Positions 1 to 64,000 are shown, counted from the stretch's first letter. The stretch is 64,000 bases of DNA from Chitinophaga pinensis (GCA_945887955.1 CAMCZO010000004.1:1-64000); one strand, 5' to 3'. Translations and numbers: made by a program. The notes: generated by a model not told the origin, from the sequence alone.

Positions 1-428
1 AGTCCTAAAATTAAATGACAAAGTGAAGTAAATCGTTTTGTAAAACTATAGCCCAAAATAATAATTAGAGCAATTGGCGAAAGGTAAAAACAAAGTGTAT
101 TAATTAAATAGCTACAAAAAATAAAAAATAAGCAGCAAGTAATTACTAAAAAAAGAGCAGCGTTTGGCGAGATTATATTAGAAGGGATTTCCCGAATGGC
201 CGTTCTTGGATTTTTTTTATCAAAATGTCTGTCAATATAACGATTAAAAGCCATAGCAGCGCTTCGTGCAAAAAGCATACAAAAAATAACTAGTATAAAT
301 TTTTCCCAATTAAACGAAACGGTATTAGTTTTAATAGCGAGTGAAAAGCCAATAAAACAAAAAGGTAAAGCGAAAATTGTATGACTAAATTTTATGAGCG
401 ATAAATAATTTTTTAAAATTGCAATCAT
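1..428 (-). CDS. UbiA-family prenyltransferase (3' part cut off by window edge)
   Basis: Integral membrane enzyme that transfers a polyprenyl group onto an aromatic acceptor in quinone synthesis. Translating the reverse strand from the ATG at 428 gives an uninterrupted 142-residue N-terminal part. It carries the first Asp-rich motif of the family, N62-R-x-x-D66-R-x-x-D70-x-x-N73-P-R-T, which binds the Mg-diphosphate of the prenyl donor. Hydrophobic segments lie at about residues 15-32, 43-57 and 88-105, as expected. The second Asp motif would lie outside the window. The gene follows the sugar transferase gene after 7 bases and may be cotranscribed with it. Whether it serves classical menaquinone, futalosine-route menaquinone (MqnP-like) or another quinone cannot be decided here. 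Confidence 0.88.
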   Translation of the reverse strand, partial: MIAILKNYLSLIKFSHTIFALPFCFIGFSLAIKTNTVSFNWEKFILVIFCMLFARSAAMAFNRYIDRHFDKKNPRTAIREIPSNIISPNAALFLVITCCLFFIFCSYLINTLCFYLSPIALIIILGYSFTKRFTSLCHLILG

Positions 429-435
429 ATTATAA

Positions 436-1857
436 TTATTTTCCTCTTCCTTGAAGAACAATTAGAACAGTATGAACTAATATTTTAAAATCTAATAAAA
501 GACTCACGTTTTCGATATATAAAATATCAAATTTTAATCTGTTAATCATTTGTTCCACATTTTCGGCATAGCCATATTTAACCTGCCCCCAACTTGTAAT
601 GCCTGGCCTTACCTTTTGAAGATGTTTATAATGCGGTGCTTTTAAAATAATTTGATCTATGTAAAATTGTCTTTCTGGGCGAGGCCCTACTAAACTCATA
701 TTTCCAATTAATACATTGTAAAATTGAGGAATTTCGTCCAAACGAACTTTTCTTAAAAATTTGCCTGTTTTAGTAACGCGAGGGTCATTTGAACTAGAGA
801 GTGCCGGCCCTTCTTTTTCTGCATCAGATATCATAGTTCTGAATTTATAAATATAAAATGGTTTACCATGAATGCCAATTCGAACTTGTTTAAAAAATAC
901 AGGACCTTTAGAACCTAATTTCACAAATATTCCAATGATAAAATAAACCCAACTAAAAAAAATTAAAACAAATATTGAGGTAAAGACATCTAAAAATCGT
1001 TTTACAGAAATTTGCCATTCAGGGTTAATTTGATTTTTTATTTCGATAAGTGGAGTTCCTAAAATGCTCGTCATTTTTACCTGTCCACTCAAGATATCAT
1101 AAATATCAGGTATAATTTTTATTATAACACCCATATCACCTAAATCATTAACAATATTCTTTATATTTTCATGCTCCCAACTTTCTATGGCAATAATTAC
1201 TTCTTCTATTTTGTAGTCTTTTATAATTTGTCTTATATTTTCATATTCGCCCAAATGTGTTAACTGTGTTTTAAGTTGTTCTGAGTATCCATTTTTGCCT
1301 TCTATATGAACGAAACCAATAAAAATATTACCAATCCCATGGTTTAATGCATTTATTTCGTTAAATAATTTAAGTGCCCGCTCGTTACTCCCTAAAATAA
1401 TAGTGTTAAAGCCTAATTCTCGATTTTGAATTTTGTGATTTATGTTTGTAGATAAAATAATTCGAAAAATTGACGTAATAAAAAAATGCGCAGAAAACAA
1501 AACAAAGTAAAGTTTGTAATACAATTTATAAGTTACAACGGAGTCATCTAATAATAAAACAAAAAATAAAACAGTAACTCCTAATATAGTAGTAGATAAT
1601 ATTTGAACAAATTCATTAATCCTTGATTTTCGGAGCACATTATTGTATGATCCAGATAAATAATAAACCAATACCCAAATTAAGGGCAAAGTTAAAACAC
1701 TGAAAAAATATTGACGATCAAATACTTCTCCCGAATATAAGCCTGTTTTTAAAATGTCTATTTGAGTTTTACGATAATAGTTAAAAATAGTCCAAGCTAA
1801 TGCAGAAGATAAGAAATCAAAAAAGATATAGTTTATAGTTTTTAATTTAAAATTCAT
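436..1857 (-). CDS. Polyprenyl glycosylphosphotransferase (exopolysaccharide initiation, WcaJ/EpsE type)
   Basis: Starts assembly of a surface polysaccharide by moving a sugar-1-phosphate from a nucleotide sugar to undecaprenyl phosphate at the inner membrane. The 473-residue protein has about four N-terminal membrane helices (to about residue 135), a CoA-binding-like Rossmann domain (about 145-270), one more helix, and a C-terminal bacterial sugar transferase domain from about residue 285. Domain motifs visible are KRFLDV, FKQVRIG, YKFRTM, LDEIPQFYNVL, GPRPER and RPGITSW. Its ATG overlaps the stop of the upstream lipoprotein gene in a TAATG, so translation is probably coupled. No flippase, polymerase or other glycosyltransferase is beside it in the window, so the sugar is unknown. 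Confidence 0.9.
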   Translation of the reverse strand: MNFKLKTINYIFFDFLSSALAWTIFNYYRKTQIDILKTGLYSGEVFDRQYFFSVLTLPLIWVLVYYLSGSYNNVLRKSRINEFVQILSTTILGVTVLFFVLLLDDSVVTYKLYYKLYFVLFSAHFFITSIFRIILSTNINHKIQNRELGFNTIILGSNERALKLFNEINALNHGIGNIFIGFVHIEGKNGYSEQLKTQLTHLGEYENIRQIIKDYKIEEVIIAIESWEHENIKNIVNDLGDMGVIIKIIPDIYDILSGQVKMTSILGTPLIEIKNQINPEWQISVKRFLDVFTSIFVLIFFSWVYFIIGIFVKLGSKGPVFFKQVRIGIHGKPFYIYKFRTMISDAEKEGPALSSSNDPRVTKTGKFLRKVRLDEIPQFYNVLIGNMSLVGPRPERQFYIDQIILKAPHYKHLQKVRPGITSWGQVKYGYAENVEQMINRLKFDILYIENVSLLLDFKILVHTVLIVLQGRGK

Positions 1858-2690
1858 TAGAGATATATTAATTTTAGATTGTCAATGTATAATTTTGAGT
1901 TATCATTGTTATTAATCATCCTAAAATATAGTTTGTATTTATTGGAAACAGGAGCCGAACTAACAGCATTTGAAAGTTGAATGTATATTTTATTCCAGTT
2001 TTCTTTTGCACTTAAAGTTATGGCTTCTTTTAATTGTGGATCTTTATCTCCAATTAAACCAATACTAAATTCTTTGTTGCATTTATAATTTAGTTCGAGA
2101 TAAACATTTTCTGATCCAGCAGGCAGTGAATAAGTTTGGCTAGTCTCTATTTGTCCAATAATTGATTGGCCTTTTAACTCAAGCTTTAAAAAGTTACTTT
2201 CTAAACTTTCTTCAGATGATATAATGTTATATATCGTATCAGAAATAGAAGAATTATTAAAAACATTACCTACATTATCAAAATTTTCGTTTATAACAAA
2301 TTTTGTATTGGAATTGTATTCAAAAACCAAGGGCATTTCAATCGTTTTTCCAGATTCTATCAAGGTGTCAAATTCTAATGGGCTATAAAATGGCCAAAAT
2401 ACTCGAGTTTCAGCAATCCCATTATTTTTAATCCCTGCAAAAATTTGAATTTTAGCACTTTTATTATTATTAACTATAGGAATGAGATGATTATATGGGT
2501 AGGCACCTTGAAATTGACCGTTTGTATAAACCCATAAATCAGTAATTTTACTACTATTAGAACCTTGACTTAAATTAGAGGTCACAGATGCCTTGCTGGG
2601 TTTGAGATAAAAGGCAGTCAAGGCTGCATCGTATTTTTTACAAGAATAAAAACAAAGGTTTAATAAAATTAGGAATAAAAATAATCTCAT
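1857..2690 (-). CDS. Putative lipoprotein of unknown function
   Basis: I do not recognise a family. The 277-residue product begins with a short hydrophobic stretch ending in a lipobox-like FYSC (Cys17), followed by KK, so it is probably a lipoprotein facing the periplasm or cell surface. The rest is rich in short beta-type segments. It ends with an LYIDNLKLIYL strand of the kind seen in carbohydrate-binding-like jelly-roll domains, but this is only a resemblance. It is the first gene of a minus-strand unit with the sugar transferase (TAATG overlap) and the UbiA protein. A role tied to surface polysaccharide is possible but not shown. Confidence 0.75.
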   Translation of the reverse strand: MRLFLFLILLNLCFYSCKKYDAALTAFYLKPSKASVTSNLSQGSNSSKITDLWVYTNGQFQGAYPYNHLIPIVNNNKSAKIQIFAGIKNNGIAETRVFWPFYSPLEFDTLIESGKTIEMPLVFEYNSNTKFVINENFDNVGNVFNNSSISDTIYNIISSEESLESNFLKLELKGQSIIGQIETSQTYSLPAGSENVYLELNYKCNKEFSIGLIGDKDPQLKEAITLSAKENWNKIYIQLSNAVSSAPVSNKYKLYFRMINNNDNSKLYIDNLKLIYL

Positions 2691-2892
2691 AGCTTATCGA
2701 TTTCTTTATTTTGCATTAATTTTAAATAATCTAATGTTTAAACGCATCTAAATAGTTGATTATTGCTTTTGTTAGTAAAAATAAAATTGTTCAAAAGTAC
2801 TTATTTTTAACTTAATCAAAACAAAGTGTTTAGCATTATCATTTATATTTATTGTTTTAAAACTTATCGTGTTAGTAATTAATAAACATTCA

Positions 2893-2924
2893 TTGATTAA
2901 TGCTTATATAACTTGATAGTTTTG
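2893..2924 (+). promoter_or_regulatory. Promoter of pcm
   Basis: TTG at 2893-2895 and TAGTTTTG at 2917-2924, separated by 21 bases, fit the Bacteroidota housekeeping consensus (TTTG near -33, TAnnTTTG near -7). Transcription would start only a few bases before the TTG codon at 2939, giving a very short leader. Confidence 0.55.
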
Positions 2925-2938
2925 TAAAAAGTAATATT

Positions 2939-3622
2939 TTGGATAAGGCCATAAATGATATAGAAAATAAAAATCTCTTTAGGGGAAAACGCCTTCGTTT
3001 AGCAGATCAGTTAAGAGCAAAGGGAATTAAAAATAATTTAGTTCTTGCTGCAATTGAAAAAATACCAAGGCATCTGTTTTTTGATTCTACAACAGGCATT
3101 CCTGCATTATTAGACCATGCATATAGCGATAAGGCATTACCAATTGGCGAAGGTCAAACAATTTCTCATCCTTATACCGTTGCTTTTCAAACGGAACAAT
3201 TAAATATAATAGCAGGCGAAAAGGTTCTTGAAATAGGCACAGGCTGCGGATATCAAACTGCTGTTTTATCTGAAATGGGAGCCAAAGTATTTAGTATCGA
3301 AAGACAAAAAGTATTATTTCAAAAAACAAAAATATTTTTACCTCAATTGGGATATCATACTGCTAAATTATTTTATGGCGATGGGTATAAAGGCTTAGTT
3401 CAATTTGCACCTTTCGATAAAATAATAGTTACAGCTGGCGCTCCTTATATACCTAATGATTTATTAATTCAATTAAAAATAGGTGGTATAATGATTATAC
3501 CTATTGGTGAAGGTGTATCGCAGGAAATGATTTGGCTTAAAAAAACCAGCCAAACTACTTTTGATAAAAAGACAATGGGTATTTTTAATTTTGTGCCTCT
3601 TTTACAAAACAAGTCAGGATAA
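2939..3622 (+). CDS. pcm: Protein-L-isoaspartate O-methyltransferase
   Basis: Uses S-adenosylmethionine to methylate isoaspartyl residues so that damaged proteins can be repaired. The 227-residue sequence has the family core in order: RAKGIKNNLVLAAIEKIPRH near residues 27-46, the GEGQTISHPYTVAFQ substrate loop near 72-86, and the SAM-binding motif LEIGTGCGYQTAVL near 95-108. The start is a TTG. No in-frame ATG occurs before the core, and the promoter lies immediately upstream. It is a single gene followed by an outer-membrane protein gene on the same strand. Confidence 0.93.
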   Translation: MDKAINDIENKNLFRGKRLRLADQLRAKGIKNNLVLAAIEKIPRHLFFDSTTGIPALLDHAYSDKALPIGEGQTISHPYTVAFQTEQLNIIAGEKVLEIGTGCGYQTAVLSEMGAKVFSIERQKVLFQKTKIFLPQLGYHTAKLFYGDGYKGLVQFAPFDKIIVTAGAPYIPNDLLIQLKIGGIMIIPIGEGVSQEMIWLKKTSQTTFDKKTMGIFNFVPLLQNKSG

Positions 3623-3686
3623 AAAATAAATCATTAAATAATAAAATATTTATAATTACGTTAAATAGTTAATCTAATATAAGTTT

Positions 3687-4640
3687 ATGAAAAAATCGAT
3701 AGTTGTCATAATTTTTTTGTTAAGTTCAAAACTTTTTTTTGCTCAAGATTTAACTTCAAAAAAAGGAGAACCATATTTACCCGAAGCTAAAGATTGGTGC
3801 ATTGGTGTTGATGTTGGTCAGGTTATCAATTATGTAAATGGGTTTTTAAAAACCGAAGCTCCAGCATCTGCAAGTCCATCAATTAGCGCTTATACTATTT
3901 TTGGGAAATATTTTAAAAATGAAAAAAAAGCTTATCGAGGGTCCTTAAGTATCGGTTTTAATAGTTATGATGCGAGTAATATGGTTTTAGATAGAATTGC
4001 CTCAACTAATTCTGTATCTGTTTTTCCAGCTGCGGTTAATATGAAAGAAAATATTTGGAATCGAAAAACAAGTTTAATTGGATTGAGTTTTGGCATCGAA
4101 AATCGTCGCGGAAAAACTCGTTTACAAGGCTTGTATGGTGCTGAGGTTGGCTTGTCTATCTCAAATTCTAAAGATAAATTTACTTATGGCAATGCGTTAA
4201 ATGCTTCAATAATTTCTCCTGTTGATGTTGATTCTATTGCAGATGCCATGTATAGTCCTATTTTTGGAGATGCAAATAATATTAATCAAAATGCTAATAC
4301 AATCATTCAGGGTAAAGTAGGTAACGCAAGAATTATAGAAAGAAATAATGGAACATCCGTTACTTTTGGTTTAAGAGCTTTTGCAGGGGTAGAATATTTT
4401 TTATTCCCTAAAATGAGTATCGGAGGAGAGTTTGGCTTAGGTTTAGCATATACTTCTGGTGCCAGAGCAACTACTATTTGGGAATCAATTGGGCAATCTA
4501 TTAATTCTACTTCTTCTGAGGTAAAAGTTGGTTCTACAACTACCGATGGCTCTAAAGAAAGTTATATAAAGTTTAATTCAGACAATTTAAATTCTATTTT
4601 TGGCGCTTCCGCTGCATTAAAATTAAATTTTTATTTTTAA
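3687..4640 (+). CDS. Secreted outer-membrane beta-barrel-like protein, function unknown
   Basis: Starts with a clear signal peptide (MKKSIVVIIFLLSSKLFFAQ, cleavage near residue 20). The mature protein of about 297 residues has alternating hydrophobic/polar strands separated by turns rich in Asn, Ser and Gly, and ends in aromatic FNFYF-type residues (LKLNFYF). This fits a small outer-membrane barrel. Repeated blocks such as GLSFGIENRRG, FGLRAFAGVEYFLFPKMSIGGEFGLGLAY are typical of porin-family proteins in Bacteroidota. No enzymatic motif is seen. Neighbours (pcm, fRMsr) give no functional clue. Confidence 0.75.
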   Translation: MKKSIVVIIFLLSSKLFFAQDLTSKKGEPYLPEAKDWCIGVDVGQVINYVNGFLKTEAPASASPSISAYTIFGKYFKNEKKAYRGSLSIGFNSYDASNMVLDRIASTNSVSVFPAAVNMKENIWNRKTSLIGLSFGIENRRGKTRLQGLYGAEVGLSISNSKDKFTYGNALNASIISPVDVDSIADAMYSPIFGDANNINQNANTIIQGKVGNARIIERNNGTSVTFGLRAFAGVEYFLFPKMSIGGEFGLGLAYTSGARATTIWESIGQSINSTSSEVKVGSTTTDGSKESYIKFNSDNLNSIFGASAALKLNFYF

Positions 4641-4731
4641 TTAGTGAATCTATAAAGTATTTGTTTTTTTTTGTTTTAAAAAAAATGAAAATCGATAACA
4701 CCATTACGACTAATCTGTTTAAATTTACATT

Positions 4732-7252
<2,521 letters not shown>

Positions 7253-7381
7253 CTTTTGATTTGCGTTTTCTCTTTACCTTCTTTTAAATCTAATTAGTGA
7301 GTCTATCTTATAATTGAGTGAGTTAATAGTTATAAAGTATTGAATTCTCTAATTTAGCATGATAATTAATAAAGTTATTGG

Positions 7382-10300
7382 TTGATTAATTCTGTAAAAT
7401 ATATTTATTTTTTTACTTTTTTTGCTTTATTTTCCTTAGCTCAAAATCAAACTAACAATTGGTATTTTGGTAATCAAGCTGGGCTTAGTTTTAATAGTAA
7501 TCCGCCAACAATTCTAACAAACGGTCAAATAATAAGTTCTGGTTGTAATGCTAGCATGTCTAACGCAAATGGTAATTTATTATTTTATACAAATGGACAA
7601 ACTGTTTGGGATCAAACCCATTCTGTAATGGCTAACGGAACTGGTTTATTAGGAAATGTTGGAGCCAGTCAAAATGTTATTATTTTAAAACAGCCTGGTA
7701 ATTTAAATTTGTTTTATATTATACATAGCCAACCAAATAATGTTAATGCATTAAGATTCTCTATAGTTGATATGAGTTTAGCTGCAGGTAACGGCTCAGT
7801 AACTTTAAAAAATCAGCAAATCAGCTTAATGTCTAGTACTAAATTAACTGCTACTAAACACTGTAATGGGGTTGATATTTGGATTGTTTCACAAGATTAC
7901 AATTGGGTTAATAATAATTTTAATAATTCTTACGTTTATCGATCTTACCTTTTAACATCTGCCGGAATTAATACCTTAACACCTGCAGTTTCAACCTTTA
8001 CAAATAATTTAAATAATTGGAATAATTGGAATGGATCGATGAAAATTTCACCTAATGGTAAAAAATTGGGTTTAGCTAGCCAAAATGGAAATAATTTTAA
8101 TAATGGCTCGGATAATTTTCAACTATATGATTTTGATAATACTACGGGTTTACTTTCTAATCGTTTTTCTTTATGGAATGGGCCTTTACAAAATAATAAT
8201 AACTATTGGGCATGGGGTTGTGAGTTTTCGCCCGATGGAACTAAATTTTATGGCACGCGATATAATGTTGGTGGTGGTTTGTATCAATGGAATTTATGTG
8301 CAGGTTCTAACACGGCTATTGCAGCATCACAAGCTACAATTGCTATTCCTGGCGTTCAATTATTTTCATTGCAATTAGCAAAAAATGGAAAAATTTATGT
8401 GGCAAGATATAATCAACAAACACTTGGCGTAATAAATAACCCAAATAATTTAGGCGGCGCTTGTAATTATGTTGATTTGGGGCAATCAATCGCACCAAAA
8501 ATTTGTTATTATGGCCTACCAAATTTTTTAGGTACTTATTTTATTAGTCCACCTCCCATTGGTCCTTTTACCTATACAGCTAATAATAATTTAGGTTGCC
8601 AAACCGCCTCGTTTACCCCACCCATAACACCAAATGCAACACTCGTTGGATGTGCTTCTTCGGGATACTCATTAACAAGCTTGCAATGGATTTTTGGCGA
8701 TCCAGCTTCTGGCGCAGCTAATACATCTACACTAACTTATCCTAGCCATGCTTTTACCACTTTAGGAACCTATACTACCCAATTAATTTTATTTTATAGT
8801 TGTGGGGGAGGAACTGATACATTAAAACAAGTCGTAAATATTAATCAGCCTTGTATTTCAGTTAGTAGTACTTCTATAACTTGTGCAAATTTGGGTTCAG
8901 CAACCGTATCTGCAACTGGAGGAATTGGTCCTTTTTCATATACATGGATGCCTTCAGGACAAACAAATTCAGTTGCAACTGGATTAAGCCCTGGCACCTA
9001 TACTTTAACGGTTTTTGATTTTGGAAATAATTTTACTTATACCGCTACAACTACTTTTAATTCATTAATTCCATTAACTGGTAATTTAAATAATACACCA
9101 AGTTTAACATGTAATGGGGTTAATACTGCTACCGCAAATTTTACGAATATTAGTGGAGGTTCTGGCTCTCAAAATTATGTTTGGACAAATGGTCCAAGCA
9201 CACAAACAACTTCTTATGCAAGTAATTTAAGTGCAGGTTTATGGAGTGTTTCAGTTGTTGATGCTCTTACCGGATGCTTTATTAATCAAATCTTTTTTAT
9301 CACACAACCTCCCGCATTGTCATTAAACGTTTCGGCTAATACAAATACCTCTTGTGCAGGAACTAATATTTTATTATCAGCAAATTGTAGCGGAGGAACA
9401 CCAGGTTTATTAACGCCCTATACATATTCTTGGACCTCTGGACCAATTTCAAATGGATACACGGTTACTTCATTAATAGGTGGAAATTTCACTTATTCTA
9501 TTCAAAGTGTTGATAGTCTTCAGTGTGTTACTTTAAATACCATAACTGTTAGTTTTATTTCTAACCCAGTTTTGAGTATTAGTGATTTTTCTATTTGTCC
9601 TTTTGAAACAGGCACTCTAACTGTAAGTGGAGCAAATTCTTATACTTGGAATAATGTACCAGGTATTAATACTTTTACTGATAACCCAATTGTTTCAACA
9701 CAATATTCTGTTATAGGTACTGCATTAAGTTGTACTTCAATTGCTACTGCGTCAATTATTTTAAAGCCAATACCAATACCAACTGTAACAAGTAATAGTC
9801 CCTTATGCAATAACCAAACACTCTATTTATATGGATTAGGAGGCGTTTCATTTCAGTGGACAGGCCCTTTAAATTTTAATAGTTTATTACAAAATGCGCA
9901 ATTAAGTCCTGCAGCTCCTAATAATTCAGGCGTTTATAATTACACAGTTACGGCAGCAAATTCTTGTACTGCTTCTGGTAGTTCTACTGTTGTTGTTAAT
10001 CCAACACCTACAATTTCAGCTTTTGGTTCTTCTGTTTGTGTAAGTCAAAATATTAATTTAAGCTCTAATTCTTTTGTTGGAGCAACGTATTTTTGGTCAG
10101 GCCCAAATGGATTTATGAGTTATTTACAAAACCCTATCATTAACGCACCCCTTCAGGTGTCTGCATCAGGTAATTATACTGTTTTTGCCACTAGTGCTGT
10201 TGGATGCGTAAATACAACTATAGCAAATGTATCAGTTACGGCTATGCCAATTCCGAGTTTTATTACAACTAGTCCAAAATGTGTTGGTACTGTATTAAAT

Positions 10301-11962
10301 TTTGATGCCTCTGCTACAATTGGAGCTATAAATTATTCTTGGTCAGGTCCAAATGGATTTAATTCAATTCAAATAAGTCCAATTATCTCAAATGTGATTT
10401 TACCCACTGCAGGCATTTACACATTAACTGTTTCAAAAGGGCCTTGCACAAATTCTATAAGCCATTCGGTTGTTATTAATGCCTTGCCAACCCCAACAGC
10501 AACTAGTAATAGTCCGGTTTGTGAAACAAAAAATAGTATTTTGCAGGTTAATGGAAATAATATAAGTTATTTATGGAATGGCCCAAATGGATTTAATAGC
10601 CCAGTTCAAAATCCAGTAATAAATAATAGTGCAATAATTAATTCAGGGCAATATCAAGTATTGGTAACAGACATTAACGGTTGTCAGGCAAGTTCATCAG
10701 TATCGTTGACAGTTATGCCTAATCCAGTTTTAATAACTCAAGGGGCATTAGTGTGTTTTGGAGAACCTGCAACATTAAAAGTGATTGGGGCTAATACGTA
10801 TAATTGGTTTGGGCCAATGGGATTTGGTGCTAATGGCTCTATCGCAACTGTAACTTCTGCAATTAATACGCAAGCATGGACTTATTATGTTATCGGTACT
10901 GCATTAAATACATGCACTTCTATATCTACCGCAACTGTTAACACCAAAACGCTTCCTATTGCAAGCCTTTCAGTTACTCCTCGTGTGTGTTTTAATGAAC
11001 AAATATTATTTAAAGGCGCTGGTGCTAATTATTATTATTGGAGTGGCCCATTAAATTATACTTCTGCAATTCAGAATCATTCATTAGTAGCAAATAATCA
11101 AGGAATGAGCGGAACTTATACTTTAATGGTTAAGGATTCTGCAAATTGTAAAGGTTATGCTACTGCAAATATTATAATTGATCCTTTGCCAATGGGAGGT
11201 ATAGATCAAAGTCCAATTAGTCATTGTGTGCCTTTTTGTTCAGATTTTAAATTTTATCCAAGTGGAGAAAATGTAATTGCAAATAGTATTTGGACTATGG
11301 GAACAAAAACTCAAACTTCAAGCGTTTTTAATTATTGTTTCAATACCGATGGAGATTTCACACTAAAAGGTGTTTTTACCGATAATCGAGGATGTATAAA
11401 TAAGTTGTCATTTCTTATAAAAGCTTATCCGGTTCCAGTTGCTGATTTTAGTTATTATCCAGAAAATCCATTAGAAAATAGAGACGAAGTTTATTTTACA
11501 AATAATTCTAAAGGGGATTTTCAAAATGATTGGTCTTGGTTAATTTTTAATGATAAGGATCAGGCATCAAACGAATTTAATTATTCTCATTTATTTAAAG
11601 ATGCCGGAACATTTAATGTTTTATTAATTACTAAAAACACTTTTGAATGTTCCGATTCGATAATCAAAACAATAAAAGTCGATTCAGATTTTTCAATTTT
11701 TGTGCCTAATACATTTACTCCAAACCAAGATAATAAAAATGAAACTTTTATAGCGGTTACTCGTGGCGTAAAATTTTATAATTTAACTATTTTTGATCGC
11801 TGGGGTCATATTGTTTTTGAATCAGAAGATACTTCAATTGGCTGGGATGGAACTTTTAAAGGAAATTCCTGCATCAATGGCATGTATGTGTGGAAAATTA
11901 AAGCATCTAGTTTTAATGGTTCAACAAAAGAATTAAATGGACATGTTTTATTGAATAAATAA
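7382..11962 (+). CDS. Very large secreted adhesin-like protein with Ig/PKD-type repeats and T9SS type B sorting domain
   Basis: A 1526-residue exported protein. The N-terminus is a signal peptide ending near SLAQ, started by TTG because the nearby ATG at 7359 is out of frame. Residues about 20-390 contain the NNWYFGNQAGLSF module followed by WD40/beta-propeller-like blocks, a common Bacteroidota arrangement. A PKD-like domain follows near 395-490. A long tract of about 80-residue Ig-like repeats then shows the recurring signature Y-x-W-x-GP-x-x-F-x-S-x-x-QNP. The last 90 residues form the gliding-motility-associated (CHU_C/type B) sorting domain, with VPNTFTPNQDN and FDRWGHIVFE. It is probably moved across the outer membrane by T9SS and kept at the surface. 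Its ligand is unknown. Confidence 0.9.
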   Translation: MINSVKYIYFFTFFALFSLAQNQTNNWYFGNQAGLSFNSNPPTILTNGQIISSGCNASMSNANGNLLFYTNGQTVWDQTHSVMANGTGLLGNVGASQNVIILKQPGNLNLFYIIHSQPNNVNALRFSIVDMSLAAGNGSVTLKNQQISLMSSTKLTATKHCNGVDIWIVSQDYNWVNNNFNNSYVYRSYLLTSAGINTLTPAVSTFTNNLNNWNNWNGSMKISPNGKKLGLASQNGNNFNNGSDNFQLYDFDNTTGLLSNRFSLWNGPLQNNNNYWAWGCEFSPDGTKFYGTRYNVGGGLYQWNLCAGSNTAIAASQATIAIPGVQLFSLQLAKNGKIYVARYNQQTLGVINNPNNLGGACNYVDLGQSIAPKICYYGLPNFLGTYFISPPPIGPFTYTANNNLGCQTASFTPPITPNATLVGCASSGYSLTSLQWIFGDPASGAANTSTLTYPSHAFTTLGTYTTQLILFYSCGGGTDTLKQVVNINQPCISVSSTSITCANLGSATVSATGGIGPFSYTWMPSGQTNSVATGLSPGTYTLTVFDFGNNFTYTATTTFNSLIPLTGNLNNTPSLTCNGVNTATANFTNISGGSGSQNYVWTNGPSTQTTSYASNLSAGLWSVSVVDALTGCFINQIFFITQPPALSLNVSANTNTSCAGTNILLSANCSGGTPGLLTPYTYSWTSGPISNGYTVTSLIGGNFTYSIQSVDSLQCVTLNTITVSFISNPVLSISDFSICPFETGTLTVSGANSYTWNNVPGINTFTDNPIVSTQYSVIGTALSCTSIATASIILKPIPIPTVTSNSPLCNNQTLYLYGLGGVSFQWTGPLNFNSLLQNAQLSPAAPNNSGVYNYTVTAANSCTASGSSTVVVNPTPTISAFGSSVCVSQNINLSSNSFVGATYFWSGPNGFMSYLQNPIINAPLQVSASGNYTVFATSAVGCVNTTIANVSVTAMPIPSFITTSPKCVGTVLNFDASATIGAINYSWSGPNGFNSIQISPIISNVILPTAGIYTLTVSKGPCTNSISHSVVINALPTPTATSNSPVCETKNSILQVNGNNISYLWNGPNGFNSPVQNPVINNSAIINSGQYQVLVTDINGCQASSSVSLTVMPNPVLITQGALVCFGEPATLKVIGANTYNWFGPMGFGANGSIATVTSAINTQAWTYYVIGTALNTCTSISTATVNTKTLPIASLSVTPRVCFNEQILFKGAGANYYYWSGPLNYTSAIQNHSLVANNQGMSGTYTLMVKDSANCKGYATANIIIDPLPMGGIDQSPISHCVPFCSDFKFYPSGENVIANSIWTMGTKTQTSSVFNYCFNTDGDFTLKGVFTDNRGCINKLSFLIKAYPVPVADFSYYPENPLENRDEVYFTNNSKGDFQNDWSWLIFNDKDQASNEFNYSHLFKDAGTFNVLLITKNTFECSDSIIKTIKVDSDFSIFVPNTFTPNQDNKNETFIAVTRGVKFYNLTIFDRWGHIVFESEDTSIGWDGTFKGNSCINGMYVWKIKASSFNGSTKELNGHVLLNK

Positions 11963-12128
11963 GTGTTTTTAACACATTAATTAAAGATTAATCAGCTAAA
12001 ATTTTCCTAATTTTTTTACGCGTTTTTTTAAAGAAGATAAAAATCTCATAATTTTATTTTGCGATAACAATTTTATTTAATTAAATTATGTAATTTTTCC
12101 AATCAAATATTTCAATTATAAATAAAAA

Positions 12129-14528
12129 ATGCATTTCAATAAATTATTTATAGCATTCACAATTATTTCAATTTCAAGTTTTTCTCAAACCATCACAATT
12201 AGAGATTTTTCAACTCGCGAACCAATAGAAAAAGTAATATTACAAGATAAAAAAAACAAACAAGTTTTTACTGATTTAAAAGGTAAAGCCGATATTTCTG
12301 TTTTAAATAAAGAAGATTCTATTTTTATTTTCTTGTTCGGTTATTCCTCAAAAAAAATAATTTTAACAAAAGATACAAGCATCAACTTATCTTCTAAATC
12401 AGTTAATTTAGATGAAATTATTTTATCAGCTAATCGAAAACCTGAACACAAAATAGATGTTCCTTTTTTAATTGAAATAATTAAACAAAAAGACATCGAA
12501 TTTTCAAACCCAGCAACTACTGGCGATTTATTATCTAATACCGGCCAGGTTTTTGTTCAAAAAAGTCAGTCGGGTGGAGGTAGCCCCAGTTTAAGAGGTT
12601 TTGAAGCAAATAAAGTTTTGTTGGTCATTGATGGTGTAAGAATGAATAATGCCATTTATCGAGGTGGACATTTGCAAGATGTAATGACAATTGATCCAAA
12701 TATGCTCGAGCGAACTGAAATTGTTTTTGGTCCATCATCAACTATTTATGGTAGTGACGCCTTAGGTGGTGTTATGAATTTTTACACAAAAAATGCTCAA
12801 TTTAGTACTGACGATAAAACTCTTTTTAAATTAAATTCAATGGTCCGTTATTCATCGGTATCAAACGAACAAACTAGTCACTTAGATTTTAACTTTGGGT
12901 TTAAAAATTTGGCTTCTTTAACTAATATTACTTATCATAATTTTGGCGATTTAAAGTCTGGTTCAAATAAATTAAATGGATATAACAATGTTTGGGAAAG
13001 AAATTATTATCAAGATAGAATAAATGGAAGAGATACACTGATTAAAAATTCAGATAATACTTTACAAAAAGGAACTGGGTATTCACAAATGGATATCATG
13101 CAACGTTTTAATATTAAAACTGGTAAATATGTTACACATAATTTAAATTTTCAATATTCATCATCTGGTTTTTTACCTCGTTATGATCGATTAAATGGAG
13201 ATTATAGCGCTGGTAAATTTAAATTTTCAGAAAATGGTTATGGGCCTCAAAAACGTTTATTAGCAGCCTACACACTTAATTATGATTGTAAAACAAACAT
13301 TTCGGATAACCTAAAAGTGATTTTAGCTTATCAGAAAATTGATCAGGATAGAATTACCCGCAGATTTCAAAATTTAAATCGTAAAACACAAAAAGAAGAT
13401 GTATCTGTTTTATCAGTAAACATAGACACTTATAAATTAGTTAAAGATAAACACGAACTGCGTTACGGCATTGAGTTTACAAATAACGAGGTGCAATCTA
13501 CCGCAAATTTTAAAAATATGTTTACAAATATTGAAACTCCAGCCGATACTCGTTATGCAGGGGGTGGAAGTATGATGACAACATTTGCAGCTTATGTTTC
13601 TCATGCTTGGGAGTTTAGTAAAACCTTAGTAATTACCGATGGAATTCGTTACACGAATACAAGTTTGACAAGTATTTTTACAGATACAACATTTTTTAAA
13701 TTCCCATTTACAACTGCTAATCAAAATAATCAAGCTGTAACTGGTAATTTGGGTTTAACTTGGAAATTAGAAAATGATTACAAGGTTTCTCTAGTCTCAA
13801 ATACAGGCTTTCGTGCTCCTAATGTGGATGATCTGAGTAAAGTGTTTGAGAGCTCTACTTATTTAATCGTTCCTAATCCAACTTTAAAACCTGAATACAC
13901 GTATAATTTTGAAATGGGAATTAGTAAAGTCGTTCAAAGTCGATATAAGTTCGACTTAACAGGTTTTTATACCAATTTAACGAATGTTTTAGTTGTTTCT
14001 GATTATAAATTAAATGGAAACGATTCAGCAATTTATAATGGTTCAACTACAAAAGTTAAAGCCACACAAAATGCGGATAATGCCTATATTTATGGCTTTT
14101 CAGCAGGTGTTCAGTTTGATTTTAACGATCAAGTCTCTTTTAAAAGTGTGTTAAATTACACCTATGGACGTTATATTAATTCTAAACTTGATACAGTTAT
14201 TCCTTTAGATCATATTGCTCCAATGTTCGGACAAACTTCTATTTCCTATAAAGCAAAAGGTTTTGATGGTGAATTTTTTATCAGATATAATGGTAAAAAG
14301 GCCTTAGCTGATTACAGTCCTAGTGGCGAAGATAATTTACAATACGCTACCTTGAATGGTATGCCCAATTGGTTTACTTTAAATATTCGTTTAGGTGCTA
14401 ATCTTACTAAAAATTTACGTTTAAATGTGGCTTGTGAAAACATTACTGACAATGCTTACCGAAATTTTGCTAGTGGCATAAATGCTCCAGGTCGAAATAT
14501 AATTTTAAGTTTACGATATAAATTTTAA
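12129..14528 (+). CDS. TonB-dependent outer-membrane receptor
   Basis: Energy-coupled outer-membrane importer of 799 residues. A signal peptide (cleavage near SFSQ, residue 20) is followed by a short carboxypeptidase-regulatory-like beta domain (about 22-95). The plug domain (about 105-240) shows SLRGFEANKVLLVIDGVRMN and GPSSTIYGSDALGGVMNFYTK, and is followed by a 22-strand-type barrel ending in LSLRYKF with a terminal Phe. The plug wording (GGGSPSLRGFEANKVLLVIDG) resembles the haem/hemoglobin and ferric-siderophore group, so iron or haem uptake is the best guess. No TonB, ExbBD or SusD-like partner is adjacent. Confidence 0.92.
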   Translation: MHFNKLFIAFTIISISSFSQTITIRDFSTREPIEKVILQDKKNKQVFTDLKGKADISVLNKEDSIFIFLFGYSSKKIILTKDTSINLSSKSVNLDEIILSANRKPEHKIDVPFLIEIIKQKDIEFSNPATTGDLLSNTGQVFVQKSQSGGGSPSLRGFEANKVLLVIDGVRMNNAIYRGGHLQDVMTIDPNMLERTEIVFGPSSTIYGSDALGGVMNFYTKNAQFSTDDKTLFKLNSMVRYSSVSNEQTSHLDFNFGFKNLASLTNITYHNFGDLKSGSNKLNGYNNVWERNYYQDRINGRDTLIKNSDNTLQKGTGYSQMDIMQRFNIKTGKYVTHNLNFQYSSSGFLPRYDRLNGDYSAGKFKFSENGYGPQKRLLAAYTLNYDCKTNISDNLKVILAYQKIDQDRITRRFQNLNRKTQKEDVSVLSVNIDTYKLVKDKHELRYGIEFTNNEVQSTANFKNMFTNIETPADTRYAGGGSMMTTFAAYVSHAWEFSKTLVITDGIRYTNTSLTSIFTDTTFFKFPFTTANQNNQAVTGNLGLTWKLENDYKVSLVSNTGFRAPNVDDLSKVFESSTYLIVPNPTLKPEYTYNFEMGISKVVQSRYKFDLTGFYTNLTNVLVVSDYKLNGNDSAIYNGSTTKVKATQNADNAYIYGFSAGVQFDFNDQVSFKSVLNYTYGRYINSKLDTVIPLDHIAPMFGQTSISYKAKGFDGEFFIRYNGKKALADYSPSGEDNLQYATLNGMPNWFTLNIRLGANLTKNLRLNVACENITDNAYRNFASGINAPGRNIILSLRYKF

Positions 14529-14582
14529 TTAACTCTTTAATTAATTACATCATCTTTGTATCTTTATATTTAAAATAATTGA

Positions 14583-15380
14583 ATGCTAATATTCGGTTTT
14601 GTTTGTTCAATTTTAATTGGAATTTCATTAGGTCTTATAGGAAGTGGTGGGAGTATTTTAATGATGCCTGTTTTAGTTTATTTATTTTTAGTTAATCCAG
14701 TTACCGCAACCACGTATTCCTTATTTATTGTTGGATTTACTGCTGGTATTGGCTCAATTAATTATTTTCGTAAGGGCTTAGTAAATTTATATATTGCTTT
14801 AATTTTTGGCATACCCTCTGTTTTATCTGTTTTTTTTACAAGAGCCTTTCTTTTGCCCTCTATTCCTTCTGTTGTTTTTACTCTTGGCAATTATGCGGTT
14901 TCTAAAGCAACTTTTTTAATGTTAATTTTTGCCGTTTTAATCATAATTGCTTCTTTAAGTATGCTAATATCTGGTTTTAAACAAAAATCAGAAGAACTAA
15001 ATCAACGGCATTTAAATTACCCATTAATTATTTTTTTAGGGGCATTAGAGGGTTCAGTAACTGGATTAGTAGGAGTAGGGGGAGGTTTTTTAATTATTCC
15101 GATATTGGTGCTGTTAACAAAATTACCAATTAAATCAGCTGTTGGCACTTCGCTCATTATCATAGCCTCAAAATCAGTTATTGGCTTTAGTGTTAAAGAT
15201 AATTCTGATTCTGTTGATTGGTATTTAATTGCACAAATTATTATTTTTACATTAATAGGTCTTTTTATTGGTATTTATTTATCTAAAAAAACGGATGCCT
15301 TAAAGTTAAAGCCATTATTTGCTTGGTTTTTGCTACTTGTTGGTTTGTATATTATTATCAAAGAAACGTTTATAAAATAA
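14583..15380 (+). CDS. TauE/SafE-family membrane permease (probable sulfur anion exporter)
   Basis: A 265-residue membrane protein with about eight hydrophobic segments. It contains two copies of the family's half-motif, GLIGSGGSILMMPVLVYL near residues 18-35 and GLVGVGGGFLIIPILVLL near 164-181. Members export sulfite, sulfoacetate or related organosulfur anions. It sits 57 bases before an MBL-rhodanese gene, and that pairing supports a sulfite or sulfide detoxification role. The substrate is inferred from context only. Confidence 0.88.
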   Translation: MLIFGFVCSILIGISLGLIGSGGSILMMPVLVYLFLVNPVTATTYSLFIVGFTAGIGSINYFRKGLVNLYIALIFGIPSVLSVFFTRAFLLPSIPSVVFTLGNYAVSKATFLMLIFAVLIIIASLSMLISGFKQKSEELNQRHLNYPLIIFLGALEGSVTGLVGVGGGFLIIPILVLLTKLPIKSAVGTSLIIIASKSVIGFSVKDNSDSVDWYLIAQIIIFTLIGLFIGIYLSKKTDALKLKPLFAWFLLLVGLYIIIKETFIK

Positions 15381-15436
15381 TACTTAATTTTAAAAAAAAT
15401 ATCAGTCAAAATAATTTTTTATCTTATATTAAATAA

Positions 15437-16834
15437 ATGAAAATAGAACAAATTTATACCGGTTGTTTGGCTCAAGGGGCTTATTATATTTTATCTGATG
15501 GCGAAGTTGCAATTATTGATCCGTTGAGAGAAGTGCAGCCATATATTGACAGAGCAACAAAAGATAATGCTAAAATAAAATATGTTTTCGAAACCCATTT
15601 TCATGCCGATTTTGTATCGGGTCATATAGATTTAAGCGCTAAAACAGGTGCACCAATTGTTTATGGGCCAAATGCCAATCCTAGTTTTACAGCCACTATT
15701 GCTAGCGATAGTCAAATTTTTAAACTAGGCCAGCTTTCCATTAAAGTGTTACACACCCCTGGTCATACCATGGAAAGCACTTGTTTTTTATTAATCGACG
15801 AGAGTGGCAAAGATCATGCTTTGTTTAGTGGCGACACACTTTTTTTAGGAGATGTGGGCCGACCTGATTTGGCTCAAAAATCTGAATCCATGACGCAAGA
15901 TGATTTAGCTGGTTTGTTATACGATTCTTTAAACGCTAAAATTATGCCATTAGGTGATGATGTTATTGTTTATCCTGCTCATGGTGCAGGAAGCGCCTGT
16001 GGTAAAAACATGATGAAAGAAACGGTTGATACTTTAGGTAATCAAAAAAAAATGAATTATGCCTTAAACCAACCTAATAAAGAAGAGTTTGTAAAAGCGG
16101 TTACTGATGGTTTATTGCCTCCACCAAGTTATTTTGGATTAAATGTAGCCATGAATAAAACAGGTTACCAAAGTTTTGATACTGTTTTGTTAAATGGATT
16201 AAGACCCCTATCGGTTAATGAGTTTGAAATTTCAGCAGATTTAAATAATGCAATTATTTTGGATACCCGCGAACCTGCAATTTTTTATAAAGGCTTTATA
16301 CCTCGCTCGATTAATATCGGAATTAAAGGCGATTTTGCTCCCTGGGTTGGCGCTATTGTTAAAGATGTAAAGCAGCCCATTTTATTGGTAACTCAACCCG
16401 GGCTTGAAGAAGAAACCATTACCAGATTAAGTCGAGTTGGTTTTGATCATGTATTGGGTTATTTGAAGGGTAGTTTTGAGGCTTGGCAAGTATCAAATAA
16501 AGAAATAGATACGGTTAACAGAATTACGGCATCTCAATTTGCTGCCGAAGTTGATTTAAAAACCGATTCAATTATTGATGTAAGAAAAGAATCTGAATAT
16601 AATCTTGACCATGTAAACGAGGCTTTTAATATGCCTTTAGATCAAATAAATGATTGGTTTACCAAATTAAATTCGAATAAAACTTTATTTATTCACTGTG
16701 CCGGTGGCTATAGAAGTATGATTGCTGCTAGTATTTTTAAATTAAGAGGTTTTCATCAGTTTAAAGAAATTGAGGGTGGTTTTAAAGCTATAGCTGAAGT
16801 AGCGGCCATTAAACCCAATTTCATTTCCCATTAA
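15437..16834 (+). CDS. MBL-fold persulfide dioxygenase-like protein fused to two rhodanese domains
   Basis: The 465-residue cytoplasmic protein begins with a metallo-beta-lactamase domain (about 1-240) bearing the metal motif H54-F-H56-A-D58 plus H63, then HTPGHTMES near 110 and FSGDTLFLGDVGRPDL near 130-146. This pattern is typical of ETHE1-type persulfide dioxygenases. Two rhodanese domains follow. The first (about 265-360) lacks a cysteine in its active-site loop and is probably structural. The second (about 370-460) has HC421AGGYRS, a normal catalytic loop. The likely job is oxidation of glutathione- or bacillithiol-like persulfide to sulfite, exported by the upstream TauE-type protein. 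Confidence 0.88.
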   Translation: MKIEQIYTGCLAQGAYYILSDGEVAIIDPLREVQPYIDRATKDNAKIKYVFETHFHADFVSGHIDLSAKTGAPIVYGPNANPSFTATIASDSQIFKLGQLSIKVLHTPGHTMESTCFLLIDESGKDHALFSGDTLFLGDVGRPDLAQKSESMTQDDLAGLLYDSLNAKIMPLGDDVIVYPAHGAGSACGKNMMKETVDTLGNQKKMNYALNQPNKEEFVKAVTDGLLPPPSYFGLNVAMNKTGYQSFDTVLLNGLRPLSVNEFEISADLNNAIILDTREPAIFYKGFIPRSINIGIKGDFAPWVGAIVKDVKQPILLVTQPGLEEETITRLSRVGFDHVLGYLKGSFEAWQVSNKEIDTVNRITASQFAAEVDLKTDSIIDVRKESEYNLDHVNEAFNMPLDQINDWFTKLNSNKTLFIHCAGGYRSMIAASIFKLRGFHQFKEIEGGFKAIAEVAAIKPNFISH

Positions 16835-16949
16835 AACTAATTTTTTTAATTTTATTTATTAATATTTTTTTATCTTTTTTATTGTATTCTTATTATTAAA
16901 TTTTTGATTTATATTTAATATATTTACAAATCTTAAATTTGTTATTATC

Positions 16950-17639
16950 ATTAAAAAAAAAATATTTATTATTACTCTTATTTTAGAAAGCTTTTTGTTT
17001 TTAGATAAAGTTTCATGCCAAGTAGTTCGAGATGATGAGCAGATTATAGCTAATGTAAATTTAACTCAAATTTTGAGAGTAAATATTACTAATGGTGGTA
17101 ATATCAATTTTTCTTTTAATTCTATTAATGATTATAAAAATGGAGTAGGTGCTTTATCAAGTGCTACAGGTGTGGGTGCTTCTTCTAATAATTCAACACC
17201 TTTTTTTAGAACTGATTTTTCAGTTTCATCATCATCAAACTGGTTTTTAAATTTTGGAGCAGATCAAGCTACTTTTATTGGAACCGACAATCCTGCTAAT
17301 TTATTGCCTTTAAATAATGTTGGTTTTACTTTAATCGAAAATGGAGTTTATACTCCCGGTGCCGGTAGTAATTTAATAAGTCCACTAACAGGTGATTTTT
17401 CAGCAACAGCTGTTTCAGCTCTTTTGGCTTACCCTCAAACTTTAATTAACAAAGGTGCTTTAACAAATGCGGGAGATATTTTAGATAATAATTTTACAAT
17501 ATTTTGGCAATGCGGAACCGCCTCCCCTCAAGGCTTAGCTACTAATCCAATGAATACGATTAATATTATTAATTTACCCTCAAGCCCTGCTCCTGATAAT
17601 TATATAGCTAACATTATATTTGAATTAGAAGCTCAATAG
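16950..17639 (+). CDS. Secreted subunit-like protein A (paralogue of the protein at 20494-21219)
   Basis: I know no named family. From the first ordinary start (TTG, 16995) the product lacks a signal sequence. Reading the open frame upstream gives IKKKIFIITLILESFLFLDKVSCQ-type residues, a full signal peptide that would start at an ATT codon at 16950. The mature region shares long blocks with the 20494 gene: GGNIxFxFNSINDY, G-A-x-QATFxGTDxPxN, LPLNNVG, LDNxFxxFWQCGTA, and the ending IFELEA. All-beta composition and a hydrophobic final strand fit a fibre or pilin-like subunit. A TAAATTTG -7-like element lies at 16934-16941. It is followed after 13 bases by a second, more divergent paralogue. 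Confidence 0.72.
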   Translation: MKKKIFIITLILESFLFLDKVSCQVVRDDEQIIANVNLTQILRVNITNGGNINFSFNSINDYKNGVGALSSATGVGASSNNSTPFFRTDFSVSSSSNWFLNFGADQATFIGTDNPANLLPLNNVGFTLIENGVYTPGAGSNLISPLTGDFSATAVSALLAYPQTLINKGALTNAGDILDNNFTIFWQCGTASPQGLATNPMNTINIINLPSSPAPDNYIANIIFELEAQ

Positions 17640-17652
17640 CAGATTAATAATT

Positions 17653-18282
17653 ATGAATAAAAATATAATAATTTGTAAGTTTTTAATACTATTTGTTTTT
17701 TTTAATTCAAATTTATTTTCACAATTTAATTCGGCTAGAATTGCAATTTTGTCTGGTGGTGTTGTTAATTTTAATTTTAAAACTATACAAGATTATAAAA
17801 ACGGAATTGAATCAAATAATGCCGTTATTGGCATTTCAATGTCAGATTTAAATCCTGGTTTCCCCATAGGTCATTCTATAGTAGATGGTTTTAAATTATA
17901 TTTTAGCACTACCGCTTCAAATATAATTGGAGATGCTGGTAACACTATCCCTTTATCTGCAATTCAAGCTTCAGCTTCTAACATTTCTGGTTTTGCTGGC
18001 GCTACTTTTAATGCATACCAAGATTTAACTGGCCCTATTACATTAAATTCTTCCGCATCTCCTCCATTAGGTAATGTTTTAATGGAATATGATGATGCTT
18101 TAATTCCTCTTACATCCGGAGCTTTTTCAATTAATACCAATGCCAATAAGATTCGAATTTATTTTCAGTGTGGAATGAATGCAGCACCATCAAATAAGCT
18201 TTTGGGAAGCACTGCAGATTATTATTCTGTACCCATTGAATTGTGGCTTTGGCCTCAATGTAATTCGGTTGATTGCCCCTAA
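17653..18282 (+). CDS. Secreted subunit-like protein B, divergent paralogue
   Basis: The 209-residue product has a signal peptide (cleavage near LFSQ, residue 24). It keeps the family hallmark in altered form: ILSGGVVNFNFKTIQDYKNGI near residues 33-53, and IRIYFQCGMNAAP near the C-terminus in place of FWQCGTA. It lacks the QATFxGTD block and ends in a short Cys-containing tail (PQCNSVDCP). It lies 13 bases after paralogue A and is presumably in one transcript with it. A minor or tip subunit is a reasonable inference from this divergence, but nothing proves it. Confidence 0.72.
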   Translation: MNKNIIICKFLILFVFFNSNLFSQFNSARIAILSGGVVNFNFKTIQDYKNGIESNNAVIGISMSDLNPGFPIGHSIVDGFKLYFSTTASNIIGDAGNTIPLSAIQASASNISGFAGATFNAYQDLTGPITLNSSASPPLGNVLMEYDDALIPLTSGAFSINTNANKIRIYFQCGMNAAPSNKLLGSTADYYSVPIELWLWPQCNSVDCP

Positions 18283-18304
18283 AATTAATTGAGCATTAAA
18301 ATTA

Positions 18305-19474
18305 TTATTTTAATTCAAGACCGTTTTTATAATAATATTCCTTGGAAAGTTTACCATTCGTTGGATTAAATTCTTTTTGTAAGCCATCTAATTTGCCATT
18401 TAAATAATTTTTAATACTTAATAATTTATTATTATTATCATAAAATTTCCAAATACTTTCCATCTTGTCACTATTAAAAGCACCTTCTTTTTCTAGAACT
18501 CCATTATCATAATAAAACTTGAAGTTTCCTTGAGCTAAATCTTTAGAATAAACCCCATCTTGTTTCATTTTTCCATTTTCATAATAAATATACCATTTAC
18601 CATCAAGTGAGTCAGAAACATAGTTTCCTTTACTATATAAATGTCCTGTAGGATAAAAAGAAAGCCATTCTCCTATTTTTTTTCCTAATACGTAATTTCC
18701 TTTTTGTTTTATAGTATCATTTTCGTAAAATTCGACACAAATGCCTTCTATGTTATTCATGATATAAGCACACTTTAATTTGATGTGTTTATTATCATGA
18801 TAACTAGTTAGCTTCCCATTTAACAGCCCTCTTAAATAGTAACATTCGAGTTGTTTAAAATTCTTTTTTTCTTTATAAAAGTTTAAAAATAAACTATCTA
18901 AAAGCCCATTTTTTTTGTAATAAATTGAACTTATATTTCCATTTTCATAGTATGTTTCTAATTTGCCATCTTCTATCCCTTTTACATATTTTTTACGATA
19001 ATTCATTTCCCCTTCTTCATAAAAACCAATTGCTTCTCCATTTAAAATTCCCATTTCATAATTTTTAATTTCATTAAGTTTTTCGTTCTCATAAAAAACT
19101 TTACTTTCACCGTTTAATACATCATTTTTATAATTTGAAATTTCGAATAATTTCCCGCTTGGGTAGTATGTTTTAGCTAATCCATTTAATTGATTGTTTT
19201 TAAAAACTAAATTTTCTTTTATTGATCCATTCTCGTAATAAATAATCCAAACACCATCTAATTCGCCATTTAAATAAGATCCTTTTTGAAAAGTTACTCC
19301 ATTTTTATGGTAAATAATGTACTGCCCTTCTCTAATAAATTTATCTCCTATTTTTTTTTCAAAAAAAACTTCTTTTTTTTGTTTACGTTCTGCATCGTAC
19401 CAATTAGTAATTTCTTTTTGTGCCTTTAAATAAAAACTTGCACAAAGAGATAGAAGTAAAAATAAAAATTTCAT
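18305..19474 (-). CDS. Exported MORN-variant repeat protein
   Basis: A 389-residue protein with a signal peptide (cleavage near FYLKAQ, residue 19). The rest is almost entirely 20-23-residue repeats of the form Y-x-NG-x-x-x-x-x-x-x-Y-x-NG-x-L-(N/D)-G, at least a dozen copies. This is the MORN-variant repeat that automatic annotation often calls YwqK-type antitoxin. There is no toxin nearby, so that name would mislead. It starts 9 bases after the stop of the chaperone-like gene and so forms an operon with it. It may be a periplasmic or surface scaffold of the same system. Confidence 0.82.
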   Translation of the reverse strand: MKFLFLLLSLCASFYLKAQKEITNWYDAERKQKKEVFFEKKIGDKFIREGQYIIYHKNGVTFQKGSYLNGELDGVWIIYYENGSIKENLVFKNNQLNGLAKTYYPSGKLFEISNYKNDVLNGESKVFYENEKLNEIKNYEMGILNGEAIGFYEEGEMNYRKKYVKGIEDGKLETYYENGNISSIYYKKNGLLDSLFLNFYKEKKNFKQLECYYLRGLLNGKLTSYHDNKHIKLKCAYIMNNIEGICVEFYENDTIKQKGNYVLGKKIGEWLSFYPTGHLYSKGNYVSDSLDGKWYIYYENGKMKQDGVYSKDLAQGNFKFYYDNGVLEKEGAFNSDKMESIWKFYDNNNKLLSIKNYLNGKLDGLQKEFNPTNGKLSKEYYYKNGLELK

Positions 19475-19483
19475 TTTTTTTGA

Positions 19484-20296
19484 TTATTTAATATCAATGA
19501 TAAGCTGAGCTCCCTCTATATCAGTGTTGTGCCCGTAATCTAAAAGAGCAGCTAAAGCAAATTTGCCTTTTGGTAAATCTGATGGCAATTTTAATACTAA
19601 TTGTCTTTTTGCATCTGGTAAAACTTTAATAGTTTCAGCATTAAATTTAGTCTCAATACCCGTAGAAGTATTAGCTAGGTTTAAAAAAACTTTTGCATTA
19701 ATTAATTTATCTCCAACATTACTTATTTCTACACTAAAAGATCGTACTTTATCCCCTTTTTTTGTTATTTCTTTAAACTTTTGTATAGTTGCCATGTAAT
19801 TATTATTTAAACTTGGCGATTGAAAAACTTGAATAACAATTCGGGGTGAAATTAAAACTCCAGTAGCAACCGCTTTGTCTGGCTTGCTAAAATCAGATTG
19901 TTCTTTACTTGTTTGTACATAAATTAGCACCCATTTTGAAGAAAATCCATCACTCGGAACAGTCATGGTTACATCTATTTGTTTGGTTTCGTTGGGGTTT
20001 AATTCTAATAATGATGGGCTGATTGAAATCCAATTGGCACAAGATCTTTTACTTGTACCGGGCGGCATTCTCAATTTGTTACCTAATGAATCAATCGAGT
20101 AATCTGACATTTTTAACTCAAAAGCTTGTTTTTTATCAGAATGATTGGTTAATGAAACTTTTTGTGTGCCAATTTCATTTGGATTAAGTTTAAATGAAAT
20201 TAAAGCAGGTGACACTTCAAAGTCTTGAGCTGGCAATATAAAACTTGAGAATAAAAATATAAAATATAATTTAAACCCATTTATTTTTTTTATCAT
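19484..20296 (-). CDS. Periplasmic pilus-chaperone-like protein
   Basis: A 270-residue exported protein with a signal peptide (cleavage near LPAQ, residue 23). It opens with DFEVSPALISFKLNPNEIG-type text, then a VSLTNHSDKKQAFELKM strand pair, WISISPSLLELNPNETKQIDV, and after about residue 150 a second Ig-like domain (FSVEISNVGDKLINAKVFLNL). This layout of two Ig-like domains, with a motif of the type 'P-x-x-x-x-L-x-P-x-x-x-x-Q-x-x-x-x-N', is shared by fimbrial chaperones and the DUF916 WxL-binding group. It lies divergent to the major subunit gene from a back-to-back promoter region and directly precedes the MORN protein gene. I infer subunit binding in the periplasm. Confidence 0.75.
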   Translation of the reverse strand: MIKKINGFKLYFIFLFSSFILPAQDFEVSPALISFKLNPNEIGTQKVSLTNHSDKKQAFELKMSDYSIDSLGNKLRMPPGTSKRSCANWISISPSLLELNPNETKQIDVTMTVPSDGFSSKWVLIYVQTSKEQSDFSKPDKAVATGVLISPRIVIQVFQSPSLNNNYMATIQKFKEITKKGDKVRSFSVEISNVGDKLINAKVFLNLANTSTGIETKFNAETIKVLPDAKRQLVLKLPSDLPKGKFALAALLDYGHNTDIEGAQLIIDIK

Positions 20297-20310
20297 TTAT
20301 ATTTTTTAGA

Positions 20311-20342
20311 CAAAGATATCTTAAATTTTAAAAACACACAAA
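20311..20342 (-). promoter_or_regulatory. Promoter of the chaperone-like/MORN operon
   Basis: On the minus strand, TTTG (20342-20339), 20 bases, then TATCTTTG (20318-20311) gives a full match to the Bacteroidota -33/-7 consensus. The ATG follows 14 bases after the -7 box. Confidence 0.65.
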
Positions 20343-20439
20343 AAACTAAGGATTAAAAAAAAAATACGATATTAAAACGATTAAAAATGACTTTCAAAAA
20401 TTTTTAATGTTTTTTTATAACATTAATTTAATGTTAATA

Positions 20440-20470
20440 TTTGTTTTATTAATTTAAATGTCTAGCTTTG
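20440..20470 (+). promoter_or_regulatory. Strong consensus promoter of subunit gene C
   Basis: TTTG at 20440-20443, exactly 19 bases, then TAGCTTTG at 20463-20470. Spacing and both boxes match the Bacteroidota consensus. The leader to the ATG at 20494 is only about 16-18 bases and is A-rich. Confidence 0.72.
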
Positions 20471-20493
20471 TATAAATAAATAAATAAAATGCC

Positions 20494-21219
20494 ATGAAAA
20501 AAATCATTTTACCAATTTTCCTTTTTTGTTTGATTTTCTCAAATATACAAACAAACGCACAAGCAGTTAGAGATAGAGGTATCATTCCAGTTGCTGTTAA
20601 CCTTAATTTAGTTTTAAGATTAAACATTATAGATGGCGGTAATATCGAATTTGTATTTAATAGTATAAACGATTATAGCCTTGGAATGGGAGCACAAGCT
20701 GCTGTCTTAGGAACTGGCGCTAATGCAGCAGCTGCTAGAGTTGGAACCGGTGTTGGAACTACTCCTCTTGCTGCTAATTTGATGTACAGAACTCGTTTTA
20801 CTGTTTCTGCATCAAGAACCTGGTTGTTAACTTATGGTGCAGAGCAAGCTACTTTTATGGGAACAGATTTACCTACTAATACATTGCCTTTAAACAATGT
20901 TGGTCTAACTATGGTTTCTGCAGGTTTAAATTTTAATGCGGCAACTGGTTTAAATTCTACACCTACAACTAATTTTACAACTTTAGTAACGGCACCTTTT
21001 TCTTTAACACAGTTTCCTACTGTTTTAATAACAGGAATTGCCGGTGTTTCAAATGCTGGTGGTGAACTAGATAATGAATATGTTCTTTTTTGGCAATGTG
21101 GTACTGCCAATGCAACTGGCGTTACAGCAATGAATGCAGTGTCTCTTTTAGCCGCAGGTACAAGTCCTGCAGCTGATAGATATGTAACTAATGTGTTATT
21201 TGAATTAGATGCCTTATAA
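20494..21219 (+). CDS. Secreted subunit-like protein C (probable major subunit)
   Basis: The 241-residue product has a classic signal peptide (MKKIILPIFLFCLIFSNIQT, cleavage near NAQA). The mature part is rich in Ala, Thr, Gly and Asn. It carries the same blocks as protein A: RLNIIDGGNIEFVFNSINDY, GAEQATFMGTDLPTN, LPLNNVG, LDNEYVLFWQCGTA and the end VLFELDAL. It has its own consensus promoter and a strong T-tailed terminator, while neighbours do not, so high and separate expression is likely. It sits between the divergent chaperone-like gene and the usher-like gene. I read it as the major building block of a surface fibre; the function is inferred from locus structure. Confidence 0.78.
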   Translation: MKKIILPIFLFCLIFSNIQTNAQAVRDRGIIPVAVNLNLVLRLNIIDGGNIEFVFNSINDYSLGMGAQAAVLGTGANAAAARVGTGVGTTPLAANLMYRTRFTVSASRTWLLTYGAEQATFMGTDLPTNTLPLNNVGLTMVSAGLNFNAATGLNSTPTTNFTTLVTAPFSLTQFPTVLITGIAGVSNAGGELDNEYVLFWQCGTANATGVTAMNAVSLLAAGTSPAADRYVTNVLFELDAL

Positions 21220-21240
21220 TTTAAAGCGAATTTAAAATTT

Positions 21241-21275
21241 AAAGCAGCAAGTATAAAACTTGTTGCTTTTTTTTT
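21241..21275 (+). terminator. Rho-independent terminator after subunit C
   Basis: Stem AAAGCAGCAAGT / ACTTGTTGCTTT with a short loop (ATAAA) and one G-U pair, followed by a run of nine T. Confidence 0.85.
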
Positions 21276-21416
21276 ATCTAGTAATTCTCAAAAATATTTG
21301 TTAAATAAAAAGTTAATTGGTTTTTATTTATATAAATACCCTTCAGCTATTGAATTTATAGATAAATTATTGTTTTTTTTGACTACTTTCGTTACTTAAT
21401 TTAAGTTAAAAATTTT

Positions 21417-24400
21417 ATAAAAAAAATTGATTACATATTCATCTTTTGTTTGTTAATATTGTCTTTTCAAAGCCAAACGGCTTTAGATTCGACTAAAAAT
21501 AGTCAAAAAGATACTCTCTTGCAACCAATTAATAAAGATATAAAGGTTGATAATACTTCCTTATTACAAAGAACCAATTCTGTACCTAATAATCGAATAA
21601 ATGCCAACGATACCATTACGGCAAATCGAAACACGGTGCTAAAAGATACTGTTGTAATGAGTTTTTTAAAATATAAAATATCGCATTCAGCAGATTCGTC
21701 TATATTTAATGTTTTAAAAATTATTAATTATAAAAAAAATAAATTTGATGGTTTAATTGAAACCAAATTACCAGAGGGTTGGCACGGCATTGGTTTGCCA
21801 ATGGGTAAAGTTAGTATTGAGCCCGGCGATTCGTTTTTTATCCCTTTTCGATTAATTGAGCCAAATAAAGTTTATGGCGGTCAGGCATATGTAATTACTT
21901 CATTTCTTAAATCAAATAAAGAAAAATATTTTGGAACCTTCTTTATTGATGTACCTATTAAAGATGATTGGTTTATGAAGGTAAATTCTAACACAATATA
22001 TTTTAATGAGTTATATGATTTAAAAGATTTTAAAATTTTGTTAAGTAATAAAGGAAATGTTAGTGAATTGATTAAATTAACTTTTGAATCAGGAAAATTA
22101 TTAAATTTAATTGGTTTTAATGAGTTAAATAATTTTGTTTACATTACTTTACCTGCTGGTTCTGATACGACTTTAAATTATAATGTTTCTTACAAAAAAG
22201 ACTTAAATAATAATGAAAGTTACCTTGATAATATTGAAAGAGAAACTACTTTAAGAGTAATAGCATCAAATGGTAAAACAAAAAGAGAAACCATTCAGTT
22301 TCGAAAGGTAAGAAGTTATTTTGTTTTGCAAAAAAATCAATCTCAATCGCCTCTTAATTTTAATTTACAGGTTGGCGATTTACTAAGCTCCTCTCAGCCA
22401 TTTATATTTGGAAGTGTTTACGGGTCAATACTATTTACCAAGAAAAGAGAATTAAGTTATCTTTTTGGATTACAAAATCAAGTTTTTAATACGCCTAATA
22501 TTAATACAGGTAGCTTAATACAAAGTTTGCCGCTAAGAATAAATTATAAAGAACCAAAATATAACATTAGTGTTGGTAATTTAGTATTAAACAATTCTTT
22601 TGGAGGAACTATTGGAACAGGTATTGTTGCTGAACTTAATTTAATTAAAAACAATATTTTTAAAATTGGTGCTGTAAAAAATTTAACACCAAATTCAAAT
22701 GCTGGTTTAATGATAGATCATAAAATATCAATACTAAATAAAATAAAATTAAATACTAATATTTTGTATATCAACAATTTATTTTTGAATAATAAAAATA
22801 ATACATTTATGGGAAATATTGGTACGGGATATTCTTTTTATAAACACCATAGATTGAATGGCATTATTGGAATAAGTCGTGTGAAATATTTTGGAGTAAT
22901 TGCACAAGGGTTAAATTCGAATGATACCACTATTGTTGGAATAAATTACAGATTAAGTTATTTAGGTTCATGGGATAAATTAAATATTTCAGTTTTAACA
23001 TCTAAAAATATAAACGGAATTTTTAGTAAAAACATTTATTACGAAGCTAATGCCGGTTACCAAATAACTAAAGTTAGTAAAATTAGATTTATTTTAAATA
23101 GAAATGTTTTAAATTCATCTTCTTCATTTCAAACTTATTTATTAAATAATAATAATAATAAAGCTCAAATTGATTTTGTTCGATTAAGTTATTTATCAAC
23201 TTTTAGGTCTTTATTTTATGAAACCGGCCTAATGTATAATGGGAATGAACAAAATAACTACAATGCAACAAATAATTTTACTAACATTTACTCAAATCGT
23301 TTAAAAGCATGCTTTTTAAATGTTAAACATAAAATTTCATCTCAAAAATCTATTTCTGCCAACATATCTATAGGTTACAGAAATAATTATAATATAAGTT
23401 TTACTAATTCTAATTATCCAGTTATTAAGCGAGAAGTTTTTAATTCAATCATTAGCGCTAATTATTTTAATAAATTTTTTAATATCAATTTTGGTTCATC
23501 ATACGAACCTTATTATTTTAATTCAGGAAATGGTATTTATACCAAAATTGAAACACAATCAATATTTATTCGTCCAAAATATGAACGTTATTATTTAGAT
23601 AGAACGGTTTTATTATCCATTTTCGGAAATTATTATTTACAATTACCTTCTAATAGCGAGAACATTTCGATTAACCCAAGAATTGATTGGTTATTTAAAA
23701 ATGGATTAACTGCTAATGCTCGACTAAATATAAATCAAAATAGCACACGTAATCCTGAAACTGGTGTAAAAAGTGTGTTTAGAAATATTAATTTGATTTT
23801 AGGGATAACAAAATCATTTGATTTAGAACAACCACGAAGTAAATATTATAATTTAAAAGTAATTTGTTATCATGATTTAAATGGTAATAAAATAAGGGAC
23901 GAAAATGAACCATTTATTCCAAATATTTTAGTTGGTATTAAAAATAAAACTAACAATAATTCTCAAACTGAAGAAGAACAAAGTAATTTTTCAGAAATTG
24001 AATTGATGACCAATATAAATGGAGAAATAAATTATATAAATATGCCCTTTGGTAATTATTTATTAAACTTTTTACCAGTTGTAAATTTAAAAGATTTGAT
24101 TTGTGCAAATGGTGCTGAACAAGATTTGTATATGAATTCAAATTATAATTTGTATGTTCCGTATTCTTTGTCGTATCGGGTTAAAGGTTACGTAAAATTA
24201 AACCGCGATACGCTAAGTTCATTAGGTAAAATTTCATTAAAAGGGGTGCGAATAACAGCAAAGGGTTCTAAAGGAGAAGAATTTGCGGCATTAACAGATG
24301 AAAATGGGTTTTATGCAATTGATATAAAAAATGCTGGACAATACTTAGTAAAAGTGAATAATGTTTTTGGGAATAAATTTTTAATAAATTATGATGAACA

Positions 24401-25058
24401 GATGGTTGATTTTAATGGTTTAAAGCTGTTTGAATTAGATTTTGTTTTTAATGAAACAAAACGAAAGGTAAATTTCTCAAATTCTGAGGGTTATAAATTT
24501 AAATTGGGAGAAAATAATACAGATAATAATGCGGAAGATAATACTGAAGATAATACAGAAAATAACACAGAAAATAACACAGATAATAATAACAATAAAA
24601 ATAACAAGTTACTTCAACGATTTAATTCTAATAAAAATAAATCAGATATTTCTAAAAAAAGAAATGATTCAATCAATAATGTAATTGCTACCAATGATCG
24701 AAAAATAAAAGTATCAAAACTTGATAGCATAACAAATATATTAAATTCGAATATTAGCGATAATAATAGAAATGATTTAGAGACACAAAAATTAAAGCTT
24801 TTGGCACAAGAGATTAGAAACCAATTAGGCATTAATTTTAGAGTTGCCATTGAAACACTTCCTATTAATATTTCACCAAATAGTTTGTTAAGACAAATGA
24901 TAAGATTAAATGTTATAGATACCACATTGAATAATGATGGTTCAAAAACTTTTTTTACGGGTTCATTTAAAACTGTTATAGAAGCCGAACAAGAAGCTCT
25001 CAATTATAGAAAAAAGGGATTAAAAAATGCAAAAATTAGTATTGATAAAACTAAATAA
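21417..25058 (+). CDS. Large outer-membrane usher-like barrel protein with SdrD-type, Cna-B-type and SPOR-like domains
   Basis: Unrecognised as a whole. The first ordinary start (TTG, 21450) cuts the signal peptide. The frame is open upstream and gives KKIDYIFIFCLLILSFQSQ preceded by an ATA codon at 21417, which I take as start (about 1213 residues). Order: Ig-like domains (about 60-300), including GDSFFIPFRLIEPNKVYGG; a long barrel-like region (about 320-810) of many aromatic-rich strands; an SdrD-type segment DLNGNKIRDENEPFIPN near 819; a Cna-B-type beta domain near 920-1010 (ALTDENGFYAIDI); an Asn/Glu/Asp-rich linker near 1031-1065; and a C-terminal SPOR-like domain with FFTGSFKTVIEAEQEALNYRKKG. 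Barrel plus inserted beta domains recall chaperone-usher platforms. Neighbouring subunit and chaperone-like genes support that reading. Confidence 0.7.
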   Translation: MKKIDYIFIFCLLILSFQSQTALDSTKNSQKDTLLQPINKDIKVDNTSLLQRTNSVPNNRINANDTITANRNTVLKDTVVMSFLKYKISHSADSSIFNVLKIINYKKNKFDGLIETKLPEGWHGIGLPMGKVSIEPGDSFFIPFRLIEPNKVYGGQAYVITSFLKSNKEKYFGTFFIDVPIKDDWFMKVNSNTIYFNELYDLKDFKILLSNKGNVSELIKLTFESGKLLNLIGFNELNNFVYITLPAGSDTTLNYNVSYKKDLNNNESYLDNIERETTLRVIASNGKTKRETIQFRKVRSYFVLQKNQSQSPLNFNLQVGDLLSSSQPFIFGSVYGSILFTKKRELSYLFGLQNQVFNTPNINTGSLIQSLPLRINYKEPKYNISVGNLVLNNSFGGTIGTGIVAELNLIKNNIFKIGAVKNLTPNSNAGLMIDHKISILNKIKLNTNILYINNLFLNNKNNTFMGNIGTGYSFYKHHRLNGIIGISRVKYFGVIAQGLNSNDTTIVGINYRLSYLGSWDKLNISVLTSKNINGIFSKNIYYEANAGYQITKVSKIRFILNRNVLNSSSSFQTYLLNNNNNKAQIDFVRLSYLSTFRSLFYETGLMYNGNEQNNYNATNNFTNIYSNRLKACFLNVKHKISSQKSISANISIGYRNNYNISFTNSNYPVIKREVFNSIISANYFNKFFNINFGSSYEPYYFNSGNGIYTKIETQSIFIRPKYERYYLDRTVLLSIFGNYYLQLPSNSENISINPRIDWLFKNGLTANARLNINQNSTRNPETGVKSVFRNINLILGITKSFDLEQPRSKYYNLKVICYHDLNGNKIRDENEPFIPNILVGIKNKTNNNSQTEEEQSNFSEIELMTNINGEINYINMPFGNYLLNFLPVVNLKDLICANGAEQDLYMNSNYNLYVPYSLSYRVKGYVKLNRDTLSSLGKISLKGVRITAKGSKGEEFAALTDENGFYAIDIKNAGQYLVKVNNVFGNKFLINYDEQMVDFNGLKLFELDFVFNETKRKVNFSNSEGYKFKLGENNTDNNAEDNTEDNTENNTENNTDNNNNKNNKLLQRFNSNKNKSDISKKRNDSINNVIATNDRKIKVSKLDSITNILNSNISDNNRNDLETQKLKLLAQEIRNQLGINFRVAIETLPINISPNSLLRQMIRLNVIDTTLNNDGSKTFFTGSFKTVIEAEQEALNYRKKGLKNAKISIDKTK

Positions 25059-25079
25059 ATTGAGGTAAAATATGTTATC

Positions 25080-25111
25080 TTGATTAAAATCAAGATTTTT
25101 TTCTATATTTG
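25080..25111 (+). promoter_or_regulatory. Promoter of prs
   Basis: TTG at 25080-25082, 21 bases, TATATTTG at 25104-25111. This shows that the in-frame TTG at 25080 is promoter rather than start codon; the real start is the ATG at 25122. Confidence 0.7.
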
Positions 25112-25121
25112 TTATCCCAAA

Positions 25122-26054
25122 ATGAAATCACAAGTAAAATTATTTTCTGGTATTGCAACTGAAGACTTAGCGAACAAAATTGCTACTGCTTATGGTCAAC
25201 CCTTAGGAAAACTGGTGCATTATCGTTTTAGTGATGGAGAATTACAAGCTTCTTACGAAGAAAGTATTCGTGGGCATAGCGTATTTATTATGCAAAGTAC
25301 GATGCCACCTGCCGATAATTTAATGGAATTACTGCTATTAATTGATGCGGCTAAACGGGCTAGCGCCAGACAAATAGTTGCAGTATTGCCTTATTTTGGA
25401 TATGCACGACAAGATAGAAAAGATCAACCTAGGGTGGCTATTGGTGCCAAATTAGTTGCCGATATGCTTGCTGTGGCTGGTGCAACCCGAGTTATGACTA
25501 TGGATTTGCACGCCGATCAAATTCAAGGGTTTTTTAATGTGCCTGTTGATCATTTATATGCCTCAACCATATTTTTGCCTTATTTAAAAAAATTAAATAT
25601 AGAAAATTTGACTATTGCAGCACCAGATATGGGAGGAAGTAAACGCGCAAATGGTTACGCTAAACATTTAAAAGCAGATATCGTAATTTGTTATAAACAA
25701 CGTGCAAAAGCGAATGTGATAGAAAGTATGACCGCCATAGGTGAGATTGAAGGACGGAATATTGTGTTGGTAGATGATTTGGTGGATACCGGCGGCACCT
25801 TATGTAAGGCAGCAGATATGATGATGGAAAGAGGAGCTTTGAGTGTAAGAGCAATTTGTACGCATCCAGTATTATCGGGCAAAGCATACGAAAATATTCA
25901 AAATTCAAAATTAACAGAGTTAATCGTAACAGATACCATCCCTTTAAAAGAACAAAGTTCTAAAATAAAAGTATTAACAGTATCTGATTTGTTTGCCAAG
26001 GTGATTAATAGCGTTCATAATTACGAATCGATTAGCAGCAATTTTATATTATAA
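25122..26054 (+). CDS. prs: Ribose-phosphate pyrophosphokinase
   Basis: Makes PRPP from ribose-5-phosphate and ATP for nucleotide, His and Trp synthesis. The 310-residue length is normal with the ATG at 25122. Visible motifs are VKLFSGIATEDLA at the N-terminus, FSDGELQASYEESIRG, the PYFGYARQDRK flexible loop, MTMDLHADQIQGFF, and the PRPP loop VLVDDLVDTGGTL. It is followed after 72 bases by rplY, an arrangement common in Bacteroidota. Confidence 0.97.
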   Translation: MKSQVKLFSGIATEDLANKIATAYGQPLGKLVHYRFSDGELQASYEESIRGHSVFIMQSTMPPADNLMELLLLIDAAKRASARQIVAVLPYFGYARQDRKDQPRVAIGAKLVADMLAVAGATRVMTMDLHADQIQGFFNVPVDHLYASTIFLPYLKKLNIENLTIAAPDMGGSKRANGYAKHLKADIVICYKQRAKANVIESMTAIGEIEGRNIVLVDDLVDTGGTLCKAADMMMERGALSVRAICTHPVLSGKAYENIQNSKLTELIVTDTIPLKEQSSKIKVLTVSDLFAKVINSVHNYESISSNFIL

Positions 26055-26126
26055 CCCGTTAAAAATTTAATCAGAGTTAAAAAAGTTGAAACGGGCAATT
26101 TTGATAACTCACAAAAAATAAATAAA

Positions 26127-26759
26127 ATGAAATCAGTAACATTGAGCGGTTCGCTTAGAGCGAACGTAGGAAAAACAGATTCAACTGCATTAAGAAACAA
26201 TGGTCGTGTGCCATGTGTAATTTATGGAGAAGGAGAACAAATTCACTTTAGTGCCGATATTCGTCACTTTAAAAACATTATTTTCACACCTGAAACTAAT
26301 TTGGTAAACATTGAAATTGATGGAAATACACATCAAACAATTTTACAAGAAGCCCAGTATCATAAATTAAATGATAAATTAATACATGCTGATTTTTTAT
26401 TAGTTAATGCCGAAAAACCAGTTACCTTACAATTGCCTATTAAAACAATTGGAACATCTGAAGGCGTTAAAGCTGGAGGAAAATTAAACATTAAATTACG
26501 TAAATTAAAAGTAAGAGGTTTAATATCTAAATTACCTGAGTACATCGAATTAAATATCGAAAAAATAGCCATTGGTAAAAATATTTCGGCTGGCGATATT
26601 AAAATTGATGGAATAACCTTGTTGCATCCTAGCAATATATCAGTAGTAAGTGTGGACGTAACTCGTGCTGTTACTCCAGAAGCTGTTGTATCTGTTGCAA
26701 CACCTGCTGCAGCTGCAACACCTGCTGCCGCAGCTGCTAAAGCTCCAGCAAAAAAGTAA
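26127..26759 (+). CDS. rplY: 50S ribosomal protein L25 / CTC family
   Basis: Binds 5S rRNA. The 210-residue protein has the L25 domain (about 1-95; SLRANVGKTDSTALRNNGRVPCVIYG) and the TL5/CTC C-terminal beta domain (about 100-185). It ends in an Ala/Pro-rich tail (about 186-210) with two copies of a TPAAAA-like unit. The tail is low-complexity and of the sort often found in this family in Bacteroidota. Confidence 0.95.
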   Translation: MKSVTLSGSLRANVGKTDSTALRNNGRVPCVIYGEGEQIHFSADIRHFKNIIFTPETNLVNIEIDGNTHQTILQEAQYHKLNDKLIHADFLLVNAEKPVTLQLPIKTIGTSEGVKAGGKLNIKLRKLKVRGLISKLPEYIELNIEKIAIGKNISAGDIKIDGITLLHPSNISVVSVDVTRAVTPEAVVSVATPAAAATPAAAAAKAPAKK

Positions 26760-26778
26760 TAAAATTTTTAGTATAAAA

Positions 26779-26813
26779 AAATCCTTCAATTGTTATTGAA
26801 GGATTTTTTTTTG
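26779..26813 (+). terminator. Terminator after rplY
   Basis: AATCCTTCAAT / ATTGAAGGATT stem around a TGTT loop with A-run before and T-run after. It can serve both rplY and the convergent lhgO gene. Confidence 0.9.
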
Positions 26814-26818
26814 TTTAA

Positions 26819-28036
26819 TTATTTTAAATTAAAATATTCGGTTGCCATTAAGGCTATTTCATTTCCGTAAGCCAAACTAGCAGTAGCTGCAGGGCTAGGA
26901 CTATTAATTACATGCATCGCATTACCATGTTTTTCTATTTTAAAATCGTCTAACATCTCTCCCTCAGGACCTAATGCCATTGCTCTAATGCCACATCTGC
27001 TTGCAACAATATCTTCCATTTGTAAAGTAGGGATTAATTTTCTTAATCGGTTTAAAAAATATGTTTTACTAAATGCCCCACGGTATTCGTCTAAACCAAA
27101 ACGCCAATGTTTAGCAAAAAATTTCCACGTGCCTTTATAAGAAAAAGCATCGGCTGTATCTTTTAAATTAAAAGCTGTTTTACTATAACCTTCTCTATCA
27201 AAAACAAATACGGCATTAGGTCCACATTCAGTTCCACCAGTTATCATTCGAGTAAAATGAACACCTAAAAAAGGAAATTTTGGATTAGGAACAGGATAGA
27301 TTAAATGGTTTACCTTAGACAATCCTTTTTCGGTTAAATCATAATAATCACCTCTAAACCCAATAATAGCAGCATCGCTGGGTTGGCCTTCTTTTTTAGC
27401 CATTCTATCGGCTTGCAAACCAGAAGTTGTAATAATATATTTAGCTTTAAATTGAGAGGTTTTAGTGATGACAGTTGTTTCATTTTCACCTCTTATAAAA
27501 TCAACAACATGTTGATCAGTTAATACTTTACTCCCATTAGTTTTAGAATTGATTAGTTCAGCATATTTTTTTGCCACTGCATCATAATCAATTATGCCTG
27601 TACAACCCACTCTAATTCCAGCAATTCCTTCACAAAACGGTTCAATTTCTTTTATACGTTTCGCATCAATTATTTCCATGTCCTCCACGCCATTATCAAT
27701 CCCATTTTGAAATACTTTATTCATATGCGCTAATTCACTTTGGTGGGTAGCTACAATTAATTTACCACAAATATCATGAGGTATTTTAAATTGTTTAGCA
27801 AACTCAACCAATTCTCTTCTGCCATCAACACAATTTTTTGCTTTATAAGATCCTGGCTTATAATAAATACCACTGTGAATGACTCCGCTGTTATGAGATG
27901 TTTGGTGTTTTGCCACCTCGTTTTCTTTTTCTAAAACCAAAACACTTTTATTTGGATAATACGTGTTTAATTTATATGCTGTTGCTAGTCCAACTATGCC
28001 TCCACCAACAATAATTATATCAAAATTTTCTGTCAT
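26819..28036 (-). CDS. lhgO: L-2-hydroxyglutarate oxidase
   Basis: FAD enzyme that oxidises L-2-hydroxyglutarate to 2-oxoglutarate, feeding electrons to the membrane quinone pool. The 405-residue protein has the dinucleotide motif IIVGGGIVGLATAY at residues 7-20, the ExxE-type Glu of strand 2 (LVLEKE), HNSGVIHSGIYYKPGS near 48-63, and the C-terminal SPSPAATASLAYG. A CAAAAGTA (minus-strand TACTTTTG, -7-like) lies just upstream at 28046-28053. Confidence 0.93.
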   Translation of the reverse strand: MTENFDIIIVGGGIVGLATAYKLNTYYPNKSVLVLEKENEVAKHQTSHNSGVIHSGIYYKPGSYKAKNCVDGRRELVEFAKQFKIPHDICGKLIVATHQSELAHMNKVFQNGIDNGVEDMEIIDAKRIKEIEPFCEGIAGIRVGCTGIIDYDAVAKKYAELINSKTNGSKVLTDQHVVDFIRGENETTVITKTSQFKAKYIITTSGLQADRMAKKEGQPSDAAIIGFRGDYYDLTEKGLSKVNHLIYPVPNPKFPFLGVHFTRMITGGTECGPNAVFVFDREGYSKTAFNLKDTADAFSYKGTWKFFAKHWRFGLDEYRGAFSKTYFLNRLRKLIPTLQMEDIVASRCGIRAMALGPEGEMLDDFKIEKHGNAMHVINSPSPAATASLAYGNEIALMATEYFNLK

Positions 28037-28160
28037 AAATATTTACAAAAGTATTAAATTAAGTTTAAATGAAGGGTATAATTTTTTCGCTAATCAAATT
28101 AATAATAATAGATTTAAAATTTTAGTTGAAATTGATTTTTATAAAGTTATTTCATTTTGT

Positions 28161-28168
28161 TATATTTG
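28161..28168 (+). promoter_or_regulatory. -7 element before the PorP/SprF gene
   Basis: TATATTTG, a perfect TAnnTTTG, 16 bases before the TTG start codon. No convincing -33 box at the usual distance. Confidence 0.5.
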
Positions 28169-28184
28169 TTTATAGCACATAATT

Positions 28185-29201
28185 TTGGATATTAATCGTT
28201 ACATAACGTTTGTTTGTTTATTGCTAGGGGCAAATTATTTTTATGGACAAGACATTCACTTTTCACAATTTTCGGGTTCTTTATTAAATATTAGTCCAGG
28301 ATATACTGGAATGTTTAATGGAGATTATCGCCTAAGTGCAATTTATAGAAGTCAATGGCAATCGGTACCGGTTTCATATTCAACATTTAATATGAATGGA
28401 GAAATACGGGTTAAACCTAAAAAATTAAATAAAGACATGTTGGGTTTTGGTTTAATGTTTAATAATGATAAAGCAGGAGATGCTTATTATGGAAGCAATC
28501 AGATATATTTAAATGGAACTTATATTTATTTAGCAAAACCCGATAGTAGTTTAATTATAACCTTAGGCTTAAATATGGGTTATTGTCAGGTAGGTTTTGA
28601 TTATACTAAAATGACATTTAATAATCAGTTTGATGGTTTTGCGTTTAACAATAGCTCATCAAGTGGAGAGAAATTTTATTGGACCAGTTCAAATTTTGTA
28701 GATGTAAATTTTGGTTCGGTTATTCAATATGTTTTTAAAAATAAAAATAAATTAATTTATGGTTTAGGTGTTCATCACATTAATAAGCCAGAAATTACAT
28801 ATCAAGGTAACGATTTAAGCCAACTTAATTTTAAATTAACGAATTGTTTAAGTTTTTCAATGCCCCTCAGCATAAAAACTGATTTAATTGCCGAAGCTTT
28901 GATTACTGTTCAAGGTAATAATTATGAATTAGTTCCACATGCATCTATTAAGTATCATATGCTTGGTAATTATAACAAAGCTGTGTTAGCTGGATTATGT
29001 TGGCGCTCGCGCGACGCTGTTATTGTTAGGTTTGGATATCATTATAAAACGATGCAAAGCGGCATTTCTTATGATATTAATGTAAGCGATTTTAATAGGG
29101 CCACCAATAGAAGAGGTTCTTTAGAACTATTTATTAATTATGTTTTTAATTTCAAATCTAATTTTACACCAAAAAAACGGACTTGCCCTTTATTTATGTG
29201 A
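28185..29201 (+). CDS. PorP/SprF-family type IX secretion outer-membrane protein
   Basis: Outer-membrane barrel of the T9SS/gliding family, thought to help secretion or anchoring of specific type B substrates. The 338-residue product starts at TTG and has a signal peptide ending near YFYGQ. It shows family landmarks: DIHFSQFSGSLLNISPGYTGMFNGDYRLSAIYRSQW near the N-terminus, FGLMFNNDKAGDAYYG, and SGISYDINVSDFN with a terminal NYVFNFK strand. It overlaps the next gene by one base (TGATG). Such PorP plus OmpA-type pairs often serve a particular T9SS cargo; the 1526-residue type B protein in this window is a candidate cargo but is not adjacent. Confidence 0.92.
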   Translation: MDINRYITFVCLLLGANYFYGQDIHFSQFSGSLLNISPGYTGMFNGDYRLSAIYRSQWQSVPVSYSTFNMNGEIRVKPKKLNKDMLGFGLMFNNDKAGDAYYGSNQIYLNGTYIYLAKPDSSLIITLGLNMGYCQVGFDYTKMTFNNQFDGFAFNNSSSSGEKFYWTSSNFVDVNFGSVIQYVFKNKNKLIYGLGVHHINKPEITYQGNDLSQLNFKLTNCLSFSMPLSIKTDLIAEALITVQGNNYELVPHASIKYHMLGNYNKAVLAGLCWRSRDAVIVRFGYHYKTMQSGISYDINVSDFNRATNRRGSLELFINYVFNFKSNFTPKKRTCPLFM

Positions 29202-31177
29202 TGAATTTAAATAAAAGACAAATATTTTTATTTTTTTGTTTTGTTTTTGCAAATTTTTGTTTGCTTGCCCAATCAAATTCTAGCCTTAGATCGCAAGCAC
29301 AAACGGCTATTATTTTAAAAGATTGGTATGGCGCCTCACAATGCCTTAATCGATTATATTTAAGAGATAGTTTGGATGTTAAGTTGTGCTATTTATATGC
29401 AGATGTGAGTAGAAAAAATTTGGATTTAGACATTGCTTTAAATTTATACACAAAAGTGACTACTCATGTAAACATAAAAAAATATCCTTTAACTTATTAT
29501 TGGATCGGACAAATTCTTAAAACTAAAGGCGATTATAAAGAAGCAAAAAAGTGGTTTATTAAATTCTCGAAAATTAAATTAGAAGATTATAAAAGAAAAC
29601 AATCTGAAATCAAATACTATTTGGTAAAGTCTAAAATAGAGATAGAAGCTTGTGAAATGTCTCAGATTCTATTAAAAAATAAATCAGATATAACTCAAGT
29701 TCATTTAGAATCTATTATCAATACAAATCAAAGTGAGTTTGCAGCATTTGAAAAAGATAGTACTATTTATTTTTCATCTATTAAACCAAATCTTAAAATC
29801 GATTTAGTTGACCCAATTTATAGTAAAATTTATACTTCAGATTATAGAAAGTCGAAATGGCAGAAAGTTAAAAGTATGGATACTTTATTTAATTCAAGTG
29901 TTTTTCACAATGCGAATATTTGTTTTAATTCAGATTCAAAACAAATGATTATTTCTCGTTGTAAAGAAAAAAATAGCGAAGAGTTTTTATGTGATTTATA
30001 TTTAAGTGAATTTAAAAATAATCATTGGCAAATACCTACCAAAATAGACGAACCAATTAATTTTCCAAATTCTAATACTAGTCAGGCAAATTTTGGCATG
30101 CTCAATGGAAAACAAGTTTTGTTTTTTTCGAGTAATAGAATAGGCGGGGAGGGAGGGATGGATATTTGGTATTCTTTTCAAAATAATTATGGTGTTTTTG
30201 AAAAACCAATTAACGCTGGAAAAAAAATTAATACACCCGAAGATGAAATTACGCCATGGTTTAATGTTAAAGAAAATGTTTTGTTTTTTAGTAGCACTTA
30301 TCACCCTGGTTTAGGAGGTTTTGATGTTTTTAAAACTGAGTTTAAAAATAATCAATTTAGTGAGGTTGTAAATGCAGGTTGCCCAATTAATACTGGTTTT
30401 AATGATGTTTATTATTCTTCTTCTTTTTCAAATAATGGAAATGATTTTATTTATTTATCAAGTAACAGAGAGGGATCTTTTTTCGAAGATAAATTAAATT
30501 GCTGCAACGATATATATCGGTTTAATTTAAATAATCAAATAAAGCCGGTTTTAAAATTAGATTCTATTTCTTTAAAAAAAGAACTGTTAAAATTATTAGT
30601 GCCATTAACACTTTATTTTCATAACGATGAGCCAGATTCTAAAACACTAAACGTATCAACTAAAAAAAATTACGAAACCTCTTACAACGATTATAAAGAA
30701 TTAGTGCCCATTTATTTAAATCAATTTTCAACTAATTTAAATGGCTCGGCTAAACAAAATGCTTTAAATTTAATTAATAATTTTTTTCAAGACAGTGTTG
30801 ATTCAGGTATGGAAGATTTAAAACGATTTTCTGATTTGTTAGAATCTGTTTTAAAAAATGGCGAAACTGTAAAAATTACTCTAAAAGGTTATTGTAGTCC
30901 TTTAGCAAGCACAGATTATAATATTAATTTAGCTAAACGAAGAATAAGTAGTTTGAAAAATTTTTTTTATGAAACAAAAAATGGTTTTTTTAAAGAATAC
31001 ATACAAAATGGAATTGGCATTGGAGGTAAAATTATTTTTGATGATCTAGATGTTGGAGAATTAACAGCGAGTAAAGCGAGTGATGATTTTAAAGATAAAC
31101 GAAATGCGGTTTATTCTCCCTCGGCTTCATCTGAAAGAAAAATTCAAATTATTGCGGTGAGTTTTGAAAATAAATAA
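29201..31177 (+). CDS. PorE-like OmpA-family protein with TPR and PD40 propeller
   Basis: A 658-residue exported protein. The ATG at 29201 overlaps the PorP stop (TGATG) and starts a good signal peptide (cleavage near LLAQ). TPR-like helices follow (about 30-140). A PD40 beta-propeller region with VLFFSSNRIGGEGGMDIWYS and LFFSSTYHPGLGGFDVFKT lies at about 165-445. The C-terminal OmpA-type peptidoglycan-binding domain (about 540-658) contains KGYCSPLASTDYNINLAKRR. The family usually has a regulatory beta domain between propeller and OmpA, which seems reduced here. The likely role is linking the PorP-type barrel to peptidoglycan. Confidence 0.9.
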   Translation: MNLNKRQIFLFFCFVFANFCLLAQSNSSLRSQAQTAIILKDWYGASQCLNRLYLRDSLDVKLCYLYADVSRKNLDLDIALNLYTKVTTHVNIKKYPLTYYWIGQILKTKGDYKEAKKWFIKFSKIKLEDYKRKQSEIKYYLVKSKIEIEACEMSQILLKNKSDITQVHLESIINTNQSEFAAFEKDSTIYFSSIKPNLKIDLVDPIYSKIYTSDYRKSKWQKVKSMDTLFNSSVFHNANICFNSDSKQMIISRCKEKNSEEFLCDLYLSEFKNNHWQIPTKIDEPINFPNSNTSQANFGMLNGKQVLFFSSNRIGGEGGMDIWYSFQNNYGVFEKPINAGKKINTPEDEITPWFNVKENVLFFSSTYHPGLGGFDVFKTEFKNNQFSEVVNAGCPINTGFNDVYYSSSFSNNGNDFIYLSSNREGSFFEDKLNCCNDIYRFNLNNQIKPVLKLDSISLKKELLKLLVPLTLYFHNDEPDSKTLNVSTKKNYETSYNDYKELVPIYLNQFSTNLNGSAKQNALNLINNFFQDSVDSGMEDLKRFSDLLESVLKNGETVKITLKGYCSPLASTDYNINLAKRRISSLKNFFYETKNGFFKEYIQNGIGIGGKIIFDDLDVGELTASKASDDFKDKRNAVYSPSASSERKIQIIAVSFENK

Positions 31178-31180
31178 GAT

Positions 31181-32416
31181 TTATTCAAAACGTAAACTTT
31201 CTATCGGATCTAATTCAGAAGCTCTTTTGGCAGGTAAATAACCACTAATTAAACCAACTAAAATGCATATAATTATACCAGATATAATCCAAAACCATGG
31301 AATAAAGAATCCGGTATTTAAAGCAAAACTTACCAGGTTGCCAATAGAAATCCCTAATATAATACCCAATAAACCACCCATTACACAAATAACCACACTC
31401 TCAATTAAAAATTGATTTTTAATAATTTTTTGAGTTGCGCCCATTGCTTTTCTAATTCCAATTTCGCGTGTGCGTTCGGTTACACTGACTAACATAATAT
31501 TCATTAATCCAATTGCCGCACCAAGTAAAGTAATTAGACCTATAATTGTTGCTCCTACAGTTACAGTTGTAATATTTTTAATTAATATGGATGCTAAATT
31601 ATCTGATTTAACGATGTCAAAATCATCAAGGCTAGTAACTGGAATTTTTCTTATTTTTCTAAAAACCCCTCTAGCTTCGAATAAATATGGGTCTACTAAA
31701 AGCGTGTTTTTTGTTAGTACATTTATAGTAAAACTCATATCAGGCCTTCCAAAATATTGTCGAGCAGTATTTATGGGAATCACACATATTTTATCTCCAC
31801 CAAAGCCTGAGCTATTTCCTTTGCTTTTTAAAACGCCAACTACTTTGTATCTTCCTGCGCCAATTTTTATAAATTCATCAATCGAACTTTTTTTGCCAAA
31901 GAGATTTTTTTCAACGTCTGCTCCAATTAAAGCAATATGCGAACTTCCATTCATTTCTGAAAGAGTAAAGTTTCTGCCCTTACCCAAATCATATCCTGCG
32001 GTAATTAGGTAATTCTCATCACTGCCAAAAACTTGAATATTAGGATTAGTTTTAGCCTTTTCATACCTTAATCTTGATGTGCCACTTGCTAAAGTGGTTA
32101 TAGAAGTTATAACTGGATAATCAAATTCTTGTTTAAATCGAAAAGCTTCTTTGAATGAAATACTCTCGTAAGTTTTTGCTTTTTTGCCATGTCGGCCAAC
32201 TCGAATATTCATATCAGCATTTCGAATAGTAAAGGTGTTAGCACCCATACTTGTAAAATTGCTATTAATGCCATTTTTAATTGCATCTATAGCCGATAAA
32301 ATACCAACTAATGCCATTATGCCAATGCTGATAATTAACATGGTAATAAACGCCCGTAATCGATTGGCTTTAATTGATAAAAGAGCAATTGAAATATTTT
32401 CTTTTAAGAAACCCAA
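31181..32416 (-). CDS. MacB/FtsX-type ABC transporter permease
   Basis: Inner-membrane permease of 411 residues with one N-terminal helix (about 20-42), a large periplasmic MacB core domain (about 45-265), and three C-terminal helices of the FtsX domain with [24 protein letters not shown]. It ends with [17 protein letters not shown], typical of macrolide- or lipoprotein-type exporters. No ATPase or membrane-fusion partner lies next to it in the window. It starts 10 bases after folD, so it is probably cotranscribed with the ffh-folD unit. The substrate is unknown. Confidence 0.92.
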
Positions 32417-32426
32417 TTTTTCAAAA

Positions 32427-33308
32427 TTATGGATATATTTCTTTTTTTGCAGCCAACAAGGTATTATGAATTAATGCTGCAATCGTCATAGGACCTACGC
32501 CGCCTGGAACTGGTGTAATATAACTGCATTTTGAAGCAACCTCGTCAAACTTTACATCTCCTTTGAGTTTATAACCACTTGTTGTTTCGTTGCTTTTAAC
32601 TCTTGTGGTTCCTACATCAATAATCACAACCCCTTCTTTTACCATATCGGCTGTTAAAAATTCAGGAATTCCTAAGGCACAAATAATAATATCGGCATGG
32701 CTAGTATGAAATTTTAAATTTTTGGTTTTACTATGACATAACGTTACAGTACAATTACCAGAGCTATTATTTTTTGATAATAAAATACTCATGGGTAAGC
32801 CAACAATATGACTTCGACCAATTACAACACAATTTTTACCAGTAGTTTCAATATTATAACGTTCTAATAATTGAATGATACCAAATGGAGTTGCACTTAT
32901 AAAACAAGGTAAATTTAAAATCATTCGCCCAATATTAATTGGATGAAAACCATCTATATCTTTATTTGGCAATAAAGCCTCAATTATTTTTTGTTCGTTT
33001 ATATGATCTGGAAGAGGGAGCTGAACGATAAACCCATCTATATCATTGTTATGATTTAAATCGTAAACAGTTTGAAGTAATTCTTTTTCAGAAACAGTTT
33101 TTGGATGTCTGATAAGGCTTGATTTAAAACCAACTCTTTCGCAAGCTTTAATTTTACTGGCTACATAAGTCTCACTTCCGCCATCATTTCCCACTAAAAC
33201 TGCGGCAAGATGAGGCTGTTTTAATCCCAACTCCATCATTCGTTTTACCTCAAGTGCAATTTCTTGCTGAATTTCTTGTGATATTTGTTTTCCGTTTATT
33301 AGTTGCAT
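32427..33308 (-). CDS. folD: Bifunctional methylenetetrahydrofolate dehydrogenase/cyclohydrolase
   Basis: Interconverts 5,10-methylene- and 10-formyl-tetrahydrofolate with NADP. The 293-residue length is normal. Signature stretches visible are [19 protein letters not shown] with the catalytic Lys, [12 protein letters not shown] near 94-105, [18 protein letters not shown] (NADP fold), and [19 protein letters not shown] at the end. It lies 24 bases downstream of ffh on the same strand. Confidence 0.97.
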
Positions 33309-33332
33309 TTTTTATAAAAAAATAATCAATGA

Positions 33333-34682
33333 TTACATTTTTCCTCCACCAGCCATTCCTTTAGGCATATTACGCATCATTTTAGCCATTGCATTTTTAT
33401 CATTCATCATTCGCATCATTTTGCGAGTTTCTTCAAATTGTTTTAATAATTTATTTACTTCCTGAACGCCTTGTCCGCTTCCTTTAGCGAGTCTTTGACG
33501 TCGAGAGCCATTAATTAATTCTGGTTTTGATCTTTCTTCCGGGGTCATGCTTGAAATAATTGCTTCTATCCCTTTAAAGGCATCTTCTTTAATGTCATTT
33601 TCTTTAACTGCTTTGCTCATTCCGGGAATCATACCAACTAAATCTTTGATGTTGCCCATTTTTTTAATTTGATTTAATTGAGCTAAAAAGTCGTTAAAAT
33701 CAAATTTATTAGTAGCAATTTTTTTATTTAATTTCCTTGATTCCTCTTCGCTAAATTGTTCTTGTGCCCTTTCTACTAATGAGACTACGTCGCCCATTCC
33801 TAAAATTCGATCGGCCATTCGCTCGGGATAAAATACATCCAAGGCTTCCATTTTTTCACCAGTTCCAATAAATTTAATTGGCTTATTTACAATACTTTTT
33901 ATTGATAATGCAGCCCCGCCTCTTGTATCGCCATCTAATTTTGTTAAAATAACACCATCAAAATTTAAGCGATCGTTAAATGATTTAGCTGTATTAACTG
34001 CATCCTGTCCAGTCATACTATCTACAACAAACAAAATTTCGTTAGGCTTAATTGCTTTTTTTAAATCAGTAATCTCATTCATCATCTGTTCATCAATCGC
34101 TAAACGACCAGCTGTATCTATTAAAACAACATTATTTCCATTTTCTTTAGCTTGTTTAATTGCTGCTTCTGCAATTTTAATCGGATTTTTTTCTTCTTTA
34201 TTACTAAAAACCTCAATCCCTATTTGTTCGCCTAAAACATGTAATTGATCTATTGCTGCCGGACGATATATATCGCAAGCCACCATTAACGGTTTTTTGC
34301 CTTTCTTTGTTTTTAGGTAATTAGCAAGTTTTCCTGTAAAAGTTGTTTTACCCGAACCTTGTAAGCCACTCATTAAAATAATGGTAGGATTGCCTCCAAG
34401 ATAAATGTCTTCTTTTGACCCACCCATTAAGTTGGCCAATTCGTCGTGCGTTATTTTTATTAATAACTGACCGGGAGATAATGAGGTTAGTACATTTTGA
34501 CCGAATGCTTTTTCTTTAACAGTATCGGTAAAAGTTTTTGCTACTTTATAGTTTACGTCGGCATCTAATAGAGCTTTGCGAATTTCTTTTAATGTTTCTG
34601 CAACATTAATTTCGGTAATTTTACCTTGTCCTTTTAAAATTTTAAATGCGCGATCGAGTTTGTCTTGTAAATTATCAAACAT
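33333..34682 (-). CDS. ffh: Signal recognition particle protein Ffh
   Basis: GTPase that binds signal sequences and SRP RNA and delivers ribosomes to FtsY. The 449-residue protein has the N domain (about 1-90), the G domain with GLQGSGKTTFTGKLA near 107-121, DTAGRLAID and TKLDGDTRGGAAL, and a Met-rich M domain (about 300-449) with NGSRRQRLAKGSGQGVQEVN and MMRMMNDKNAMAKMM. A CAAATTTA at 34703-34710 is a minus-strand -7-like box. Confidence 0.97.
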   Translation of the reverse strand: MFDNLQDKLDRAFKILKGQGKITEINVAETLKEIRKALLDADVNYKVAKTFTDTVKEKAFGQNVLTSLSPGQLLIKITHDELANLMGGSKEDIYLGGNPTIILMSGLQGSGKTTFTGKLANYLKTKKGKKPLMVACDIYRPAAIDQLHVLGEQIGIEVFSNKEEKNPIKIAEAAIKQAKENGNNVVLIDTAGRLAIDEQMMNEITDLKKAIKPNEILFVVDSMTGQDAVNTAKSFNDRLNFDGVILTKLDGDTRGGAALSIKSIVNKPIKFIGTGEKMEALDVFYPERMADRILGMGDVVSLVERAQEQFSEEESRKLNKKIATNKFDFNDFLAQLNQIKKMGNIKDLVGMIPGMSKAVKENDIKEDAFKGIEAIISSMTPEERSKPELINGSRRQRLAKGSGQGVQEVNKLLKQFEETRKMMRMMNDKNAMAKMMRNMPKGMAGGGKM

Positions 34683-34817
34683 AAAATATAATTATAAAAA
34701 TACAAATTTATAAAATTGAGGGGATTTACGAGTTAATTTATTTAGTTAAGGATTCAAAAAATATAAAGTTATAATTTAGAGGTAAATCTCTATATTTAGC
34801 TATTTAAATTACTACAG

Positions 34818-35852
34818 ATGAATCACACCTATTTCATGCAATTAGCTTTAAATTTAGCATCGAAGGGCTTAGGTAAAGTGTCACCTAATCCAATGGTAGG
34901 ATGTTTAATTGTTAAAAATAATGAGGTGCTTGCTTCTGGCTATCATCAGGAATTTGGCTTTGCTCACGCCGAAGTAAATGCCATAGAACAGCTAGATAGT
35001 TCCATTTCTACAAAAGATTGTATTTTATATGTTACACTTGAGCCCTGCTCACATTTTGGAAAAACACCACCTTGTGCAGATTTAATTATTCAAAAAGGAT
35101 TTAAGCTAGTTGTTGTTGCCTGTCAAGATCCTAATCCATTAGTTGCAGGAAAAGGCATTAAAAAAATAAAAGACTCGGGGATTGAAGTAATTGAAGGTGT
35201 TTTAGAAAAAGAAGCAATTGAATTGAACAAAACTTTTTTTTGTTATTTTAAAAAAAAACGACCTTATCTTATTCTTAAATGGGCCCAAACTGCCGATGGT
35301 TTTATAAGCAAATGGCCCATTCCTATTAATCCAGCAGATAATTTTATTTCGGGTGCAACCTCAAATAATTTGGTTCATCAACTCCGCTCGCAAACAATGG
35401 CAATTATGGTTGGAAAAAATACAGTTTTAAATGATAATCCTCGTTTAACAACACGATTAAATAATGGCAAAAACCCCATTAGAATATTAATAGATAAAAG
35501 CCTAGAAATCCCTTTCGACTATCATGTTTATAATTCTGATGATCAAGTTATTATATTTAATTCAACTCTCGAAAAACAATCATTAAATCATCAATTTATT
35601 AAGATTGATTTTAATCAGTCAATTATTCCACAAATTTTAGAAACTCTTTTTCAATTAAACATTCAAAGTGTTTTAGTCGAAGGAGGCGCTTATTTATTAA
35701 CTAGTATTATTGATATTGGCATTTGGGACGAACTAATAGTCATACAAAATCCAAATATTTACTTTAATACTGGCATTAAAGCTCCCTTAATAGAACTTAA
35801 AAGCAGTTTTGAAAAAATAGGAGATGATAATTTATTTCATATTTTTAATTAA
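34818..35852 (+). CDS. ribD: Riboflavin biosynthesis deaminase/reductase
   Basis: Catalyses the deamination and reduction steps after GTP cyclohydrolase II in riboflavin synthesis. The 344-residue protein has an N-terminal cytidine-deaminase-type zinc domain (HAEVNAIEQL near 49-58 and EPCSHFGKTPPCADL near 75-89) and a C-terminal reductase domain (about 150-344; LKWAQTADGFIS, VGKNTVLNDNPRLTTR, VLVEGGAYLLTS). No FMN riboswitch is apparent in the 135-base upstream gap, which only shows a TATATTTA -7-like box at 34791-34798. Confidence 0.96.
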   Translation: MNHTYFMQLALNLASKGLGKVSPNPMVGCLIVKNNEVLASGYHQEFGFAHAEVNAIEQLDSSISTKDCILYVTLEPCSHFGKTPPCADLIIQKGFKLVVVACQDPNPLVAGKGIKKIKDSGIEVIEGVLEKEAIELNKTFFCYFKKKRPYLILKWAQTADGFISKWPIPINPADNFISGATSNNLVHQLRSQTMAIMVGKNTVLNDNPRLTTRLNNGKNPIRILIDKSLEIPFDYHVYNSDDQVIIFNSTLEKQSLNHQFIKIDFNQSIIPQILETLFQLNIQSVLVEGGAYLLTSIIDIGIWDELIVIQNPNIYFNTGIKAPLIELKSSFEKIGDDNLFHIFN

Positions 35853-35862
35853 ATTTTCAATA

Positions 35863-35894
35863 TTTGGTATATTAATTTACTTTTAGTATATTTG
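35863..35894 (+). promoter_or_regulatory. Promoter of the rpmB-rpmG-DUF4295 operon
   Basis: TTTG at 35863-35866, 20 bases, TATATTTG at 35887-35894. The transcript leader to the L28 ATG would be about 40 bases. Confidence 0.72.
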
Positions 35895-35941
35895 CATCCC
35901 TATTTTAAGGAGAATTTAATTTTAAGATAAAGAATTATAAC

Positions 35942-36178
35942 ATGTCACGTATTTGTCAGTTAACAGGAAAAAAAGCAATGGGTGGAAACAACGTATCGTT
36001 TTCAAACACTAAAACTCGTCGCCAATTTAAAGTGAATTTAAAACGCAAACGTTTCTTTATACCAGAAACAAACGAATGGATAACACTACGTGTATCTACT
36101 TCGGCGATAAAAAATATTAATAAAAAAGGCATTAGTGCCTGCATAAAAGAAGCTAAAGCTAGCGGAATTTTAGCATAA
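35942..36178 (+). CDS. rpmB: 50S ribosomal protein L28
   Basis: Ribosomal protein of 78 residues with the expected [21 protein letters not shown] start, a basic [17 protein letters not shown] middle, and [15 protein letters not shown]. It is first in a conserved operon with rpmG (16 bases downstream), DUF4295 and ftsY. Confidence 0.97.
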
Positions 36179-36194
36179 TTTAAAATCAAAAGTC

Positions 36195-36377
36195 ATGGCA
36201 AAAAAAGGTAATAGAATTCAGGTAATATTGGAATGTACAGAGCATAAAGAAAGTGGTAAGCCTGGAACATCTCGTTATATTACTACTAAAAATAAAAAGA
36301 ACACGACCGAACGAATAGAATTGAAAAAATACAATGCTGTTCTAAAGAAAATGACCGTTCATAAAGAAATTAAATAA
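36195..36377 (+). CDS. rpmG: 50S ribosomal protein L33
   Basis: A 60-residue protein beginning [18 protein letters not shown]. It has [21 protein letters not shown] and a single Cys rather than the four-Cys zinc form, so it is the zinc-free type. It sits between rpmB and the DUF4295 gene. Confidence 0.97.
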
Positions 36378-36393
36378 TTTAAAAATTTAAATA

Positions 36394-36549
36394 ATGGCAA
36401 AGAAAGTTGTTGCAACATTAAAATCGGGTAAAGGAAAAGATTTTACTAAAGTTATTAAAATGATAAAATCTGATAAAACAGGTGCCTATAATTTTAAGGA
36501 AGAAATTGTTCACATTGACCATGTAGCAGATTTTTTAAAATCAAAATAA
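36394..36549 (+). CDS. DUF4295 small basic protein
   Basis: A 51-residue reading frame translated directly from the sequence: it begins MAKKVVATLKSGKGKDFTKV and ends HVADFLKSK. It matches the small family that in Bacteroidota always follows L28 and L33. It lies 16 bases after rpmG and before a terminator. The function is unknown; conserved position suggests a ribosome-linked role. Confidence 0.9.
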   Translation: MAKKVVATLKSGKGKDFTKVIKMIKSDKTGAYNFKEEIVHIDHVADFLKSK

Positions 36550-36574
36550 TTTTATTTTGATTTATTTTTCTTAA

Positions 36575-36608
36575 ATTCTTTCCTAGTTTCGGAAGGAATT
36601 TTTTTTTG
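36575..36608 (+). terminator. Terminator after the L28/L33/DUF4295 operon
   Basis: AATTCTTTCC / GGAAGGAATT stem (one G-U pair) with a TAGTTTC loop and nine following T. It lies in front of ftsY, so ftsY must be read by read-through or by its own promoter. Confidence 0.85.
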
Positions 36609-36644
36609 GATTGTAATAAAAACATTAATCTAAGGACATTAAAA

Positions 36645-37604
36645 ATGAGTATTTTTTCAAAACTATTTAGTCGCGAAAATAAAGAAAGTTTAGACCAAGG
36701 TTTGGCTAAAACTAAAGAAAGTTTTTTTGGTAAATTATCCAAGGCCATTGCTGGTAAAAGCACTGTGGATGCAGATGTTTTAGATAAATTAGAGGAAATT
36801 CTTTTATCAGGTGATGTTGGCGTAAAAACAACCATTAATATAATAAAACGAATAGAAAATAGGGTTAAAGAAGATAGTTATCTTAATATTAAAGAATTAA
36901 ACAATATTTTAAAAAACGAAATAGTTTCTTTGCTATTAGAAAACAATAAAAATCAAAACACGGCTCACTTTTCAGAAGAACTTACTAAAAAACCATATGT
37001 AATCATGGTTGTTGGAGTTAATGGAGTTGGAAAAACGACAACCATTGGAAAAATGGCTTATCAATATAAACAAGCCGGAAAATCGGTTATACTTGGAGCT
37101 GCTGATACTTTTAGGGCTGCCGCTGTTGATCAATTAATTGTTTGGAGTGATAGAGTAGGTGTGCCTATAGTTCATCAAGGAATGGGTGCCGATCCTGCAA
37201 GTGTAGCTTATGATACTTTGAGTAGTGCCAAAGCAAAAAATGCTGATGTTGTAATTATTGATACGGCTGGAAGATTACATAATAAAGTTAATTTAATGAA
37301 TGAATTAACTAAAATTAAAAATGTGATGAAGAAAATTATTCCTGATGCACCGCATGAAATTTTATTAGTTTTAGATGGAAGTACCGGCCAAAACGCGATT
37401 GAACAATGTAAACAATTTACTTTAGCAACCGATGTAAATGCCTTGGCAGTTACAAAATTAGATGGTACAGCCAAAGGTGGTGTAGTTATTGGTATTTCTG
37501 ACGAATTTAAAATACCCGTTAAATATATTGGAGTAGGTGAAAAAATGACTGATTTACAGACTTTTAATCCAGTAGAATTTGTGAATAGTTTATTATCGCA
37601 TTAA
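36645..37604 (+). CDS. ftsY: Signal recognition particle receptor FtsY
   Basis: SRP receptor GTPase at the inner membrane. The ATG at 36645 gives 319 residues beginning MSIFSKLFSREN; an in-frame TTG further upstream lies in the terminator tail and is not used. The N domain is at about 20-100, then GVNGVGKTTTIGKMA, DTFRAAAVDQL, DTAGRLHNKVNLM, TKLDGTAKGGVVIGI and YIGVGEKMTDL. The acidic A domain is absent, as is usual for short FtsY proteins. Confidence 0.97.
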   Translation: MSIFSKLFSRENKESLDQGLAKTKESFFGKLSKAIAGKSTVDADVLDKLEEILLSGDVGVKTTINIIKRIENRVKEDSYLNIKELNNILKNEIVSLLLENNKNQNTAHFSEELTKKPYVIMVVGVNGVGKTTTIGKMAYQYKQAGKSVILGAADTFRAAAVDQLIVWSDRVGVPIVHQGMGADPASVAYDTLSSAKAKNADVVIIDTAGRLHNKVNLMNELTKIKNVMKKIIPDAPHEILLVLDGSTGQNAIEQCKQFTLATDVNALAVTKLDGTAKGGVVIGISDEFKIPVKYIGVGEKMTDLQTFNPVEFVNSLLSH

Positions 37605-37918
37605 TTAATATTATTTTTTAAAAAGCTTTCCACCATTAACTTTGCTGTATCTCTTTTTTCAGTAAAATTCAGAAGTTCTTTTTGCCAAAGCTCTGTTTTT
37701 TTTGATTTTTTATCTTTATCATTTTCAATTCTATCTAATTGAATTTGACTTTCAAATAAACGATCAATTATTTCCCATGCCAAAATATTTTGTTGCTTAA
37801 GTATATCTAATAATTTTTGACGTTTTTTAAAACTATAATTTTCTGCGTTTTCAATCTTATAATAAGTCCCTATAATATTTAGGTAATTCATTAAGTGTTT
37901 TTTAGTTTCCTCTTGCAT
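37601..37918 (-). CDS. Small hypothetical helical protein
   Basis: I do not recognise it. The 105 residues are mostly charged and helix-prone (many Lys, Glu, Asn; LDRIENDKDKKSKKTELWQKELLNF looks coiled-coil-like), with no signal peptide or membrane segment. Its stop overlaps the ftsY stop on the opposite strand. The ATG at 37918 is followed by an open frame without shadows, which supports it as real. Confidence 0.65.
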   Translation of the reverse strand: MQEETKKHLMNYLNIIGTYYKIENAENYSFKKRQKLLDILKQQNILAWEIIDRLFESQIQLDRIENDKDKKSKKTELWQKELLNFTEKRDTAKLMVESFLKNNIN

Positions 37919-38081
37919 CTTAAAAAGATTTAATTAGTAAAAATAGATACAAAAAACCAATCAAAATAATATAAATTTAAATTTATCAAATAAATTAACT
38001 TTAATAATAAATTAGTTGATTTTAATTTGCAATTCCATTTGTTTTATTACATTAGATAAACTTTTATTTAAAAATATAGTA

Positions 38082-38582
38082 ATGACAATCGATTTTATAA
38101 TTAATCAATTAAATCTTCAGCCTCATCCCGAAGGAGGCTTTTATAAAGAGGTCTACCGATCAACTGATGTTATTACAAGGGAATTTTTACCCTTAATATT
38201 TTCAGGATCTAGATCATTTTCTACGTCTATTTATTTTTTAATCAAAGCCGATAGTTTTTCAGCTTTTCATAAAATTAAGAGCGACGAAACTTGGCACTTT
38301 TATTTTGGCCATGCACTTGAAATTATTGAAATAGATGAGTTTGGAAATCTTATTAAAACAATGGTTGGAAGTAATTTAATTGCCGGTGAAGTATTTCAAT
38401 ACACAGTAAAAAAAAACACCTGGTTTGCATCAAGGGTTTTAAAAGGAGGAGATTTTTCTTTAGTTGGTTGTTCCGTTAGTCCCGGATTTGATTTTATTGA
38501 TTTTGAAATGGCAAGCCGAGATCATTTATATGCCGAATTTCCTCAACATAAAACAATAATTAACGAATTAACCAGGTTGTGA
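38082..38582 (+). CDS. Cupin-fold protein of the DUF985 family
   Basis: The 166-residue protein from the ATG at 38082 starts MTIDFIINQLNLQPHPEGGF, the family's hallmark. It continues with YRSTD, STSIYFLI, SAFHKIKSDETWHFYFG (cupin metal-type His region) and LVGCSVSPGFDFIDFEMA. An upstream TTG-type extension would not add conserved residues. The family is a single-domain cupin of unclear substrate, sometimes linked to sugar or nucleotide metabolism; I claim no reaction. Confidence 0.9.
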   Translation: MTIDFIINQLNLQPHPEGGFYKEVYRSTDVITREFLPLIFSGSRSFSTSIYFLIKADSFSAFHKIKSDETWHFYFGHALEIIEIDEFGNLIKTMVGSNLIAGEVFQYTVKKNTWFASRVLKGGDFSLVGCSVSPGFDFIDFEMASRDHLYAEFPQHKTIINELTRL

Positions 38583-38705
38583 TTATTATATTTAAAAAAA
38601 AAGAGTTGATTTGATGATAAATGTTGAAATAAGTATATTTTTTTAAATTTTTTTTTTTAATTAAAATAATTTATATTTACACAATATACTTTTTGATTAA
38701 TTTAA

Positions 38706-39248
38706 ATGGATATTTTTGATGTTTATAAGCAAATGGAGCGAAATGATATTTTGCTCGCATTTAAAGGAGAAGTAACTTCAGATTTATTGTCTTCTGTTTT
38801 TCAAATTATGGAGACTAAGATGGATAATTTGAACGAAAATCCTAAGTTAAAAAGAAAGGTATATCATATTTTGGTTGAAATTTTACAAAATTTGTATCAT
38901 CATTTAGACGAAATTTCAGCTGAGGATGGAGATAGAAATAAATCTGCGATTTTTACAATTGGTAAAAAAGATGACGATTATTTTATTGTAACCGGTAATT
39001 TTATAATTAATGAAAACATTATTGGTTTTAAATCACGTTTAGATGAAGTTAATTCTTTATCAAAAGAAGAATTAAAAGAGTTTTATAAAAAAACGTTGAA
39101 TAATGGTCAAATGTCAAAGAAAGGTGGCGGGGGCTTAGGCATGATAGACATTGCCAGAAAAACAGGCAAAAAATTAGATTATAATTTTTTGGAAATTGAT
39201 AATAAAGTTTCTTTCTTTACACTTAATATAAAAATATCCAATCAATAA
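38706..39248 (+). CDS. SiaB-type kinase-like protein (DUF6272)
   Basis: In Pseudomonas the SiaB kinase phosphorylates SiaC and thereby controls a diguanylate cyclase. This 180-residue protein has the fold marks of an HATPase-type kinase: the N-box VEILQNLYHHLDEI near 57-70 and the Gly-rich lid MSKKGGGGLGMIDIARKTG near 138-156. It is followed after 13 bases by a SiaC-type protein. No SiaA-like phosphatase or diguanylate cyclase lies nearby. A TATATTTA -7-like box sits at 38672-38679. Confidence 0.85.
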   Translation: MDIFDVYKQMERNDILLAFKGEVTSDLLSSVFQIMETKMDNLNENPKLKRKVYHILVEILQNLYHHLDEISAEDGDRNKSAIFTIGKKDDDYFIVTGNFIINENIIGFKSRLDEVNSLSKEELKEFYKKTLNNGQMSKKGGGGLGMIDIARKTGKKLDYNFLEIDNKVSFFTLNIKISNQ

Positions 39249-39261
39249 AAGCAGATACATT

Positions 39262-39642
39262 ATGGAAAAATACACCATCGAAGGGTCACCAAAAACACCA
39301 AACATTAATTTTGATTTAATTGGTGGAATTCTTGAAATAAAAGGAAGATCTATTCCTGAAAATTCAATTGAATTTTACAAACCATTAATAGAGGCTCTAG
39401 AGAATTATTCTTCAGCTGTTAAACCAATTACAACTGTTAACATTCAGTTAGAATATTTCAATACATCTTCTTCTAAATGTATACTAGATGTATTTAAAAA
39501 GCTAGAAGGAATAAATAAGGCAGGAAGTGCAGTTACTATTCACTGGCATTATGAAGAAGATGATGAAGACATGTTGGAAGCTGGAGAAGATTATCAGGCA
39601 ATTATTAACGTGCCTTTTAAAATGGTAATGGTTAACGAATAA
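39262..39642 (+). CDS. SiaC-type regulatory phosphoprotein (DUF1987)
   Basis: The 126-residue protein starts IEGSPKTPNINFDLIGGILEIKGRSIPENS-like text of the DUF1987 family. It has the helix-capping acceptor loop LEYFNT68SSSKCILDVF. Thr68 sits where SiaC of P. aeruginosa is reported to be phosphorylated. It forms a two-gene unit with the SiaB-like gene and is closed by a terminator. The output protein it controls is not encoded next to it. Confidence 0.88.
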   Translation: MEKYTIEGSPKTPNINFDLIGGILEIKGRSIPENSIEFYKPLIEALENYSSAVKPITTVNIQLEYFNTSSSKCILDVFKKLEGINKAGSAVTIHWHYEEDDEDMLEAGEDYQAIINVPFKMVMVNE

Positions 39643-39659
39643 ATATTATTATTTCAATT

Positions 39660-39687
39660 AAAACCCTGCCTTTGGCGGGGTTTTTTT
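39660..39687 (+). terminator. Terminator after the SiaB/SiaC pair
   Basis: AAACCCTGCC / GGCGGGGTTT stem with a short TTT loop and a seven-T tail. Unusually GC-rich for this sequence. Confidence 0.9.
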
Positions 39688-39689
39688 AT

Positions 39690-39697
39690 TATCTTTG
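39690..39697 (+). promoter_or_regulatory. -7 element before the aldolase gene
   Basis: TATCTTTG (TAnnTTTG), 21 bases before the ATG and immediately after the preceding terminator. A TTTG at 39671-39674 is closer than usual (15 bases), so the -33 box is uncertain. Confidence 0.5.
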
Positions 39698-39717
39698 TTT
39701 CTATCAAAATTAAAATT

Positions 39718-40773
39718 ATGTCGACAAAAATTTTTGATTTATTGGGTGCAAATGCCGACAATCTTTTGCATCACACCTGTACTACTATTTCAAAGGAACT
39801 AATTCACGTTCCTGGAAATGATTTTGTTGATAGAATGTTTTCGCCTTCTAACAGAAGTCCACAAGTTTTAAGAAGTTTAAGTCAATTATATAATTCTGGT
39901 CGTTTATCAGGTTCCGGATACATGAGTATTCTCCCTGTTGATCAAGGAATTGAGCATAGTGCAGGAGCAAGTTTTGCATCAAACCCCATTTATTTTGACA
40001 GTGAAAATATTGTTAAATTAGCCATAGAAGGTAATTGTAATGCAATAGCTTCAACTTTTGGTGTTTTGGCTTCAGTTTCCAGAAAATACGCTCATAAAAT
40101 ACCTTTTATTGTTAAAATTAATCATAATGAGTTATTAACCTATCCCAATAAATTTGATCAAATCATGTTTGGTTCGGTTGAAGAAGCATGGAATATGGGT
40201 GCTGTTGCTGTTGGAGCAACTATTTATTTTGGTTCTCCTGAGTCGTCTAGACAAATTGTGGAAGTTGCTCAAGCTTTTGAACGTGCTCATGAATTAGGAA
40301 TGGCAACAATATTATGGTGTTATACTCGTAACAATGCTTTCAAAAAAGATGGAATAGATTATCATACAGCTACTGATTTATCTTCCCAAGCTAATCATTT
40401 AGGTGTAACTATTCAAGCTGATATTATTAAACAAAAGTTATCTGATAAAAATGGTGGATTTACTGCTATTAATTTTAGCAAAACACACCCTAATGTTTAT
40501 TCTGATTTAAATACCAATCATCCAATTGATCTTTGTCGTTACCAGGTTGCTAATTGTTATATGGGAAGAATTGGTTTAATCAATAGTGGTGGCGAAAGTA
40601 ATGGGGAAAGTGATTTAAAAGATGCAGTTACCACTGCGGTAATTAATAAAAGAGCAGGAGGACAGGGGTTGATAAGCGGACGCAAAGCGTTTCAAAAATC
40701 AATGAACGAAGGCGTTAAGTTATTAAACACCATTCAAGATGTATATTTAGATAAATCCATTACTATTGCTTAA
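39718..40773 (+). CDS. fbaB: Class I fructose-bisphosphate aldolase (DhnA/FbaB type)
   Basis: Cleaves fructose-1,6-bisphosphate into triose phosphates through a Schiff-base lysine. The 351 residues show the archaeal-type fold: [16 protein letters not shown] near 64-79, [27 protein letters not shown] (barrel strand), [16 protein letters not shown] near 161-176, and [15 protein letters not shown] near the C-terminus. It has its own -7 box and stands alone between the Sia pair and accD. Confidence 0.92.
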
Positions 40774-40837
40774 TAGCAATATTTTTTATAATTTATCTAT
40801 CGACTATTTATTTTCTTATTAATTAAATTTTTAAAAA

Positions 40838-41683
40838 ATGGGATGGTTTAAAAGATTAAAAGAAGGCATTACAACTTCTACAAAAGAGAAGAAAGAAACA
40901 CCAGAAGGATTATGGTATAAATGTCCATCTTGTAAAAAAATTCATACTGTTCAAGATCATGCGGCCTATAAATATGTTTGTATTGAATGTAACTATCACG
41001 AAAGAATTGGTAGTAAAGAGTATTTTGAGGTTATTTTCGACAACAACGAGTTTGTTGAGATAAATGAAAATTTAGTAAGTGGCGATCCTTTAGAATTTAC
41101 CGACACCAAAAAATACACCTCTAGATTAACTGACAATATTAATAAAACTGGCTTGAAAGATGCTTTAAGAAGCGCATATGGCAAAGTAAATGGCTATAAT
41201 TTGATGATTTGTTGTATGGATTTTGGATTTATTGGTGGTAGCATGGGAAGTGTAGTAGGAGAAAAAATTGCTCGCTCAATTGATTACTGCCTTAAAACAA
41301 AAACACCATTATTAATTATTTCTAAAAGTGGAGGAGCAAGAATGATGGAAGCTGCTTTTTCGTTAATGCAAATGGCTAAAACAGCGGCTAAATTAAGTCA
41401 ATTAGCTCAAAAAAAGATACCCTATATTTCTTTATTAACTGATCCAACAACAGGAGGTGTAACTGCTAGTTATGCTATGTTAGGCGACTTAAATATTTCT
41501 GAGCCAGGTTCATTAATCGGTTTTGCTGGACCAAGAGTTGTTAAAGAAACAATTGGAAAAGATCTACCAAAAGGCTTTCAAACTGCAGAGTTTGTTCTAG
41601 AACATGGTTTTTTAGATAAAATTGTTTCTCGTAACGATTTAAAAGATACGATTGGCAATCTTCTTAAGTTTTTTAAGAAATAA
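40838..41683 (+). CDS. accD: Acetyl-CoA carboxylase carboxyltransferase subunit beta
   Basis: Part of the enzyme that makes malonyl-CoA for fatty-acid synthesis. The 281-residue protein has the N-terminal four-Cys zinc ribbon (C29, C32, C48, C51) and the crotonase-fold core with [56 protein letters not shown] and [12 protein letters not shown]. It converges on ftsH with only 9 bases between stops. The alpha subunit is not nearby. Confidence 0.97.
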
Positions 41684-41692
41684 TTAATTTTT

Positions 41693-43852
41693 TTATAAAC
41701 TTAAATCATCATCTTTAGTGATTATTTCTGAACTAGTTCCTTCTTCAGAAGATGGAGCAGCGATATCTTTAGTAGAATTAACGACTATCTCATCATGTTT
41801 TTCGAATGGTCTTTTACCGAAAATATCTTCCAAATCTTCTTTAAAAATAACTTCTTTTTCTAATAATTTTTCGGCCAATAAAGTTAGTTTAACTTTATTA
41901 CTTATTAATATTTGTTTTGTTTTAGCATAAGCAATGTCAGTCATTTTCTTTACCTCTTCGTCTATCATTTTTGCTGTATATTCACTGTATGGTTTGCTAA
42001 ACGAGTATTCACTTTGACCTGAACTATCGTAATAACTGATGTTTCCAATTTTTTCATTTAATCCATAATAAACAATGCATGCAAAAGCTTGCTTGGTTAT
42101 TTTTTCCAAATCGCTTAAAGCACCAGTACTAATTTTTCCAAATATAATTTCTTCTGCAGCTCTTCCTCCTAATGCGGCACACATTTCGTCCATTATTTGT
42201 TCGGTCGTTGTTATTTGTCTTTCTTCTGGTAAGTACCAAGCAGCACCTAATGACTTTCCTCTTGGAACAATGGTAACTTTAATTAATGGACTTGCGTGTT
42301 CTAGCATCCAACTCACAGTTGCGTGTCCTGCCTCATGAAATGCAATAACACGTTTTTCGTTAGGAGTAATAATTTTATTTTTCTTTTCTAATCCAGCAAT
42401 AATTCTATCTACTGCATCTAAAAAATCTTGTTTTTGAACAGTTTTTTTATTTGAACGAGCTGCAATTAATGCTGCTTCATTGCAAATATTTGCAATATCC
42501 GCTCCACTAAATCCTGGAGTTTGTTTAGATAAGAAATCAATTTCAACGCTTTCGTCTATTTTAATATTCTTTAAATGAACTGCAAATATTTCTTTGCGTT
42601 CGTTTAAATCAGGCATATCAACATAAATTTGTCTATCAAATCTTCCAGCGCGCATCAAAGCTCTATCTAAAATATCAGCACGATTAGTAGCTGCTAATAT
42701 TATTACGCCACTATTTGTACCAAAACCATCCATTTCTGTTAATAATTGGTTGAGGGTATTTTCGCGTTCATCATTACCACCGGCAGCCGCATTTTTGCCA
42801 CGAGCACGCCCTATAGCATCAATTTCGTCGATAAAAATAATACAAGGAGCTTTTTCTTTGGCTTGTTTAAATAAATCTCGAACACGCGATGCGCCAACCC
42901 CAACAAACATTTCTACAAAATCAGAACCACTCAGAGAGAAAAAAGGTACTTTTGCTTCGCCAGCAACTGCTTTTGCTAATAATGTTTTTCCTGTTCCTGG
43001 AGGCCCAACTAATAATGCACCTTTAGGAATTTTAGCACCCAAGTCTGTATATTTTTTAGGGTTTTTAAGAAAATCTACGATTTCCATCACTTCCATTTTT
43101 GCTCCGTCTAATCCTGCAACATCGCTAAAAGTTGTATTAACTGCCGAATCTTTATCAAATAAAGTAGCTTTTGATTTTCCAATATTAAAAATTTGACCAG
43201 GTCCGCCTCCGCTTCCTCCGCCACCCATTCGTCGCATCATAAAAAACCATAAAGCAATCATAATAATTATTGGCAATAAAAAAGACAAGCCACTATCAAA
43301 CCAATTGCTCTCTTCAACACTTCTTGCAAATACTTGTTTTTCTTTTGGAATTAAGGCTTCGTTTTGAACTTTTTCAATTCCTGTCATTAAATTATCAATA
43401 GATGGCACTGTAAAAAAATAATGAGGGCCTTTAAAATTTTTATCTGGAAAAATTGAAACACCTTTATCGTTTTTATAACGATCGCACTTGTATGCGCTAT
43501 CTGGATTAATTGAGATTCGTGCAATTGTTTTATTTACAATAACAATGTCTTTAACATCACCTTTTGAAAGCATTTTTTGGTAAAATTCACCTTGAGAAAC
43601 TTCTATTAAATGTGAATTAAAATTATTCCCATAAAAAACAATAAACAAAAGAACTCCAATAACAGCTGCATAAATCCAATAAAAATTATTGCCGTTATTA
43701 TTAGAATTTTTATTTCCTCCAAAAGGAGAGTTTTGCTTTTTAAATTTTTCTTTCATTCTTTCAAATTGTTTTTTTCTTTCATCCTCAGGAGAAGGCTTTT
43801 CACTTGAATTATTAGTGTTTTCGGGAATAGGTTCTTTTTGTTCTTCGCTCAT
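41693..43852 (-). CDS. ftsH: ATP-dependent zinc metalloprotease FtsH
   Basis: Membrane-anchored AAA protease for quality control. The 719-residue protein has a charged N-terminus with a [14 protein letters not shown] stretch, a first helix near 58-75, a periplasmic domain, and a second helix near 187-205. The AAA module has [28 protein letters not shown] and the SRH. The protease domain has the zinc motif HEAGH at about 506-510. The Asp/Glu-Ser-rich C-terminal tail is typical. It lies 30 bases after rsfS. Confidence 0.97.
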
Positions 43853-43882
43853 GTTAATTAAGAATATCTTTATTTTTAAATT

Positions 43883-44494
43883 TTAATCTTTAATGTGTGT
43901 TATTTCTGCATCGCCCCACAAACCCTCTAAATTATAATGTTCGCGAGATTCACGCAAAAACACGTGAACTACAATGTTTATATAATCTATCAAAATCCAT
44001 TCGCCATTTTGTCTTCCTTCTATGTGAAAAGCTTTTTCTGAAGTTGATTTTGTGACAATTTCTTCAACACTATCAGCAATAGAGTTAACGTGAGTATTGC
44101 TATCTGCATCGCAAATTACAAAATAATCGGTTACTCTGTTTTCGATTTGATTTAAATTTAAGGTAGTAATGTTTTTAGCTTTACGTTCTTTCATGCCATC
44201 TATAATTGCTTCTAATAGAGAGCTTGTTTGTTTTACAGTAGATGATTTTTTTGGACGCTTAACAGTGCTTGTCTTTTTCTTATTTTCAAGATTAGCAATT
44301 AAATTTGCCTCTCTTTGTTCTCGCTCTTTATCGGTTAATGGTTTTTTTGGTATTATTTTTCTTCCTGTTGGGAAAGTATTTTTAGAAGAGGATAGTTTTA
44401 ATTTAGTTGATTTTTTAGCCACTTTTGGTTTTGCTTTGCCAATGAGATCTTTACTTTTTTTTGCTATAGTTTTTTTTACTGGTATTTTAGGCAT
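43883..44494 (-). CDS. rsfS: Ribosomal silencing factor RsfS with long basic N-terminal extension
   Basis: RsfS binds L14 and blocks subunit joining in poor growth. The family domain lies at about 95-203 (LLEAIIDGMKERKAKNITTL, TDYFVICDADSNTHVNSIADSV, EGRQNGEWILIDYINIVVHVF, YNLEGLWGDAE). The first 90 residues are unusual: a Lys/Ser/Pro-rich tail with repeated KK, KPK and KRPKK clusters, almost doubling the usual length of about 110-125. The ATG is the only reasonable start before the domain, and the frame stays open throughout. It is divergent to birA and upstream of ftsH, a conserved arrangement in the phylum. Confidence 0.93.
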   Translation of the reverse strand: MPKIPVKKTIAKKSKDLIGKAKPKVAKKSTKLKLSSSKNTFPTGRKIIPKKPLTDKEREQREANLIANLENKKKTSTVKRPKKSSTVKQTSSLLEAIIDGMKERKAKNITTLNLNQIENRVTDYFVICDADSNTHVNSIADSVEEIVTKSTSEKAFHIEGRQNGEWILIDYINIVVHVFLRESREHYNLEGLWGDAEITHIKD

Positions 44495-44572
44495 ATTTAA
44501 ATTGTTTGTAGCTTAGCTATTAATTAATTTTATTAGGTTTATAATTAACAACAAATTTAATCTATTTGTTTA

Positions 44573-45331
44573 ATGGAAACATTATTTATAGGAAGAAATA
44601 CAATATTTTTATCAGATGTTAGTAGCACCAATTCTTATGCCCTTAGCATGTTAAATAACGTTAATGTTGCTGAAGGTACTATAATTCATGCAAATCATCA
44701 AACACAAGGGAAGGGTCAAAGAGGTTTGCAATGGTCTGCTTTACAAGGGCTTAATTTAACATTTTCGGTGATTTTAAAGCCAAGTTTTTTGCCACTTACC
44801 AAACTTTTTTATTTATATCAAATTTCTGCTTTAGCTTGTTTTGACAGCCTGACGGAATTGATTAATAATAGCCATATTGACATTAAAATTAAGTGGCCAA
44901 ACGACATTTTAATTGATAAACGTAAAATAGCTGGTATATTAATAGAAAATAACCTTTTAAATAATCAAATTAATTGGTCAGTTATTGGTATTGGTATAAA
45001 CGTTAATCAGCTTTTGTTTGATACAAGCCCAAATGCAGCTTCTTTAAAAATGCTTACAGGACAAGATTATGATTTAAAGTTTATTTTGACCCGAATAGCT
45101 TTCCACCTAGAAAAATATTATTTAGCTCTTAAGCAAGAGAAATACGATTTTATTAAAACAAATTATTTGAATAGTTTTTTGGGATTAAATACATATTTGA
45201 ATTTTGAAATAAACAATCAAATAAAAGCTTTCTTGGTTAAAGGGATAAGCGATAAAGGTTTGTTGTTATTAGAAGATAAAAACGGAGATGAAATTGAGTT
45301 AGATGTAAAAGAAGTAAAATGGCATTATTAA
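44573..45331 (+). CDS. birA: Biotin--[acetyl-CoA-carboxylase] ligase
   Basis: Attaches biotin to the carboxyl carrier protein. The 252-residue protein has VSSTNSYA near 17-24, the biotin/AMP loop QTQGKGQRGLQW near 44-55, NLTFSVIL, IKWPNDILIDKRKIAGILIE near 107-126, and GIGINVNQ. It lacks the N-terminal DNA-binding domain of E. coli BirA, so it is a monofunctional ligase. It is divergent to rsfS. Confidence 0.95.
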   Translation: METLFIGRNTIFLSDVSSTNSYALSMLNNVNVAEGTIIHANHQTQGKGQRGLQWSALQGLNLTFSVILKPSFLPLTKLFYLYQISALACFDSLTELINNSHIDIKIKWPNDILIDKRKIAGILIENNLLNNQINWSVIGIGINVNQLLFDTSPNAASLKMLTGQDYDLKFILTRIAFHLEKYYLALKQEKYDFIKTNYLNSFLGLNTYLNFEINNQIKAFLVKGISDKGLLLLEDKNGDEIELDVKEVKWHY

Positions 45332-45360
45332 AATTATTAAAATAATATTTTCTTGCTCAA

Positions 45361-46725
45361 CTAATATTTTAATTCATTTGCTAACATCGTAAAATCAACT
45401 CCATCAAAATTTCCGCTACTCATCATTAATAAAACCGAATTATTAAAGTTTTTAGTTTTAATATAATTGGTTAACTCTTCACTTTTTGTAAATACAATTA
45501 AATCTTTTCTGTTAAAGCAAGTATGAACCTGTTCGGACGAAATTTCTTTTAATTTTTTGTGTGAAATAGTATGTGGATTATAGTAAACAATAGCTTCATC
45601 GGCTAAATTCATTGAATTTTTGTATTCGTTTAAGAAATCTTCAGTTAAACTACTAAACGTGTGAAGTTCCATACAAGCAATAATTTTACGTTCTGGAAAT
45701 TGCTGTTTTACTGCGTCTGTTGTCGCTTTTAGTTTAGAAGGAGAATGAGCAAAATCTTTATAAAAATTAAATGTTCCGGTTTTAAACACCAATTCTAATC
45801 TTTTTGCGGCACCAGTAAATGATTGAATAGCCTCATAAAACAATTGATTATTGATTCCCATTTGATTACAAGCTAATTTAGCCGCTGTTAAGTTCATTAG
45901 ATTGTGATTACCAAATATTTGTAAAGGGTATTTGATGTCATTATCAATTAAATAAGTTAAGCCATTTATTATTTCATGATTAGGAATAGAGTAGGGCCAT
46001 TTACTAATATTGGTATTAGATGAAGAAGAACAAACTTCTTCTAAAACTTTATCATTTGAACAATAAATTAAATTGCCATTAGGCTCGATTAAATCAATAA
46101 ATATTTTAAATTGTTCGATGTAATTTTCAAAAGTGGGAAAAACGTTGATGTGATCCCATGCTATTCCACTTAAAACAGCAATATTTGGTTTGTATAAATG
46201 AAATTTAGGCCTTCTGTCAATAGGCGAAGCTAGGTACTCATCACCTTCAATTACTGCATATTTAGATGTTTTGGTGAGGTTAACCATGGTTTCAAAGCCA
46301 GTTAATTGAGCTCCAACTAAAAAATCAGTTTCAATATGGTGATAATGCATTACATGTAATATCATGGCGGTAATTGTAGTTTTACCGTGACTGCCTCCAA
46401 TAACAATGCGCGTTTTATCTTTTGTAGATTCATAAATATACTCCGGATACGAATAAATTTTTAAGCCTAATTCTTTAGCTTTTATTAATTCGGGATTATC
46501 TGCACGCGCATGCATACCCAAAATTACTGCGCTAATATCTTTTGTTATTTTTTCTGGAAACCAACCAATTTCTTTGGGTAATAAATTAAATTTTAATAAT
46601 CGACTTTTGCTGGGTTCGTTTATTTCGTCATCGCTTCCACTCACAATAAACCCTTTTTCGTTAAGTGCTAAGGCCATATTATGCATTGCGCTTCCACCGA
46701 TAGCAATTAAATGAACTTTTTCCAT
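45361..46725 (-). CDS. mpl: UDP-N-acetylmuramate:L-alanyl-gamma-D-glutamyl-meso-diaminopimelate ligase (murein peptide recycling)
   Basis: Recycles cell-wall tripeptide by joining it to UDP-MurNAc in the cytoplasm. The 454-residue Mur-ligase protein has the N-terminal UDP fold (HLIAIGGSAMHNMALAL), the P-loop GGSHGKTT at 110-117, VIEGDEYLASPIDRRPKFH (the ESDEYD-like region typical of Mpl), SGIAWDHINVFPTFENY and the C-terminal DFAHSPSKL. MurC would show different motifs. It lies alone and converges on birA. Confidence 0.93.
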   Translation of the reverse strand: MEKVHLIAIGGSAMHNMALALNEKGFIVSGSDDEINEPSKSRLLKFNLLPKEIGWFPEKITKDISAVILGMHARADNPELIKAKELGLKIYSYPEYIYESTKDKTRIVIGGSHGKTTITAMILHVMHYHHIETDFLVGAQLTGFETMVNLTKTSKYAVIEGDEYLASPIDRRPKFHLYKPNIAVLSGIAWDHINVFPTFENYIEQFKIFIDLIEPNGNLIYCSNDKVLEEVCSSSSNTNISKWPYSIPNHEIINGLTYLIDNDIKYPLQIFGNHNLMNLTAAKLACNQMGINNQLFYEAIQSFTGAAKRLELVFKTGTFNFYKDFAHSPSKLKATTDAVKQQFPERKIIACMELHTFSSLTEDFLNEYKNSMNLADEAIVYYNPHTISHKKLKEISSEQVHTCFNRKDLIVFTKSEELTNYIKTKNFNNSVLLMMSSGNFDGVDFTMLANELKY

Positions 46726-46829
46726 TTTATAAAGAAAATACTTTGTTAAGGTTTTTTTGTGACAAAATCGTTTTTATTATACACATAAAAATGTTTATTT
46801 TGTTAACTTATCTATAAAATATAAATACA

Positions 46830-47657
46830 ATGCAAAAAAAAATTGTAAAAGTTGGTGATATAGCATGTGGCGCAAAAGAATTATTTTTAATTAGCGGTCC
46901 TTGCGTAATTGAAGATGAAAAAATAATGATGGACACTGCTGAAAAATTAAGAGAGGTGAGTGAACGTTTAAACATTAAAGTTATTTATAAGTCAAGTTTT
47001 TTAAAAGATAATCGCAGCAGTTTAAGTTATTATGACGGACCTGGTATAGAAAAGGGGATGAAAATTTTAGCCAAAGTAAAAGAACAGTTTGGATTTCCTT
47101 TATTAACCGATATTCATGAAAGTTATCAAGCAGCTATTGCAGGAGAGGTATGTGATGTATTACAAATACCAGCCTATTTGTGTATGCAAAGTAGTTTATT
47201 AGTTGCTGCTGCAAAAACTGGTAAAGTTGTAAATATTAAACATGGCCAGTTTTTAGCTCCTGATAATATGAAACATCCTTTGCAAAAATGCATTGATGCC
47301 GGTAATGATCAAATCATATTAACAGAGCGAGGTTATGTATTTGGTTATAACGATTTGATCGTTGATCCACGCAGTTTTTTTCATATGAATAATTTAGGTT
47401 ACCCAGTTGTATTTGATGTTACTCATTGTGTTCGCAAATATGGTATACCAAGTGCAGACGCTAAAGGAGGTGCTCGTGAATTTTTACCTGTTTTAAGTAG
47501 AGCAGGTGTAGCTAGTGGTATTGATGGGATGTTTATAGAAACTCATCCAGATCCATCTAAAGCCTTGTGTGATGCTGCTTCCCAATTATGCGTGTATGAT
47601 TTGGAAGAGTTTTTAAAGCCTTTAATCGAAATTCATAATGTGGTAAGGAAGTATTAA
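46830..47657 (+). CDS. kdsA: 3-deoxy-8-phosphooctulonate synthase (KDO-8-P synthase)
   Basis: Condenses PEP with arabinose-5-phosphate for the lipopolysaccharide core. The 275 residues show ISGPCVIEDE near 20-29, KSSFLKDNRSS near 55-65, GFPLLTDIHE, VLQIPAYLCMQSSLL, NIKHGQFLAPD, ERGYVFGYNDLIVDPRS, and GMFIETHPDPSKALCD. The outer membrane therefore carries Kdo. Confidence 0.97.
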   Translation: MQKKIVKVGDIACGAKELFLISGPCVIEDEKIMMDTAEKLREVSERLNIKVIYKSSFLKDNRSSLSYYDGPGIEKGMKILAKVKEQFGFPLLTDIHESYQAAIAGEVCDVLQIPAYLCMQSSLLVAAAKTGKVVNIKHGQFLAPDNMKHPLQKCIDAGNDQIILTERGYVFGYNDLIVDPRSFFHMNNLGYPVVFDVTHCVRKYGIPSADAKGGAREFLPVLSRAGVASGIDGMFIETHPDPSKALCDAASQLCVYDLEEFLKPLIEIHNVVRKY

Positions 47658-47672
47658 TTTTTATTTTAAAAT

Positions 47673-47706
47673 AAAAAAAAGGCATACGTTAGTATGCCTT
47701 TTTTTT
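47673..47706. terminator. Bidirectional terminator between kdsA and the PhoX-like gene
   Basis: GGCATAC / GTATGCC stem with a GTTA loop, eight A before and eight T after. It serves both convergent genes. Confidence 0.92.
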
Positions 47707-47721
47707 GAAATTTATTAAATT

Positions 47722-50169
47722 TTAATGTGCTATTATTAATTTTTTTGTAAAGTTGTTTGATTGTGATTTTATATTTAATAAATAAATACCATTAGGAATT
47801 AATGAGGTGTTGATTATTTTTTGTTTTTCTAATTTTTCAACAGTATCCAAATTTATTTTCTTTCCTAACATATCATAAATATTAACTATTGATATTAAAT
47901 TATTTGATGATTTCAAAGATATAATTGTCTCATCAGAACTAGGATTTGGAAAAATAGTTACTAATTCGTTATCTAAATTATTAACATTTAAACTAACATC
48001 TAATAATCCCATACCTTGTATCATAAAGCTATATGAGCTTTCGTCGGCATCAGTATTGTTTATTTTTATTTGAGCCGTTTTTGTACCTATTGAAGTTGGT
48101 TTGAAATCAACAGTAAAACTTTGTGAGGTATTTCCTGCTAAATTAATTGGAAAACTAGGTAGCCCTACTAAAGTAAACTCTGAAGATCCAGTTAATGACA
48201 TATTTGAAATAGTTAATGTTCCAATATCGGTATTTTGAATATTAAATGTTTTTGAAATCACATTATTTAATATTATTGAACCGAAATCAGTGTTGTTTGA
48301 TGTGTTAACTACATTACTTCCAGAAATAATATTTGTGTTATTTCCTTGTAAATTAATTTCGGCAACAGCACCAACACCTTGTATAGCAAAGTCATATAAA
48401 TTTTCGTTATAATCAGTGTTATTTACACTCACAGTTGCATTTCTTGTTCCAACAAATGCAGGATTAAAACTAACTGTAAAGCTTTGTGAAGCACCTGCGG
48501 CTATAGTTAAAGGATAAACTGGTGCATTTATAATTGAAAAGTCACCTGCATTGGTTCCTGAAATAAATAAACTAGTTACAACTAAAGCTCCAGTTCCTGT
48601 ATTTTGTATTAAAAAAGTTTTGTTTACAGAAGTACCAGTATTTCTTGTACCAAAATCTGTATTATTTAGAGCACTAATAGCAGTGTTATTTAGTGGAATA
48701 TTAACAGAGTTTCCTTGAACGTTTACTTCAGGATTTGATGTTGCTGTTTTTTGACTAGTTAACAATAAAATTTGACCACCTTCTACAACTGGAGCCGGAA
48801 TTGAATAATGTGTTTGGTCTACAAACAAAAATTTTCCAGGACCTAAAATAGCTTGCGCATCAAATATTCCTGATGCTTCTTCGTCTTGAGTTAAAAAATT
48901 TGGAGCACCTAGTAAAAAACGAGTTGGGTCATGTTCTGCAATAAGTAATAAGTTATCTGTTGCAATTGTATATTCCCACATTTTAGCAATATGTGCCTGG
49001 TTTCCTGGGTCTTCTTGTAAAATTATATGACCTGAGTTATCAATACCTATGTTATCAAGACTAAAATGTCCTTCTGTGCCATCTAATACTGCAGTAATGG
49101 TTCCACCTAATTCAGGGCTATTTATATTAGTAAATCGGAGTCTCCACATTCTACTATTTGATCCAAATCCATTTGTAGTAACAAAATAAAAATCATTAGG
49201 ATTAGATGGATCCCAAGCGCCATCTTCTGGTCTTAAAAAATTTGTAACACCTAAATTATTACTAATTGTATTTAACGAAGCCCCAGTTATTGCATTTACT
49301 GGTCCTACATTTGTTAATGAAAATGTAGTGTTTGCTGAAGGAAAAACTGCATTAGTTTCGAGAGTAAATCCTGCAACTGAAACACCATATAATATCCCAT
49401 TCATTAAACCTGCTTTGTATATTTCTGATCCTGTTGTAGATTTGTTACCAACATAAACATAAACTTGTCCTGGAGTGGCATCATCAGTTCCAATTACGAT
49501 TGTTTTATCGTTTCTGTTTGGGCTTGCTACTGAGTTTTCCCAAGAAAATTTACCTAGGTAGGGTAATTCAAATGTATTACCAGCATTTGGACCCGTTAAA
49601 ATATGAGCAAAACCTCTTCCTTCAGGACCAGATTCCTCACCATTCATAAAGATTCGTTCTTTAGTACCTTTTCCTGTATAGCTATTATAAAATGCAGAAA
49701 CATCTGGTAAATCAGCAGAGCAAAATCTTGACATTAATGATAAGCTATTTGTGTTACCTGAATTATATGTTGAAAAAGTGCTAGTTGCTGCATTCCATAA
49801 ATTTACATTTTGAATAAGATCTGCACCACTTGTAACTGCAAGTGTAGTTTTGTTTATGATCCATTTTGATACAAATGCACTTATCTGCCCATGAGCTCTA
49901 ACAGAACCTACTGTAGGGCCAAATTCATGATTTAAAAGGAATGTGAATGTCCCATCATTATTATCATATGCCCCCGCGCCATCAGGTATTCCACTCATGG
50001 TATAATTATTAATTACATTTGTAGCGGTTAAGATGGATGTAATTGAATAACCTGGTATTACGGGCAATAAATAAGGTGATTGCGAACTACTTGGACCAGT
50101 AGTTAGTGTTTGTGATAATAGACAGTTGGATATACCAATGCCAAATAAAATAAGTTTGATTTTTTTCAT
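47722..50169 (-). CDS. T9SS type A-exported PhoX/DUF839-like protein with choice-of-anchor domains
   Basis: An 815-residue exported protein with a signal peptide (cleavage near CLLSQ, residue 19). Residues about 30-470 resemble the DUF839/PhoX-like propeller seen in secreted alkaline phosphatase relatives (FTFLLNHEFGPTVGSVRAHG, RIFMNGEESGPEGRGFAHILTG, NDFYFVTTNGFG). Two choice-of-anchor D-type Ig domains (about 485-735) follow, recurring as NNTDFGxxxxxxxxxKTFxIQNT and SFTVxFxP. The C-terminal 75 residues are a Por secretion tail (FPNPSSDETIISL, GKKINLD, NGIYLLNI, KKLIIAH). Phosphatase activity is possible but not proven. Confidence 0.88.
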   Translation of the reverse strand: MKKIKLILFGIGISNCLLSQTLTTGPSSSQSPYLLPVIPGYSITSILTATNVINNYTMSGIPDGAGAYDNNDGTFTFLLNHEFGPTVGSVRAHGQISAFVSKWIINKTTLAVTSGADLIQNVNLWNAATSTFSTYNSGNTNSLSLMSRFCSADLPDVSAFYNSYTGKGTKERIFMNGEESGPEGRGFAHILTGPNAGNTFELPYLGKFSWENSVASPNRNDKTIVIGTDDATPGQVYVYVGNKSTTGSEIYKAGLMNGILYGVSVAGFTLETNAVFPSANTTFSLTNVGPVNAITGASLNTISNNLGVTNFLRPEDGAWDPSNPNDFYFVTTNGFGSNSRMWRLRFTNINSPELGGTITAVLDGTEGHFSLDNIGIDNSGHIILQEDPGNQAHIAKMWEYTIATDNLLLIAEHDPTRFLLGAPNFLTQDEEASGIFDAQAILGPGKFLFVDQTHYSIPAPVVEGGQILLLTSQKTATSNPEVNVQGNSVNIPLNNTAISALNNTDFGTRNTGTSVNKTFLIQNTGTGALVVTSLFISGTNAGDFSIINAPVYPLTIAAGASQSFTVSFNPAFVGTRNATVSVNNTDYNENLYDFAIQGVGAVAEINLQGNNTNIISGSNVVNTSNNTDFGSIILNNVISKTFNIQNTDIGTLTISNMSLTGSSEFTLVGLPSFPINLAGNTSQSFTVDFKPTSIGTKTAQIKINNTDADESSYSFMIQGMGLLDVSLNVNNLDNELVTIFPNPSSDETIISLKSSNNLISIVNIYDMLGKKINLDTVEKLEKQKIINTSLIPNGIYLLNIKSQSNNFTKKLIIAH

Positions 50170-50309
50170 TTGATTTTTTTTATTTGATTAGATTTTTTTT
50201 ATACTCTGTAAAATTATTTTTTTTGTAAAGCCTATTTATTAATCTATTATTATCAATAAGTTATACTAATTTTTTATTTTTATTTTTAATTTAACCTCGT
50301 AACATTATT

Positions 50310-50357
50310 TAAACTATTTATTGATAAAAATTTAATTTTGTGTGTGTTTATTTATCG
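50310..50357 (+). repeat. Left 48-bp direct repeat flanking the RAYT element
   Basis: Matches 51105-51152 at 47 of 48 positions. It includes a TAATTTTG -7-like box (50333-50340). The remainder of the 50170-50309 gap is AT-rich and shows nothing else. Confidence 0.9.
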
Positions 50358-50359
50358 CC

Positions 50360-50524
50360 CTTGTTGGTGTTATCACCAACAAGTAAATATTCTCCTTTAT
50401 TTTGCTTTGTTGCTGTTATCATCAAGAAGTAAATATTCGCCTTTGTTTTGCCTTTGTTGGTGTTATCACCAACAAGTAAATTTTTCGCCCTTGTTTTGCC
50501 TTTGTTGGTGTTATCACCAACAAG
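50360..50524 (+). repeat. Four REP-like palindromes in tandem (about 46-48 bp period)
   Basis: Hairpins at 50360-50383 (perfect 10-bp arms CTTGTTGGTG / CACCAACAAG around TTAT), 50406-50429 (decayed), 50453-50476 and 50501-50524. The spacers share TAAATATTC-G/T-CC and TTTGTTTTGCC text. These are likely the transposase's recognition structures. With 50170-50309 they fill the stretch of about 360 bases without a real gene. Confidence 0.88.
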
Positions 50525-50545
50525 TAAATATTGTTAAATTTACAA

Positions 50546-51076
50546 ATGCCAAAATTGCACCATGCAGATAATCCTATACAGTTTTATACTGCTACTATAT
50601 TGGAATGGCAAAAGCTACTAAAACCGAATAAGTACAAACAAATTATTGTAAATAGTTTAGCATTTTTAGTAAAAGAAAATCGTACGAAAATTTACGCCTT
50701 TGTAATAATGGATAATCACATCCATCTTATTTGGCAGGGAACTAAACTACATTCTTTAAAACACTCGCAATTGAGTTTTATGAAATACACAGCACAACAA
50801 ATAAAATTTGATTTAGAAAAACATCATCCAAACGTATTACCATGTTTTCTAGTTGAAGCAAAAGATAGGAAATATCAGTTTTGGGAAAGGAATGCATTAT
50901 CAGTAGATATAATGAGTTCGGAGGTTTTTATTCAAAAGTTAAACTATATTCATAAAAACCCTGTAAGAGCTAAACTTTGCTTAATTGATACAGATTATAA
51001 ATATTCGACTGCGAAACATTATAATGAAATGCAACATGAATTTGATTTTTTAGAGCCCTACAATCAACAACTTTGA
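50546..51076 (+). CDS. REP-associated tyrosine transposase (RAYT, Y1/IS200-like)
   Basis: Single-strand DNA transposase of the HUH family. The ATG at 50546 gives 176 residues with the catalytic HIH at 58-60 in IMDNHIHLIW and the conserved KLNYIHKNPVRAKL near 131-144. In well-known RAYTs a tyrosine follows the WxR motif. Here the matching spot (FWERNA, 112-118) has Asn, so the nucleophile may be Tyr110 or Tyr134. The stop codon ends exactly at the base before the right terminal repeat. The frame has no disruption. Confidence 0.88.
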   Translation: MPKLHHADNPIQFYTATILEWQKLLKPNKYKQIIVNSLAFLVKENRTKIYAFVIMDNHIHLIWQGTKLHSLKHSQLSFMKYTAQQIKFDLEKHHPNVLPCFLVEAKDRKYQFWERNALSVDIMSSEVFIQKLNYIHKNPVRAKLCLIDTDYKYSTAKHYNEMQHEFDFLEPYNQQL

Positions 51077-51104
51077 CTTGTTGGTGATAACACCAACAAG
51101 GGCG
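51077..51104 (+). repeat. Right terminal inverted repeat / REP hairpin
   Basis: CTTGTTGGTG ATAA CACCAACAAG hairpin plus GGCG. It is the exact reverse complement of 50356-50383, so its loop is ATAA rather than TTAT, showing opposite orientation. Confidence 0.92.
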
Positions 51105-51152
51105 TAAACTATTTATTGATAAAAATTTAAATTTGTGTGTGTTTATTTATCG
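51105..51152 (+). repeat. Right 48-bp direct repeat
   Basis: Copy of 50310-50357 with a single difference (A for T at 51131). It contains TAAATTTG at 51128-51135, a good -7 box that probably starts the ars operon. Confidence 0.9.
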
Positions 51153-51164
51153 TATTTTTACGAT
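51149..51164. promoter_or_regulatory. Probable ArsR operator
   Basis: Perfect inverted repeat ATCGTA-TTTT-TACGAT, lying between the -7 box and the arsR ATG. Position and symmetry suit a repressor site; the binding protein is inferred. Confidence 0.5.
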
Positions 51165-51170
51165 TAATAT

Positions 51171-51500
51171 ATGGGTTCAAGTAAAATAAATGACTACAGC
51201 GATCAGCAAAAGTTAATCGCAAAATTTTCTAAAGCATTGGCTCATCCGGCAAGAGTAGCTATATTAAATTTGTTGTTGAAAAAGAAATCTTGTATATGTG
51301 GAGACATTGTTTTAGAAATTCCATTATCTCAAAGTACAGTATCACAACATTTAAAAGAATTAAAAAAGGCCGGATTAATAAGAGGTAAAATCGAAGGGTC
51401 AAAAATTTGTTATTGCATTAATGAATTAGAATGGAATAAAGCTAAATTACATTTGAATAAATTATTTAAAATAACTGTTTTAAATCATAATTGTTGCTAA
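51171..51500 (+). CDS. arsR: ArsR/SmtB-family metalloregulator
   Basis: A 109-residue winged-helix repressor that senses arsenite. It shows [28 protein letters not shown] near 21-48, where the CxC in the helix (Cys40, Cys42) forms an As(III) site. The recognition helix is [19 protein letters not shown], and two extra Cys lie at the C-terminus (NHNCC). It heads the operon arsR - phosphatase-type reductase - Acr3, with gaps of 7 and 2 bases. Confidence 0.92.
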
Positions 51501-51507
51501 ATTATAT

Positions 51508-52122
51508 ATGTATTTTAAAATAAAAATATTTTGCGATAATTTATCGAGTCAATTTAATGTTATTTCAAAAAATAGAAAAAATACACTTGAAAATATAGCT
51601 AATTATATTACACTTAAACAGAAGGAAAATAAGCCAATTCATTTAGTTTATATTTGTACTCATAATTCTCGTCGAAGCCAATTTGGTCAAATTTGGTCTA
51701 GAGTTGCTGCAGACTATTATCAAATAAAAAATATTAATACCTATTCTGGGGGCACAGAAACAACTTCTTTTAATATGAATGCGATCCATTCATTACATAG
51801 ATTAGGCTTCGAAATTAATCCTAAAAACGATTCTTTAAACACTATTTATGAGGTATATTATGACTCTGTTAAAACTCCGATAAATTGTTTTTCTAAATTA
51901 TATAATCATTTAGCTAATCCAAATAATAACTTTGCCGCAATTATGACATGTAGCGATGCAGAGGAAAATTGCCCATTTATACCTGAAGCTGATATTCGAC
52001 TTTTAACTACGTATAGCGATCCAAAAGAGTTTGATTATACTTCTTTGCAAGATATTAAATATGACGAGCGATGTAAAGAAATTGCTTTAGAAACATTTTA
52101 CGTTTTTTCACTTATTAAATAA
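51508..52122 (+). CDS. Low-molecular-weight protein tyrosine phosphatase-type arsenate reductase
   Basis: A 204-residue protein with the LMW-PTPase P-loop variant VYICTHNSRRSQ near 48-59 (nucleophile Cys, then HNSRRS), and MTCSDAEENCPFIPEAD with two further Cys near 147-163. In ars operons these enzymes reduce arsenate to arsenite. It is longer than canonical ArsC, as is usual for the Bacteroidota form. The position between arsR and Acr3 supports this job. Confidence 0.85.
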   Translation: MYFKIKIFCDNLSSQFNVISKNRKNTLENIANYITLKQKENKPIHLVYICTHNSRRSQFGQIWSRVAADYYQIKNINTYSGGTETTSFNMNAIHSLHRLGFEINPKNDSLNTIYEVYYDSVKTPINCFSKLYNHLANPNNNFAAIMTCSDAEENCPFIPEADIRLLTTYSDPKEFDYTSLQDIKYDERCKEIALETFYVFSLIK

Positions 52123-52124
52123 TT

Positions 52125-53189
52125 ATGACAAATAATAATTGTGCCCCTGCGGCGAATAGAAAAAAATTAAGTTTTTTAGATCGGTTTTTAACGTTGTGGA
52201 TTTTTCTTGCGATGATTATTGGCATTTGTATAGGTTATTTTATCCCATCTTCATCAAATTTTATAAATAACTTTTCAGAAGGAACAACTAATCTACCTTT
52301 GGCTATTGGATTAATTTTGATGATGTACCCGCCATTAACAAAAGTAAATTTTGCACAAATACCTCAAGTTTTATCAAAACCAAAATTACTAGGATTTTCA
52401 TTTTTTATCACTTGGATAATTGGGCCATTTTTAATGTTTTCTTTAGCAGTTTTATTTTTAAAAGATTATCCTGATTATATGACTGGTTTAATTATTATGG
52501 GCTTGGCTCCTTGCATTGCAATGGTTATTGTTTGGAATGAATTAGCAGAAGGCAATAGAGAAATGGTTGCTGGTTTGGTGGGTATTAATAGTTTAATACA
52601 GGTTTTATTTTTTAGTTTGTATTCTTATTTTTATCTCGAAATTATGTTGCCTTTGTTTGGTATAAAGGGTTTATCTGTTAATATTAGTATATATGAAATA
52701 GCTAAAACAGTATTTATTTATTTAGGAATCCCTTTTATTGCTGCTATAATAAGTCGAATTGGTTTAATTAAAATTAAAGGCGAAGAGTGGTTTAAAACTA
52801 AATTTATTCCTTTTATTTCACCAATTACTTTAATTTCTCTATTATTTACGATTGTTTTAATGTTTAGTTTAAAAGGCAGTATGATTGTTTCAATACCAAT
52901 GGATGTTTTTAGAATTGCATTACCACTTGTTTTCTTTTTCGCCATCATGTTTGTTTTGATGTTTTTTGTTGGAAAGTATGCTGGTGCTAATTATGAAGAA
53001 AACGTAGCATTATCATTTACAGCTTCAGGAAATAACTTTGAATTAGCAATTGCAGTTTCTATAGGCGTTTTTGGAATAAATAGCGGGCAAGCTTTTGCAG
53101 GAGTTATAGGTCCTTTGGTAGAAGTTCCTGCATTAATTGCTTTGGTTCAATTAGCTTTTTGGTTTAAAAATAAATATTATAAAATTTAA
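52125..53189 (+). CDS. acr3: Acr3-type arsenite efflux transporter
   Basis: Inner-membrane exporter of 354 residues with ten predicted helices. Family marks are LSFLDRFLTLWIFLAMIIGICIGY at the N-terminus, MGLAPCIAMVIVWNELAEGN near 125-144 (the conserved Cys involved in As(III) transport) and SFTASGNNFELAIAVSIGVFG near the C-terminus. It starts 2 bases after the reductase gene. Confidence 0.95.
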   Translation: MTNNNCAPAANRKKLSFLDRFLTLWIFLAMIIGICIGYFIPSSSNFINNFSEGTTNLPLAIGLILMMYPPLTKVNFAQIPQVLSKPKLLGFSFFITWIIGPFLMFSLAVLFLKDYPDYMTGLIIMGLAPCIAMVIVWNELAEGNREMVAGLVGINSLIQVLFFSLYSYFYLEIMLPLFGIKGLSVNISIYEIAKTVFIYLGIPFIAAIISRIGLIKIKGEEWFKTKFIPFISPITLISLLFTIVLMFSLKGSMIVSIPMDVFRIALPLVFFFAIMFVLMFFVGKYAGANYEENVALSFTASGNNFELAIAVSIGVFGINSGQAFAGVIGPLVEVPALIALVQLAFWFKNKYYKI

Positions 53190-53200
53190 AATTAATAAAT

Positions 53201-53803
53201 CTACAATTCTTCATTTACGTTAAGTTTCAATAATTTAAATAATATTTCTTTTTCAATTTCTTTTACATCGCCTGGTTGCAGTTGACCTAATTCTAAATCT
53301 TCAATTTTATTTCTTATTAATCGTTTACAGTCATGTCTTACCGCTGAACACATTTTTCTTATTTGTCTATTTTTACCTTCAGTAAGTATAAATTCTAACC
53401 AAGAGTGAGGGATAAATTCTTTAAATGGATTATCTCGGATCGGAAGATTATCTGGTTTTTTTATTAAATTAACTTCGCAGGCTTTGGTTAAATAAACACC
53501 TTTTTTTTTAACCATAATTTCTATACCATGTCTAAGTTTTTCTATCGATTCTTTTTCAATAAGTTTTTCAACTAAAACAATATAGCTTCGTTTATGCTTT
53601 CTATCTGGATGTAGTAATCTTTTTGTTAATGTTTTATCGGTTGTTAAAATTAATAAACCTTCACTATGATCGTCTAATCGTCCAACTGCATTAGTGCCTT
53701 CAGGAAATATGTAGTTTAGGTCGCACAATAATCTTTGTTTATGAGGGCTTACAAATTGAGAAACCATTTTATAAGGTTTGTATATTACGAAATATCTATC
53801 CAA
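53201..53803 (-). CDS. rluE: 23S rRNA pseudouridine synthase, RsuA/RluE type
   Basis: Converts one uridine in rRNA to pseudouridine. The 200-residue protein lacks an S4 domain. It starts YFVIYKPYKMVSQF and holds the catalytic Asp in VGRLDDHSEGLLILTTD near 41-57, then KRSYIVLVE, and the end motif EGKNRQIRKMCSAVRHDCKRLIR. Length and motifs suit RluE more than RluB or RsuA; the exact target is inferred. Confidence 0.9.
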   Translation of the reverse strand: MDRYFVIYKPYKMVSQFVSPHKQRLLCDLNYIFPEGTNAVGRLDDHSEGLLILTTDKTLTKRLLHPDRKHKRSYIVLVEKLIEKESIEKLRHGIEIMVKKKGVYLTKACEVNLIKKPDNLPIRDNPFKEFIPHSWLEFILTEGKNRQIRKMCSAVRHDCKRLIRNKIEDLELGQLQPGDVKEIEKEILFKLLKLNVNEEL

Positions 53804-53870
53804 AGAATTTATTTTTAGATTACAAAAATATCATTTAAATACAAAGTAATTTCTTATATTTTATAAATAC

Positions 53871-53878
53871 TATCTTTG
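53871..53878 (+). promoter_or_regulatory. -7 element before ytxJ
   Basis: TATCTTTG, 38 bases before the ATG; no clear -33 box. Confidence 0.45.
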
Positions 53879-53915
53879 ATTAATATTTATAAATTTTATA
53901 TTAAATAGTTTTAAA

Positions 53916-54254
53916 ATGAATTGGAATATTTTAAATGATGTTAAGCAATTAGAGCTAATTGATCAAGAATCTCATAGTAAATTGGTTTTAATTTTAAAAC
54001 ATAGTACACGTTGTAGTATTAGTATAACTGCTTTAGGTCGATTTGAAAGAAGTTGGAAAGAATCTGATTCGAATTTTATAAAACCATATTATTTAGATTT
54101 ATTAAACTTTCGTGATATTTCTAATTTAATTGCTAATAGGTATCATGTTGAACATCAGTCTCCTCAAATTTTATTAATTAATAAAGGGATCTGTGTTTTT
54201 AGTCAAACTCATTTGGATATTTCTTATTCTGATATTATAAATCTAAAACTATGA
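53916..54254 (+). CDS. ytxJ: Bacillithiol-system redox protein YtxJ
   Basis: A 112-residue thioredoxin-fold protein with LILKHSTRCSISITAL near 26-41 (the single active Cys of YtxJ, a likely de-bacillithiolation thiol) and SPQILLINKGICVFSQTH near the end. YtxJ proteins occur in organisms that use bacillithiol. The ATG of the next gene overlaps its stop (ATGA). Confidence 0.88.
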   Translation: MNWNILNDVKQLELIDQESHSKLVLILKHSTRCSISITALGRFERSWKESDSNFIKPYYLDLLNFRDISNLIANRYHVEHQSPQILLINKGICVFSQTHLDISYSDIINLKL

Positions 54255-55063
54255 AAAAAACAACCCCATTAATTATTTTATTTTTTTTGTTTAGTAAATT
54301 TATTTCGTTTGCTCAAATTAAATTTTGTTCATGGAATATTCAAAATTTTGGTAAATCAAAAACAGAGAGTCATATTAAATTTATTGCTAAAACCCTTAAT
54401 GGTTTTGATGTTGTGGCTATTGTTGAAGTAGTTGCTGGATTAGGAGGCTCCCAGGCTGTTGCTCGATTGGCAGATGAATTAAATCGTAATGGAAGTAAAT
54501 GGGATTATTCTATCAGCGACCCTACAACAGGAAGCCCAAGTAAAAGTGAACGTTATGCTTTTTTATGGAAAACATCTAAGTTAAAAAAAATTGGCGCTGC
54601 TTTTTTAGAGAATAAATATCAAATTGAAATTGAGCGAGAACCATATTTAGCAACATTTTCTTCAGGAAATAAAGAATTTACTATTGCTACTTTTCATGCA
54701 TTACCAAAAAATAAACAGCCAGAACAAGAAATTAAATATCTAAAATTTATTCCAGGTGAATTTTTATCAAAAAACATTATTTTTAGTGGCGATTTTAATT
54801 GTCCTGAGTCTCATACTGTTTTTAATCCATTAAAAGTATCTGGTTATCTATCTGCTTTTACAAAACAAAAAACCTCTTTAAAAACAAAATGTGTAAATAA
54901 TGATTGTTTAGCTTCTGAATATGATAATATATTTTATAAGGGTTCTAAAATTAATTTAATAAAATCGGGAGTTGTTCATTTTTATAAAGAATTTAGTATA
55001 CTTAAAGAGGCTAGAAAAATATCAGATCATTTACCCGTTTATTTAGAATTTTCGATTAATTAA
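54251..55063 (+). CDS. Secreted endonuclease/exonuclease/phosphatase-family protein
   Basis: A 270-residue DNase I-like hydrolase with a signal peptide (cleavage near FISFAQ, residue 22). Catalytic landmarks: FCSWNIQNFGKS near 25-36, VVAIVEVVAG (metal Glu), ATFHALPKNKQ, FSGDFNCPESH near 178-188 and SDHLPVYLEF near the end (Asp-His pair). It overlaps ytxJ by four bases. Nuclease activity is likely; the natural substrate is unknown. Confidence 0.88.
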   Translation: MKKTTPLIILFFLFSKFISFAQIKFCSWNIQNFGKSKTESHIKFIAKTLNGFDVVAIVEVVAGLGGSQAVARLADELNRNGSKWDYSISDPTTGSPSKSERYAFLWKTSKLKKIGAAFLENKYQIEIEREPYLATFSSGNKEFTIATFHALPKNKQPEQEIKYLKFIPGEFLSKNIIFSGDFNCPESHTVFNPLKVSGYLSAFTKQKTSLKTKCVNNDCLASEYDNIFYKGSKINLIKSGVVHFYKEFSILKEARKISDHLPVYLEFSIN

Positions 55064-55108
55064 TTCGATTAATTTTTTTTTTAAATTAATTGATTATAAA
55101 TTTACTAC

Positions 55109-55507
55109 ATGAATTTTTTAGGAAGGTTAAAGTTTTATGGATTTGGTTTTGGATTAGGTTTATTAGTTGTTTATGCTTTATTTGGAAATAGAAGTTGTAC
55201 TTCGCCTAATGAATTAAAAATGAAAGAATTAATTTCTCAATTTGACACCGTGTTATCATCAAAAGCAAAATGTAAATTAATTTATCTCAAAAAAAGCGCG
55301 AAATTGTTAAAACTAGAGCTTCGACATTTTGAAGTTAATTATGATTTGAGTACGGTAAGAAAAAAACCATGCGGTGAATATTTTATTCAACCTAAAATTG
55401 CCTATGCTAGTAAATACAATTATAATTTAATTATTTATGATTGTGATACTATTTCTAAAATTAATGATATTAATATAATTTCTGTAAATACTTGCTCTTG
55501 TCAATAG
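55109..55507 (+). CDS. Small membrane-anchored protein, DUF4258-like
   Basis: A 132-residue product with one N-terminal helix (about 8-25, YGFGFGLGLLVVYALFG) and a small alpha/beta domain containing SKAKCKLIYLKKSAKLLKLEL and several Cys (RSC, KAKC, YDC, NTCSC). It resembles the small DUF4258 proteins of Bacteroidota, but the match is by eye only. It overlaps the tadA reading frame by its last 4-16 bases. Confidence 0.6.
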   Translation: MNFLGRLKFYGFGFGLGLLVVYALFGNRSCTSPNELKMKELISQFDTVLSSKAKCKLIYLKKSAKLLKLELRHFEVNYDLSTVRKKPCGEYFIQPKIAYASKYNYNLIIYDCDTISKINDINIISVNTCSCQ

Positions 55508-55953
55508 CTCCATTATTCACCGATGAGTATTTTATGCGTGAGGCTTTAAAAGAAGCTCAAAAGGCTTTTGATGTTGATGAAGTTCCGGTTGGTTCAGTAA
55601 TTGTTGCAAATAATAAAATTATAGCTAGGTCTCATAATCTTACCGAACGTTTAATTGATGTTACAGCTCATTCAGAAATTCAAGCTATTACTGCTGCTTC
55701 AAATTATATAGGGGGCAAGTATTTATTTGATTGTACTCTTTATGTAACTTTAGAGCCCTGTATTATGTGTGCTGGAGCATTATTTTGGTCTAAAATCTCA
55801 AAAGTTGTTTATGGCGCATCTGATGATAAAAATGGATTTCTATCTAAATTTAATGGGAATTTACATCCAAAAACAGAATTTGTTAAAGGGGTCTTAAATG
55901 ATGAATGTGAAGCAATACTGAAACTGTTTTTTAAAAATAAACGAATTAAATAA
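55492..55953 (+). CDS. tadA: tRNA adenosine(34) deaminase / nucleoside deaminase
   Basis: Zinc deaminase that makes inosine at the tRNA-Arg wobble base. It shows FTDEYFMREALKEAQKAFDVDEVPVGSVIV, TAHSEIQAI (His-Ala-Glu-like site) and LEPCIMCAGALFWSKI. The family normally begins just before FTDEYF, where there is no ATG. TTG codons at 55492 and 55498, or an ATA at 55504 that overlaps the previous stop (ATAG), are the choices. I give the longest. ATG 55534 would cut the domain. Confidence 0.9.
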   Translation: MLLSIAPLFTDEYFMREALKEAQKAFDVDEVPVGSVIVANNKIIARSHNLTERLIDVTAHSEIQAITAASNYIGGKYLFDCTLYVTLEPCIMCAGALFWSKISKVVYGASDDKNGFLSKFNGNLHPKTEFVKGVLNDECEAILKLFFKNKRIK

Positions 55954-56016
55954 ACCATTTTTAATTGCTTTTTGTTTTATAATTTAATAAATTTGAGAAT
56001 AAATAAATTTTAACTT

Positions 56017-56439
56017 ATGAAAATTATAAAAACATTAACTTTTACTTTGCTATTTACAGGAGCTGTTTTTAATTCATCTATTTATGGAAACAATAAATCA
56101 TTAGTATCAAAAATTGATGATACCCCTTCTAAAACTATTTGTATTAAAAATCCGGCTGCTTCTAATACAACAGATTTTTTTTCTAATACAATTCAGTTTT
56201 CATTCGAAATTTATAAAGCTGGTTCTAAAGATGATGTATTAAAAATAATTAATTCCTTTAAAAATGACCCAGCGGTAGAAAGTTGCTCTGAAGGAGTTTT
56301 AACTGGAGATTATTTAGCGATTAGTTTAACTTTAAAATCAAATAAAAACAAAGCTTGGTTTATTAAATCATTTAAAAAAGCTGGATTAAAGACTATTAAA
56401 ATAAATAACAATCCAATTATTGAAATTGATAAAATATAG
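56017..56439 (+). CDS. Secreted protein with HMA-like fold, function unknown
   Basis: A 140-residue exported protein with a signal peptide (cleavage near SSIYG). The mature end (about 65-138) has the beta-alpha-beta-beta-alpha-beta pattern of heavy-metal-associated domains (FSFEIYKAGSKDDVLKIINSF, AISLTLKSNK, TIKINNNPIIEI) but lacks the CxxC metal motif. It converges on a Cys/Lys-rich small protein across one bidirectional terminator. Confidence 0.65.
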   Translation: MKIIKTLTFTLLFTGAVFNSSIYGNNKSLVSKIDDTPSKTICIKNPAASNTTDFFSNTIQFSFEIYKAGSKDDVLKIINSFKNDPAVESCSEGVLTGDYLAISLTLKSNKNKAWFIKSFKKAGLKTIKINNNPIIEIDKI

Positions 56440-56458
56440 TTCTTAAATTTTAGTCAAA

Positions 56459-56492
56459 AAAAAAGCTTAGAAATTATTTCTAAGCTTTTTTT
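56459..56492. terminator. Bidirectional terminator
   Basis: AGCTTAGAAA / TTTCTAAGCT stem around TTA with A-run before and T-run after, placed between two convergent small genes. Confidence 0.9.
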
Positions 56493-56504
56493 ATAATTAA
56501 TAAA

Positions 56505-56723
56505 TTATTTTTTTTCTGTTTCTTTATTGATAGCTGTCTCAGCTTTCTTTTTACAGCAAGATTTTTCTCCTTTAGCGCATCCTTCTTTTTTTTCTCCAGC
56601 ACAGGCTTTAGAATCTTTTTTACACTCTTTTTTGTTTTTGTCTTTATCGTCGCCTTTTGTATTAGCTACAATAGTGCTTCCTAACAAACCTGCGAAAGCA
56701 GCCATTAAAAGTATTTTTTTCAT
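56505..56723 (-). CDS. Small exported Cys/Lys-rich protein
   Basis: The ATG at 56723 gives 72 residues: a signal peptide (MKKILLMAAFAGLLGSTIVA), then a short mature region almost entirely Lys, Asp, Glu, Cys and Ala. Six Cys are spaced as KKEC-KKDSKAC-AGEKKEGC-AKGEKSCC. An upstream in-frame ATG at 56753 would add residues that spoil the signal peptide. The Cys pattern suggests metal binding or redox buffering in the periplasm; no family is recognised. Confidence 0.75.
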   Translation of the reverse strand: MKKILLMAAFAGLLGSTIVANTKGDDKDKNKKECKKDSKACAGEKKEGCAKGEKSCCKKKAETAINKETEKK

Positions 56724-56845
56724 ATTGTTAATTTTTAAATGTTTATGACTCAAATTTACTATATTATTCTATTACAAGATGTTAAAATTGAATAATTAAT
56801 AAATTTTATATGATTTTATTGAATTAGATGCTTAAAAAAGGGTTT

Positions 56846-57937
56846 TTATTTATTATCCTGAAGTTTTAAAACAGCAGTAATTGGGTAATGGTCGGTAAAA
56901 GTAATGGGGCTTTTAATGTAATTTAAGCAAGTAAATAAAGGAGAATGTAAGATATAATCTATTCTAAATTGAGGCCAATTTCCAGCATAAGTTTGACCTA
57001 ATCCATTTCCTTTTTCTATAAAGCTATCTTTTAAGCTTTTAGATAAGTTTTCGTAACTATAGGAAGCACCTGTATCATTAAAGTCACCACATAATATTAT
57101 TTTATATTTACAGGTTTTTAAATGAGCTACTATCATATCAACTTGTTGTGCTCTTTTTATAAAAGCTATTTTTAATCGTTTTATAATATTTTTACTATTT
57201 TCAACATCATTGCTTATATTTTCTGAAACTAAATCATCTATAAATTTATTATCGGTTTTACTAAAACCGATAGACTGAAGATGAATATTATATACTCGAA
57301 TTGTGTCATTATTGATTAAAATATCGGAGTAAATACATAAATTATTGTTTTTAGTATCAAAGATCATTTTTCCTTCATTTAAGATAGGATATTTACTGAA
57401 AGTTGCAATACCCCAATGTTTTTTTGATTTTCGAGATGCTGTATATTCTGTATGATGATAATCTATTTTTAATATTTTTTTTACATCGGTAATGTTATTA
57501 AAGTTATTATTCTCTTCAGAGGTAAAAAATTCTTGTAAGCATAAAATATCTGGATTAATTTCTGCTAAATTATTTAAAATTTTTATTCTATTTCCTTTAC
57601 TTTTTTTCCATTGATATAGATCAAAAAGCATAGAATTATATGATGTTATTTTTATTTGATTGCTCTGCTTTAATTTGTTTGAAGTATTAAATTGAATATA
57701 ATTAAATGCTGTTGGTAAACACAGTAATAATGTTGATATGCTTATAATAATATCAGACTTGAATTGAAAAAGCCAATAAAATATAAACAATAAATTTATA
57801 AAAAATAAAAAAGGAAAGGCTAATCCAAAAAATGCAGGTAACCAAAATAGTAATGGGGAAATATATTTTGCAGAAACAGATATTAATAAAAAAACTGCAA
57901 TTATGTAGTTTAACCATAAAAATATCTTGTTGATAAT
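56846..57937 (-). CDS. Membrane-anchored EEP-family (DNase I-like) hydrolase, start codon unclear
   Basis: The catalytic region shows SYNSMLFDLYQW, DILCLQEFF (metal Glu), FSKYPIL, RVYNIHLQS, IILCGDFNDTGASYSYE and TDHYPITAVLKL. From the first ordinary start (TTG at 57790) only one helix is present. The frame stays open for 76 codons upstream, directly after the map stop, and encodes two further helices (IFLWLNYIIAVFLLISVSA and PLLFWLPAFFGLAFPFLFF), the normal three-helix start of this family. No ATG, GTG or TTG exists there. The ATT at 57937 is my guess. It is the last gene of the gpm-HAD-map unit. Confidence 0.82.
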   Translation of the reverse strand: MINKIFLWLNYIIAVFLLISVSAKYISPLLFWLPAFFGLAFPFLFFINLLFIFYWLFQFKSDIIISISTLLLCLPTAFNYIQFNTSNKLKQSNQIKITSYNSMLFDLYQWKKSKGNRIKILNNLAEINPDILCLQEFFTSEENNNFNNITDVKKILKIDYHHTEYTASRKSKKHWGIATFSKYPILNEGKMIFDTKNNNLCIYSDILINNDTIRVYNIHLQSIGFSKTDNKFIDDLVSENISNDVENSKNIIKRLKIAFIKRAQQVDMIVAHLKTCKYKIILCGDFNDTGASYSYENLSKSLKDSFIEKGNGLGQTYAGNWPQFRIDYILHSPLFTCLNYIKSPITFTDHYPITAVLKLQDNK

Positions 57938-58018
57938 TGATAATTTTCTTCGCTCTTTTAAAAGAACTAAGTTTCGTAATTCATCAATAGATATTTTTGA
58001 AAATAAAGAAATTAGATT

Positions 58019-58810
58019 TTATTTTTTATTATTTAATGCTTCTTCAATAAACTTAAATGAACTTAATATTTCTGGTTTCCCATCAATAATCGCAACATTG
58101 TGTTCAAAATGTGCACTTGGCTTTCCGTCGTAAGTTATAATTGTCCAGCCATCGTTAAGTTGCTTAATATTTTTTGATCCTAAGTTTATCATGGGCTCAA
58201 TTGCTAAAACCATCCCTTCTTTAAGTTTTTGGCCATCGCCACGCTTACCATAATTTGGAACTTCAGGTTTTTCATGTAAATTTTTTCCTAATCCATGACC
58301 AACTAATTCTCTAACTACACCAAATCCATTTTTTTCAGCATGTTGTTGAATTGCGAAACTAATGTCTCCAATTCTATTTCCGCTTATCATTTGTTCAATT
58401 CCTAGATATAAACTTTCTTTTGTTACTGTTATTAATTTTTGGATTTCGGGTGAGATTTCACCTACAGCGAAAGTATAAGCATGATCGCCATAAAACCCAT
58501 TTTTTTTAACACCACAGTCTACCGAAATAATATCACCTTCTCTCAAAGGTTTTTTAGTAGGAACGCCATGAACCACTGCTTCGTTGATTGAAATGCATAA
58601 AGTTGCAGGAAATGGGTTTTTTTTACTTCCATACCCTTTAAATCCTGGTATTCCACCATTATCTAAAATAAATTCTTCGGCCAATTTATCTAAATAAATA
58701 GGTTCAACACCCGGTTTAACTTCTTTTGCAACAATTGCTAATGTTTTAGAAACCATTAATGCCGACTCACGAATCAATTCAATTTCTTCTCTTGTTTTTA
58801 AATAAATCAT
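58019..58810 (-). CDS. map: Methionine aminopeptidase
   Basis: Removes N-terminal Met from new proteins. The 263-residue type I enzyme shows AVVHGVPTKKPLREGDIISVDCGV (His and two metal Asp), YGDHAYTFAVGE, VVRELVGHGLGKNLHEKPEVPN (metal His), GMVLAIEPMINLG (metal Glu) and SAHFEHNVAI (metal Glu). It overlaps the HAD gene by four bases (ATGA). Confidence 0.96.
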   Translation of the reverse strand: MIYLKTREEIELIRESALMVSKTLAIVAKEVKPGVEPIYLDKLAEEFILDNGGIPGFKGYGSKKNPFPATLCISINEAVVHGVPTKKPLREGDIISVDCGVKKNGFYGDHAYTFAVGEISPEIQKLITVTKESLYLGIEQMISGNRIGDISFAIQQHAEKNGFGVVRELVGHGLGKNLHEKPEVPNYGKRGDGQKLKEGMVLAIEPMINLGSKNIKQLNDGWTIITYDGKPSAHFEHNVAIIDGKPEILSSFKFIEEALNNKK

Positions 58811-59265
58811 TTGGAACCGAATAGTTTTTTAAAAATTGAGCCTGTATTTTTATAATTTGAATGGGCTTCTGGATTTTTTAATTGATGCATAAATTCTTCG
58901 CCATCTGGATGTAATGTTTGCCACACTTCTCCCCATCCAATAAAACCACCAATATTTCTATCGTCTATAAACACATCGGCATTAATTTTTCTAGAAATGT
59001 TTTCATCTCTAGCTTCTTCATTAAAGTTGCTATTAATGGCGTAAAATTCAATTCCATTTTCTTTACAATAATTAACAGCATCTTCTAATTGAGTTCCTGT
59101 TCTAATGGTCCATAAAATTAATTTATGCCCTTTTTGCTGAAGCGCTTTTAAAGTCATAAAAGCAAAGCGCATTTCTTTTCCAATTTTAGGAAATTTGTGT
59201 TCTACAATTGTACCATCAAAGTCAATTGCAATAACTTTACTATTTGGATTTAAAAAGTTTTGCAT
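58807..59265 (-). CDS. HAD-type hydrolase of the BT0820 kind
   Basis: A 152-residue cytoplasmic HAD phosphatase with the nucleophile motif VIAIDFDGTIVEH (Asp15, Asp17), the second motif LILWTIRTGTQ near 54-64, and VFIDDRNIGG near 119-128. A small cap is present only as a loop. Relatives in Bacteroides act on small phosphorylated substrates; the substrate here is unknown. It lies between a phosphoglycerate mutase gene (3 bases upstream) and map (overlap). Confidence 0.9.
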   Translation of the reverse strand: MQNFLNPNSKVIAIDFDGTIVEHKFPKIGKEMRFAFMTLKALQQKGHKLILWTIRTGTQLEDAVNYCKENGIEFYAINSNFNEEARDENISRKINADVFIDDRNIGGFIGWGEVWQTLHPDGEEFMHQLKNPEAHSNYKNTGSIFKKLFGSK

Positions 59266-59268
59266 CGT

Positions 59269-59874
59269 TTATAAATTTTTTACGTTTAACACCTTCATAT
59301 TTTCATCTAATTCGTATAGTCTGGGTTGTGCCGTGCCTATTTCAAATTCAAGTATTTGTTCGGGAGTCATTTGTTCTAAAAACATGATTAAAGCGCGAAG
59401 GCTATTGCCATGCGCAACAATAATAATACTCTTTCCTTCTTTTAATTTTGGAATTATTTCATCTTTAAAATATGGAAGAACTCTTGCGGCAGTATCTTTT
59501 AAACTTTCACCATTTGGAGGAGGAATATCATAACTTCTGCGCCAAATTTTAACTTGTTCTTCGCCATACTTTTTAGCAGTTTCTGTTTTATCTAAACCTT
59601 CTAAATCTCCATACATTCTCTCGTTAAGAGCTTTATCAAAAGTAATGGGGATTTCTGAATGATTTGCTGTTTTTAAAGCAATTTTTAAGGTATTTTGAGC
59701 TCTTAAAAGAGAAGACGAGTAAGCGTAATCAAAATGTAAATTTTGTATTTTATATCCAGCTTGTTTTGCTTCTTCAATTCCTTTCGGACTTAATTCTACA
59801 TCAACCCAACCCGTAAATTTATTTTCTAAATTCCAAACACTTTGTCCGTGTCTAAAAATAAGTAATTGTGCCAT
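59269..59874 (-). CDS. gpmA: 2,3-bisphosphoglycerate-dependent phosphoglycerate mutase
   Basis: Interconverts 3- and 2-phosphoglycerate. The 201-residue protein has LIFRHGQSVWNLENKFTGW with catalytic His9, LNERMYGDLEGLDKTE near 83-98, RRSYDIPPPNGESLKD, and VAHGNSLRALIMFLE near 150-164. It is shorter than E. coli GpmA (about 250) but keeps all motifs, as in other Bacteroidota. A CAAATTTA at 59888-59895 is a minus-strand -7-like box. Confidence 0.93.
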   Translation of the reverse strand: MAQLLIFRHGQSVWNLENKFTGWVDVELSPKGIEEAKQAGYKIQNLHFDYAYSSSLLRAQNTLKIALKTANHSEIPITFDKALNERMYGDLEGLDKTETAKKYGEEQVKIWRRSYDIPPPNGESLKDTAARVLPYFKDEIIPKLKEGKSIIIVAHGNSLRALIMFLEQMTPEQILEFEIGTAQPRLYELDENMKVLNVKNL

Positions 59875-59938
59875 ATCTTAATACACACAAATTTAACGAA
59901 TATTTTGAAATGACTTTGTTTAATTTAATATGCAAGAA

Positions 59939-60727
59939 TTAGTTTTTTAATTTAAAAATACAAATACAACGAAAACCCAACATTGCAGAAGGTTTTTCAT
60001 ATGGTATGTCTTTTCCTACCCTACATTCTTCTAAAATATTTCTCCAGCTACCTCCTTTACTTATTCCTTTTTCCAAAACCATTTCTGATACATTACCAAT
60101 CATATTGTATAAATTGAAACTGTTAGGCCAATAAGAATATACTGGTGCGGTTACATCCATTCCTATTCGATTTTTATCTCCTTTTATCCATTCTACAGAA
60201 TCTTTTGCCCAACGGTGGTTAAATGTGATTAATCCTTTTTCGTTTTTTCCTTTATTATGAAATACTCCAGAACCAAGATTACTTATAAATTCCCATTGTT
60301 CTTTAGAAGGTAATTTGTATTCAATTTTTAAACTTTTTTTATATGCAATGCTATAAAATTCTTTTACTCTTTCGGTTCTCCATTTACAAAAAGCAATAGC
60401 TTGTTCAAAAGTTATGCCAACAACAGGAAAATTGCGATAAGCCTTATGACGGTAATAATTATGAACATATGGTTCATTAAATGATTCTTTATTTCTCCAA
60501 ACTAAAGTGTCGGGTACAACAGCTTTGTATTCAGATGAGTTTTTACCATATTTTGTGCATGTCCAATATTCAAATTCTAACCAAGATAGATTACTTACCT
60601 CTGTTTCGTCGGCAAATAAAGTGTCGTTAATTTTTACTGTACCTGGTGGAATAAATTTTTTGAAATTTGATTTATTAAATGCCAAGCTAATGATAACAAA
60701 TAATAATATTATAATTTGTTTTATCAT
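59939..60727 (-). CDS. SUMF1/formylglycine-generating enzyme-like protein
   Basis: A 262-residue exported protein with an N-terminal hydrophobic segment (about 3-16) and the sulfatase-modifying-factor fold: FIPPGTVKINDTLFADETEVSN, FPVVGITFEQAIAFCKWRTERV, KLPSKEQWEFIS, NMIGNVSEMVLEKGISKGGSWRN, and GFRCICIF at the end. The paired active-site Cys of true FGE are not clear, so it is more likely a structural or binding relative (as GldK is). It overlaps the anti-sigma-like gene by four bases (ATGA), which ties it to the sigma operon. Confidence 0.83.
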   Translation of the reverse strand: MIKQIIILLFVIISLAFNKSNFKKFIPPGTVKINDTLFADETEVSNLSWLEFEYWTCTKYGKNSSEYKAVVPDTLVWRNKESFNEPYVHNYYRHKAYRNFPVVGITFEQAIAFCKWRTERVKEFYSIAYKKSLKIEYKLPSKEQWEFISNLGSGVFHNKGKNEKGLITFNHRWAKDSVEWIKGDKNRIGMDVTAPVYSYWPNSFNLYNMIGNVSEMVLEKGISKGGSWRNILEECRVGKDIPYEKPSAMLGFRCICIFKLKN

Positions 60728-62502
60728 ATTTCGAGTGCTTTTTTAAACTCAATAATATTTTCTGACATTTTTGGTAACGATTGTAAAATAAATTGACAGT
60801 TGTTTTTGTCTATGGTTTCATTGAAAGCGTTTTTAGAACAAATAAACAATATGTTTTTATGAAAAATACAAAATGAATAATTACCATTAGGTTCATAATT
60901 TAGTTTAGTTGCTTCGATTGCATTTAAACCATAAACCATTTTATTATCGTGATTTATTAAGTAAATATAATCTGGTTTTAAACTTTTTTTAGTTTCGTTT
61001 ATAATAAATATTGGTTTTATTTCAATGCCTTTAGAATTCGCGTGAGGACAATCAGAATTGTATATTCCAAATTGCGATATTTGAAATAATCGGGTTGTAC
61101 GATTTACGTTACTTAATGATTTAAAATTATTTGCCAGTTCATTTTGATCTTCTAAATTATATCTTTCAATTAGTTTTAATTTTTCAGCATTATAGGCCGC
61201 TTCTTTTTTCTTTATTTCTGCTAAATAAAATTTTTGTTTAGTTTCCATTTCTTTGATTAGTCTTTGCTCATCAGCTAATCTTTTATCTAGTAATTTTTGA
61301 TATGTTATGAGTTGATTTTCGTATTGAATTTGAGCAATTTTATAATCTGTTTCATTTAAAACAGGGTATACAATTAACTTCTCTTTTTTATTTCTATAAC
61401 TTAATTCTAATAAATAATTTTTTCCTTTAATTGTTCCTTGTTTAATTTTTAAATTACTCCAAGTAACTTCGTGTATTTCTTTGCTGTAATTTTTGTTTTC
61501 TGCTCCTACTTCAAATAAAATATTTTTAAAAGCCATTAATTCAGGAAACTCGTCAAAACTACCATCAATTTTAAAAGTAGGTTTATCTGGACTTGATTTT
61601 ATTGGTATATAGGGGATTTGACCTTTTGATAATTTATCTATGCTTTTATTACAAACTAAATTTACGCTATCAATTTTTTGAGGTATTTCAATTGTAATTT
61701 CTTTTTTGAGGGTGTTTAATTTTTTAGATTGACTTAATATTTCATTTAATTTTATTTCATTTTTGTTTTGTATAGAATGTGATAATTGATTTTTAATAAT
61801 TATATCTTTTCTTAAATAGTTCCATTTTTTACTAACTGTATCTAAGTAGTATTGATTAAAAATATCTTCATTATTTTTTGAACATAATTCTATTTCAATT
61901 TTTTTATTTTGTTTTATAAAAACGGGTTCGTTATTTTGATGTCCCTTAATATTAAACATACCTGCACTTTCAAAATTAAATGAATGTCCTAAACTATCAT
62001 AATGCATTGGTATACCGCTTAATATAACATCTCCAATGTCAAGCATTTCTTTATATTCAATTGTGACATCACCAATAATATCTTTTCCATTTTTATCTAC
62101 AAAACTATTTTTAGGAATTTTTATTTTAGTATTAGACGTATGTAAAATAGTTGTGTTTTTATTAGTATTTACTTTGTATTTAGTATTTGGTATTGTTATT
62201 TTTTTTGATGGAGTTTGAATAAAAGCTTTATTTTTTGTTTTTATAGATTGATTAGTACTTATTGCTTGACGCTTATTTTTTTGATTGTTTATAATAGAAA
62301 GATAGGAAACGGAACAAATGACTGTTATGCCTAAAATTATAGTGCTATAACGAATAATTTTATTTTTCCACCAACTTTTGTCGGCATTAGCTTTTTTTAG
62401 ACTGTGTTGCTTAAATTGTTCAACTAATTCATTAAAATTTTTATTTTTATTGATTTCTTGGTCACTTATTTTAGGCCTATCAATATTGAATTTTATACTC
62501 AT
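60724..62502 (-). CDS. Anti-sigma-like transmembrane protein
   Basis: The 592-residue protein has a cytoplasmic N-terminus of about 50 residues, one membrane helix (about 52-70, IIRYSTIILGITVICSVSYLS), and a large periplasmic part. The latter contains KIKIPKNSFVDKNGKDIIGDV, the GIPMHYDSLGHSFNFESAGMF block common in Bacteroidota surface-sensing proteins, and a coiled-coil near 395-450. It starts one base after the sigma gene, the usual position of a regulator. I see no classical zinc anti-sigma motif, so the role is inferred from position and topology. Confidence 0.72.
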   Translation of the reverse strand: MSIKFNIDRPKISDQEINKNKNFNELVEQFKQHSLKKANADKSWWKNKIIRYSTIILGITVICSVSYLSIINNQKNKRQAISTNQSIKTKNKAFIQTPSKKITIPNTKYKVNTNKNTTILHTSNTKIKIPKNSFVDKNGKDIIGDVTIEYKEMLDIGDVILSGIPMHYDSLGHSFNFESAGMFNIKGHQNNEPVFIKQNKKIEIELCSKNNEDIFNQYYLDTVSKKWNYLRKDIIIKNQLSHSIQNKNEIKLNEILSQSKKLNTLKKEITIEIPQKIDSVNLVCNKSIDKLSKGQIPYIPIKSSPDKPTFKIDGSFDEFPELMAFKNILFEVGAENKNYSKEIHEVTWSNLKIKQGTIKGKNYLLELSYRNKKEKLIVYPVLNETDYKIAQIQYENQLITYQKLLDKRLADEQRLIKEMETKQKFYLAEIKKKEAAYNAEKLKLIERYNLEDQNELANNFKSLSNVNRTTRLFQISQFGIYNSDCPHANSKGIEIKPIFIINETKKSLKPDYIYLINHDNKMVYGLNAIEATKLNYEPNGNYSFCIFHKNILFICSKNAFNETIDKNNCQFILQSLPKMSENIIEFKKALEI

Positions 62503-62503
62503 A

Positions 62504-63079
62504 TTAAACTTTAATTTTTGATATTGATTTTTTTAATTTTTCAATTATTCGATATACTCTAACTTTGGCGTTAACTTCACTTATTTCTAATATTTCGGCG
62601 ATTTCTTTAAATCCCTTTTTTTCAAAAAAACGTAATTCTATTATTTCTAAATCTTTTTGATTAAGTTCAAGTATTAATTTTTTAATTATGGGCAAATATT
62701 CCTCAAAAAACAGTTCGTTTGTTTCTTCACATATATTACGTAAATCACTAATGTCAGCATTAATTGTTTGTAGATCTTTTTTTGATTTGAATTCCTGCAT
62801 TATCTCATTATAGGCAATTCTATATAACCAACTTGCAAAAGGAACACCTTTAAACTGATATTTTGGTAAATTGATTAATGCCTTTAAAAAAATTTGACTT
62901 GTAATGTCAAATGAAGTGTCTTTACAATCTATTCTTTGATACACATAATTAAAAATTTTCTTGTAGTACTTCTCGTAAAGAGGAGCAAAATGATTTGGAT
63001 TTAATTTCGCAGCTTCTATAATTATTAACTCATCATTAAGTTGTTCGTTTGTATGATGAAAGTCTTTGTTAATATTCAT
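62504..63079 (-). CDS. ECF RNA polymerase sigma factor
   Basis: A 191-residue sigma-70 family protein. Region 2: FAPLYEKYYKKIFNYVYQRI near 32-51, FKGVPFASWLYRIAYNEI near 76-93. Region 4: LNQKDLEIIELRFFEKKGFKEIAEILEISEVNAKVRVYRIIEKLK near 139-183. No DNA recognition target can be deduced. Upstream, 63080-63281 is about 200 bases of AT-rich sequence with no gene. The sigma, anti-sigma-like and SUMF1-like genes form one tight operon. Confidence 0.93.
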   Translation of the reverse strand: MNINKDFHHTNEQLNDELIIIEAAKLNPNHFAPLYEKYYKKIFNYVYQRIDCKDTSFDITSQIFLKALINLPKYQFKGVPFASWLYRIAYNEIMQEFKSKKDLQTINADISDLRNICEETNELFFEEYLPIIKKLILELNQKDLEIIELRFFEKKGFKEIAEILEISEVNAKVRVYRIIEKLKKSISKIKV

Positions 63080-63281
63080 GTGTTAACATAATTATATATT
63101 ACCTATTATAATATAATTTAAGCATTTTAGATACGCCAATAATTCAAATAACATGTAACTTATAATTAAGTATTTGGTAATCAGTTACAATATATTTTAT
63201 ATAAATGAGCGAATTGACGTATTCTAATGGTGAGACTATTGTTTTGATGAGTATATAATTTAAATCTATATTAAAATAAAA

Positions 63282-64000
63282 TTAATCTTTTAATATTTTC
63301 GCTACTATTTCGCCAACTTTTGAGCCTATTGCAATTCCCATTCCACCCATTCTTACAGCAGCTATTACATTATTAGTTATGGGTTTGATTATTGGCTTTT
63401 TTTCATTTCCAACACCCATAATACCACTCCAGCGATGTTCAATTTCAAAAGCTGTATTAGGCAAAATCATTGTTTTTAGAAGATATTCTAAATGATTTTG
63501 AATTTTTGAATTCAATCCAATTTCGCTAGTTGCTTCTTTTTTTAAATTAATATTTCTTCCTCCTCCAAATAGTAATCTGTTTTTAATATTTCTAAAGTAA
63601 TAATAACCTTCTTGATAATGAAAAGTGCCTTTAATTTTTAATTGTGATATTGGTTTAGTAATAAGAACTTGAGCTCTGGCTGGATTAATATTATTTATTT
63701 TTAATAATTCATTTGCAAATCCATTAGTTGCAACAACTACTTTTTTTGCTTTAAAAACTCCGTTTATACTTTTTAATTCTACTTTCCCTCCTAAATCATT
63801 TATTGCCTTAATTTCTATGTTGTTTAAAACCGTTATTCCTTTTTTTTGTGCTAATAATAAAAGATTTAGCATCATTAATCCAGTATCAATTTGCCCTTCA
63901 TATTTATTTAAAATAATACCTTTTGTATTTTTAAAGCCAAAATTGTTTTTAGGATATTCAGAAAAGCAGTTTTTAAGTCCCAAATGTTGATATATTTCTT
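63282..64000 (-). CDS. FAD-dependent oxidoreductase, DAO/DadA-like (N-terminal part cut off by window edge)
   Basis: The frame is open to the window end (codons for EIYQH lie before the TTG at 63983), so the true start is outside. The 239 visible residues contain the substrate-barrel part of a DAO-fold enzyme (GQIDTGLMMLNLLLLAQKKGITVL, VVVATNGFANELLKI, RNIKNRLLFGGGRNIN, EHRWSGIMGVGNEKKPII) and the C-terminal FAD loop VRMGGMGIAIGSKVGEIVAKIL. It likely oxidises an amine or amino acid; the substrate is unknown. Confidence 0.88.
   Translation of the reverse strand, partial: EIYQHLGLKNCFSEYPKNNFGFKNTKGIILNKYEGQIDTGLMMLNLLLLAQKKGITVLNNIEIKAINDLGGKVELKSINGVFKAKKVVVATNGFANELLKINNINPARAQVLITKPISQLKIKGTFHYQEGYYYFRNIKNRLLFGGGRNINLKKEATSEIGLNSKIQNHLEYLLKTMILPNTAFEIEHRWSGIMGVGNEKKPIIKPITNNVIAAVRMGGMGIAIGSKVGEIVAKILKD

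Follow-up and report, generated by a model that had tools for sequence, protein, structure and literature searches.

What is made by the six genes that lie between positions 16950 and 25058 of this Chitinophaga pinensis DNA? The locus was analysed within a stretch of 64,000 nucleotides, hereafter the window, for which a first-pass annotation had proposed a surface fibre built and exported by means of a new type of usher. This proposal is supported by a conserved gene neighbourhood, by subunit folds, by chaperone homology and by the fold matches of a large barrel protein, from which a secreted fibre may be deduced. We consider it probable that the cassette is a complete pilus system operating on the chaperone-usher principle. 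All six open reading frames were confirmed, four of them (the genes at 17653, 18305, 19484 and 20494) with ordinary starts. Subunit A and subunit B run forward, the MORN and chaperone genes run in reverse, and subunit C and the barrel gene again run forward, that is, with two main subunits (A and C). The features, by position in the window, are:

16950..17639, plus strand: main-type fibre subunit A, with an inferred ATT start, a signal peptide and Q at the mature N-terminus
17022..17075, plus strand: N-terminal extension of subunit A, a putative donor strand, of fixed length across the family
17653..18282, plus strand: subunit B, a pilin-like domain without N-terminal extension, putative tip or first subunit; 41 homologues adjoin a subunit and a barrel gene
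18305..19474, minus strand: exported MORN-repeat protein, 9 bp 3' of the chaperone gene
19484..20296, minus strand: predicted two-Ig periplasmic chaperone
20494..21219, plus strand: main-type fibre subunit C, the subunit that was modelled
20563..20616, plus strand: extension at the N-terminus of subunit C (aa 24-41), a putative donor strand with an I31-V33-V35-L37 alternation
21417..25058, plus strand: outer-membrane barrel protein with an inferred ATA start (37-sequence family A4), a putative usher-like platform for assembly
21651..22196, plus strand: two chaperone-like Ig domains at the N-terminus of the barrel protein, from DSSP on the model and hhalign to the chaperone profile
22278..23816, plus strand: beta-barrel of about 26 long strands without inserted plug, from DSSP on the model
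23844..24455, plus strand: two C-terminal beta domains of the barrel protein (SdrD_B / CarboxypepD_reg type), from domain matches in relatives and the model
24834..25055, plus strand: SPOR-like segment (peptidoglycan-binding type) at the C-terminus of the barrel protein, deduced from relatives

A Sec-type signal peptide stands at the start of the proteins and, in the subunits, ends before the mature Q. For the genes at 16950 and 21417 the ATT and ATA codons each yield such a peptide, and the first ATG, GTG or TTG falls inside it. Because a full signal peptide requires them, ATT and ATA are probably the true start codons.

The first reading had recognized three exported paralogous beta proteins, and they are indeed related: those encoded at 16950 and 20494 share 46% identity, while the one at 17653 is more distant and is joined to them by profile comparison (99.7%). 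The sequence blocks it had singled out are likewise real, GGNI.F.FN being near-invariant in 45 relatives and ATF.GTD and W(Q/R)CGTA being majority consensus. No Pfam family covers the subunits in a scan of the window proteins, and a comparison of the pilin profile with E. coli pilins aligned just signal peptides or short stretches. An AlphaFold2 model of subunit C (45 aligned sequences, pLDDT 82) was compared with the PDB using Foldseek. TLP-1b and TLP-1a were returned first (E 1e-5 and 1.8e-5, probability 1.0), followed by CfaB of CFA/I (E 6e-3) and, lower, by CooA, CS17, FimA/FimI and SafA mixed with unrelated beta proteins. CfaB, CooA, CS17, FimA/FimI and SafA are all donor-strand pilins. 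Two profiles made from different sequences, A1 (the window-family subunit with 45 relatives) and A5 (a divergent sister family), both rank TLP-1a/b as the top two among 177,635 PDB sequences and in the same N-terminal register, with E-values that are individually weak (0.04/0.14 for A1 and 0.18/0.43 for A5). The subunits are homologous to TLP-1a/b, and what makes this convincing is that two profiles built separately and the fold point to the same relatives. Both sides have an N-terminal strand followed by an F.F..I..Y..G motif and are of similar length (236-241 aa), whereas identity is about 14% and TM about 0.5. A 58-aa TLP-1 fragment, a single short query of low sensitivity, gave no match in 296 genomes. 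TLP-1a and TLP-1b (PDB 9ikj and 9ikk) are, we take it, the fibres from filtered pond water of Wang et al. 2024 (CryoSeek).

Chaperone-usher pilins have an extension in the main subunits and a short N-terminus in the tip type, and the same division is seen here. In the main subunits 30–35 residues separate the mature Q from the first core strand in all 44 measurable cases (exactly 30 in 38), and this extension carries alternating hydrophobics (I, V, V, L). The same distance in subunit B is 15–22 residues in 31 of 41. The other 10 have 30–34 residues; of eight that were inspected, seven are a Cys-x-x-Cys Flavobacteriales form, which counts against the division although it is without the alternating hydrophobics, and one has a mis-assigned mature end. 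In the monomer model of subunit C the segment after the signal peptide is unpaired, and the extension is a putative donor strand for another subunit. The TLP-1a/b fibres reportedly use donor-strand exchange, with the donor at n+4. As a pilin without an extension is expected at the tip, subunit B may well be the tip (first) subunit.

It is highly improbable that these proteins are instead type V (FimA/Mfa) pilins or cargo of the type IX secretion system (T9SS), even though both are known fibre or export routes of Bacteroidota and genes of T9SS/gliding type were noticed nearby by eye. The P_gingi_FimA family is absent from the window genome and the signal peptides end A-Q without a lipobox cysteine, on which grounds type V pili were rejected; T9SS cargo was rejected because no T9SS C-terminal signal model matches.

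The protein encoded at 19484-20296, originally read as a two-Ig periplasmic chaperone-like protein, is homologous to FimC-type chaperones across both Ig domains. Its family profile aligns with those of seven E. coli K-12 chaperones (FimC, SfmC, ElfD, YadV, YehC, YraI and YfcS) at an hhalign probability of 94.3% over 209 columns covering both domains (40 column-shuffled decoys, at most 1.2%; reversed profile, 0.4%). Like every hhalign probability in this text, the value applies to a single pair and is judged against decoys made here rather than a calibrated database. The alignment includes the strand preceding the domain linker (PRIVIQVFQSP versus SRIKLYYRP) as well as LLDYG versus INDYG. As judged by hhalign, the predicted chaperone belongs to the PapD/FimC family. 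In Pfam, PapD_N matches weakly in 3 of 30 family members, the window copy has weak Ig-like matches alone, and PF00345 has no match in the window genome. The nearest solved relative in a single-profile PDB search is EfmWxLIP1 (E 4e-8, full length), and for this reason the chaperone is placed, on sequence grounds, in a wider two-Ig group that also takes in WxLIP proteins. The neighbouring gene encodes an exported MORN-repeat protein, as initially reported, with 9 PF07661 stretches (E 3e-39).

The kinship with EfmWxLIP1 speaks for a WxL-like surface complex, in which the two-Ig protein would be a WxLIP-type binder of peptidoglycan or a partner and the small beta proteins would be non-polymeric and displayed by a barrel anchor. 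WxLIP_PGBD matches 12 of the 30 chaperone-family members, and the SPOR domain of the barrel family suggests peptidoglycan contact. We nevertheless regard such a complex as improbable, since the subunit fold matches fibre proteins (TLP-1, CFA/I), the subunits bear a donor-strand-like extension, the FimC-type homology extends over both domains of the same two-Ig protein, and a tip-adhesin-like gene is present in the sister loci described below.

The 1.2-kaa barrel protein was modelled with AlphaFold2 from 37 sequences (pLDDT 78, pTM 0.54). DSSP on the model gave a signal peptide, an Ig pair (residues 79-260), about 26 long strands (314-800) with no plug domain inside the barrel, and two beta domains (810-1013). 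SdrD/Cna-B-type domains had been noted earlier as inserted in the barrel; they are present, but C-terminal to it, at aa ~810-1013. SdrD_B was found in 36/37 and CarboxypepD_reg in 34/37 of the relatives, and matches of this type are the sole Pfam matches of the window copy. A C-terminal SPOR domain occurs in 9/37 relatives and OmpA in 1/37, placing the C-terminus of the barrel in the periplasm, in agreement with the even strand number; SPOR has no Pfam match in the window copy. The two Ig domains at the N-terminus resemble the chaperone (hhalign 93.7%, combined barrel profile versus chaperone profile).

Tandem-Ig ciliary proteins aside, the best outer-membrane Foldseek matches of the barrel are the ushers FimD and PapC (E 3.5e-10 to 4e-8 over ~800-870 columns), with BtuB behind them (E 1e-6). 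TM to ushers is at most 0.36 among the listed matches, and TonB receptors are higher by TM. Measured against the usher layout of a 24-strand barrel, an inserted plug and flanking beta domains, it has ~26 strands and the flanking domains and lacks the plug. No sequence relation to E. coli ushers was detected (hhalign 1.3%; TonB control 0.1%). The usher-like character originally proposed is suggested by fold, and not by PF00577 homology or an inserted plug.

Ushers leading the outer-membrane fold matches could also mean that the system is a canonical chaperone-usher one and its barrel a divergent PF00577 member, a reading to which we give little chance. In a third group of loci (L092-L096), related chaperones (98.8%) are paired with barrels of 1000-1455 aa whose C-terminal domains are also found in the window barrel (95.2%, against 0.7% for the reversed control), and some of these barrels weakly match PF00577 (E 3e-4). 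PF00577 was, however, found in 0/37 members of the window barrel family, it is absent above cut-off from the window genome and from all 296 phylum genomes, and the barrel has no inserted plug. Membership in PF00577 was rejected for want of a Pfam match and of profile similarity. On sequence, the third group may form a link to canonical ushers, which is no proof of descent.

The first-pass reading had offered a test of itself, namely whether subunit, chaperone-like and barrel genes keep a conserved neighbourhood in related genomes and whether the barrel has usher features; when run, this test did not overturn it, the neighbourhood being strongly conserved. Subunit C was used to scan 84,980 species genomes, from which we obtained 46 related loci in Flavobacteriales, Bacteroidales, Marinilabiliales and others. 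Nearly all share the same neighbours, a grouping far beyond chance, and the recurrent cassette consists of a donor-strand-type subunit, a second subunit, a ~1-kaa barrel, a chaperone and a MORN protein. The MORN and chaperone genes precede, on the opposite strand, the genes for the subunit, subunit B and the barrel in 17 of the loci, the chaperone–MORN pair is located 3' of the barrel in 4, and the subunit–subunit B–barrel unit stands alone on the fetched piece in 12. The whole genomes behind ten loci at which no chaperone was linked were searched, and each contains exactly one full-length chaperone (10/10, E ~1e-98 to 1e-117), adjoining its MORN gene in all ten. Because the unlinked pair is still present in 10/10, the cassette is two modules that go together. 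The trait is patchy, with the barrel in 4 of 37 genomes of the sampled genus, the window genome included.

Profile A1 matched the window genome only among 296 phylum genomes, because the sister pilins are too divergent. Six genomes of this phylum sample hold a true barrel match that does not belong to the window-type system; matches of the barrel profile in giant ORFs of 4-8 kaa, in five genomes, covered an SdrD-like domain only and were discarded. The sister loci contain a related chaperone adjoining or near a ~930-950-aa barrel, which is homologous to the window barrel across 893 columns, together with between one and five small pilins. They also hold a ~290-480-aa protein having a C-terminal pilin domain and an extra N-terminal part, a layout shared with FimH-type tip adhesins. 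Pilin homology across the systems was 96-98% by hhalign, with shuffled decoys at 0.5% or less.

In the mechanism that we propose, the shaft subunits A and C and the tip subunit B would reach the periplasm by Sec and have their signal peptides cleaved, and the two-Ig chaperone would bind each of them, donating a strand that completes an unfinished Ig-type fold. Chaperone-subunit complexes would be recruited by the 1.2-kaa barrel, probably through its N-terminal Ig domains, and subunits would pass outward through the ~26-strand pore, while a later subunit, by means of its N-terminal extension, would replace the chaperone strand in an earlier one. Lacking an extension, B would be exported first and form the tip, with A and C repeating behind it in a TLP-1-like fibre. 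The C-terminal beta domains and SPOR-type tail may hold the platform in the periplasm and at the peptidoglycan. The computations themselves establish that the genes are conserved, that chaperone and subunits are homologous to known ones, where the extension is present or absent, and how the barrel is laid out; strand complementation, export, the fibre, the tip position of B and any part played by the MORN protein are deduced from these. With more reserve, we favour the view that this is a new, Bacteroidota-native chaperone-usher class whose platform is not recognisable as a PF00577 usher, and that it is the missing assembly machine of orphan fibres of the freshwater TLP-1 type.

No existing description of this system was found in the literature searched. 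To our knowledge neither the makers nor the assembly route of the TLP-1 pond-water fibres have been reported. If the proposal is true, Bacteroidota gain a chaperone–usher-type pilus by a route undescribed in the searched literature, the TLP-1a/b orphan fibres, which were found structure-first, gain a chaperone and an export pore as well as a probable phylum of origin, and their source and assembly become directly testable. It also suggests that more than one kind of outer-membrane barrel has been joined to the principle of a chaperone plus a donor strand.

Among known systems, the WxL/WxLIP complexes of Firmicutes (EfmWxLIP1, PDB 9i25) have a two-Ig protein whose relationship to the chaperone is clear, yet they are Gram-positive and without an outer-membrane barrel. 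The function of their two-Ig protein in Firmicutes differs. Type V pili (FimA/Mfa1) share the phylum and are thought to use strand complementation in their fibres, and differ in the FimA family that the window genome lacks. They are lipoprotein precursors processed by a protease, for which a chaperone or usher is not described, and a 2018 paper notes no known chaperones or ushers in P. gingivalis (PMC5789003). With chaperone-usher pili (type 1/Fim, CFA/I and archaic CupE) the system has in common a homologous chaperone, pilin-like folds, beta domains on both the N- and the C-terminal side of the barrel and, in the sister loci, an operon that encodes pilins, a chaperone, a barrel and a two-domain tip-like protein. 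It departs from them in pilins that are unrecognisable by sequence, in an additional MORN protein, and in a plugless barrel that falls outside PF00577 by sequence and carries two N-terminal Ig domains, SdrD/CnaB-type C-terminal domains and a SPOR tail.

The N-terminal Ig pair of the outer-membrane barrel protein (window 21651-22196), the putative usher-like platform, resembles the chaperone itself (hhalign probability of 93.7% for the combined barrel profile against the chaperone profile), as if a chaperone copy had been captured by the platform. The barrel gene (window 21417) and the subunit A gene (window 16950), both within one cassette, have the apparent start codons ATA and ATT, respectively, and in each the nearest standard start codon downstream falls within the signal peptide. 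Only in window-type loci does the MORN-repeat protein (window 18305-19474) remain a neighbour of the chaperone; in the sister systems seen it does not occupy this position. Other genes in the window were identified by eye:

7382-11962, large gliding/T9SS-type surface protein, on one flank of the cassette
28185-31177, PorP/SprF-like and OmpA-like pair, on the other flank
50531-51076, REP-associated tyrosine transposase-like gene

Among the related loci, the pilin operon of L072, L075 and L078 is preceded by an AraC-like regulator (by eye) and by an additional pilin-like gene, which is shorter, at about 140-155 aa. In distant relatives (L079, L081 and L097), genes for a chaperone, for a protein of ~1000 aa and for a number of small beta proteins that are exported lie next to response regulator/histidine kinase genes; those of the small proteins that were tested against Pfam matched no family.

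A further operon group, L092-L096 (genomes G282, G175, G235, G038 and G250), contains a chaperone, a barrel and multiple pilins. Its barrels bear SPOR/SdrD-type domains at the C-terminus, and some weakly match the Usher family (PF00577).
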